From positions 1 through 35,189 of IMG/VR virus record IMGVR_UViG_3300042566_000938: a stretch of 35,189 nucleotides of DNA. One strand, 5' to 3'. The notes below the pieces were generated by a model, which saw only the letters and a program-made list of their open reading frames with translations, did no database searches and was not told the origin of the DNA. Positions 1-35,189 of this stretch are shown here, piece after piece (position 1 is the stretch's first letter; every line of letters starts with the position of its first letter). The stretch is from a virus. Both the position numbers and the translations under genes were made by a program.

Positions 1-127
1 TAAAACATCTGGCTCATAAAAGCTTGGATCTGCCCAAAGCATCTTTACATCATAATCATCAAATAACTTTTGGATGGCAGCGTTCACTTCTTGGCGATCA
101 ACAACCCAATCTGGATCCGTTGGATCT
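1..127. repeat. Left copy of 127-bp exact terminal repeat (contig overlap)
   Basis: Bases 1-127 are identical to 35063-35189. The repeat lies inside the large terminase gene and joining the two copies keeps that frame open. 127 is the largest k-mer commonly used by de Bruijn assemblers, so this is most simply the overlap left when a circular or circularly permuted molecule is assembled, not a biological terminal repeat. Unit length after removing one copy is 35,062 bp. Confidence 0.95.
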
Positions 128-1230
128 GGTTCCCAAACGGCATGGACTTTTAGGGTTCCAGTATTGATATCGCAAATAACTATTCCAGTTGAGTCGCCGC
201 TTACGGATCCATCAAAGCCAGCGGTTATAGTTGCGCCTAATGGGATACTAGATTCTCTTTTAGCCTCTAGCCAGAAATGAGGGCTAATGAAATCCTCGCC
301 CGCTAGCCTGACCCATTGATTTAGGCGATATCTTTGGAAGCCAGCAAAGCCAGCTGATCCAGCTGAGGCAATCGAAGCATCAAAATCTCCTAGATCTAAA
401 AGACCTTCGGCTAAATTTGGATTAGCTTTTCGCCAAACCTCTGGATCTGTTGGATCGGCATCCTGGCCAGCTTCCCACCACCAGAATCCAAATTGAGGAT
501 CAATCTCGCCTTTAGATTCTGAAACTCTTTTTCCATGCTCATAAAGCCTGCCAAGTAAAGTATCTGTTCGCCCGCCTGCTGTGGTAATGCCGACCACTAA
601 TGATTCAGGTCTGTCGGCACTTCCTTGGGTAAGGGCATCCCAGAGTTCATCTCCCCTTGTATTTGTCGGAGATGATGGCCAAGCATGAAGCTCATCGGCA
701 ACGACTAGGGATGGGGCCAATCCATGCGCTCGCATAGCATCGGCAGATAGCGCCCTATAAACGCTTCCCTTGCTAGGGACTTCCATCGCATCTCTATAAA
801 CTTTGATAACTCGATTTAGAGCTGGATTATCAAGAACCTGAGATCGGGCCTCTCCAAATACGATCCTGGCTTGAGCGCGATCTGATGCGGCGGAATAGCA
901 TTGAGCGCCCTCTGGCCCGTAAAGAATATGCTCAAGCGCCAGCGCGGTTCCTAGTAAACTTTTGCCATTCTTTCTTGGAAGCCCTATAACTGCCCTACGA
1001 TAGCGAAGTAATCCCGTATCTGGATTAGTTTCTAAAAGACTATCGATTAGCCATCTTTGCCATGCTGTAAATACTAAAGGCTCGCCTGCTCTAAAGCCTC
1101 GGCTGGCCCTAAGTAATAGCTCGCTAAAATCGGCAACATCGGGGCCTCTAGTATCCAAAGAATTAGCAGGGACAAAAAAGGCTGGATTCCAATCTTGACT
1201 TGGAGGCCTTAGCCCCCATTCAGCGGTAAT
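1..1230 (-). CDS. terL: Terminase large subunit, N-terminal 410 codons (continues at 35062)
   Basis: ATPase-nuclease motor that packages DNA into the prohead through the portal. This part holds residues 1-410; the last 100 codons are at 35062-34760. A Walker A-type motif GLPRKNGKS lies at residues 83-91, Walker B with the catalytic acid (ADE) at 178-180, and a nuclease-type Asp in FDGS at 340. The overall pattern resembles the Terminase_1 family. The start is unusual. The frame has a TGA a few codons upstream and no ATG, GTG or TTG before the conserved N-terminus; an ATT at 1230-1228 sits behind a good GAGGTGA ribosome site. A TTG about 20 codons later has no such site. The gene overlaps the 3' end of the upstream HTH gene by 22 bases, suggesting coupled translation. 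Confidence 0.93.
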   Translation of the reverse strand, partial: MTAEWGLRPPSQDWNPAFFVPANSLDTRGPDVADFSELLLRASRGFRAGEPLVFTAWQRWLIDSLLETNPDTGLLRYRRAVIGLPRKNGKSLLGTALALEHILYGPEGAQCYSAASDRAQARIVFGEARSQVLDNPALNRVIKVYRDAMEVPSKGSVYRALSADAMRAHGLAPSLVVADELHAWPSSPTNTRGDELWDALTQGSADRPESLVVGITTAGGRTDTLLGRLYEHGKRVSESKGEIDPQFGFWWWEAGQDADPTDPEVWRKANPNLAEGLLDLGDFDASIASAGSAGFAGFQRYRLNQWVRLAGEDFISPHFWLEAKRESSIPLGATITAGFDGSVSGDSTGIVICDINTGTLKVHAVWEPDPTDPDWVVDRQEVNAAIQKLFDDYDVKMLWADPSFYEPDVL

Positions 1231-1595
1231 GGTTTCACCTCAACATTTGGGCTAGTCGCTTGCTTTTTTCCATAATGTTCTGGGGCTGATCTCTCAAGCC
1301 ACCAAGCAGCTGCCTGCCATTGGCCATCCTGGGCAGCTTTTTGGATAGTCGATACATTACGCACAATCGCGCCAGCCCTGGCCTGAGAGATCTCGATCCA
1401 TAGATCATAGAAAGCTAATTCCTGAGGATCTATCTGATTGCCCTGGCCAATTCTTTGGCTCTCTAGCTTGCCTCGCTCTAGCCACTTATAGACTTCGGCG
1501 CTGCTTAGCCCAGCAAAGTGGCAAGCGGTATCTAAATCGGATCCTGATCTTATAGCCGTAACTAGATTTTTCAGGCGGTCATCTTGGGGATTCAT
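1209..1595 (-). CDS. Small HTH DNA-binding protein, possible terminase small subunit
   Basis: A 128-residue protein directly upstream of and overlapping the large terminase. Residues about 18-42 look like a helix-turn-helix of the type used to choose a DNA site (AxxAGLSxxxVYKWLERG), followed by a helical segment and a charged linker. Position and size fit a terminase small subunit that recognises the packaging site. A second, P27-type small terminase lies at 6346-6861, so this one may be an accessory packaging protein or a regulator. The start ATG directly follows the folE stop (TAA-ATG), so the two are probably co-translated. Confidence 0.65.
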   Translation of the reverse strand: MNPQDDRLKNLVTAIRSGSDLDTACHFAGLSSAEVYKWLERGKLESQRIGQGNQIDPQELAFYDLWIEISQARAGAIVRNVSTIQKAAQDGQWQAAAWWLERSAPEHYGKKQATSPNVEVKPLPLNGG

Positions 1596-2150
1596 TTAGT
1601 TTGATCTATCAACCAGGGATAGAAATTCATGTCTAGCGGCAGGATTATCGCGGAAAGCGCCTCGCATAATATTAGTTCTCATAGATCCCTTAGTTCTGAT
1701 CCCGCGCATTGACATACAGCTATGTGATCCATCAATAACGACAGCAATATGATCGCTACCAGTTACTTCCTGGATCTCGTTGGCAATCTGCTCGACCAGG
1801 CGCTCTTGAACCTGAAGCTTATGAGCATGGCGATGAGCGATTCTGGCAAATTTGCTTAGCCCTAAAACTTTATCGCCTGGGATATAAGCAACGCTAACAG
1901 TCGCGCTAAAAGGAAGTAAGTGATGTTCGCAAAGGGAGTGGATCTCCATGCCAGTAACGGCAACCATCTCATCCGTTGGGCCTAATGTAAAAGCAGTTGC
2001 TACTTTGCCTGGATCGTAATCTATAAACTCAGACCACCATTTGGCATATCTCTGAGGGGTATCTTTTAGCCCATCTCTATCTGGATCCTCGCCTATTGCT
2101 ATAAGCAGCTGGCGGGCCAAATCGGCAACGAGTTCTTTATTTACGGACAT
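1596..2150 (-). CDS. folE: GTP cyclohydrolase I
   Basis: Converts GTP to 7,8-dihydroneopterin triphosphate, the first step of both folate and 7-deazaguanine synthesis. The 184-residue product is near the normal length. Zinc ligands of the type I enzyme are visible as C74, H77 (in CEHH) and C145 (in SHSCMSMRG), and the GLSKFARI and RTxGSMRTN segments are typical. The start at 2150 was chosen because its ATG overlaps the queE stop by one base (TAATG); a longer reading frame upstream would cover queE and lacks family similarity. It sits in an operon with queE, queD and queC, so its job is to feed preQ0 synthesis and not folate. Confidence 0.95.
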   Translation of the reverse strand: MSVNKELVADLARQLLIAIGEDPDRDGLKDTPQRYAKWWSEFIDYDPGKVATAFTLGPTDEMVAVTGMEIHSLCEHHLLPFSATVSVAYIPGDKVLGLSKFARIAHRHAHKLQVQERLVEQIANEIQEVTGSDHIAVVIDGSHSCMSMRGIRTKGSMRTNIMRGAFRDNPAARHEFLSLVDRSN

Positions 2151-2851
2151 TAGCGGCCTCTTTCTTCTTCCCAAGCTAGAACATGGATTCGGGTTGATAA
2201 ATTCCAACCTCTATTTACAATAGCATTAGCCAGCGCTTGGAGATGCGCGACATGATCTTTTATTGTAATGCCTTCGGGCATGATCCATACTGATTCTTTA
2301 GGAATATCAAACTGATCAATAAGATCCTGGACTTCATCAAGATCTGATTCTTTCTCAGCCACAAACTTAAAAATTGCTTTGCCCTGGCGCGCTAGATCGC
2401 TAAAGGCTTTATAAGCCTCAGGGATAACCCTACGATCCTCTGGATCTCCAGCATGAGCCAGCTTAGGGCTAACGCAAAATAGATCAACGCAATCAATAGT
2501 ATCTTGCTTAGGAACCCTTGTTCCATTTGTCTCGATGTCGATTTTTAGGCCAGTCAAAGCAAATAGTTCGGGATAGCCATGCTGTTGGAGTAAAGGCTCG
2601 CCCCCAGTAAGAATCAGTCTATTGATTCCCATCTGATTGAGCTGATCAGCGATCTCCGCAATCTCTACTTTATGGCTTTCCTCATTACGATCAAATTTTT
2701 CCCAATCCCATGAATATGGGGTATCGCACCATGAGCAAGTTAGATTACATCCAGCAACTCTTAGGAAGCCAACTAGCTGGCCAGCATGAGGGCCTTCGCC
2801 CTGGATCGTTGGGCCAAATATTTCATTGATATTTAGATGCTTAGCCAACAT
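2150..2851 (-). CDS. queE: 7-carboxy-7-deazaguanine synthase (radical SAM)
   Basis: Radical S-adenosylmethionine enzyme that contracts the ring of 6-carboxytetrahydropterin to 7-carboxy-7-deazaguanine. The 233-residue product has the iron-sulfur cysteine motif CNLTCSWC (C35, C39, C42), the FxPTIQGEG substrate loop near residues 12-20, and the SAM-binding GGEP at 83-86. The start ATG at 2851 lies inside the last codons of queD (11-base overlap). An in-frame start 15 codons further up would extend deeper into queD and adds no conserved sequence. Product of FolE and QueD steps feeds it; its own product feeds QueC. Confidence 0.94.
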   Translation of the reverse strand: MLAKHLNINEIFGPTIQGEGPHAGQLVGFLRVAGCNLTCSWCDTPYSWDWEKFDRNEESHKVEIAEIADQLNQMGINRLILTGGEPLLQQHGYPELFALTGLKIDIETNGTRVPKQDTIDCVDLFCVSPKLAHAGDPEDRRVIPEAYKAFSDLARQGKAIFKFVAEKESDLDEVQDLIDQFDIPKESVWIMPEGITIKDHVAHLQALANAIVNRGWNLSTRIHVLAWEEERGR

Positions 2852-3284
2852 ACACCGCCGAATTAGCGCCATGCTCAAAACATTCAGCTGATACAACTCG
2901 GCATCGATCAGATAGCCCCAGATCTTTTAGGACTTGCTCGGCAAATTGATAAGCCTTCTTAGCAAATAATTCGCAACCAACGCCATCCATAATAGTCAAG
3001 CTAGCCAGGCCCATTCCCTCAAGCGCCTGAAAAGCGCCCAGCTTTGGATCATCGCTTGCCACGATCGTCTTATGATCAAAAGCCTTTTCTAGCTTTTCCT
3101 TTAGGGGCTTTAGTGATCCAAAATCAACAACCCAATTTCGCTCATCTAGCTCATCAGCCTCAAATATAAACTTGAAGCCCAGCGCATATCCATGTAGCTG
3201 ATTACAATGTGAATTAGCGCGCCATTGTCTAAATGTTGCGCTTAGGCCCAGATCAGGGCCATAAGTCTTAGTTGAGCGGTACAT
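2841..3284 (-). CDS. queD: 6-carboxy-5,6,7,8-tetrahydropterin synthase (QueD-like)
   Basis: Second step of preQ0 synthesis, acting on dihydroneopterin triphosphate. The 147-residue product keeps the catalytic Cys (C27), the D70-H71 pair and Glu (E134 in SAEC) and the VVDFGSLK strand of the family. It departs from the classic zinc site: the HGH of the Escherichia coli enzyme is HGY here (H31, Y33), and the N-terminal His position appears to be F18. H26 next to C27 could replace a ligand. I recall similar HGY forms in other phage and bacterial QueD-like proteins, so this may be a natural subgroup. The gene overlaps its upstream neighbour by 17 bases and queE by 11. Confidence 0.88.
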   Translation of the reverse strand: MYRSTKTYGPDLGLSATFRQWRANSHCNQLHGYALGFKFIFEADELDERNWVVDFGSLKPLKEKLEKAFDHKTIVASDDPKLGAFQALEGMGLASLTIMDGVGCELFAKKAYQFAEQVLKDLGLSDRCRVVSAECFEHGANSAVYVG

Positions 3285-3723
3285 TATTATGTTCCTTTAT
3301 TAGGTCGGAGTAAACTTTCATAATTTGGCCAAATCGTTTGCCCTCAGTAATCCTAATAGCATGGGGCCAAATCTCTTTACATAAATTGTAATAATCAAGC
3401 CCGCCAAATACTATAACTTTTGGGGCTAGATCTATGCCTTGTTGCCTGGCTTGCGATTTTACCTTATCGGCAACAATCGATCCTGGCCTGCCCATTCTTA
3501 GCTTGTATGGCTCGACCAAATCATCAAGCTTGAGCAATCCATGTTTGGCGGACATTATTCGAATTTGCTTTTCATCAACTTGGGTCAAAGCATATTTCAA
3601 TGCTAGGGTAAATAATCCCCCAACATAGAGATGCCTTGCTTGGGTTTTATAATCGACTTTAGCAGATCCGCAGCTGACTATTATTAGATAATCAGGCGTG
3701 ATTATAGGGGTATCTATATCCAT
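3268..3723 (-). CDS. DUF6884-like protein in the deazaguanine cassette
   Basis: A 151-residue protein starting at ATG 3723; an in-frame TTG 9 codons upstream lies further inside the neighbouring gene. The N-terminus IIVSCGSAK, then ARHLYVGGLF and later MSAKHGLL, match my memory of the DUF6884 family, small soluble proteins of unknown biochemical role with a nucleotide-binding look. It overlaps the XapX gene upstream by 10 bases and queD downstream by 17 bases, so it is tightly built into the cassette. A role in handling the 7-deazaguanine base or its nucleoside is inferred only from that position. Confidence 0.6.
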   Translation of the reverse strand: MDIDTPIITPDYLIIVSCGSAKVDYKTQARHLYVGGLFTLALKYALTQVDEKQIRIMSAKHGLLKLDDLVEPYKLRMGRPGSIVADKVKSQARQQGIDLAPKVIVFGGLDYYNLCKEIWPHAIRITEGKRFGQIMKVYSDLIKEHNNVPLN

Positions 3724-3869
3724 GTTTCTATTATGATATAGCCCAGCCAAACGCCAAATACCCCAATAACTCCCGCAAGGGTAACGGGGGCGGGAAGTGG
3801 CAACTTAAAAAAACTAAAAATCGCACCCAGGGCTACGCCCGAAAGCATCGATAACAGCATTGTTTTCAC
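3714..3869 (-). CDS. XapX-domain mini membrane protein
   Basis: A 51-codon gene read in the gap between queC and the DUF6884-like gene. The product has two hydrophobic segments separated by a short linker with LPLPAPVTLAGVIGVFG, the recognisable core of the XapX (DUF1427) family, whose members are about 50 residues with two predicted membrane helices and unknown function. The GTG start at 3869-3867 overlaps the queC stop (GTGA); an ATG three codons in (3860) is the alternative. Its 3' end overlaps the next gene by 10 bases. Coupling on both sides makes it part of the deazaguanine operon. A membrane role such as precursor uptake is only a guess. Confidence 0.75.
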   Translation of the reverse strand: MKTMLLSMLSGVALGAIFSFFKLPLPAPVTLAGVIGVFGVWLGYIIIETWI

Positions 3870-4579
3870 TCAGCTGCTTTCCTAGCTATCTCGCTAAGTG
3901 CGAAATCGATCTCCACATAGTCAGTTGGATCCTCTACGCCAGCATCAAGAAAAGCCTCTATACGCTCTACGCAAGTCCCACATCTACCACAATGGATTTC
4001 TCCGCCTTTATAGCATGACCAAGTGATCGAGTAATCAACTCCAAGCTCATGGCCCATACCAGCTATATCAGCCTTGGTCAGCTCTACGAATGGGGCAACT
4101 AGAGCGAAGTCGCCTGGGGCATGGCCCTCTGTCCCATATTGGAAGGCTAGAGAAAGGGCATCAATAAACTGAGGTCGGCAATCTGGATAGATATAGTGAT
4201 CCCCAGCATGAACGCCAGTTGCTACAACAGATGCGCCTTCGGCTACTGCTATGCCCGTAGCGATTGAGAGCATGATCGCGTTACGATTAGGAACGACAGT
4301 CGCCCTCATGGTTTCCTCGGCGTAATGGCCATCTGGAACATCGACATCGCCAGAAGTCAAGCTAGATCCATGTAGAACCTGGCTTAGGATCTGGAGATCT
4401 ACGATCCTTACTGGGGCGCTTAGGCGCTCGCCAAGCTTCTCTAGGTAGCTAAGCTCTTTCTTATGGCGCTGGCCATAATTGAAGCCAACTAGGATCAGAT
4501 CGAAGCCTAGCGACTTATAGAGGTAAGCCAGGGTGGCGGAATCCATACCGCCAGAGGCAACAATTACGGCTTTTTTCAT
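3866..4579 (-). CDS. queC: 7-cyano-7-deazaguanine (preQ0) synthase
   Basis: ATP-dependent conversion of 7-carboxy-7-deazaguanine plus ammonia to preQ0. The 237-residue product has the PP-loop SGGMDS at residues 9-14, the VPNRN motif near 96-100, and the four-cysteine zinc site C189, C197, C200, C203 in an SCYKGG...CGRCGTC context. Length is normal, and no amidotransferase domain is fused to it, which argues against the Gat-QueC route to amidino-type modifications. It starts 11 bases after the dpdA-like stop with a purine-rich AAAGAGA ribosome site, and its stop overlaps the XapX start. Confidence 0.95.
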   Translation of the reverse strand: MKKAVIVASGGMDSATLAYLYKSLGFDLILVGFNYGQRHKKELSYLEKLGERLSAPVRIVDLQILSQVLHGSSLTSGDVDVPDGHYAEETMRATVVPNRNAIMLSIATGIAVAEGASVVATGVHAGDHYIYPDCRPQFIDALSLAFQYGTEGHAPGDFALVAPFVELTKADIAGMGHELGVDYSITWSCYKGGEIHCGRCGTCVERIEAFLDAGVEDPTDYVEIDFALSEIARKAAE

Positions 4580-4590
4580 TTTATCTCTTT

Positions 4591-5748
4591 CTAGTTCTTG
4601 AGCGGTCGCCCAGAAAGTTTGTAATCTGAATAATCAACAACGGGGTGGATATTTGGCCCAACGCTTTTTATAAGCTGATCCCCATCTTTAGACCATACCA
4701 TATGAACCTGAGGGCCATTTTGATCTACGGCCTCAAAGTTCTGAACATCGCTATCTACAAAGTGAATATTGGGGCCTTTAGCATCTTTATAGAAATTAGT
4801 AGCCGTTGTGGCGATATGGACATTTGGGCCTTTATCAGCCAGGCGGGTTCCCTTGCCCTCATGAATAAATCCTGCCTCTGGCTTAGCAGCTTGCTGCCAA
4901 TAGCTAAAGGCTGTATCTACCTGATGGATATTTGGGCCAATAAGAGGCTCGCGCAATCCATACTTAGGAGGCTCGACCTGAAATCTATCTCTCAAATAAT
5001 CCTCAAGTAGCTGAGCATTCTTGATAGCTAGTAAAACTAAAACCCTTTTATTCTCAGGGGTGCTAAATTCTATTTCCTCTGGGGTGACCCCATCATACCA
5101 ATCATGAAGCAGCTGGCGGTATTCGTAAGGCTCTTTTCCATCGTGTCGAAATCTAACAAATCGCTTTTTCTCTGGATCCCATAGTCGCGTTCTGGCATAT
5201 CGCCAGGTTGATCCAAAGCCAGATGAATCAACTGAATAGAATGGCAGATTTAGAATTAGCTCTGGATGGGTAACGCCCCAGCCATGAAATCTCATATTTG
5301 GGTGATTCTCTTTGGCATATCTAAATACTGATAAGCACCATCGAAGCAGCTTTTTTTCTTGAGATCTTTGGCTGACCATTCCCCCTAAGCCAACATAATC
5401 AACCCCATCAGCGGCGTATTGATCTAAAACTTTTGGATCCTGGCCAAAGTGGATCGTGGGGATCACATCTAGGCCCATTCCCTTTAGGGCTTTATAATTT
5501 TGCCAAGATCCTTTTTCATCGCCAATAACATCAAGCGATGCGATCCAACATAAGCTATCTTTCCACTTATGGCCCCAAGCGGCAAACTCATCCATCTGAA
5601 TTGGCTGGCCTAAGCTCATAGCAGAGAAAGCGCCCGAATCGCCAATTAGCCTAAAACCCCAGCTGGCCATCTCATCAATATTGCGATTACGGTAATAGTG
5701 ATAGCTTACCAATCCATTTACGGGGTAGCGAAGGATTGGGTTAGTCAT
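4591..5748 (-). CDS. dpdA: DpdA-like DNA guanine transglycosylase with repeat tail
   Basis: Predicted to swap guanine in DNA for preQ0 or a derivative, by analogy with tRNA-guanine transglycosylase and phage DpdA. The catalytic region covers about residues 1-265: DSGAFSA (D37), SLDVIGD (D73), GLGGMV (121-125), HGWGVT (155-160) and VDSSGFGSTW (173-182) are the expected barrel motifs. Residues 271-385 are an unusual tail with five copies of GP(N/Q)(I/V)H at 271, 307, 325, 345 and 364, spaced 36, 18, 20 and 19, so a sixth degenerate unit may lie in the first gap. I do not recognise this tail. The gene overlaps the ParB-like gene by 8 bases and leads the queC to folE run. Confidence 0.85.
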   Translation of the reverse strand: MTNPILRYPVNGLVSYHYYRNRNIDEMASWGFRLIGDSGAFSAMSLGQPIQMDEFAAWGHKWKDSLCWIASLDVIGDEKGSWQNYKALKGMGLDVIPTIHFGQDPKVLDQYAADGVDYVGLGGMVSQRSQEKKLLRWCLSVFRYAKENHPNMRFHGWGVTHPELILNLPFYSVDSSGFGSTWRYARTRLWDPEKKRFVRFRHDGKEPYEYRQLLHDWYDGVTPEEIEFSTPENKRVLVLLAIKNAQLLEDYLRDRFQVEPPKYGLREPLIGPNIHQVDTAFSYWQQAAKPEAGFIHEGKGTRLADKGPNVHIATTATNFYKDAKGPNIHFVDSDVQNFEAVDQNGPQVHMVWSKDGDQLIKSVGPNIHPVVDYSDYKLSGRPLKN

Positions 5749-6346
5749 TGTTTAGAGCCTCTAGCGCTGCTAGGGCTACTAAGTTGATCTGCTCGATCTT
5801 ATCGCCAACGCCAGTTGCCTTCATGGCAGCTTTTAGATTTTCATGAACATCGATTGGCAGCTTCATGCTGACATCGATTAGATCATCATCATCCTCATGA
5901 TCGCCAACTAGCTTAGCAAGCTCATCAAGATCGGGGGCCTGGCCCCAAAGCTTATTTAGATCAGAAATATCTTTTTCGGTAAATCCTGTTGCCTGGATCA
6001 AATCGGAATCTAAATCTTTGAGGGCTTTTAGAAGGACATCAGAATCCCATTCGGCCAGCTCGGAGGTTCTATTATCGGTTAGGGCATATGCCTTTGCCTC
6101 ATCTTTTGACCATTCGGCGGGGGTTCGGCTGATCGTAATTTCATCCCAGCCTAATTCCTTAGCGGCTTGAAGGGTTCCATTACCAGCTATGACTGTATCA
6201 CCATGAACAACGATTGGCCTACGCTGGCCAAATCTATCTAGTGATGATCTGATAGCCGCGATATTTTTTGGGCCATGAGTTCTAGCATTTTCAGGATCAA
6301 ATTTTAGGGTGGAGATTTTTACTGTTTCGATAATAAGGGCGGTCAT
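5741..6346 (-). CDS. ParB-like (ParB/Srx fold) nuclease-domain protein
   Basis: A 201-residue protein with a clear ParB/sulfiredoxin-type domain in the first 110 residues: the NARTHGPKN, SLDRFGQRRPIVV and VIAGNGTLQAAKELG segments. The C-terminal half is acidic (a DDDD stretch near residue 153) and lacks the helix-turn-helix of a plasmid partition ParB. Phage versions often sit beside DNA-modification or methylase genes and may bind or nick DNA using nucleotide. Its ATG overlaps the P27 terminase stop (ATGA), and its stop overlaps the dpdA-like start by 8 bases. It may help target modification, but this rests on context. Confidence 0.8.
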   Translation of the reverse strand: MTALIIETVKISTLKFDPENARTHGPKNIAAIRSSLDRFGQRRPIVVHGDTVIAGNGTLQAAKELGWDEITISRTPAEWSKDEAKAYALTDNRTSELAEWDSDVLLKALKDLDSDLIQATGFTEKDISDLNKLWGQAPDLDELAKLVGDHEDDDDLIDVSMKLPIDVHENLKAAMKATGVGDKIEQINLVALAALEALNND

Positions 6347-6861
6347 CAGTTAGCGGCTTTCTGTCGGGCTTGTCTGCGTTTCTCTAAATCGTCTAATGGA
6401 TCATTTGGTCTAATTTCGGCCAGTCCAAGTCTAGCCCTATCTGCGGGTGAAAAGCCTAAAGCAGCGAACCAAGCCGTTAGCTGTGTTCGGCAATCTTTTA
6501 GCTGACCAATAAAGGGATGAGATACTTGCTGGCCATTACTCGTTGTATAAAATCTTGGGACCTCGCCCAGGCTGATAGCCCGTCTAAGGTATTCTGCCTC
6601 ATCAAACATTTGACAGGCCATCGTGATCAATGTGGAATCTGCGGCGGGGCTTAGCCATGTTGATCCTGCTGACCAGATCTGATTCCAAAGCTCTAAGCCA
6701 TCTGGCCCTAACGGCGGGGCTGTCGGGATCCCTAAGGCTGCCTCTAGCCCTTGATTTGGCATGGGTGGATCTGGCAAGGGTCTGCCCCCTGGATTACCCA
6801 GCGAGCGCTTTACTTCTATTGGCCTGGCTGGTCTGCCAGCTGGCCTTCCTGTATTAGCCAT
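6346..6861 (-). CDS. terS: Terminase small subunit, P27 family
   Basis: A 171-residue protein resembling the P27 (Terminase_4) small subunits, which pair with Terminase_1 large subunits as seen here. The N-terminus has an AT-hook-like GRPAGRPARP followed by KRSLGNPGGRPLP. The middle holds the ELWNQIWSAGSTWLSPAADS segment, the YTTSNGQ and HPFIGQL positions, and a GFSPADRARLGLAEI C-terminal motif. It probably recognises the packaging site. The start ATG at 6861 lies within a CCATGCGG-type repeat. It follows the HNH gene, a common order in cos phages, but is separated from the large terminase by the whole modification cassette. Confidence 0.85.
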   Translation of the reverse strand: MANTGRPAGRPARPIEVKRSLGNPGGRPLPDPPMPNQGLEAALGIPTAPPLGPDGLELWNQIWSAGSTWLSPAADSTLITMACQMFDEAEYLRRAISLGEVPRFYTTSNGQQVSHPFIGQLKDCRTQLTAWFAALGFSPADRARLGLAEIRPNDPLDDLEKRRQARQKAAN

Positions 6862-6905
6862 GCGGCTGATTCCTATCCATGCGGATTATCCGATCCATGC
6901 GGATC
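6856..6905. repeat. Three CCATGCGG inverted-repeat sites upstream of P27 terS
   Basis: CCATGCGG occurs at 6858-6865, 6877-6884 and 6895-6902, a period of 19 and 18 bases. Each is flanked by bases that extend the inverted repeat: AGCC/GGCT, ATCC/GGAT and GATCC/GGATC around a constant ATGC centre. Stem bases change in pairs while the centre does not. They could be protein-binding sites (for example for the small terminase) or small RNA hairpins. The first copy contains the terS start codon. Two more copies precede the scaffold gene. Confidence 0.6.
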
Positions 6906-7086
6906 TATTGATTTATAAGGGTAGCCCCCCTCTGGGTTTCGCTATTCTGTGCGCGAGCTAATCGCCGCGGGTGGCAGTAACAGGGGGGAGGGGGGGATAC
7001 CCCCCATCCTGGGCTACTCTATCTTGGATCCTATACCTATAAGCTTCCATGCTTACAATTATCTATTTAGATTTGGTTTAGAAAGT
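6906..7086. other. Intergenic region with G-run hairpin, candidate packaging (cos) region
   Basis: No gene is visible between the HNH stop and the repeat sites before terS. The plus strand has a run of six G, an A, then seven G (6983-6996), and the last six pair with six C at 7000-7005 around an ATA loop. A GC-rich block (CCGCGG near 6964) lies next to it. In many actinophages the cos site lies beside HNH and small terminase genes, so this is the most likely place for one, but no cut site can be read from sequence alone. Confidence 0.4.
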
Positions 7087-7437
7087 TTAGAATTTTCTTT
7101 TAGGTCGCTGACCCCTGATCGATTGATTCCCCTCGTGGCTGGTCTTATAGCGATGACAATGAGGCGGAGATGAATCATGAACAGCAGCTAGGTTGGTAAG
7201 GCTATGATCATCATTAGGCTGGATATGATCAACCCGATCAGCGCCAGGTTTGCCACATAAATAGCAGATCCCCTTATCCCGCCTTAGGACTATCAAGCGC
7301 CTAGTGCGCCAATCAGGGGGCAATCTCTTTGCGCGATTATGGCCAAAGAAGGGGGGCCTAGTATGAAGCTTACAAGTCCCATTACTGACGGCCAGATCAT
7401 AGCAGCCAGGCTCTCGGCAAGGGGTAGGGGCTAAGAT
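7087..7437 (-). CDS. HNH endonuclease (packaging-associated)
   Basis: A 116-residue HNH protein. An N-terminal zinc-finger-like part (C7, C12, C22, H25) precedes the HNH core: C58-x2-C61, the D70-H71 pair, N82, C94-H95 and H101. HNH proteins beside terminase genes assist end cleavage during packaging in cos phages. An in-frame TTG at 7323 would remove the first 38 residues, including the recognisable finger. The frame is open back to a TAG near 7444 and has no ATG, GTG or TTG before the finger. An ATC at 7437-7435 directly after a GGGGGAAAAG ribosome site is the best start, so this is a second gene with a rare start codon. Confidence 0.8.
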   Translation of the reverse strand: MLAPTPCREPGCYDLAVSNGTCKLHTRPPFFGHNRAKRLPPDWRTRRLIVLRRDKGICYLCGKPGADRVDHIQPNDDHSLTNLAAVHDSSPPHCHRYKTSHEGNQSIRGQRPKRKF

Positions 7438-7466
7438 CTTTTCCCCCTAGCGCTTATGTATCCTTG

Positions 7467-7564
7467 TGGACTGGGAGGGAATCGAACCCTCATATCTCGG
7501 TAAGCTTAGGCCAGCGGGATAATCCCGCCAGCTTAGGCTTTTAGAGTCGAACCTTGTCCAGCCC
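7467..7564 (-). tRNA. tRNA-like or tmRNA-like element (non-canonical)
   Basis: Reading the minus strand, GGGCTGG (7564-7558) pairs with CCAGTCC (7474-7468) over seven positions with one G-T wobble, like an acceptor stem. Before the 3' strand stands a textbook T arm, GAGGG-TTCGATT-CCCTC (7491-7475), with an A at the discriminator position and no encoded CCA. The inside does not fold as a normal tRNA: there is no T at position 8, no clear anticodon arm, and a large hairpin around GCGGGATTATCCCGC. The 5' segment with GGTTCGAC recalls the start of actinobacterial tmRNA, yet the element is only 98 nt. It could be a degenerate or type II tRNA, a minimal tmRNA-like RNA, or an old attachment site copied from a host RNA gene. 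Confidence 0.4.
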
Positions 7565-7679
7565 TGGGAAAGTGATTCCCGCCAACCAACCCCTCAACAC
7601 TAGCGCCGAATGGGCTTTAGGCCTGGCGCTAATGGAGCCACCTTCTACATAGAGTAAAGGGCGAACGGGGCCAAATTGT
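7565..7679. other. Non-coding leader of the tRNA-like element
   Basis: No convincing gene lies here. A short frame across it overlaps the gene ending at 7680 and the RNA-like element and has no family likeness. A six-pair hairpin AGCGCC/GGCGCT is visible near 7602-7630. It is probably the 3' end of the early transcript. Confidence 0.35.
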
Positions 7680-8033
7680 TCAGCTATTCCAGAACCAGAA
7701 TTCGGTCTTGGCTGAGTAAGGCATATCGTCATGCTTTAGATCCAGCTCGATATAGAAAGCCTCTCCATTAGCCGTCAGGGCATCCATAAAGGCCTCAGCA
7801 TCAAAGGTATAGGCATAGCCCAGGGTTCCAAATCGCCTTAGGCCCTCTTGGATCGAGTTCTCAGGATCATAAAGATCAGCCAGGGCCTCACCAGCCTCAT
7901 TATGAAGCCAAGCCCCCATGAATGATTCTTTGATGTAGTTATCAATAGCGGTTTCATCGCCATAGCCATCTTGGATCATTACTTGCTTTAGGGCATCAGC
8001 GATCTCTTGATTTTCTTGTGGATTTAGGCTCAT
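7680..8033 (-). CDS. Hypothetical acidic protein
   Basis: A 117-residue protein I do not recognise. The ATG at 8033 overlaps the preceding stop by one base (TAATG); a longer frame upstream would lie inside that gene. The sequence is acidic and aromatic-rich, with a C-terminus EFWFWNS, and has no signal peptide or membrane segment. It is the last protein gene of the early run and precedes the tRNA-like element. Confidence 0.7.
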   Translation of the reverse strand: MSLNPQENQEIADALKQVMIQDGYGDETAIDNYIKESFMGAWLHNEAGEALADLYDPENSIQEGLRRFGTLGYAYTFDAEAFMDALTANGEAFYIELDLKHDDMPYSAKTEFWFWNS

Positions 8034-8260
8034 TAGATTGATCCTCTCAAGATTGCTAGGGCTGCTTGGTATCCGCGATCCCATTCAGGGTTCTGATTGA
8101 TTGATCCATCCTCATTAGGCTCTTGGGTTAGATCAAAATATGCTTCTGCCGCTTTGATCAATCTCTCGCGCTCGATCTTTATTCCAGCCTTGAGCGCTTG
8201 CTCGCTGACCTCCATCAAGCCTTTTTTATAGCTCTCGGTTATGGTATTTATGTTGTTCAT
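8033..8260 (-). CDS. Hypothetical small helical protein
   Basis: A 75-residue, mostly helical, charged protein of unknown function. It starts at ATG 8260 behind a GAAAGGGAATC ribosome site and ends with a one-base overlap into the next gene. The C-terminal WDRGYQAALAIL resembles short motifs in many actinophage early proteins, but I cannot assign a family. Confidence 0.7.
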   Translation of the reverse strand: MNNINTITESYKKGLMEVSEQALKAGIKIERERLIKAAEAYFDLTQEPNEDGSINQNPEWDRGYQAALAILRGSI

Positions 8261-8351
8261 GATTCCCTTTCTTTTTTAGCCTTATTGGCTTATAGCTAAT
8301 TATCCTATATTTGGCCAGGCGGATCGAATCTATTTTTCAGCGATTTCAGGC
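8261..8351 (-). promoter_or_regulatory. Gap with possible promoter for 8260 and downstream
   Basis: A 91-bp gap, one of the few breaks in the early gene run. On the minus strand an AT-rich TATAGGATAAT block near 8300-8310 could be a -10 element, with no convincing -35. A small AGCC/GGCT hairpin lies between it and the gene. Weak evidence. Confidence 0.3.
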
Positions 8352-8543
8352 CTATTTGGCCCTAGAATCAGTCGAATAATAGCCAGATCCGCTAAAGTGC
8401 GTTGGGATCGCATCAAATACCCTAATCATTAGGCCTCCGCAATCGGGGCAATCTGGGATCTGCTCGACTTGATCAATGGATCTATTTACATAAGAAAATA
8501 CTGGTTTTTCATGCTGATCGCATCGGTAGGAATAAGTTGGCAT
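8352..8543 (-). CDS. FmdB-like zinc-ribbon protein
   Basis: A 63-residue protein starting MPTYSYRC. C8 with a later CPDC pair (C32, C35) forms the single zinc ribbon of the FmdB-like family, followed by a low-complexity G/S/Y tail. Members are small DNA- or protein-binding factors of unclear role, often seen in phages. The ATG at 8543 overlaps the previous stop (ATGA), which decides the start over a GTG one codon upstream. Confidence 0.75.
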   Translation of the reverse strand: MPTYSYRCDQHEKPVFSYVNRSIDQVEQIPDCPDCGGLMIRVFDAIPTHFSGSGYYSTDSRAK

Positions 8544-8860
8544 CACTCATCTGGCCAATCGCCGTCTAGAACAAGCAATCCGATTAGCGCATAATTGGCT
8601 AGATCAACAAAGGAATCTTTTAGGGATTCATTTTGGGGATCCTTGCCCGATTCGGTCAGGTGATTGATCCTGGCTAATTTATCATGGATCCTAACCCTTA
8701 GACCATTCAGCGCGCCGCCTGGGGCGCTAGCTATATTCTTGGGGCCATAATCTTGATGTTTTTTTAGAAGCAGATCAGCATTTGACATGGCGAGCGCAAT
8801 AACTCGTTCCTCAAAAGCTCTATTTTTATTGTAATAAACAGGGTGATCATATCTTGGCAT
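8543..8860 (-). CDS. DUF1599-like (nucleotide modification associated domain 1) protein
   Basis: A 105-residue protein with the pattern I associate with DUF1599, later named nucleotide modification associated domain 1: a KKHQDYGPKNIA segment, a glycine-rich turn, RIHDKLARINHL, then ESLKDSFVDLANYALIGLLVL. Family members recur in phages with hypermodified DNA, which matches the 7-deazaguanine cassette here, although the two are 3-4 kb apart. A nucleotide pyrophosphohydrolase-like role is possible but not shown. It overlaps the upstream small gene by 14 bases. Confidence 0.65.
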   Translation of the reverse strand: MPRYDHPVYYNKNRAFEERVIALAMSNADLLLKKHQDYGPKNIASAPGGALNGLRVRIHDKLARINHLTESGKDPQNESLKDSFVDLANYALIGLLVLDGDWPDE

Positions 8861-9026
8861 AATAAGCGGGCATTCCTTTCATCGGGTTTTGTTCTTTTAG
8901 GATAGATAAGAAGCGATCCATTTGTTTTGTTCGATTGGGAAAATCCCTTTCGATCAGCTTTATAATCTCATTCCGCTCAAGCAGTTTGCCTGCCTCTAAT
9001 CTATCTGCTTGGGTTACATCAGACAT
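8847..9026 (-). CDS. Hypothetical 59-residue protein
   Basis: A small gene read from the gap between its neighbours. It starts at ATG 9026, overlapping the preceding stop by 8 bases, and overlaps the DUF1599-like start by 14 bases. The product is helical and charged (LLERNEIIKLIERDF, then MDRFLSILKEQ). No family is recognised. The nested overlaps on both sides are what make it a likely real gene. Confidence 0.6.
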   Translation of the reverse strand: MSDVTQADRLEAGKLLERNEIIKLIERDFPNRTKQMDRFLSILKEQNPMKGMPAYYAKI

Positions 9027-9441
9027 TGGTCATCCTCTCTAAAAGGCTAAAGTAATTTCTTGATGTTCCTGTTCTTTGGGCCATAGCCATAAGGTCATCA
9101 AATAGCTCTCTAAATTGCTGATCCTCTGATTTACTGGCTATGCCCGATTCTATGACATGGCTTTTCTCAACGCAGTCTTTATGTCCACATATCCTATCGC
9201 CTGGCATGAATGGCCTTCCATATTTGATTGGGGTCATTAGATCCAAATCAAAATCTCCAGCCCAGGGCTTACAGCTTAGCTCTCCATATTGGATCCTATG
9301 CCTAGCGCCCGCTCTACAATCGGCGCAGATCTTAGAATCGGAATTCCGCTCTAGCCGTTTTTGGATCATCTCTTTGGTTAGGGATCTTGATCCGCATCTG
9401 GCGCAAGCTATGATCTGGGGTAGATCCGCCGCCATGCTCAT
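9019..9441 (-). CDS. Hypothetical zinc-finger protein
   Basis: A 140-residue protein with CARC near residue 13 and CADC near residue 39 forming a probable zinc finger, then KPWAGDFDLD and a CGHKDCVEKSHV motif that looks like the start of an HNH-type or other His/Cys site. The C-terminal third is helical. A DNA-binding or transcription-modifying role is plausible. The ATG at 9441 overlaps the preceding stop (ATGA); a second ATG two codons in is possible. Confidence 0.7.
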   Translation of the reverse strand: MSMAADLPQIIACARCGSRSLTKEMIQKRLERNSDSKICADCRAGARHRIQYGELSCKPWAGDFDLDLMTPIKYGRPFMPGDRICGHKDCVEKSHVIESGIASKSEDQQFRELFDDLMAMAQRTGTSRNYFSLLERMTNV

Positions 9442-9602
9442 TTGGTAAACCTATTTACGATATAAACAAAGCCTGCCGTCATAAGCGCCACGCCAACAAA
9501 AGAGCCAATCTGATAGCTGATGTGATCCTGGATCCAATAAGTAAATAAAAAGCCCAGGCTAATAATTACCGTTATAAGAATTAGATTGATCCATTCCCTC
9601 AT
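9438..9602 (-). CDS. Small two-helix membrane protein
   Basis: A 54-residue protein found by reading the gap. Two hydrophobic stretches (about residues 5-22 and 32-50) flank a short polar loop around WIQDHISYQ, with a basic end RFTK. The ATG at 9602 overlaps the preceding stop and its own stop overlaps the next start, both as ATGA. Function unknown; superinfection control or a lysis accessory are possibilities without direct support. Confidence 0.65.
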   Translation of the reverse strand: MREWINLILITVIISLGFLFTYWIQDHISYQIGSFVGVALMTAGFVYIVNRFTK

Positions 9603-9811
9603 TTGCCTCTCCTTATATCATCGATTGCTTCCCTAATAACATCCAAAGCCCCATCAAAGATATAGTTTCTTGATAGCTGTATTGCTTTAGCGAATTCGGC
9701 TTTAGTTGGCTGCTCATCAATCAAATCATCCTTGGTAAAATACTCAAAAGTGATTTCCTCATCTTGATCAAGCATTTTTAGTTGATCGATCAGATCCCTT
9801 ACCCTAGTCAT
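9599..9811 (-). CDS. Hypothetical small acidic protein
   Basis: A 70-residue acidic protein, starting at ATG 9811 (ATGA overlap with its upstream gene); a TTG five codons further up is less likely. The start MTRVRDLIDQLKMLDQDEEI resembles small phage proteins with an acidic DQDxEI motif. Function unknown. Confidence 0.65.
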   Translation of the reverse strand: MTRVRDLIDQLKMLDQDEEITFEYFTKDDLIDEQPTKAEFAKAIQLSRNYIFDGALDVIREAIDDIRRGK

Positions 9812-10113
9812 AGCCCGATCCTCCAATCTCCAGAATCGGCATCAACATAAACGGGAGGATTATCATCCAGGCCCTCGCCATGATCATCATAAGCATCAAT
9901 TCCAAACCCAAGCTTGCCCTGGTATCCTCCAAGCTGGCTAAATCGATAAAAGAGTTGCGCGGTTAGATAGCTAGGATCTCCGATCCTGACATCTCCCATC
10001 TCCATAACATCTTTTACTGCCTCGATATTTTGATTTCCTGAGTAATGGCCATAGAGCCTTATTGATGAATCGAAATGTTTGCTGCTTATTATGATTGAGC
10101 TTCTGTCGCCCAT
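9808..10113 (-). CDS. Hypothetical protein of an actinophage-type family
   Basis: A 101-residue protein beginning MGDRSSIIISS, with LYGHYSG near residue 20 and an acidic C-terminal half. I recall similar short proteins (MGDRxxI followed by LYGHW or LYGHY) in several actinophages, all without known function. It overlaps the upstream 58-residue gene by 25 bases. Confidence 0.7.
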   Translation of the reverse strand: MGDRSSIIISSKHFDSSIRLYGHYSGNQNIEAVKDVMEMGDVRIGDPSYLTAQLFYRFSQLGGYQGKLGFGIDAYDDHGEGLDDNPPVYVDADSGDWRIGL

Positions 10114-10265
10114 TTGTTTTCCCTTTCTATGAATGTATCGGTGATTATAAATTTATCAGGCAGGTGATTGAAGCAAAAGTAATCCCCCCAGCCATTAGCG
10201 ATCTTATCCATCGCGTAAACATCCCAGGGCTTGCCACAATGGCAGGCGTGATCAAATCTTGACAT
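10089..10265 (-). CDS. Hypothetical Cys/His-rich small protein
   Basis: A 58-residue protein read from the gap. CHC at residues 8-10, a Cys near 31 and His near 34 (YFCFNH) suggest one zinc site. The ATG directly follows the previous stop (TAG-ATG) and the 3' end overlaps the next gene by 25 bases. No family is recognised. Confidence 0.55.
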   Translation of the reverse strand: MSRFDHACHCGKPWDVYAMDKIANGWGDYFCFNHLPDKFIITDTFIERENKWATEAQS

Positions 10266-10502
10266 CTACTCTGCCCCACATCCGCAATCGCAATCGTTTA
10301 GACGGCTCATATCATCACAGAAGCCATCCCAGATCTCTGCCATCGAGAAGCCATCTCCATAGCTCATAGCTGAGTAATGAGTTTCATCTCTTAAGGTTTT
10401 GCCTGGGGGGGCGGTTAGGATCCAATCGCCGTTTAGATATTCGATCGAGCATTTGGTTGCTTTAGCTCTCGAAAAGGCTTGAGCTTTATTTTTCATTTTC
10501 AT
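10266..10502 (-). CDS. Hypothetical protein with Cys-rich C-terminus
   Basis: A 78-residue protein with a basic N-terminus, a central SIEYLNGDWILTAPPGKTL strand region and a C-terminal CDCGCGAE cluster that may bind a metal. Function unknown. The start could be either of two ATGs two codons apart. Confidence 0.6.
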   Translation of the reverse strand: MKMKNKAQAFSRAKATKCSIEYLNGDWILTAPPGKTLRDETHYSAMSYGDGFSMAEIWDGFCDDMSRLNDCDCGCGAE

Positions 10503-10504
10503 AA

Positions 10505-10711
10505 TTAGATCCCATCCAATAGACGGGCCAGTTTGATTTTTACATCTTGGATCATGCTATTTACATCCTCAATAGCCTCATGGATGCTATCGGCTTCCTC
10601 AGCCTCGCCTAGATCATTTGCTTCGTCAAAATATCCCTGCTTCTCATCGCGCTCATCTATTAGATCAGTTAGCGCTTCGATTAGATCTTGGATCTTTGCT
10701 ATATCTTCCAT
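10505..10711 (-). CDS. Hypothetical acidic coiled-coil protein
   Basis: A 68-residue acidic, wholly helical protein. The ATG at 10711 was chosen because it follows a GGGAGAAGTAAAA ribosome site; an ATG 18 codons upstream has no such site and would add an unlike N-terminus. First of the closely packed small genes running toward 7680. Confidence 0.65.
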   Translation of the reverse strand: MEDIAKIQDLIEALTDLIDERDEKQGYFDEANDLGEAEEADSIHEAIEDVNSMIQDVKIKLARLLDGI

Positions 10712-10877
10712 TTTTACTTCTCCCTTTTCCTGGGGCCATCTGGCCTCATAAATAAATAATCCCATATTGGGCCAGGCAGGGCAAATCCATTCGGGTGGCG
10801 ATTTCCCGAATTTTTATTAGCTGGGTAATTGGCCCATTAGGGCCTAAAAAGCCCCCTAGACGGCGTATAAGGCCGAA
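10712..10877. other. Intergenic region with two hairpins
   Basis: No gene is visible here. The plus strand has a perfect 7-bp stem ATTCGGG (10789-10795) and CCCGAAT (10805-10811) followed by TTTTTATT, the form of an intrinsic terminator on the plus strand, although no plus-strand gene precedes it. A second hairpin, GGCCC/GGGCC around four bases, lies near 10831-10844. On the minus strand the region would form the leader of the small-gene operon. Confidence 0.4.
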
Positions 10878-11333
10878 TTAGGGCTGAATTAGGGCTGAGG
10901 GATCGCTGAGATCAGGATCCTGGCTTGCTGGGCTGATCCAGATCTCGGCCCCTGGCTCGCGCTGATCAGCGTAGCGCTTAGTTGCTATCCATTTGATTAC
11001 AAGCCCATCATCGACTAAGCAATCTGAATCAACTGATAGAGCATCTCCGACAGATCGCTGTAATTTATCAAGATCAGGGGGAACGCTTGGTAAGGATCTA
11101 GTTATTGTTTTAGGCCTGGGCAAATAGAAAATAACTCGTATGACTACGGGTTCACGAAAGGGATTAAGATCCCCCGTAGCCACACGAGCGGTCATCATGG
11201 CGCTAGCTATCGCTTTACGCCAGGGCTTTACATTGCTTGCTTCTATCATAACGCCATTTCCGACATGGCGCTTAGATCCTTGCGGTCTAGGGATCCCGAA
11301 AGCCTCAAAGTAAAGTTCTTTTTTTTCGCTCAT
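10878..11333 (-). CDS. rusA: RusA-like Holliday junction resolvase
   Basis: Endonuclease that resolves branched DNA before packaging. The 151-residue product has the family N-terminus FGIPRPQGSKR and the acidic catalytic region PDLDKLQRSVGDAL with LVDDGLV following. The last 15 residues are an extra acidic/proline tail. The ATG overlaps the preceding small membrane gene (ATGA). It lies with SSB-like and initiator genes in the replication/recombination block. Confidence 0.88.
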   Translation of the reverse strand: MSEKKELYFEAFGIPRPQGSKRHVGNGVMIEASNVKPWRKAIASAMMTARVATGDLNPFREPVVIRVIFYLPRPKTITRSLPSVPPDLDKLQRSVGDALSVDSDCLVDDGLVIKWIATKRYADQREPGAEIWISPASQDPDLSDPSALIQP

Positions 11334-11485
11334 GATCGACTAGATTGAATCCCTGCCATCATGCCAGCGAAAGCCATCCAGCCAGCCCCGATCATGCCCG
11401 CGATAATCAGCCACTCGGTTTCGGCTTCTCCAACTAGAGCAAAGATCAACAGGCTATATGAAAAAGAAAAAAGCGCAGCAATCAT
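11330..11485 (-). CDS. Small two-helix membrane protein
   Basis: A 51-residue protein read from the gap between SSB-like and rusA genes. Two hydrophobic segments (about 2-18 and 26-46) are separated by GEAETEW. The ATG overlaps the SSB-like stop (TAATG) and its stop overlaps the rusA start (ATGA), so it is translated in line with them. Methionine- and alanine-rich second helix. Role unknown. Confidence 0.65.
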   Translation of the reverse strand: MIAALFSFSYSLLIFALVGEAETEWLIIAGMIGAGWMAFAGMMAGIQSSRS

Positions 11486-11793
11486 TAGAACGGTAGCGGA
11501 TCTGACTGGCGCTTAGATACTGGAGTTATTGATTCAGCTCTCACTTTTAGATCAATACCCATTGTTCCATCTTTTTTCGGATAGGTCGAAATCTTTAGAT
11601 TCCCTTTTACATCAACTAGCGCATCCTTTAGCGGAGTTTCGCCCTCGAATGTGACATTGATATAATCGCGGCCAACTGTTTCCCAGGTGCCGTTATTCAT
11701 CTGTCGCTGATCATGGGCAACGACAATTACATTTCCCCAATCAAAGGTTTTTATCTCTTGGACAAATCCCTTGAACTCAACCTTTAGTGCCAT
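11485..11793 (-). CDS. ssb: Single-stranded DNA-binding-like OB-fold protein
   Basis: A 102-residue protein with the strand pattern of a short OB-fold (VEFKGFVQEIKTFDWGNVIVVAHD, in two halves, then YINVTF) and a C-terminal tip SDPLPF that imitates the acidic protein-interaction tip of bacterial SSB. It probably coats single-stranded DNA at phage replication forks. It follows the replication initiator by 40 bases with a clear GAAAGGAAAA ribosome site. Confidence 0.7.
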   Translation of the reverse strand: MALKVEFKGFVQEIKTFDWGNVIVVAHDQRQMNNGTWETVGRDYINVTFEGETPLKDALVDVKGNLKISTYPKKDGTMGIDLKVRAESITPVSKRQSDPLPF

Positions 11794-11833
11794 TTCATTT
11801 TCCTTTCATTTGGCTAGCTCTAGTCTAGCGGTC

Positions 11834-12682
11834 TTATTTGCCATTCAAAGATCTTAGGCAGGGTAAACAACTTACCAGCGTGTTGCCATGAGAGCATCTT
11901 GGAGGCGGGGCTGCTTTTTCTTTATTGGCCCGCTCTTGTTCCAGAAGCTTGATCGTACGCTCGCGCTCGGCATCGCTTTTAGTTTTGCGATCCTGGGCTA
12001 AGCGTTCGGCCTTTTCCTCGGCTGATATCTCCCGCTCTGGGTATGGCTCATTCTCCCATCCGCCAGCGTTTAGCCAGGTGGCTGGGTATGGAATATATTG
12101 CTTTGGGGGTAAATTGGGATCCCTGGCCAGATTGATAGCGCCCTGGATTATTTGATCCATGAGCTCAGCGCTTATCGCCACGCGCATGAAAGATCGTTTA
12201 GCAGCCAGGCGATCAACGCGCTTTGGATAGCTATCCCAAAATTTATTGAATCCATCCTCAGCTTGCTGAGGGGGTAAATTATTCTTTAGATTGATATTCT
12301 TAATATTGTTATTCTTAGGGGGCGGATTATCCGCCATCGGATTTCCCGCCATCGGCTTTCCCGCAGGGCCTTGCGGATTCCCCGCACCTGGATCTTTGGT
12401 TATCCAAGTCCATTCTCCAAATTGGCCAGAATTTTCCCTCCCTTGGGATCTCTCCAAATAGCCAACTGTTTCCAGCTCTTGGATCGCGCCCCTAATGGCA
12501 TCCTTGCCCTCTTTTAGCTTGATCGACATACTGGCGATCGATAGCTGCCACCCAACTTGATGGCTCATTAGCATACTAAGCAAGCCAATAGCTTTTAGGC
12601 TCAATCTAGGATCCCTTAGCCAGGCGTTTGGGATCTGGGTAAAGTGATCATCGAAAGTATGTTTTCCTCTGATTAGCGGCAT
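11834..12682 (-). CDS. Replication initiator / helicase-loader-type protein with winged helix
   Basis: A 282-residue protein. The N-terminal 90 residues look like the winged helix of phage replication proteins (FTQIPNAWLRD, then LSLKAIGLLSMLMSH, then AIQELETVGYLERSQ). A proline/asparagine linker with GNP and GKP repeats leads to a second helical domain with FWDSYPKRVDRLAAKRSF, seen in DnaD-like or helicase-loading proteins. The C-terminus is charged and ends with a CSHG...CLPC finger-like pair. It probably opens the phage origin and recruits the host replisome, as the genome has no polymerase, primase or helicase gene. SD GAGAGGGA precedes the ATG. Confidence 0.8.
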   Translation of the reverse strand: MPLIRGKHTFDDHFTQIPNAWLRDPRLSLKAIGLLSMLMSHQVGWQLSIASMSIKLKEGKDAIRGAIQELETVGYLERSQGRENSGQFGEWTWITKDPGAGNPQGPAGKPMAGNPMADNPPPKNNNIKNINLKNNLPPQQAEDGFNKFWDSYPKRVDRLAAKRSFMRVAISAELMDQIIQGAINLARDPNLPPKQYIPYPATWLNAGGWENEPYPEREISAEEKAERLAQDRKTKSDAERERTIKLLEQERANKEKAAPPPRCSHGNTLVSCLPCLRSLNGK

Positions 12683-12705
12683 CTCTTATTTCCCTCTCTA
12701 CGGCC

Positions 12706-13044
12706 CTATACGCCCCGCAGGGGGCTTTCGGGTTCTCTTTGATAATCATCTGTCAAATACCACCATAAGCCCGTCAAGCTATCGCATACGGGTATAGAGG
12801 CTGGATCCTCCCAGGATTCGATTTTCCAGCCCATCTGCCTAGCAAATCGGGCCTGGTCTGGGTTGCTCTCGATTTGGCCATTGTAAAGCGAGCATAGAAC
12901 TATCAAATTACTAGCCTTATTGCCAAGCTTTGATCCCCCCATCCCGCGATTTTTACGATGATTAGGGCTGATCGCCTCGCGCTCGCCACAATGTAGGCAA
13001 TAGCTATCTCGATCAATTAGCCTCTGGAATTCTTTAGGCTTCAT
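12706..13044 (-). CDS. HNH endonuclease (early region)
   Basis: A 112-residue HNH-type protein: CLHCGE near residue 16, the H-N-H core SPNHRKNRGMGG, then NLIVLCSLYNG. The N-terminus and length fit free-standing phage HNH proteins involved in recombination or host DNA breakdown. The ATG overlaps the preceding stop (ATGA). It differs clearly from the HNH gene at 7087. Confidence 0.8.
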   Translation of the reverse strand: MKPKEFQRLIDRDSYCLHCGEREAISPNHRKNRGMGGSKLGNKASNLIVLCSLYNGQIESNPDQARFARQMGWKIESWEDPASIPVCDSLTGLWWYLTDDYQREPESPLRGV

Positions 13045-13256
13045 TCATCCTCCCAAGGATCGGTTGATCTGGCGGGCAACTCCCCTGGCTGGAAGCCAAG
13101 AGCGATTTGAGTTTCTGATGTTCCATGAGTAGGCGAATTATCCTGCTCAGCAAATTGCTGGCAGATATGCTTACGCCTCCACTCGCGAACCAATCGGATG
13201 GCATCTTTTTCATCCGTCTTGATCATCGCGCCACAGGAACATCTCTCGCTAATCAC
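13041..13256 (-). CDS. Hypothetical protein with Cys motif
   Basis: A 71-residue protein starting at GTG 13256, 8 bases inside the previous stop and behind a GGAGAA ribosome site; a TTG start 9 codons upstream would overlap more. CSCGA near the N-terminus and HIC about 25 residues later suggest one zinc site. The rest is polar and probably disordered. Unknown function. Confidence 0.55.
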   Translation of the reverse strand: MISERCSCGAMIKTDEKDAIRLVREWRRKHICQQFAEQDNSPTHGTSETQIALGFQPGELPARSTDPWEDE

Positions 13257-13593
13257 GCCCCGTTGTTCTCCAATCAAGCTCAATCATCTTGCCAGCTGAC
13301 TGGGTTGCCATTAGCGCCTCGCTAAGATGTTTTAGCTTAGTCCTGATCCTATTGGATTCGATCTTAGCCATCTCAGCGCTTTCCCTAGCCTCGATCGTTT
13401 TTAGTTTAGATATAGCCTGGCGATCTGGGATCGTTCCCTGGCAATCTAAGAACGCTAGAGCCTCTTGCTTTTCAGCCTCAAGCTCGGCTCTAACTCTCTT
13501 GCGCTCGGATTCTGCCAATAGCTGGATGCCATGATCCGCCTGCTCTCTAATCGATGTCAATTCTTTGATCACATCCATTGGATTACTAATCAA
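13249..13593 (-). CDS. Hypothetical coiled-coil protein
   Basis: A 114-residue, highly charged helical protein with long heptad-like stretches, no membrane part and no recognised domain. The TTG start at 13593 follows a good AGAGAGG ribosome site and overlaps the preceding stop by 8 bases; an ATG five codons later lacks a site. It lies between the recombination genes and the HNH gene. Confidence 0.6.
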   Translation of the reverse strand: MISNPMDVIKELTSIREQADHGIQLLAESERKRVRAELEAEKQEALAFLDCQGTIPDRQAISKLKTIEARESAEMAKIESNRIRTKLKHLSEALMATQSAGKMIELDWRTTGRD

Positions 13594-13804
13594 GATCTTG
13601 CCTCTCTATCTCTTTCTGAACTGCCCATAATCGTCTAGCTACGCGATTAGCATCTTGCTCTAGGCCTGGCAAAACTAATGCGACCCCTGGATTGCCAGCT
13701 TGATTGCGATCCAGGAAGTCGATTAGCTCATTTAGATCCTTGACGGATGCTAATAAGATCTTTCTTTTACTCAGCAGATCCAAGGCTCTTTGCCTTTTTC
13801 TCAA
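13586..13804 (-). CDS. Hypothetical small basic protein
   Basis: A 72-codon frame starting at TTG 13804, or at a TTG seven codons later. It overlaps the upstream gene by 38 bases, so the start is uncertain. The product is helical with ELIDFLDRNQAGNPG in the middle. No family recognised. Confidence 0.5.
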   Translation of the reverse strand: MRKRQRALDLLSKRKILLASVKDLNELIDFLDRNQAGNPGVALVLPGLEQDANRVARRLWAVQKEIERQDLD

Positions 13805-14249
13805 TAGCCTTTAGGATCTCATCCTTAGCGTTGGCCGATCTAGCGGCCGAATAAAGCGATCTGGCATCATCGACCGATTCGACCAAATCAAGCTCAGCTA
13901 AGTAATCGCGGGAATTATGGCGCTCTACTTTCTCCATTTCCTCGCGAGATGGCCGTTTGCCTTTAGGGCTAAACTCATGGCCTAGCGCCGAGATGGCCCT
14001 GCCCAAACTGCTGGTGGCGCAGTTCTCGACATGGCTAACTTTATTGACTGGCGATGTCCCGATCCTTTCCTCAGCAAAATCAACTGTGGCAGGGTGCGGA
14101 TCATTTTTATCAGTCCATACTGAGGCTTTGATAACGACTTGATTATCAGTCATGCTAACAATCTTTAGCTTGAAGCGGCCCTCAGGATACTTAGACCAAA
14201 ATAAATCTATGCGCTCTTGAACGGTTTGATATTCATTTAAGTTAAACAT
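13767..14249 (-). CDS. Putative single-strand annealing (Erf-like) protein
   Basis: A 160-residue protein with a conserved central block, VNKVSHVENCATSSLGRAI followed by ALGHEFSPKGKRPSREEM, resembling phage proteins that I associate with Erf-type annealases and their relatives. The family call rests on memory and on position: it follows the YqaJ-type exonuclease by 11 bases, and such exonucleases usually work with an annealing protein. The C-terminal third is helical and charged. Confidence 0.5.
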   Translation of the reverse strand: MFNLNEYQTVQERIDLFWSKYPEGRFKLKIVSMTDNQVVIKASVWTDKNDPHPATVDFAEERIGTSPVNKVSHVENCATSSLGRAISALGHEFSPKGKRPSREEMEKVERHNSRDYLAELDLVESVDDARSLYSAARSANAKDEILKAIEKKAKSLGSAE

Positions 14250-14260
14250 TTTTCCCTCTC

Positions 14261-15157
14261 TTACTGCTTTTTATTTACAAGGAACGGATGGCCCGATCCC
14301 CTGGCTTGTCTTGATAATACCCATGAATCTTCATATAAGCCCTTTTTAGCGTTCCCCATAGCGCCTAAAACCCTAGATTTCAGCTCATTGATTTTAGCCT
14401 GGGCTTGATCAAAATCAGCCTGGGCATTGATGTAATGTTCATAAAGATCGCCCAGATCGACTTCGCCATCTGGATCAATCTCTGGATGGATCTGGCGGAT
14501 CGCTTCATAAGTGGCAGTAGCGCCATCAAAATCAGGCATCCGATCTTGATCGACATGATCCCTGAAATTCTCAACGGCCTTGAGGTTGATCTCATGCTCA
14601 AAGGAATTGGCATCAAGGGTAAATTCTTGATACTTAGATCCGCTAAATAAAACGGCGACATAAGCTTTGTTTAGGCCAAAAGTATGTAGATACCATTGAA
14701 CCTGAGCTTGATACGATAGCGGGATCCCATCAGTCCAATCATCCTCATAGCGCGCCGTTTTGATTTCGAGTATTCCATAATCCTTGCCATCAAAGAATAA
14801 GGCATCTGGATTAGCGATCTGCCAGGGGCGTTCATTATTACGCCATGTTCCAACATTAGAGATTACCTCTAGCTCTGGATGCTCATCCGCAAATTTTTGG
14901 ATAACGGCAGATTCCAGGCGCGTTCCCCATTCAGCAGCTTCGCTAGTTACGGCAGGATCATCAATCTTTCCAAGCTTCTTGGCCCAAAGGCTAAAAAAGC
15001 TTTGGTATTTATTGACCCCGATAATTGCGCCAACATCTGATCCGCCAATCCCTTGCGCCCTGGCTTCATGCCACTCTGGGGATTGATTCTCGAATAATCC
15101 GATCCTAGTTACTCGATCAAATAGGGCATCGGAGATCCCGTTATTATTTATAGCCAT
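14261..15157 (-). CDS. YqaJ/lambda-exonuclease-like recombination nuclease
   Basis: A 298-residue nuclease of the PD-(D/E)XK exonuclease group. SPEWHEARAQGIGGSDVGAI at residues 26-45 is the family signature, WGTRLE about 77-82 carries a catalytic Glu, and NPDALFFDG followed by GILEIKTA (about 115-133) gives the D...E-x-K active site; QVQWYLHTFG follows. It trims 5' ends to make single strands for annealing. SD GAAAGGGAAAC lies before the ATG. Its promoter region is shared, back to back, with whiB. Confidence 0.88.
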   Translation of the reverse strand: MAINNNGISDALFDRVTRIGLFENQSPEWHEARAQGIGGSDVGAIIGVNKYQSFFSLWAKKLGKIDDPAVTSEAAEWGTRLESAVIQKFADEHPELEVISNVGTWRNNERPWQIANPDALFFDGKDYGILEIKTARYEDDWTDGIPLSYQAQVQWYLHTFGLNKAYVAVLFSGSKYQEFTLDANSFEHEINLKAVENFRDHVDQDRMPDFDGATATYEAIRQIHPEIDPDGEVDLGDLYEHYINAQADFDQAQAKINELKSRVLGAMGNAKKGLYEDSWVLSRQARGSGHPFLVNKKQ

Positions 15158-15243
15158 GTTTCCCTTTCCATCTTTAGGGGAATCTATTTATATAAATTCC
15201 TAAATCGATAATAACCGTCAGATCTGACATCTATACTGATTTC
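15158..15243. promoter_or_regulatory. Divergent promoter region with palindromic operator
   Basis: An 86-bp region between the exonuclease and whiB genes. On the plus strand TATACT (15232-15237) ends 6 bases before the whiB ATG, the spacing typical of actinobacterial leaderless promoters. Immediately upstream lies a perfect 12-bp palindrome GTCAGATCTGAC (15217-15228), inside the expected spacer between -10 and -35, a likely repressor site. On the minus strand a TATAAAT near 15190 may serve the recombination operon. Confidence 0.6.
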
Positions 15244-15540
15244 ATGACGCGATTTGATTTAAATAAAGATTGGTTTGATCTGATGGATGCCATAGATCAG
15301 GCTGAGGATCAAACGCCTTGCGTTAGCTATCCAGATGCTTATTACCCCGAAAAAGGCTCTAACCCAGATCGTTGGGAAACTATGATGGCCCTAAAGCTCT
15401 GTCAGGATTGCCCCGTAAAGCAAAAGTGCCTGGAATACGCCCTAAAACACGAATCTAAAGGGATCTGGGGCGGAATGCTGGCCCAACAAAGGAAGCTAAT
15501 TAGGCGAAATCTCGCCCAGGATCAGGACCATTCGGCCTAA
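15244..15540 (+). CDS. whiB: WhiB-family iron-sulfur transcription factor
   Basis: The only plus-strand gene in the genome. The 98-residue product has the four cluster cysteines C26, C53, C56 and C62 and the GIWGG turn at 73-77, then a basic end (QQRKLIRRNL). WhiB proteins occur only in actinobacteria and their phages; they bind sigma factor region 4 and redirect transcription. The start is fixed by the leaderless-type promoter immediately upstream. Its last 45 bases overlap the 3' end of the convergent sigma-like gene. Confidence 0.93.
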   Translation: MTRFDLNKDWFDLMDAIDQAEDQTPCVSYPDAYYPEKGSNPDRWETMMALKLCQDCPVKQKCLEYALKHESKGIWGGMLAQQRKLIRRNLAQDQDHSA

Positions 15541-16083
15541 GGCCTTATCAATTTGGCTATGAATAGAGGTTTTGGCCAGGCCCCTGATCTCGCCAATCTC
15601 ATTTAGGGTCAGCCCATCGGCAAATTTTAGCCGTAAAACAGTCTGATCTGATTGATTTAGCTTGATAAAGGCTGATCTAAGATCCAGCAAAATCGCCAAA
15701 ACCTCGCCATCAGATCCATTACCTAATGGCTGATCCGTAACTGGATTTACTGATGTTGCGATCTCTGGCCAGCCCTCGAATAAATAAGGCAGAGTTCTCT
15801 TGATCATCTCTCGATTATAGAATTTATCAGCATCCAGGGGCCTATTGATTTTCTTGGCTGTTTCGGCAGCGCAGTATTTGATCGCTTCCCTTTTTAGGCT
15901 AACAAATAATTCCCCATCTCCCTCGCTTAGCCTAAATCGAGCAACCTGCTTTTGATGCTCATATAGCCAGAGATATAGATGAGAGTTTAGATCCTCGATC
16001 TCGATGGTCTGCCAGCGACTTCCTATATCATAAGCTATTCGATCCGCTAGCTGATGTTCCTCTTTGGTTATGGATCTAAGCAA
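15496..16083 (-). CDS. Sigma-70-like factor
   Basis: A 195-residue protein with a region 4-type helix-turn-helix near the C-terminus: LNQSDQTVLRLKFADGLTLNEIGEI followed by GLAKTSIHSQIDKAL, in segments. The N-terminal half is helical and could include a weak region 2. It may direct host RNA polymerase to phage promoters. The TTG start at 16083 overlaps the phosphoesterase stop by 8 bases and follows a GAGAGAGA purine run. It meets whiB tail to tail. Confidence 0.75.
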   Translation of the reverse strand: MLRSITKEEHQLADRIAYDIGSRWQTIEIEDLNSHLYLWLYEHQKQVARFRLSEGDGELFVSLKREAIKYCAAETAKKINRPLDADKFYNREMIKRTLPYLFEGWPEIATSVNPVTDQPLGNGSDGEVLAILLDLRSAFIKLNQSDQTVLRLKFADGLTLNEIGEIRGLAKTSIHSQIDKALGRMVLILGEISPN

Positions 16084-17308
16084 TCTCTCTCGATTCGACT
16101 TGAGATCTTTTCCAGGTATAGGGCAGTAATGATTCGATCGGCTGATCCTTGGTAATAGTTCCCTTACATAAAACTGGATCAGATACTAGGCCAGCGCTTT
16201 GGCTAAACCAAGCAGAGGTATCGCATAGCGCCCCGCCCTGGATCCACCAAGTTGATCCGATCAGCTGTTGGGTTCTTGCGTGATGATAATGGCCAGTAAA
16301 TAAGATCTCGCTATCGCCAATCGGATCTCTAGTGGCTGCCATAGATTTGAACCAGCTAAGGATCTTGCCTTCAACTCCCATTCCGCCTCTGGCAATATGG
16401 CCATGTGTCAAGCCAACGATATGGCCCAATACTTCGACTGTCAGGCTTAGGCGATCGCGCCCTGGAAAAGACCAAGTAAAGTTATCAAAGGTTTGGCTGA
16501 TCTGAAAAGCCTCAGCAATCTGCTCAACGATAGCAACATCATCGTTATCATTCAGGGTTGTATAAGCCTTACCGTTCTGGCGATTCTCTCCATGATTTCC
16601 AGGCACAACAGCGACATGGACGGGCAAGCCCAGGGATCCAATCTCCTTTAGGATCTCAAGCAATAAGCGCCTTACTAGCTTGACTTGATCTCTGCGATCC
16701 ATGCTAACGCTAAAGCTTTGCATCTCATACCAACCGCTGACACCCTCAACTAGATCGCCAGTTATAGGAATAAAAATTGATGTTGCTGGTTTGCCAGATT
16801 TTTTTAGCGCGGCTAAATCATCTTTTACGATCTGGGGAATTGCGAGCGCCCTAGCTATCATTCCCTCGGCCCCATCGCCATCAGCCTGGCCCGCCTGGAG
16901 ATCAGTTATCTGTATAAAATAGGCCCTATTATTATCTGTCGCCTGGATCTGCTTTGGCTTAGATTTGGCTAATGATCGGATAAGATCCTCAATATCGGCC
17001 TTATCTATCTGATCCTTGCGCCTGAAAGTAAAGCGATAAGCACAAAGCCACTGGCCATCATAGCGCTGCCAGCGTGATGTTCTTGGCGATCCAACGATCA
17101 TAAATTCATCAGGATCGAAGCCTTGCTCTTTTAGAAAATCATCAAAATCAGGGACACCTTGGCCAGGCGGTAATGTGGCGATCCCCTGGATCCCATCAAA
17201 TTCTAAAGCTGGCGACCAGCCCTCTGGATGGCCATCTCGTTTGCGCCTTACCTCTGGATTAGCGCCATCGATACCGATCTCTAAAAGCTTTTTTAGATCC
17301 TTTGGCAT
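16076..17308 (-). CDS. Calcineurin-like metallophosphoesterase
   Basis: A 410-residue protein with the full metal-site series: TDLQAG (about 135), TGDLVEG (about 183), PGNHGE (about 237), LTHGH (about 307) and GHYHH (about 341). This order fits nuclease-type phosphoesterases related to the SbcD/Mre11 group, without a partner ATPase here. The first 120 residues are an extra domain of unknown role. The ATG at 17308 follows AGAGGGG at good spacing; a TTG two codons upstream is less likely. It may process DNA ends during recombination or act on nucleotides. Confidence 0.85.
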   Translation of the reverse strand: MPKDLKKLLEIGIDGANPEVRRKRDGHPEGWSPALEFDGIQGIATLPPGQGVPDFDDFLKEQGFDPDEFMIVGSPRTSRWQRYDGQWLCAYRFTFRRKDQIDKADIEDLIRSLAKSKPKQIQATDNNRAYFIQITDLQAGQADGDGAEGMIARALAIPQIVKDDLAALKKSGKPATSIFIPITGDLVEGVSGWYEMQSFSVSMDRRDQVKLVRRLLLEILKEIGSLGLPVHVAVVPGNHGENRQNGKAYTTLNDNDDVAIVEQIAEAFQISQTFDNFTWSFPGRDRLSLTVEVLGHIVGLTHGHIARGGMGVEGKILSWFKSMAATRDPIGDSEILFTGHYHHARTQQLIGSTWWIQGGALCDTSAWFSQSAGLVSDPVLCKGTITKDQPIESLLPYTWKRSQVESREIA

Positions 17309-17526
17309 GAGCAATTTTCCCCTCTATGTCTTTGAATAGTTGTAGAGCTAATATCTAGCCCCGCTTCTCTTATGCTTCTAGCTAGCTGGGTTGAGCTAAT
17401 TATATTTTGATTTACCAGCTTAGCCAGGGCCTCTTTGTAAGGTTCCTCCAGATCTAAAAGTATCTGGCCCAACTTACAAGCTGCCCCCTTAGGCGCTTCT
17501 ATGTTCAATAGGATATCAAGGTTCAT
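17293..17526 (-). CDS. Small HTH protein of actinophage type
   Basis: A 77-residue protein starting at ATG 17526 behind a perfect AGGAGG ribosome site. An upstream in-frame extension crosses the terminator hairpin and is rejected. The C-terminal half (STQLARSIREAGLDISSTTI then QRHRGENC) is a common actinophage DNA-binding motif. First gene after the late terminator, so it probably begins an early or middle transcript. A promoter between 17527 and 17590 is expected but not clear. Confidence 0.7.
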   Translation of the reverse strand: MNLDILLNIEAPKGAACKLGQILLDLEEPYKEALAKLVNQNIISSTQLARSIREAGLDISSTTIQRHRGENCSCQRI

Positions 17527-17591
17527 TTTTCCTCCTGCTATAAGGCTAGGGGCTGATCCTGACATTTGGCTGATTTCGACACGCCGATAGC

Positions 17592-17629
17592 AAAAAAAAA
17601 CACCCCCCAAGCCTAAGCCTGAGGGGTGC
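17592..17629 (-). terminator. Intrinsic terminator ending the late operon
   Basis: On the minus strand CACCCC (17628-17623) pairs with GGGGTG (17606-17601) and is followed directly by nine T. It lies after the holin-like gene and before the early block, closing the structural and lysis transcript. Confidence 0.9.
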
Positions 17630-17642
17630 TAATTAGAGGTAA

Positions 17643-17828
17643 TTAGTCTTTATTTGGAACATTTCTAATAGCCAGGGTAGATCCGCCAATCGCCAGGATA
17701 GCGGCAACAGCATCAAGGATCTGAAGGCCAACTACTTCCGACATACTGGAGTAGGTGACTAGCAGCGGAACCAAGATGGCAACTAAGCCATAGATAAATT
17801 TACGGACTGCTGGGGATAGATTGAACAT
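17643..17828 (-). CDS. Putative holin
   Basis: A 61-residue protein with two hydrophobic segments (about 10-27 and 34-53) and charged ends, the form of small actinophage holins (FNLSPAVRKFIYGLVAIL then a second helix). It would open the membrane at the end of infection. It is last in the late operon, right before the terminator, near the endolysin. Confidence 0.75.
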   Translation of the reverse strand: MFNLSPAVRKFIYGLVAILVPLLVTYSSMSEVVGLQILDAVAAILAIGGSTLAIRNVPNKD

Positions 17829-17845
17829 GGTTATTCTCTTTCTTT

Positions 17846-18889
17846 TTATTTAGCTGATACGAAGGTTTCGCCATCAAACACTTTTACTATACCAGTAGCA
17901 AAATCATCGGCATCAGGGCCAACCCAGACATTGACAATTCCAGGGGCAAAATCATCTGGATCAGGGCCAATCCAAACTCTAACCGCGCTAATGACATTGA
18001 TGGTCAAGCTAGGGGTATTTGTTGATCCCGTAACATTGGTTGCCCTAATGATAAAGGTGGCAGATTCGGCGGTTGTCGGGGTTCCAGATATAACGCCCGT
18101 TGATGTATTTAGCGACAGCCCAGCTGGTAAGGCCCCCGAAAATATAGAGTAGCTGGCTACATCGCTGGCAACGACCTGATCGGAATAGGCAGAGCCAACG
18201 CTTGCGCCTGGCGTAACGCTAGAGTCTGAAAATACTGGCGCTGGCGGATTTACAGTCAAAGATAATCCTGGCGTATCGACTGATCCGCTTGAGTTGGATG
18301 CCCTAAAAGCTGGCGATCTTGATTGTAGGATCGTTGGGGTTCCAGTAATGGCCCCTGTTGATGTATTGAATGATAATCCGCTAGGCAAAGAGCTAGATAT
18401 GATCGAGTAGCTAGTCGCATAGTTAGCAGATACCCCATCAGAGTAAGCCTGTCCGCGAATCGCAATAGGATTTATAGACTGATCAGCCCAAGATGGATAA
18501 TTCATCATGGTGTAGAAAGACCCGCTGGCTGATACTGATCCCATTGATCCCTTAGGATCATTGTAGCCAGTTAGCGAAAGAGTTGATCCCGCTGGAACAG
18601 AGATCGATCCAGATCCAATAAGCTTAGACATATTGGCCGATCCGCCCGTGCGGAAATCGTATGTGTAATAAACAAGCCCGCCTCCAAGGGTGACCCCGCC
18701 AAGAGCAATATCCATTCTAGGCGCATTAGCATTACCCGCAGAGTTGATATTGTAGCTTGTCCACGATGTGCTGGATCTATTGAAATAAGCCTGCCAATTT
18801 ACAACGCCAGGCGAAGCATCCTGGATATTTACAACAGTAGTAAATACCGAGTTGCTGGGATGGGTAAAGGTATAGCTTGCGCTGGCCAT
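17846..18889 (-). CDS. Tail fibre-like protein with two Ig-like domains
   Basis: A 347-residue protein. The N-terminal 125 residues are a beta-rich domain I do not recognise. Then two Ig-like (He_PIG-type) repeats follow, marked by LPSGLSFNTSTGAITGTPT and its near-copy LPAGLSLNTSTGVISGTPT about 85 residues on. The last 40 residues hold two tandem copies of a VW(I/V)GPD.DDFA.GIV unit. Ig-like domains on phage tips usually bind sugars on the cell surface. It probably contacts the host and is among the more variable genes. Confidence 0.75.
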   Translation of the reverse strand: MASASYTFTHPSNSVFTTVVNIQDASPGVVNWQAYFNRSSTSWTSYNINSAGNANAPRMDIALGGVTLGGGLVYYTYDFRTGGSANMSKLIGSGSISVPAGSTLSLTGYNDPKGSMGSVSASGSFYTMMNYPSWADQSINPIAIRGQAYSDGVSANYATSYSIISSSLPSGLSFNTSTGAITGTPTILQSRSPAFRASNSSGSVDTPGLSLTVNPPAPVFSDSSVTPGASVGSAYSDQVVASDVASYSIFSGALPAGLSLNTSTGVISGTPTTAESATFIIRATNVTGSTNTPSLTINVISAVRVWIGPDPDDFAPGIVNVWVGPDADDFATGIVKVFDGETFVSAK

Positions 18890-18905
18890 TAGTTAGCTAC
18901 TTTCT

Positions 18906-19658
18906 TTAGTAAGAGATCCAGATATCGCCAACGCCAAATCCGCCAACGGGTGCCGATGGCATGGTTGTCTGTACGATAATCCTTTTACCGCTGATGAAAT
19001 TGACTGATGCTGAGCTAGATAGCTTGGTTGATGTGACCGCGCCATTAGCAATCTTGGCCTCGGTAACTGCCAGATCAGCAAGGAAAGATACCCAAGCAGA
19101 TCCATTCCAAAATTCTGGCTGGCCAGTCGTTGAGTTATAGCCAGCTGTTCCTAATGCTGGAGAGGCTGGGCGGGTAGCAGTCATCCATCGCCCAAACTGA
19201 TTTCCCAAGAATGATCTAACATCAGTCACATTTCCAGCTGCTATTGTTGTTGCGCTAGCTGGCACTAATACCTGGGCTAATGCTAATTGGAAAAGGGCAT
19301 CGGTCGTCTGAGTTAGCGTAGGGGCAACTGGGGATGCCGCTGCTGTTCCGTTTACCATCTTTAGGGTAATAGTATTTGCCGTTGGATTTAGCTCTAGAAC
19401 CAATACATCGATTCTTGGGTTAGCTGCCGCTGCCGTAATAGTGATATTTTCGGTTGCTGTTGATAGATAAGCATGACCGCGAACGATAGCAAATCCAGCT
19501 GGCACCTTTACAACCATTCCAGAGCTATCGCCAAAAGGTTTTAGATCCGATGAGCTAGGATCGCCAGTTACTCCGCTGGATTGAATTCGTCTGAATAGCT
19601 CAGAATACTGAACCTCAGTTGTATTTTGATCCTCAAAAGGCCAAGATGTTTGAGCCAT
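18906..19658 (-). CDS. Minor tail / tip protein
   Basis: A 250-residue protein beginning MAQTSWPFEDQNTTEVQYSE, a form common to actinophage minor tail proteins. The middle part has a RGHAYLST strand region. A GYNSTTGQPEFWNGSAW motif near residue 165 is the short beta-hairpin found in many tail fibres. Helical AKIANGAVTSTKL repeats follow. It lies between endolysin and the Ig-like fibre protein, so it belongs to the host-contact group. Confidence 0.65.
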   Translation of the reverse strand: MAQTSWPFEDQNTTEVQYSELFRRIQSSGVTGDPSSSDLKPFGDSSGMVVKVPAGFAIVRGHAYLSTATENITITAAAANPRIDVLVLELNPTANTITLKMVNGTAAASPVAPTLTQTTDALFQLALAQVLVPASATTIAAGNVTDVRSFLGNQFGRWMTATRPASPALGTAGYNSTTGQPEFWNGSAWVSFLADLAVTEAKIANGAVTSTKLSSSASVNFISGKRIIVQTTMPSAPVGGFGVGDIWISY

Positions 19659-19691
19659 TAGTTTCCTTCTTTCATTTTATTATTGAGCAGA

Positions 19692-20618
19692 TTAGGGAAG
19701 TCTGCCCCAAGTTATTGGGCCAACGATTCCATCAACTAATAGCCCATTTGCGCGCTGGAATTCCCTTACTCGCCTTTCGGTTATAGGGCCAAAGATTCCA
19801 TCTTGAAGGATCCCTAAAGCTGCCTGGATATATTTTACATCTGGCCCAGTTGATCCGCGCCTTAGCCATTTTGATAGGGCTGGCTTAACTGGCTTTGATG
19901 GAACGGATGGCTTAGCTGGCGCTTTGCCTGCCAAAATTTGATTTACTAGAGCTTGGATCGCGCTTGGATCATAGCCAGCAGCCTGTAATTGATCGCGCCT
20001 TTTAGGGCCATTTCCCCATTTTCCAGCTATTACTTCGCGGGCGATAGCCTCCAGATTTGGGCCAGCTGGCTTCGGGGCTGATGGCTTAGCGGGGCTAGGC
20101 TTGGTCTTTGATCGCTTATTACATTCATCGACAATGTAATCTAGCTTAGATGTTAGATCTGGGCCAGGGCAAGCCGTTGGCTTATATTGCGAATGCCAGG
20201 CTATAAAGAATTCAGATTGAGTTTGATCCTTGATATTCTTAGCAAATCCTTTGCCAGCTCTAGGCGATTGGCTAGCGTGATAAATAATCACATTGATCAG
20301 CGCCTCAACTGCTTCTGATGATACTGGCCAATCTCCGCCAGCTGATTGATTATCTACCTCAAAGGTGACTGCGCTAGGATCTGGCTGGCCTGCTGTGGAA
20401 TAAGGTCTGCGATCAGGATGAACGATCCCAGTAACGGCCCCGTTATTAGCTATGTGATATGTTGGGTGAGAATTGCGGGCATTTTTATTTGCGACATATG
20501 ATAGCCCATTGGTTCCAGCGACATGATGAATCACAACGCCATTGATAGATTGGCCAGCCCTACTGCCGCCAAATCCATTGTCTTGTATTGCTGATACTTC
20601 TGGATACCAATCTGTCAT
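19692..20618 (-). CDS. Endolysin: amidase with Cpl-7-like and peptidoglycan-binding domains
   Basis: A 308-residue lysin. The N-terminal 160 residues form an N-acetylmuramoyl-L-alanine amidase (PGRP/Amidase_2 type): zinc ligands are expected in VVIHHVAGTN and in WHSQYKPTACPGPD. After a KPSAPKPAG linker, residues about 190-235 (AREVIAGKWGNG then RRDQLQAAGYDP) look like a Cpl-7 wall-binding repeat. The C-terminus (LRRGSTGPDVKYIQAALG, then DGIFGPIT, then DGIVGPITWGRL) is a PG_binding_1 domain. It degrades the actinobacterial wall for release. There is no signal peptide, so it depends on a holin. Confidence 0.92.
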   Translation of the reverse strand: MTDWYPEVSAIQDNGFGGSRAGQSINGVVIHHVAGTNGLSYVANKNARNSHPTYHIANNGAVTGIVHPDRRPYSTAGQPDPSAVTFEVDNQSAGGDWPVSSEAVEALINVIIYHASQSPRAGKGFAKNIKDQTQSEFFIAWHSQYKPTACPGPDLTSKLDYIVDECNKRSKTKPSPAKPSAPKPAGPNLEAIAREVIAGKWGNGPKRRDQLQAAGYDPSAIQALVNQILAGKAPAKPSVPSKPVKPALSKWLRRGSTGPDVKYIQAALGILQDGIFGPITERRVREFQRANGLLVDGIVGPITWGRLP

Positions 20619-20619
20619 T

Positions 20620-20865
20620 TTATTTTCCTGCCATATTTATAATTAGACCAATAAGGGATATAACCGCTGCTGTTAGGCCAGAGTAAGCAACGCGCTCGAT
20701 CCAAGCAAGCCTAGCAAGCGTTAGCTCGACTTCTCTGATTCGATCTGGAACATCATCAAGATGATCAAGCTTCTGTAATACCTTGACCAATATCTCGCCA
20801 TGCTCAAGCTGCTTTTTATAGATATCAGCTTGGGTTATGCGTACTGTGTGATTCTCGTCAGCCAT
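20620..20865 (-). CDS. XhlA-like membrane-anchored protein, possible second holin component
   Basis: An 82-residue protein with a helical coiled-coil part (HGEILVKVLQKLDHLDDVPD then RIREVELTLARL) and one C-terminal membrane helix (AVISLIGLIINMAG), the layout of XhlA-type lysis helpers. The ATG at 20865 overlaps the preceding stop by 8 bases; a longer frame upstream lies inside that gene. It directly precedes the endolysin by one base, supporting a lysis role. Confidence 0.65.
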   Translation of the reverse strand: MADENHTVRITQADIYKKQLEHGEILVKVLQKLDHLDDVPDRIREVELTLARLAWIERVAYSGLTAAVISLIGLIINMAGK

Positions 20866-21178
20866 TTGTCTTTGGGAATCTTTCTTTGACCTCAAGGCAA
20901 GCAGCAATATAAGCATCAATCTGCTTTTGATCGCCCTTAGCGATCCCATCAAGATAATCTGTTATAGGTGGGTAGGCTGGCGCGCGAAGCCTTTGATACT
21001 CAAGCGCATCATAAGCAGATTGTAGCTTTTTAGCCTCAGCTAAACATTCTTTTTCCGTTGGCTTAGTCTGCGATTCATCAAGCCAATCAAGGCCTTTGTA
21101 ATCCTCGCCACTCAAAGTCCATTGAGCGCCTGGTCTTAGCGAAGCAAGTGCCTCTGGAATTCCAAACATTCTTTTCAT
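20858..21178 (-). CDS. Tail-fibre-associated protein with XkdW-like end
   Basis: A 106-residue protein with PGAQWTLSGEDYKGLDWLD near the N-terminus and RLRAPAYPPITDYLDGI in the C-terminal half. The latter resembles a short region found in many tail fibre-linked phage proteins, often in tandem with a host-contact gene. Its exact role is unknown. It ends the tail-tip cluster before the lysis genes. Confidence 0.6.
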   Translation of the reverse strand: MKRMFGIPEALASLRPGAQWTLSGEDYKGLDWLDESQTKPTEKECLAEAKKLQSAYDALEYQRLRAPAYPPITDYLDGIAKGDQKQIDAYIAACLEVKERFPKTNG

Positions 21179-21186
21179 ATATCTCC

Positions 21187-21678
21187 TTATTGTGCGATTT
21201 CTAATAAAATAAAAGAGCTTCCAGGCCCGCCTGAGGCATCCCCGTAGCCGAATTGAACAGTTATGCCAGTAGAGGCACAGGCCACATCATAAGTGTAAGT
21301 TAGAGTTGTTCCAGCAGCAACATTTGGATAATCAAGGCTGCTAAAGTTATGTTGTTGGAATGTTCCAGCTGCCCCATAAAAAGCATATTGATCTCCATCA
21401 ATTTGAGTTCCATTTCTATTTAGCCTGATCTTGCCTCTTTGATTGCCTGATGGAGTATAGGCAGTCACCGCCGTCAAAATAAAAATAGCTGAATTTGCTT
21501 GCTTTGTAGTTATTGATCTTGTCATCATGGTGGCAAAAGAAGTCGTTGATGAAGATAAGAGGGTAGTCTTTGAGGCATCATTCTGGCCCCTGCTAAAAAA
21601 CTGGACAGCTTGAATGACTGTGCCATAAGGCTGGCCAAGACTATTTTCCCACTTATCAAATCGCATTGTTGATGTCAT
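21187..21678 (-). CDS. Tail tip/fibre paralogue 1 (short form)
   Basis: A 163-residue beta-rich protein, third in transcription of three related genes. It shares the strand pattern TRSITTKQANSAIFILTAVT, an internal RNGTQIDGD turn and the ending ILLEIAQ with its neighbours, but its N-terminus differs (no PGHxxQV motif; it begins with a KWENSLGQPYG segment). Such domains are common on tail tips of aquatic phages. Its ATG overlaps the previous stop (ATGA). Confidence 0.6.
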   Translation of the reverse strand: MTSTMRFDKWENSLGQPYGTVIQAVQFFSRGQNDASKTTLLSSSTTSFATMMTRSITTKQANSAIFILTAVTAYTPSGNQRGKIRLNRNGTQIDGDQYAFYGAAGTFQQHNFSSLDYPNVAAGTTLTYTYDVACASTGITVQFGYGDASGGPGSSFILLEIAQ

Positions 21679-22229
21679 TGTGCTATCTCCATCAAAACTA
21701 TTCCGCTTGTTCCAAGCTCAAAGCCAGATACCTGGCCAGTCCATCCAACCATTCTATTAGTAAATAAGGTTGCCCCCTGATCAGCTAGGATCGTCATCCT
21801 ATAAGTTAAAGGGGATGTTGAATTAGGCGAATCTGTGACAAAAAGGATAGCAGTTTCGGGGGTGCTATTAGCATCAGAATAGATATAGCTAAGCGATGGC
21901 GCGGTCAAACCGTTTATAACGGTTGCCCCTGGATCAGTCTGCCTACCAATCTGGATATCGTTTCTGCTTATACCAAAGACGGAGTTATAGATTCTATCAA
22001 AGTTGCCATACTCGCCAAACCATCTTGCTTGAATTAGGATCTTGCTATTAGCTTTTTTGGGCGTGATGGTGGCCTCAAGGCCCGTTATGTTCATAATCGT
22101 ATTGCTTGAAAAGCCTTGCGATACTCGCCCCGCGTAATCAACGGCCACGACTTGAACGATATGGCCAGGGGCATAGGTTGATCCAGTTCCTCCAGTATTG
22201 ACTATCTCATTTACTCTTAGCTGGCTCAT
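21675..22229 (-). CDS. Tail tip/fibre paralogue 2
   Basis: A 184-residue member of the trio. It starts [14 protein letters not shown] and has APGHIVQVV, the strand GLEATITPKKANSKILIQA and the end IVLMEIAQ. Conservation with paralogue 3 runs through the N-terminus and core, with the middle loops variable. ATGA junctions on both sides tie the trio together. Confidence 0.6.
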   Translation of the reverse strand: MSQLRVNEIVNTGGTGSTYAPGHIVQVVAVDYAGRVSQGFSSNTIMNITGLEATITPKKANSKILIQARWFGEYGNFDRIYNSVFGISRNDIQIGRQTDPGATVINGLTAPSLSYIYSDANSTPETAILFVTDSPNSTSPLTYRMTILADQGATLFTNRMVGWTGQVSGFELGTSGIVLMEIAQ

Positions 22230-22801
22230 TGGGCAATCTCCATAGCAGTTATTGTAGAAATTGGATTAGCATAATAATCGGATGAATCAGGATCGCTATA
22301 CGCATTGTAATTTACGCCCAGCGTTCCAGTTCCATATCCATTTAGGGCCAAGCTATAAGTGACTGGAGATGTGGTATTAGGCGAATCTAAATATTGAAAA
22401 GGAATTGAGGCCCAGCTATCTCTTACGCTTCCAGTTCCTTGATATAGGGTCTGTGAGAAAGTTGCCCTGGTTCTTGATCCTCTAGCGTTTCCAGTAGCAT
22501 CATCAATAACAGATCCATTCCTATAAATCCTACCCTGGATCTCCCAATACCAGCTGGAAGCATGGATAACCCCAGTAACCAATATCTTGCTTGTTGTAGA
22601 TTTTGGGGTCAATGTAGCGCTATATCCGCTAATCTCATAATACCCAGTTGCGGTTCCTGCGGCTGACCAAGTATCTTTTTTTATTCCATAAGCGACTTGA
22701 ATAACATGGCCAGGGCTATAAAGCGTATGCCCAGATGGAACGCTAATAATATTGCTATTGATAGTCAAGCCTCTAAGCTGGCCAACGCTTAGTTCGCTCA
22801 T
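22226..22801 (-). CDS. Tail tip/fibre paralogue 3
   Basis: A 191-residue member of the trio, first in transcription order. It begins [17 protein letters not shown], then has [11 protein letters not shown], the core [19 protein letters not shown], an [11 protein letters not shown] turn and the end ITAMEIAQ. It follows the collagen-like gene with an ATGA overlap. Probably a trimeric tip domain for adhesion. Confidence 0.6.
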
Positions 22802-23208
22802 ACAATACTCCAGGATGATCCAGCAGGTATGGTCACGATTACCCCGCTTGCTATTGTTATAGGCCCAGCGCTAACGCCATTGAAGCCTGTTGGTATTGAG
22901 TAATTAGCTGTAATGCTTTGTTCATTTAGCTGAATGGCTGATCGGCCTCCACCATCAAGCCAAGCAAAATCAAAGTCATCATCGCTAGCCTTGCCTAAAA
23001 CTTGGCCAGTTGTTCCGCCCTCTGGGACTGGGCCAGTCGGGCCTTGAGGGCCAGTCGGGCCAATCTCTCCCTGGATACCCTGGATCCCCTGGATGCCCTG
23101 AGGGCCAGTTTCGCCCTGTGGGCCAATATCGCCAGTTTCGCCTTTAGCGCCTGCTAAGATCGGAACCCATTGGGATGTGGCTGGGTTGTAATATTTTAGG
23201 ATAGGCAT
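22798..23208 (-). CDS. Collagen-like tail protein
   Basis: A 136-residue protein: a short N-terminal hook ([13 protein letters not shown]), about 14 Gly-X-Y triplets (residues about 20-62), then a [20 protein letters not shown] unit that also occurs in the upstream 772-residue protein, and a beta C-terminus. Collagen triplets form thin trimeric stalks in phage tail fibres. Confidence 0.75.
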
Positions 23209-23223
23209 TTCACAACTCTTTCA

Positions 23224-25542
23224 TTAGGTAGTTGGGATCAGGGTCGCCCAAATTGTAGCCCAGTCATTTACATCTGTCGTGGCATCAGTAGTTACTCTAG
23301 CGCTATAAGTTCCAGCGTTCAATGTAATTGTTCCAACGCCAACTGGGCAAGCCATATGGGTGGAGGCTGGATTGAAATAATGTTTTGATTGAGCGACAGT
23401 CGTTGATCCAATTATCAAATTCCAGGTTCTCAAAGTATTAGCTGCTGAGTATCCTGATGATGAAAATTGAAACTGACAAATAAATCTTTTATTTAGAGTA
23501 AACGAATAATTAGTGCCTACCGTTCCAAGATTTACTACCTGTATAAATTCTGGGATAGCATGATTCCAGCTAGCGTTATAATTAGTGCTATTTTGCTTGA
23601 CTAAAATCTGGCCAGCAGTTCCTCCAGTCGGTATCAGGGTTTTCCACTCAGTCGCAAAATCTGATCCAGATGTCTTTATCAAAGCCTGCCCAGTCGTTCC
23701 CCCAATAGGAACAGTTGGGGGATTTTGCCAGGCCGTATTGTAATTAGTGGAATCAATCTTGGCTAAATATTGGCCCGCAGTTCCCCCAGTTGGAACAGGA
23801 ATATTTGTCGGCTCATCGGTATCTAGCCATAGAACGCCAGTAGAGGATGGGGCGCTGGTTGATACCACCAGGCCGCTATTTCCTACCTGGGTCGCCGTCA
23901 AGATAATAGAGGGAACCGCTGGATAAACTGGGCTTGATCCTGCTGGTAAAGATTCTACTTTTAGATCTAAGTTATCGCCAGCCCAAAATACTTGGACATA
24001 ATCCCCTGCGGCTGCTGTGGCCACATAATTGATAGTCAATACTTGGCGATTAGGAACCCCAGTTGATTTACGAGCTGGAATGTCAATCTCTGTTGCCGAA
24101 TCAGCATAATCAACGCCATTCTTTTTTACCCAGAAAATACCTTTAGCAACAACATTGGCCAAGCTGGTAATCTGAATAGAGAAAGTCATGCTATAAGTGC
24201 CAGCATTGGCAAAAGTGATCCTATTACCGCTAACGATGCTAATGCCATTTGCCTCAGCGGTTGATCCAATAGCAATAGCCTGGGCCGCAGTTATAGAGCT
24301 AAGAGGCTGATCAGTCATATCATAGAAAGAGCCATAGAAGCCTATGGATCCGCCTCCACCGCCAGATCCGCCTCCACCCGCTACGCTATTGCGCTCAAGG
24401 TTGCTGATCCGATCCTCTTGATTGCTTTGGACTGCTGCTTCTTTATTACCAACGGCAATCTCTGGCTGGCCAACAGTCGCTATTAGATAAACGCCATTCT
24501 CGGTTACTGATAGGGCAACCTCCGTAACGATGGCAACGGCGATTTGATCATTAGCCACAATGCTGACTTTATCGCCCAGGTTCCAATCAAAGCCATATCT
24601 CATAGAGCCATCATCGGCAGGCTTGACAGATATACCTTCTAAAGTCTTTCCATCTTTAGCCAATAATTCAAGGCCAGATTGCTCAAGAAGGGCCTGATCC
24701 TCGGCATCGCGCTGATCCTTGAAAACCTCTATCCTACGGCCCCAGGATGCCTCAGATGCCTCTGATTCGCTAGTGGTGATCTCTACTATCGCTCGATCTG
24801 CCCCCTGGCCCTGGCCCGCCACAATAGCTCTAGTTGCTTTAGGGCTTTCATAAGTATATTCAGATTTAGATAGGCGGTTATTTTCGACATCTAATCGGAT
24901 CTCGCCAGATCGATCAACAGGCTGGAAAACGCTAAAGATCAGCTCATCATCTTGCTGCTTGATATCAAAGCCTAAGCCATCAGGGGCAACAAGCTTGCTA
25001 AATATAGAACCAAGAACATCAAACCTTAGCTTGCCAATTATCTCAGATCCTAATTCTAGATCTGGCGCTAGATTTAGCCCAGGAATTTTTCTCTCTATTG
25101 GCGCATCAGGGCCTAAGTTAGCGCTGACATAGTGATATAAAACTGTTGATACTGGGGCGGTAATCTCATCATAAGCTAATGTTTGTAAAGCAACATCTGG
25201 CTCTGTTGGATCTGGATAAGCCAATCTCTCCAATAATAGAATCGAATCATCAACGCCTTCGATCTCCCAAATTCCATTTGGATCATCTGCCGTCTGGATC
25301 TTTTTAGCTGATATGGTTGGGCCAGATAATAGAACCCCATTAGGGCCTGTCACTAAAATACCCGCGCCTGGCTGGCGAAGCTCATAAGCAGCTAAGCTAT
25401 CAGCTGGCAAAACCACTGTCCATGATCCGACATTATTGAAGCGCAAAACGGCGGTAAAGCCAACTAGATCTAGCTCAGTAATCTGGGCTACTCTCTCTAA
25501 ATCAGCATTACGAATTTCGACCGTTAGATCGGCAATATTCAT
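23224..25542 (-). CDS. Tail protein with Gp37-like N-terminal domain and repeat C-terminus
   Basis: A 772-residue protein. The first 375 residues resemble the siphovirus Gp37-like tail protein family (LRFNNVGSWTVVLPADS, then a GPTISAKKI region), the structural hub after the Dit protein. A Gly/Ser-rich hinge (about 392-401) leads to a beta domain with GSFYDMTDQPL. Then three units of GGTxGQ(Y/A/I)L.K...(T/F).W follow about residues 590-675. One more copy of this unit occurs in the collagen-like neighbour. The end is a beta-rich domain. This is probably the central tip protein that carries the fibres. Confidence 0.75.
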   Translation of the reverse strand: MNIADLTVEIRNADLERVAQITELDLVGFTAVLRFNNVGSWTVVLPADSLAAYELRQPGAGILVTGPNGVLLSGPTISAKKIQTADDPNGIWEIEGVDDSILLLERLAYPDPTEPDVALQTLAYDEITAPVSTVLYHYVSANLGPDAPIERKIPGLNLAPDLELGSEIIGKLRFDVLGSIFSKLVAPDGLGFDIKQQDDELIFSVFQPVDRSGEIRLDVENNRLSKSEYTYESPKATRAIVAGQGQGADRAIVEITTSESEASEASWGRRIEVFKDQRDAEDQALLEQSGLELLAKDGKTLEGISVKPADDGSMRYGFDWNLGDKVSIVANDQIAVAIVTEVALSVTENGVYLIATVGQPEIAVGNKEAAVQSNQEDRISNLERNSVAGGGGSGGGGGSIGFYGSFYDMTDQPLSSITAAQAIAIGSTAEANGISIVSGNRITFANAGTYSMTFSIQITSLANVVAKGIFWVKKNGVDYADSATEIDIPARKSTGVPNRQVLTINYVATAAAGDYVQVFWAGDNLDLKVESLPAGSSPVYPAVPSIILTATQVGNSGLVVSTSAPSSTGVLWLDTDEPTNIPVPTGGTAGQYLAKIDSTNYNTAWQNPPTVPIGGTTGQALIKTSGSDFATEWKTLIPTGGTAGQILVKQNSTNYNASWNHAIPEFIQVVNLGTVGTNYSFTLNKRFICQFQFSSSGYSAANTLRTWNLIIGSTTVAQSKHYFNPASTHMACPVGVGTITLNAGTYSARVTTDATTDVNDWATIWATLIPTT

Positions 25543-26405
25543 TAGTGTAAGACCTCGCGCCTTAGGTTGAAGGATCCGCTAATTTTAGTATTATCATCGG
25601 CCCCTGTTGCGGTTATATTGATCACGCTTGATCCAGCTGGCAAGCTAAATAATTTTGGCGCTGGCCCTAATCCAGAATAAGCATTTACCCCAAGATTAGT
25701 TTCTACTGTTCCCAATTCGGTATTGATCAGGATCGAATCTCCAGCCTCAAGATCGCTCAAGAAAGAAAAGCCAGTTGATCCAAGCTCAATTTCTACCGAT
25801 GTAGCAGGGCCATCGATACGCCAAAAAACTGGGGCCTCAACATCGCCCTCGTTAGTAATCAGGATCGTTCCTAAAGCCTGGCCAGAGCTGACCTGTAATT
25901 GGCTAAGCGAGCGCTGGCCCACAGATACCCCTAAAAGGCCTCTGCTGACCTCTACGGCCTGTACGGCAAAGGTTGTGGCCTCTGCGCTAACCCAGAAAGG
26001 TTGAGGCGCTCTAGCGCTGATTACCCACTTACAGAAATATTGATTAGCGGTTTCCCCAAAAGTGGTTTCTGCGCCCCCATCCATATATAAAGTTAGCGAC
26101 CAGATCTCTCCAGTAGAATATCTGCCCTCAAGGGTAAAATCCCTGGCCATGATCTTAGATAGACGGCGAAGCTTATCCTCAAGATCTAATCCATTATCGC
26201 TAAGAATGGTTATTGGCAAATCGACAACTCGGATCCCTCTTTTTAGAAATCTAAATTTTCCGCCATTACCAGCGCTAGGATCTATTTGGACTAATGGCTG
26301 AGGAATGCCAAAGCCTGTTGCGCCCGTTTCCAAAATATAATCTGGGCCGCTTAGGGAGATTGAATCTTGATTAGCCCCGATCAAATAAAAGTTTATGTTT
26401 ACCAA
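25542..26405 (-). CDS. Distal tail (Dit-like) protein
   Basis: A 287-residue protein in the normal Dit place, between the tape measure and the tip hub. A GGKFRFLKRGIRVVDLPITI segment and the LEDKLRRLSKIMARDFTLEG region are like the N-terminal ring of siphovirus tail components. The second half is a beta-sandwich-like domain. It overlaps the tape measure stop by 7 bases and shares one base with the next gene. Confidence 0.7.
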   Translation of the reverse strand: MVNINFYLIGANQDSISLSGPDYILETGATGFGIPQPLVQIDPSAGNGGKFRFLKRGIRVVDLPITILSDNGLDLEDKLRRLSKIMARDFTLEGRYSTGEIWSLTLYMDGGAETTFGETANQYFCKWVISARAPQPFWVSAEATTFAVQAVEVSRGLLGVSVGQRSLSQLQVSSGQALGTILITNEGDVEAPVFWRIDGPATSVEIELGSTGFSFLSDLEAGDSILINTELGTVETNLGVNAYSGLGPAPKLFSLPAGSSVINITATGADDNTKISGSFNLRREVLH

Positions 26406-28354
26406 CCTGTTATTACCCTAGCTCTCTTTACGGCTTGTAGCAAAGCTTGCTCAGCATCAAGCGATTGATTAGGCGCAGCATAGTAGTTTATTGTTTGGCC
26501 AGATCCAGATCCTATACCCATAAGTTGCTCAAATCTATTTAGTGGCATTACTACTTCTGGGCCAGCCTCCCCGATCAGCGCTGTCGTTGGCTCATCGACA
26601 AATCCGCCTTTAGCAAGCGCTGGGATCCTTGATAGATTGAACCCAATAGATTTACCGCCCCATTCTGGAACCCAATCTGGAATATCAATCTTGATCATAT
26701 TTAGGCCATCAATTAGAGCGTTGATCAATCCGATTACTGCGTTTACTGGCCCGCGTATAATTCCAATAAGGCCCTGAAAAACATCCGATATGGCGGATCC
26801 GATTCCAGTAAAAATATCAGTAACTACTTGGCCCATGAAATCAAACGCGCCCACGATCCAATCAATAATTGGCTTGATAAAATTCTCCCAAAGGGCGACA
26901 AACCCATCGCCAATAGCAGATATTCCAGGCTCGATTATATCAGACCAAAGAGCGCTAAAAGCCTCGCCCAGCCAGACAAAAGCGCCGATAATAAAATCAA
27001 CGACAGGCTTGATAAAGTTATTCCATAGCCCCATAAAGATCTCGCCAATCCAAGTAACTATTGGCAAGATAATAAAGTTATATAGCGCCTCAAAAGCTGC
27101 TGCCCAAAGTCCGATATAAAGCATGATGCCTAGATAAACGGGGCGAATTATATTCTCATAAAGAAAAGTAAAAACGGCCCCAATAGCATCAGCAATAGGC
27201 TTGATGAATCCATTATATAGGCCATCCCAGGCATTACCTATAAATTCCGTCATAGCCGCCCAGGCATCCTGAAAGAATGTAGTTTCAGTAGCAACCCATA
27301 CGATAGCCGCAACCAAGGCAGCAATAGCGATAGCAATCAAAGTAAAAGGATTTAGACCCATGATCACATTTAGGATCCCCTGGGCTATTGACCAAAGCGT
27401 TGTAGCAATCCTAACAGCATTGAATATAATCAGAAGCCCGCCGAGAACTCCAATAAAGGTCGAGATCGTTGGGATGTTATCTGACATAACTTGAAAGATT
27501 GATTTGATTGTATCGAAAGCCCCAAAGAAAGCTGGAACAACATGATCATTCATATATGTAGTTATAGATGTCATGGCAGGCAATAGAGCTAGCCCAACGG
27601 TAGTAGATAGCCTTTGTAATTCTGAATCAAGAATCTTTTGCTGGTTACCATAAGTATCGGCATATTTGACAAAGTCGCCTTGCTGAATATTTGTTTGGGC
27701 AAGGATGGCGCTATATGAAGCCATCATCTTTTGCTGAGTATCTAATGGGCCTGTGCCATCATAGATACCCATATTTAGGGCCTCTTGCTTTAGGCGAGCA
27801 TCATCAAGGAAAACACCAAAGTTTCTAAGAGGCTCTGCCTGGCCCATCAATCCTGACTGAATCGCCGCAAGAGCCTGCTCGGTTGGCACATCGTTGAATG
27901 ATCCAAGATCTCCAGCTAGCTGAACTAAAGTAGTCGAGAACTTAGCTGCTTCCTCTGCGCTTTTACCAGCCCCAGTAAAAAACAATCCAAAGGTCTTAGA
28001 GGCCTGTAAAGCTTCATTGGCCCCAAGTCCAGCAGTCTTGCCAGCGTTTTGAGCAAATTCTTGAACGCCAGCGGAGAAATCTCCAAATACCTGATTTACG
28101 CCCTCAAACTCTGCTTCGAAAGTGGAAGCAAGAGCAACCGAATCTTTTAGGAAATTTCCAAGAGCAGCAGTCGCAACAACTCCAGCAGTAAGCAAGGCTG
28201 GCCCAAGTATTTTCTTGAAGCCAGTCGCAAAGCCAGTTGCCCCAGCCTCGCCAGCAGTTGCCATCTCTCCAGATAGCTGATTATTTAGACTTGAGGCGAT
28301 CCCATCAATTCGCGGGACTATCTGAATATAAGCTTCAGCAATTCTGGATGCCAT
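26399..28354 (-). CDS. Tail tape measure protein
   Basis: A 651-residue protein that sets tail length. The N-terminus has the usual RIAEAYIQIVPRIDG start and a helix-rich region with FEGVNQVFG. Several hydrophobic segments lie between about residues 320 and 470. Between about 370 and 560 a repeating unit with W.(N/G).(F/L).(N/G)FIKPI.D.I..AF recurs four to five times. The C-terminus (LAKGGFVDEPTTALIGEAGPE) is typical of these proteins. A short tape for a short flexible tail. Confidence 0.92.
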   Translation of the reverse strand: MASRIAEAYIQIVPRIDGIASSLNNQLSGEMATAGEAGATGFATGFKKILGPALLTAGVVATAALGNFLKDSVALASTFEAEFEGVNQVFGDFSAGVQEFAQNAGKTAGLGANEALQASKTFGLFFTGAGKSAEEAAKFSTTLVQLAGDLGSFNDVPTEQALAAIQSGLMGQAEPLRNFGVFLDDARLKQEALNMGIYDGTGPLDTQQKMMASYSAILAQTNIQQGDFVKYADTYGNQQKILDSELQRLSTTVGLALLPAMTSITTYMNDHVVPAFFGAFDTIKSIFQVMSDNIPTISTFIGVLGGLLIIFNAVRIATTLWSIAQGILNVIMGLNPFTLIAIAIAALVAAIVWVATETTFFQDAWAAMTEFIGNAWDGLYNGFIKPIADAIGAVFTFLYENIIRPVYLGIMLYIGLWAAAFEALYNFIILPIVTWIGEIFMGLWNNFIKPVVDFIIGAFVWLGEAFSALWSDIIEPGISAIGDGFVALWENFIKPIIDWIVGAFDFMGQVVTDIFTGIGSAISDVFQGLIGIIRGPVNAVIGLINALIDGLNMIKIDIPDWVPEWGGKSIGFNLSRIPALAKGGFVDEPTTALIGEAGPEVVMPLNRFEQLMGIGSGSGQTINYYAAPNQSLDAEQALLQAVKRARVITGW

Positions 28355-28355
28355 G

Positions 28356-28978
28356 TTATTCCTTAGGATTCATGCGCCTTAGTTGTTTGATTACATCAGC
28401 GCGGGATTGAGGCTTTTTAGGCCGTAGCTTATTGATATTAGGATCTGGCCAGGGAGTTGGATAGGGCTTAGGCTTTTTCTTACTATTTGCCATCGCTAAT
28501 AGATCGTAAACATGGGATCCTAAAATCCAATTTCTATCTACTGGATGCGCCCAATCATTACGGGCCGCCTGGATCCAAGATGAGGGATCTCTTAGCAAGA
28601 TTGATGTAAGCAAAATTGCTTCCAGCCAGGGAATCTCATTCCCAATAGCATCAAGCCCTAGATTGAAGCGCGATCTAAAATCATATGCTAGCTCTGCGGG
28701 ATGCTCATCGATTAGCTCTCTGAGCTTACAGATTCCCCCAGGGGCGCACCTTTAGTCCAACCTTCTAGCCAAGCGGAAAACTCTGCGGCATTCATAGTAT
28801 CAATAGCTTTTATTTCAGGCGAATCCTCGCCCAATAAATACTCAATAATAATGAAAGCCTTATCCGAATCATCGGTGGCTTTTCTAGCTGCTCTTAGCGC
28901 GCCCATAGGCAAGCTACCAAAAGAGGGGACAGAGTAGGCTTTTCCGCCATGCTCAAATTTATAAATCTTAGCAGTCAT
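28356..28978 (-). CDS. Tail assembly chaperone, long form (G-T type -1 frameshift product)
   Basis: The downstream frame is open from the end of the short form to 28356. Its residues continue as RELIDEHPAELAYDFRSRFN and then LLRDPSSWIQAA and HPVDRNW, the familiar second part of actinophage tail chaperones. It has no start of its own in the right place, so it is made by a -1 slip. The best slip site is CTG GGG GAA at 28741-28733, a run of five G. A slip there yields a fusion of about 207 residues that guides tape measure folding and tail tube assembly. An internal start at 28613 would give only part of the domain. Confidence 0.85.
28712..28978 (-). CDS. Tail assembly chaperone, short form
   Basis: An 88-residue protein with the KFEHGGKAYSVPSFGSLPM start and AFIIIEYLLGED segment of siphovirus tail chaperones. 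Made by normal translation, it ends at TAA 28712; a minority of ribosomes shift and make the long form. It is placed between the major tail and tape measure genes, as expected. Confidence 0.85.
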   Translation of the reverse strand: MTAKIYKFEHGGKAYSVPSFGSLPMGALRAARKATDDSDKAFIIIEYLLGEDSPEIKAIDTMNAAEFSAWLEGWTKGAPLGESVSSES

Positions 28979-29024
28979 AATTTTCTTTCTTGTTTGCGGT
29001 TATTAGCGGTCAATTATTTAGTGA

Positions 29025-29061
29025 CCTGAGGGGTGGCTGACCGCTTCGACCACCCCTCAGG
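29025..29061 (-). terminator. Hairpin after the major tail protein gene
   Basis: A perfect 12-bp stem, CCTGAGGGGTGG (29025-29036) with CCACCCCTCAGG (29050-29061), 6 bases after the major tail stop. The following minus strand is A/T-rich with no long T run, so it may be a partial terminator or an mRNA-protecting 3' hairpin that keeps tail tube expression high. Confidence 0.75.
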
Positions 29062-29067
29062 AGATTA

Positions 29068-29595
29068 CTAATCTTCGAACTCGGAGTGGAAGATATCTGC
29101 CACGCGACCAGCGGTTGCGTAAGCGGTTAGGGTAACGCCATAAGATACGGCCTCACCATTCTGAATTGTCTGAGCCTCGACAGATAGGACCTCGCCAGCT
29201 GGGATGTAGTGGCGAATAATCTTGGTTCCATCAACAACATCAATAACGAAAGACTTACGGCCTCCAGTATTGACAGGGTTTAGCTCGATCTTGCCATCAA
29301 CTAGAGCAGACCCAAAGTAAAGCTCTAGGGTTTCCTCAGTGGTTTCTAGCAAAGCAAAGGAATAAGTTACTGTTCCTTCGGTGATCACTTCGCGGACTAG
29401 ATCGGCGTTCTGCCATGCTCTAATCTGGTTGGTTGATTTGTCAGATGCGAATTCCACGCCATCCGCGGATACATAGCCCAAAGAGCTAAATCCAGTTAGC
29501 GTTGATACGCTGCTTGTTGGGGCAGTAGCGGTTGTTGGGCCAACATAAACTTCGCCCGTAATTCCGACTACCACATTTTCGGCGGTTAGTGCCAT
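29068..29595 (-). CDS. Major tail (tube) protein
   Basis: A 175-residue protein forming the tail tube. ENVVVGITGEVYVGP at the start, the ITEGTVTYSFALLETTEETLE region and the central beta strands fit siphovirus major tail proteins. Structured RNA lies on both sides (29605-29652 and 29025-29061), unusual in this otherwise tightly packed genome and in keeping with high expression. Confidence 0.85.
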   Translation of the reverse strand: MALTAENVVVGITGEVYVGPTTATAPTSSVSTLTGFSSLGYVSADGVEFASDKSTNQIRAWQNADLVREVITEGTVTYSFALLETTEETLELYFGSALVDGKIELNPVNTGGRKSFVIDVVDGTKIIRHYIPAGEVLSVEAQTIQNGEAVSYGVTLTAYATAGRVADIFHSEFED

Positions 29596-29604
29596 TTGTT
29601 ATTT

Positions 29605-29652
29605 CCTTTCGAAAGGTAGCCAGAGGCTACGGCTTTTCAGCTTGAGCTGAAA
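29605..29652 (-). promoter_or_regulatory. Three stacked hairpins in the major tail leader
   Basis: In 48 bases upstream of the major tail gene: TTTCAGC/GCTGAAA (29635-29641 with 29646-29652), GTAGCC/GGCTAC (29616-29621 with 29625-29630) and the 12-bp palindrome CCTTTCGAAAGG (29605-29616). The palindrome contains the likely ribosome site GAAAGGAAAT. They could adjust translation, stabilise the 5' end or mark RNA processing. Confidence 0.6.
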
Positions 29653-29653
29653 T

Positions 29654-30064
29654 CTATAATGTAGAGCCTTTAGTAGTCAGCTCTAATGTCATGTATCTAC
29701 ATTCTTGGGGGCCAGCCTCATCAATCCTGATTGGAGATAGGATCACTTGGCTCAATTTGATTTGATCGCCCGTTAGCGTTATTGATAGCGCCTCAATTAG
29801 CCTGGCTAGATCTGAGGCATCAGAGTAGGTATCAGCCCAAATTGTAATGGCCACTCTCTCTAATTTTCTAACCCAATCTAATTTTGGGCCTCCATCCGAT
29901 CTAATCGTAATTATCCTAGATGGATAAGGGCTTACGCTAGGCGATGGCTTGATCGTTGCTACAACTACATCTTGAGCATAAGATTCTGATCTAGAATCTA
30001 GCTCTGCTTTGATTCCAGCAACTAAAACTTTTTCGATATCTGGAAAAATAACTGCTGGCATCAT
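29654..30064 (-). CDS. Tail terminator-like protein
   Basis: A 136-residue protein, last of the four connectors before the major tail gene. PDIEKVLVAGIKAELDSR at the start, the VVVATIKPSPS strand and an RLIEALSITL helix fit small tail terminator proteins that cap the tube. The ATG overlaps the preceding stop (ATGA). Confidence 0.65.
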   Translation of the reverse strand: MMPAVIFPDIEKVLVAGIKAELDSRSESYAQDVVVATIKPSPSVSPYPSRIITIRSDGGPKLDWVRKLERVAITIWADTYSDASDLARLIEALSITLTGDQIKLSQVILSPIRIDEAGPQECRYMTLELTTKGSTL

Positions 30065-30321
30065 CTTGATACTTCTCCTAAGGCTCTGGCTAATTTGCCG
30101 TATTTCATTTCGGTATATTTTGCTTTAGGCCTTGGATCAATAACATTTACTACCACCCTTGATTTTCTTGATGTGGTATCAGCTATTGCCTTATATTCTG
30201 GGCCAGCCTTAGAGGCCACATCATTACCAAGATCTAATAAAAAATCCTTTACCTCAGGACCCTTTAGCAATTTCTTGATTTCTGGGGAATCTAGCTTGAC
30301 ATAAATCCTGCCCTTAGCCAT
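30061..30321 (-). CDS. Head-tail joining protein, HK97 gp10-like
   Basis: An 86-residue protein, shorter than usual for gp10-like proteins but in the right place. GNDVASKAGPEYKAIADTTS and RVVVNVIDPRP are the recognisable parts. It probably works at the tail-completion step. It overlaps its upstream gene by 8 bases. Confidence 0.6.
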   Translation of the reverse strand: MAKGRIYVKLDSPEIKKLLKGPEVKDFLLDLGNDVASKAGPEYKAIADTTSRKSRVVVNVIDPRPKAKYTEMKYGKLARALGEVSR

Positions 30322-30652
30322 CGCGCTTCCTTAGATTGAGAACGATGCCGCCATCAAGCCCAGAAAAGGGACTAACCCAATCTTGGGGATCGCCATCTTT
30401 TACCCAAGTGGAATTTCTGATCTGAAATACATCATCGTCTTGGATCTGGGTTCCCCTGGGGATATAAACAGTAATTTGATTATCTATCGCATTACGGCCA
30501 GCATCAACAGGCTCATCAGTCGAGCCAAACGCCACTAGAGCGCCCTGGATGGTAAAAGTGGAGATTGTATAGGTAGGGTTGCCATAATCGTCCGTAGAGG
30601 CCGTAGAGCGCCGTCTAACGGTGATTACTTCTCCGCCTCTAATAAAGGTCAT
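30314..30652 (-). CDS. Head-tail stopper-like protein
   Basis: A 112-residue beta-rich protein with RRSTASTDDYGNPTY near the N-terminus and a WVKDGDPQDWVSPF stretch. Both are like the head-closure (SPP1 gp16-type) proteins of actinophages. It plugs the head exit until the tail docks. It overlaps the adaptor gene by 14 bases. Confidence 0.7.
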   Translation of the reverse strand: MTFIRGGEVITVRRRSTASTDDYGNPTYTISTFTIQGALVAFGSTDEPVDAGRNAIDNQITVYIPRGTQIQDDDVFQIRNSTWVKDGDPQDWVSPFSGLDGGIVLNLRKRDG

Positions 30653-31103
30653 TGTCGCTAACCTCTAGCCACTCATAGCCATTAGTCAGGCCAAGCCTAA
30701 ATTCATCAATAACCTCAGGCGATTGAGCATCAATTCCCTGATTGATCTCATATGCCTTGCCCCTAGATTTTGGGGCCAGCAAAGTAAGCTCATTATCGGA
30801 TAGCCAGATGTCATTACTATTTCCAGCGCCGTAGCCTCTTGATTGGCCGAAGGGGCCAGTATTTTGTTGCCAGTAAGTTAGATTTTCTGGATTTCTTAGG
30901 ATCCTTGTGGTCATCCTGGCGACAACCATTTTTACAACTGCGATAGATAGCGATTCATCGTCAATCCTGGCCTGGATCCCAGGATACTCGGAAAGGATAA
31001 TTGTTTCCGCATCATCGATTAGGGCCTGGATCAGATCCTCATCTGTTGGCTTATCATTACCAACCCATCGATCTAAAACATCCTGGGGAGAAGTCCAGCT
31101 CAT
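30639..31103 (-). CDS. Head-tail adaptor, Gp19/Gp15/Gp42-like
   Basis: A 154-residue protein that starts MSWTSPQDVLDRWVG and continues with the ALIDDAETIILSEYPGI helix, the pattern of head-tail adaptors that bind the portal. It is first after the capsid gene. The C-terminus is acidic. Confidence 0.75.
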   Translation of the reverse strand: MSWTSPQDVLDRWVGNDKPTDEDLIQALIDDAETIILSEYPGIQARIDDESLSIAVVKMVVARMTTRILRNPENLTYWQQNTGPFGQSRGYGAGNSNDIWLSDNELTLLAPKSRGKAYEINQGIDAQSPEVIDEFRLGLTNGYEWLEVSDNDLY

Positions 31104-31134
31104 AGATTGCCTTTCAGCTAAAAAGTTTTGGGGT

Positions 31135-31164
31135 GCTAGGGGCCAGCCGAAGCCAGCCCCTAGC
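31135..31164 (-). terminator. Terminator-like hairpin after the major capsid gene
   Basis: On the minus strand GCTAGGGGC pairs with GCCCCTAGC, with an inner extension closed by a TTCG tetraloop, giving a stem of about 13 pairs with two wobbles. It starts 14 bases after the capsid stop. A short T5 run occurs about ten bases later, so full termination is uncertain; it may lower downstream expression relative to capsid. Confidence 0.75.
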
Positions 31165-31178
31165 GGGGTTGCCTAATG

Positions 31179-32027
31179 TTAGGCGGTTAGCTTCTTGAAA
31201 GCTGCGATGTCGCTAATGCGGAATCCAACTTCGATTTCTGCTAGAACAGCAAACATGTTCTGCTGGAATAGGTTTACAGTTGATTCGCCAACCTCAAGAG
31301 TAGCCTGGTCGCTGATCTTGATGTTTACGCCCTCAACCTGGCCCCAGACTGCCTGTGACCAGTCGCCTGTGAATCCAAGAACATCGGTTGTGGTGTCTAG
31401 GTAAGCTGCCTTTGACTTGAATACTGGACGGCCCAATACGGATCCGATTCCACCCTCAGCCTGGAGGTTGCTGATGAACAATGGACGACCCTGCTCATCT
31501 TTTTCGCCTAGAAGCTTTGCCTCGCCTTGTGGGGAAACAATGATTCCGTTCATGTCATAGCCAGATGCGCCTAGTGCTGATAGTCCAGCAACCATTCCAT
31601 CGTAGTCAAGAACATGAGCCGAAGCGCTAGACAAGTTATCAAAGTCTGAGCCTGGGTTGGTTCCGTGGAATACGGTGGTGTCAAACTTCTTAGCTAGCGC
31701 GTTTGGCAAGCGAGAAGCTAGGGCGTTGTATAGAGCTGGAAGGTCGCGACGGAACTCGTTAGAGAAAGTCTCGATAACTGCCAACTTGTAAGGGCGTAGA
31801 ACCTTTGTTGAGGCTGCGCCATTAGATACTGGCTTAGCTTCGGTTTCTCCTACCCATGCGGCAGTTGGCTCGCCAGTAATAATGTTTACTGCTGTGCCTC
31901 TGCCTGGAAGGTCAATCCTGCGAGCAGCGCTCTGGATGACTGACATCTCTAGAACCTTGCCCAGGATCTCTCCTGATACATCTGAAGGTAGCTCGATGCT
32001 ACCTGAACTTCTGTTTAGGTCTGCCAT
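31179..32027 (-). CDS. Major capsid protein (HK97 fold)
   Basis: A 282-residue protein forming the icosahedral shell. The SGEILGKVLEMSVIQSAARRI start, the RPYKLAVIETFSNEFRRDLP strand region, NALAKKFDTTVFHG and the FRISDIAAFKKLTA end are typical of HK97-fold phage capsids. Codon use differs from neighbours: GAC, AAC and AAG are frequent, and GATC is not enriched here, which suggests selection for fast translation. It is framed by scaffold upstream and a hairpin downstream. Confidence 0.93.
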   Translation of the reverse strand: MADLNRSSGSIELPSDVSGEILGKVLEMSVIQSAARRIDLPGRGTAVNIITGEPTAAWVGETEAKPVSNGAASTKVLRPYKLAVIETFSNEFRRDLPALYNALASRLPNALAKKFDTTVFHGTNPGSDFDNLSSASAHVLDYDGMVAGLSALGASGYDMNGIIVSPQGEAKLLGEKDEQGRPLFISNLQAEGGIGSVLGRPVFKSKAAYLDTTTDVLGFTGDWSQAVWGQVEGVNIKISDQATLEVGESTVNLFQQNMFAVLAEIEVGFRISDIAAFKKLTA

Positions 32028-32045
32028 GTTAGCAAACTCCTTTTC

Positions 32046-32540
32046 TTATAGTAGATCGCTCAAAGCTGAGGCAAAAGAATCAGCAGTAGTTTGAGAACTA
32101 CTTGTTGGCTTCCCTTGATTCAGATCTGGCTTGATTGGTGTTTTTGACTGATTGGCCATGAGCGACAATAGTTTCTCAGCAGCTTGCTCTAATTCCTCGC
32201 GGGTAGAGCCAGTCAGTAGATCGATCGCTTCGGCAGGAATGCTTTTCTGAGAAGCAACCTCGTAGCGGATCAGTTTGGCACTAGCCTCAGATGCTAGGGC
32301 CTCAGCAGATTCCAATTTTTCAGCAAGCTTTTCATACTCGCTCTTTTGGCTCTGTTCATACTCTTTCCATTTTGCGGCGGCCTCGCTATCAGCCTTTGCG
32401 GCTTTAGCGCGACCCTCCCACTTACGGGCTTCGGATTTCCAGTCGATCTCAGTCTTATCGCCTTGCGGCTCATCGATGATTTCGATGCTTTCATCCTCGG
32501 ACTTTATTTCAGTATTTGTTTCTGTTGTTATATCGCTCAT
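32046..32540 (-). CDS. Capsid scaffolding protein
   Basis: A 164-residue, acidic and helical protein with a long coiled coil (KWEGRAKAAKADSEAAAKW through LASEASAKL) and a Ser/Thr-rich C-terminus, typical of scaffold proteins placed directly before the capsid gene. It guides prohead assembly and is removed before packaging. SD GGAGAA precedes the ATG, downstream of a CCATGCGG pair. Confidence 0.85.
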   Translation of the reverse strand: MSDITTETNTEIKSEDESIEIIDEPQGDKTEIDWKSEARKWEGRAKAAKADSEAAAKWKEYEQSQKSEYEKLAEKLESAEALASEASAKLIRYEVASQKSIPAEAIDLLTGSTREELEQAAEKLLSLMANQSKTPIKPDLNQGKPTSSSQTTADSFASALSDLL

Positions 32541-32598
32541 GCGTTTTCTCCATGCGGATAATCAGCCATGCGGCTGGATCTGGCGCGGTGCCAGAAAT
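32541..32598 (-). promoter_or_regulatory. Leader of scaffold gene with CCATGCGG repeats and a hairpin
   Basis: CCATGCGG lies at 32550-32557 and 32566-32573 (16 bases apart), the second inside CAGCC-ATGC-GGCTG, a 5-bp inverted repeat. A hairpin TCTGGC/GCCAGA (32578-32594) lies upstream. The same repeat family precedes the P27 small terminase gene, so a shared factor or RNA structure may link the two genes. Confidence 0.55.
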
Positions 32599-33354
32599 CT
32601 AATGCCATCCCGTTACCTGCCGCATTAGGCGGAGGTGATTTGGGGTGTTCATAACTAAATCAGGTCTAAGGGCTGCGGCCTGCTTGGTTTTCATTGAATA
32701 CCAGCCAAATTCTTGGCGTTGCCTCTCTAGCTCTTTATCAGCCAGGGAATAAGCCTCATTTACTTGCTTATAAATCGGAAGCTCGGTTCTTTTTCCGCCC
32801 GTAAAGATTGGCCTTAGCGTACAACGGCAAAAGTTATGATAACCATCAAAATAGCTATCCCGTTGGGCCTCGGCTACGGCAGCCATCGTTAGACAGAAAG
32901 CGCATGAATTAGCGCTCGGAACTCGCTCGTAAGTTGTTCCATCTGGATCAGATACTATGTTTAGATCAATAGTTTCTCGATCACCCTGTAAAACTAATCT
33001 TTGAACTCCGCCAGATAAAGTGCTTTGGAAAGTATCATAGGATACGCCTTTTGTCAGCTGAGCAATTCCAAATCCGATAGCCGCATCCATCTCATCAACA
33101 TTAGATAGGATCGCTGGTTTTGCTTTATATTCAGTCGGCAGATTTTGAGTTGATCTTTCTTTATCGTAATCCCTGGCGCTGATAATCCCTGCTACATTAC
33201 CAAATTGCTTGGCAACTGCGGGCATCGTTTTCCTTAGCTGGCCAGCAATCTCAGGAATGGATCTATCTTTGAGTAAATCAGTTATCTCGATAGTTGTGGC
33301 GATTGCTAAAGTTGTTGTTTCTTTTAGCTGTTGCCTTTTTATTTCGATAGGCAT
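32599..33354 (-). CDS. MuF-like minor capsid protein
   Basis: A 251-residue protein between portal and scaffold. The C-terminal part has ERVPSANSCAFCLTMAA and later YHNFCRCTLRP, the Cys/His pattern seen in MuF-like minor head proteins of actinophages. It is probably attached to the portal inside the head and may be ejected with DNA. Its ATG overlaps the portal stop by one base (TAATG). Confidence 0.8.
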   Translation of the reverse strand: MPIEIKRQQLKETTTLAIATTIEITDLLKDRSIPEIAGQLRKTMPAVAKQFGNVAGIISARDYDKERSTQNLPTEYKAKPAILSNVDEMDAAIGFGIAQLTKGVSYDTFQSTLSGGVQRLVLQGDRETIDLNIVSDPDGTTYERVPSANSCAFCLTMAAVAEAQRDSYFDGYHNFCRCTLRPIFTGGKRTELPIYKQVNEAYSLADKELERQRQEFGWYSMKTKQAAALRPDLVMNTPNHLRLMRQVTGWH

Positions 33355-34763
33355 TAGGCCTCTGTTATCTCATCTGTTCCGCCTGCTCGGCCTGCTAGAT
33401 TAGCGACTACTGGATTTTCTGTCGCTGCTAGGCTGGCCTGGGCTAGATTAGAAACTAAATTATTGGCTGCGGCTGCTTCCTTCTCGGCCATCAAAACGGC
33501 CTTATCGGTTTCGCTCAATCCGATTCTATTGTAAGTGATCTCAGAATCAGGCAATAAAACGCCAGCTGATATTAGCTTGACCGCTTCGTCTGCTGCGGCT
33601 GCCCTGGTTGGCGTTGCTGGATCTCTCCATATTGGCCTAATCTCATTTGCCTCGGCTGGGACTGATCCATCTCTAACCAATAGAGCCAGGCGCGCTACCT
33701 CTGACCAAGTACGGCCAAATTGTCTTTGCCTTCTCTCGGCTCTCTTAACCAATCTAGCCTCCATCTGGCGGATCGCATCCGCGCTTGATGGGTTATCGGT
33801 CTGGAATCCAAGATAGCTGGATGGAATAGCTGTCTCGGCAGCCAATAGCTGAGCGTAAGCTCGGATCTGCTCAAAGTAAGGGCGGGTGTCATTAGCCTGA
33901 AATTGGCCAACTTGCGGCATTACATTTTCGGCTTCGTTATAAGGAATACCTAAAACTCGACCCTGGTAAACAGACCAAGGATTGAGGGGCCTGCCATCAG
34001 CATCAAGGAAAACATCTTCCGATGCGCCAAGAATGTAGCGCTGTGGGGCTGAGTAGAACTCTCTCGCAACTTCGGCCCCAAGCAAGGTTCTCATAGCGCT
34101 ATCTGTATAGCTTCTTACTGCCCTAGTAATTTCTGTTCGACCATAAGGATCTCCAGATCTTGGGTTATTAGGAAGCTGAGCAACTAAAACCCTGCCAAGG
34201 TTATGAATATCCCGATCAACATCCATCCATCTGCGATTATTCCACTCAAGGAATATTGTTTGATCTGGCAGATACATTGTTCCGCGAACTGGCGCGCCTG
34301 AATCATCTCTATCTACTAATAGGGCAGAGGATAGCCTTCTGGTTCTCATATCCCAGATAGCCGTCATTTTTTTAGGCGATTCGATAGTAATTAGCGGATC
34401 AGGTTCGCCATCAATACCGCGCCCAATAGTCACAAATCCTGTTCCAAAAATTAGGGCATCTTTGTGGCCCATAGAGCTTTCCAGATCCATTTGGTTCATA
34501 CGGAAAATATCATTGATTCCAAGATCAGCCTGATCAATAAAGCCTTCCAGATCCAGGCGTTCCTCTAAAACATCAACGGCTGTGCCAGCCCAGCCCACTA
34601 CTGTTTCGACAGATGTGAGCTGAGGCGGGATCGAGATCCTAAGATCCTTTAGCTTATTGCGGCCATAGTAATAGCGCTCTAAGACAAAGTTTTTAGTATC
34701 ATGCTTTTGGAGTTTGCGAAATAAATAATCTAGTAGATCGACTTCATCAGAAGTTAGGCTCAT
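33354..34763 (-). CDS. Portal protein, SPP1 gp6-like
   Basis: A 469-residue protein, the twelve-fold ring at the head vertex. YYYGRNKLKDLRISIPPQL near residue 30, GWAGTAVDVLEERL and the DNPSSADAIRQMEARLVKRAERRQ segment in the second half are characteristic. Alanine-rich C-terminus. It overlaps the large terminase stop (ATGA). Confidence 0.92.
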   Translation of the reverse strand: MSLTSDEVDLLDYLFRKLQKHDTKNFVLERYYYGRNKLKDLRISIPPQLTSVETVVGWAGTAVDVLEERLDLEGFIDQADLGINDIFRMNQMDLESSMGHKDALIFGTGFVTIGRGIDGEPDPLITIESPKKMTAIWDMRTRRLSSALLVDRDDSGAPVRGTMYLPDQTIFLEWNNRRWMDVDRDIHNLGRVLVAQLPNNPRSGDPYGRTEITRAVRSYTDSAMRTLLGAEVAREFYSAPQRYILGASEDVFLDADGRPLNPWSVYQGRVLGIPYNEAENVMPQVGQFQANDTRPYFEQIRAYAQLLAAETAIPSSYLGFQTDNPSSADAIRQMEARLVKRAERRQRQFGRTWSEVARLALLVRDGSVPAEANEIRPIWRDPATPTRAAAADEAVKLISAGVLLPDSEITYNRIGLSETDKAVLMAEKEAAAANNLVSNLAQASLAATENPVVANLAGRAGGTDEITEA

Positions 34764-35189
34764 AGGATCATTGCCCTTCGGTTATTGTTCATTTTCCGGT
34801 CTTTGGTTGCTTGCCTGGCCCCATTAGCCAATACAGCGCAAGCTAGTAAGTCAATTTTACGGGGCGAATTCTTTTTCTCTTTGCGAAAGCTTCCAGCTTC
34901 GGTTGCTACGGCATTGAGAACATGGCGCTCTAATGTCTTATCGCCATCATGGCCTATTTCTTTTGCTACTATATCAGCGATAAATTGCTGAGCTAGGGGG
35001 GCCATGCGGCCATTTGTCGGAGGTATTCTTTCTACTCTTTTACGCCATTGTTTTGACCATTCTAAAACATCTGGCTCATAAAAGCTTGGATCTGCCCAAA
35101 GCATCTTTACATCATAATCATCAAATAACTTTTGGATGGCAGCGTTCACTTCTTGGCGATCAACAACCCAATCTGGATCCGTTGGATCT
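34760..35189 (-). CDS. terL: Terminase large subunit, C-terminal part (continues from position 1)
   Basis: Open at the right edge of the window; after removing the 127-base repeat it supplies residues 411-510 of the large terminase. A nuclease-type acidic motif, RKIDLLACAV (Asp about residue 481), pairs with D340 in the other part to bind the metal for DNA cleavage. An apparent ATG at 35149 (residue 382) is internal and not a real start. The stop overlaps the portal start. Confidence 0.92.
   Translation of the reverse strand, partial: DPTDPDWVVDRQEVNAAIQKLFDDYDVKMLWADPSFYEPDVLEWSKQWRKRVERIPPTNGRMAPLAQQFIADIVAKEIGHDGDKTLERHVLNAVATEAGSFRKEKKNSPRKIDLLACAVLANGARQATKDRKMNNNRRAMIL
35063..35189. 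repeat. Right copy of 127-bp exact terminal repeat
   Basis: Identical to bases 1-127. It is best read as assembly overlap of a circular map; the true physical ends of the virion DNA are not shown by it. Confidence 0.95.

Follow-up and report, generated by a model that had tools for sequence, protein, structure and literature searches.

We identified a complete 7-deazaguanine cassette, with every gene for replacing DNA guanines, in a small phage of actinobacteria. The order of its core genes is already known from mycobacterial phages, and it contains one extra gene, encoding a DUF6884 protein that sequence comparisons relate to bacterial DpdC. The best explanation, to which we assign a probability of about 0.5, is a phage DNA-modification cassette that follows the Rosebush/Saguaro type and includes one additional step.

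Genome and cassette layout

The window that we analyzed is the entire record IMGVR_UViG_3300042566_000938 (35,189 nt). Its ends share a direct terminal repeat of 127 nt, indicating that the assembly is circular and complete, with a length of about 35,062 bp (35.06 kb). This repeat is absent from the preliminary description of the sequence. The cassette extends from position 1596 to 6346 on the minus strand, in the order ParB, DpdA, QueC, XapX, DUF6884, QueD, QueE and FolE (Table 1). Neighboring genes are separated by −58 to +11 nt, and the cassette therefore forms one overlapping run. All the genes named in the preliminary description were recovered by family profile matches at the same place and on the same strand, with HNH and P27 TerS upstream of the cassette and TerL downstream.

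Table 1. Predicted genes of the cassette and of the flanking packaging genes.
Feature	Position	Strand	Evidence	Remark
HNH endonuclease	7087..7323	-	PF01844 3.1e-4, just below its cut-off	Upstream border of the packaging module
P27-family terminase small subunit	6346..6861	-	PF05119 4.2e-9	Upstream border of the exchange site
ParB-like protein	5741..6346	-	phrog_620 2.7e-35	First cassette gene
DpdA, predicted DNA-guanine transglycosylase	4591..5748	-	phrog_7068 1.7e-85; TGT fold Z 16.6	
QueC, preQ0 synthase	3866..4579	-	PF06508 2.1e-61; TIGR00364 188 bits vs cut-off 150	
XapX-like small membrane protein, 51 aa	3714..3869	-	TIGR03510 3.3e-14, above cut-off	
DUF6884 protein, DpdC-related by sequence	3268..3750	-	PF21818 8.9e-19	Predicted action on the nitrile of inserted preQ0
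QueD-like protein, metal-site motif variant	2841..3284	-	PTPS 3.2e-14; phrog_2389 2.6e-38	
QueE, radical-SAM CDG synthase	2150..2896	-	phrog_2076 8.6e-61; CNLTCSWC motif (CxxxCxxC)	
FolE, GTP cyclohydrolase I	1596..2207	-	PF01227 2.8e-57; TIGR00063 above cut-off	
Second, Sf6-like terminase small subunit	1209..1595	-	phrog_4102 3.5e-27	Downstream border of the exchange site
TerL, first 386 aa	1..1158	-	TerL_ATPase PF03354 1.2e-17; 127-nt terminal repeat	Gene spans the ends of the record
TerL, C-terminal end	34760..35189	-	ORF repeats the sequence closing the TerL frame at position 1	Lies beyond the join of the record

Synthesis and insertion of preQ0

A self-sufficient route from GTP to preQ0 beside DpdA had been proposed from the sequence, and this proposal is supported by the protein families, by the comparison of the DpdA model with TGT and by the same core cassette in the closest phages. 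Profile searches recovered all four of FolE, QueD, QueE and QueC. QueC presents the SGGMDS loop and four cysteines, while QueD scores below the TIGR03367 cut-off and shows an altered metal-site motif in the alignment. One of the TGT structures matched by the predicted DpdA model has preQ0 bound, and residues D37 and D174 of DpdA, to which a catalytic role was assigned by motif, are invariant in 14 sequences. Searching solved structures by sequence with DpdA returned no match, nor did a scan of viral contigs that used only the DpdA of the window; the viral DpdA scan that worked was based on an alignment. Among the QueC loci, the DpdA nearest to that of the window is in locus L049, which proved to be a different phage. 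In Finch, Sour, Saguaro, CRB2 and most viral cassettes, the gene immediately before DpdA is ParB, and homologues of XapX were found in five other viral Que cassettes.

As noted previously, the cassette lacks a separate QueF gene (no QueF profile match near QueC) and the window lacks an ArcS core (no match to DUF5591, PF17884). FolE was the only cassette protein with a weak T-fold match when QueF was sought.

Comparison with known cassettes

Ares, Saguaro and CRB2 (Mycobacterium phages), Sour (a Gordonia phage) and Finch all possess ParB-DpdA-QueC-QueD-QueE-FolE in the same order as the window. Two genes of the window, XapX and DUF6884, are additional to this Rosebush/Saguaro type and lie between QueC and QueD. 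The window also differs by the P27 terS on the upstream side of its cassette and by its DpdA, which shares only 38-45% identity with the DpdA proteins of Finch, Sour, Saguaro and CRB2. The QueC proteins closest to that of the window (67-70% identity) belong to dPreQ1-type viral cassettes (L011-L018), several of which also have FolE followed by an Sf6-like terS. Unlike the window, these cassettes carry QueF, a second ParB and a different DpdA (phrog_887), and have no DUF6884. The bacterial dpdABC operon, which produces dADG, resembles the window in its TGT-like DpdA, its ParB-superfamily partner and a protein with CxxxK and SAxxG motifs, but its adjoining DpdB has about 376 aa, unlike the short phage ParB. 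None of the restriction genes dpdD-K was seen among the window ORFs examined.

Relationships and distribution of the DUF6884 protein

The DUF6884 protein scores 68 bits against PF21818, for a cut-off of 30, and matches the PADLOC model of DpdC at 3e-4. The hhalign comparison of DUF6884 with DpdC scores 93% (E 3e-7), and the Pfam DUF6884 profile matches a DpdC at 4.8e-5, below its cut-off; the domain has also been found in DpdC by others (PMC11888242). C27, K31, S67 and G71 do not vary among 12 cassette members, and the CxxxK and SAxxG motifs of the window protein are both present in DpdC. By these sequence comparisons the two proteins are related, although they may not be orthologues. The full-length architecture of DpdC (~310 aa) was not found: the window protein, at 160 aa, covers only the N-terminal part of DpdC in the alignments. 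A profile built from three DpdC proteins matched nothing in the window or in the phages with measured bases, a result that we do not take as evidence of absence. On a tree of DUF6884 with DpdC, the window protein sits on a long branch at an unsure place with weak support. The best match of its predicted fold among solved structures is YaaA (Z 8.8).

We identified 72 distinct viral DUF6884 loci with a profile drawn mostly from cassettes: Que/Dpd genes were found in the flanks of 33 and directly abutting in 30, and some loci are bare ParB-DpdA-DUF6884 trios. Cassette members cluster on the DUF6884 tree, where their label requires 14 changes and shuffled labels require 30. Across 127 viral cassettes, DUF6884 was present in 39 and QueF in 18 but the two were never found together (0/127), although this exclusion was not significant when limited to the QueC and DpdA scans (p 0.067). 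Both proteins presumably act on the nitrile. We expected phages with measured dADG to carry DUF6884, and this expectation failed: 7-11, MED16 and CP220 presented no DUF6884 match.

End product of the cassette

We infer from the gene content that FolE, QueD, QueE and QueC would convert GTP to preQ0, which DpdA would exchange for guanines of the phage DNA, the ParB-like protein probably aiding DpdA in finding or loading on DNA. The nitrile of the inserted base would then be the substrate of the DUF6884 protein, which would most likely hydrate it to a carboxamide (dADG); the invariant cysteine of the CxxxK motif may carry out the attack on the nitrile, as a cysteine does in QueF. DNA modified in this way would resist host restriction.

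The preliminary description had reasoned that no further enzyme is visible and that the product is dPreQ0. This is not supported as stated. A DpdC-related protein lies inside the cassette, with a predicted fold closest to YaaA and second closest to an ArcS homologue, and the product is not safely dPreQ0; DpdC converts dPreQ0 to dADG (PMC12839542). DUF6884 probably remodels the inserted base further, such that the simple cyano base may not be the end product. We favor a DpdC-like step, with dADG as the most likely product, at about even odds. A less probable but credible alternative is that DUF6884 does not alter the base—binding or scanning DNA, helping DpdA or repairing DNA, as suggested for YfjM and YaaA—and that dPreQ0 is the end product. 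Indeed, the core gene set alone leads to dPreQ0 in Rosebush and CAjan (PMC6884629), and Ares, of the Rosebush genus, carries DUF6884 elsewhere in its genome, outside the cassette, yet almost only dPreQ0 was measured in Rosebush DNA (PMC6884629). Many phages without Que genes also carry DUF6884, and the DUF6884 protein YfjM is one of the proteins that interact with DNA lesions (PMC11701544). The presence of DUF6884 inside cassettes of many unrelated viruses, where it abuts DpdA, QueC or QueD, its absence from all QueF cassettes and the conservation of the motifs common to DpdC argue against an unaltered base.

DUF6884 might instead add a group other than water to the nitrile, such as an amine, as ArcS does, yielding an undescribed 7-substituted deazaguanine. 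The second-best solved match of the DUF6884 model, AF0587 (Z 6.5), matches the ArcS of phage nt-1 (3.3e-8), which identifies it as an ArcS homologue. This Z-score is below the level trustworthy alone, a direct profile comparison of DUF6884 with nt-1 ArcS found nothing, leaving ArcS as a direct relative without sequence support, and DpdC is the closer relative; we therefore regard such an addition as unlikely. It is far more improbable that these genes supply queuosine in host tRNA. The tRNA queuosine route does use QueC, QueD, QueE and FolE, but profile searches detected no QueA, QueG or QueF among the cassette genes, and the nearest counterparts of DpdA and ParB come from phages with relatives that have the base in their DNA.

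An exchange site between P27 terS and terL

The preliminary description had treated terS and terL as usually adjacent, which holds for close relatives: P27 terS and terL are neighbors with nothing recognized between them, and mostly overlap, in 23 of the 34 loci with both genes. The P27 TerS of relatives is 53-66% identical to that of the window. In relatives with a TerL 74-86% identical to that of the window, the interval from P27 terS to terL is either empty or filled with a ParB-led module containing Mom, a Tet/JBP oxygenase, a PAPS-reductase-like protein or ABC/GNAT proteins. The interval is thus a swap site for apparent DNA-modification modules, of which the 7-deazaguanine cassette is one occupant. 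The placement had been considered unusual, and P27 terS and terL are indeed set apart; however, the interval is a swap site in this group, and the same core cassette immediately precedes the terminase genes of Ares, Saguaro, CRB2 and Sour, although not those of Finch. Similarly, the cassette does stand between P27 terS and terL, but it does not simply split the pair, since a second, Sf6-like terS lies between FolE and TerL, directly before terL. The cassette occupies the site between P27 terS and the Sf6-like terS plus terL. This second gene, missed in the preliminary description, shares 46-52% identity with its counterpart in relatives. It closes every filled site, and we find it doubtful that it belongs to the swapped module and lets the terminase recognize or package modified DNA. 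No internal promoter stands out in the cassette (11 promoter-like sites observed and 14.9 expected), and its co-transcription with terL therefore stays plausible.

If DUF6884 is the viral equivalent of DpdC, dADG or another base would be present in many phages whose annotation would point to dPreQ0, and a function could be assigned to a common but uncharacterized gene. The swap site shows that apparent DNA-modification chemistries are exchanged among related phages at one fixed location next to the packaging genes, and inspecting this location is an easy means of finding new modification modules.

Genome layout and the core cassette

The two ends of the record (35,189 bases) share an exact direct repeat of 127 nt, which indicates that the window represents a closed circle of ~35,062 bp. 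Its genes are nearly all on the minus strand, and their order in the direction of transcription is HNH, P27 terS, ParB, DpdA, QueC, XapX, DUF6884, QueD, QueE, FolE, Sf6-like terS (phrog_4102), TerL and portal, which confirms the cassette reported in the preliminary description. From P27 to the second terS, the genes mostly overlap and no gap exceeds 11 nt. The GC-content of the cassette is nearly equal to that of the remainder of the window (respectively, 0.453 and 0.463). The window encodes a CW_7 endolysin and a WhiB-like gene, both of which fit the actinobacterial host that we infer; the WhiB-like regulator is among the few genes on the plus strand.

The core cassette (ParB-DpdA-QueC-QueD-QueE-FolE) is of an already known kind. 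Searching a phage collection with the DpdA of the window yielded Rhodococcus phage Finch, Mycobacterium cluster-B phages and Gordonia phage Sour, among others, all annotated with this same order. Saguaro and CRB2 have terS-terL immediately after the cassette, Sour and Mycobacterium phage Ares have terL there, and in Finch the cassette is distant from the terminase. Since annotated phages show the same order and place, neither the cassette nor its location by the terminase genes is new: the earlier interpretation holds in outline, but not in presenting this placement as exceptional. The structure model of DpdA (mean pLDDT 69.5; poor in the tail, better in the core) matched tRNA-guanine transglycosylases (Z 16.6), with a preQ0 complex among the matches. 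Residues D37 and D174 are invariant across 14 aligned sequences and, judging by motif, would correspond to the catalytic aspartates.

Coordinates of the features discussed
Feature	Record	Positions	Strand
7-deazaguanine cassette	window	1596-6346	minus
P27 terS	window	6346-6861	
Sf6-like terS	window	1209-1595	
XapX-like protein	window	3714-3869	minus
QueD variant	window	2841-3284	minus
QueD variant	L015	10950-11396	
WhiB-like regulator	window	15244-15540	plus
FolE, ~300 aa	L230	3071-3973	
FolE, ~300 aa	L032	7936-8835	
YhhQ-like protein	L164	7148-7861	
DUF6884	Ares (L404)	5921-6391	opposite

Exchange of modules between P27 terS and terL

The slot between P27 terS and terL is an exchange site for ParB-led modules, of which the 7-deazaguanine cassette is one occupant, because TerL-related loci show differing cargo there. 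Where TerL closely resembles that of the window, P27 and terL are adjacent in 23 loci that lack a second terS; the order is P27-Sf6-like terS-terL in 5 loci and P27-ParB-cargo-Sf6-like terS-terL in 6. None of these TerL-close loci has cargo without a second terS (Fisher P = 3.4e-4, not corrected for kinship). More broadly, a ParB-like gene lies at most 5 kb upstream in 56 of the 74 distinct loci having the Sf6-like terS. The relative closest to the window in the TerL tree (87% identical) holds PAPS-reductase cargo at the same place, and cargo presence requires at least six changes.

As cargo, viral loci L087 and L088 carry Mom, and L095 carries a Tet/JBP oxygenase plus a protein that belongs to no known family. 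L116 and L118 combine a PAPS-reductase-like protein, a second ParB and an SSF transporter, and L092 has a formyltransferase together with an ABC/GNAT protein. ParB-led modules of these kinds were observed in the same slot of related phages in these six loci and in L075, L094 and L166. Going by their family names, the cargoes apparently modify DNA.

Other genes of viral Que cassettes

A XapX-like small membrane protein (~51 aa) is present in six independent viral Que cassettes (the window, L015, L022, L070, L231 and L278), where its neighbours are QueC, QueD, FolE or DpdA. In the QueD of the window and L015, FRQWRANSHCNQLHGY replaces the usual SAGH...C..LHGH, so that at least one of the usual metal-ligand histidines is replaced. 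FolE reaches ~300 aa in several viral cassettes, and its N-terminal stretch resembles a phosphoribosyltransferase domain (LIVDDLIDT). In L164, the gene between the ParB and QueF of a DpdA-QueF-QueC cassette encodes a membrane protein that looks YhhQ-like by eye and may transport preQ0; no QueD, QueE or FolE was found near this cassette.

DUF6884 and its association with the cassette

Scanning viral contigs with DUF6884 alone identified 72 distinct loci, 33 of which have Que/Dpd genes in their flanks, a fraction biased upward by a profile built largely from cassette members. In 30 of these 33, DUF6884 directly abuts Que/Dpd genes (≤117 nt). Gene orders differ (DpdA-DUF6884-QueC, QueC-DUF6884-QueD and others), and a bare ParB-DpdA-DUF6884 is the whole set at some loci. 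The scan by QueC alone found DUF6884 in 11 of 55 cassettes. Across 127 distinct QueC cassettes, 39 contain DUF6884, 18 contain QueF and none contains both, an exclusion reaching only P = 0.067 in the unbiased scans. The substrate group of QueF is the same nitrile, so this exclusion is expected if DUF6884 acts on the nitrile. The cassette label is strongly clustered in the DUF6884 tree.

DUF6884 bears a distant likeness to YaaA, and its CxxxK and LSAxxG motifs are conserved (PMC11701544); in the window they read CGSAK and MSAKHG. It has also been reported as the Pfam domain of DpdC (PMC11888242), which is stated to convert dPreQ0 to dADG (PMC12839542). PADLOC DpdC models recognised the DUF6884 of the window (3e-4 and 1.3e-3). 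C-x3-K and S-A-x2-G are kept in three bacterial DpdC proteins, one of them from a dpdC-dpdB-dpdA run (dpdB and dpdA assigned from their position and sequence), and a profile of 12 DUF6884 proteins from cassettes matched one of these three with 93% probability in a profile-profile comparison. The predicted structure (pLDDT 87.5) best matched YaaA (Z 8.8), followed by AF0587 (Z 6.5), an ArcS homologue since the ArcS of phage nt-1 matches it at 3.3e-8 over the CxxxKPY stretch. Direct sequence comparison of DUF6884 with nt-1 ArcS gave no match.

Predicted end product

We predict that DUF6884 performs a DpdC-like or other nitrile step (probability of about 0.55). That dADG is the end product is a tentative prediction, somewhat short of even odds, and not a result, because Ares possesses DUF6884 though dADG is nearly absent from the DNA of Rosebush, a phage of the same genus (PMC6884629), and because DUF6884 is absent from three phages with measured dADG (7-11, MED16 and CP220; PMC8306585). 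In Rosebush, dPreQ0 stands at ~28% of G, and in CAjan at ~32% (PMC6884629). The preliminary description had named dPreQ0 as the product, too firmly for a cassette containing a DpdC-related DUF6884; we keep dPreQ0 as a rather doubtful alternative.

The DUF6884 gene of Ares lies outside the cassette, directly after terL and on the opposite strand. Finch, CRB2 and Saguaro each also carry DUF6884 outside the cassette, and those of Finch and CRB2 form a separate, well-supported group in the DUF6884 tree. The DUF6884 of Ares bears directly on the question of whether DUF6884 alters dPreQ0.
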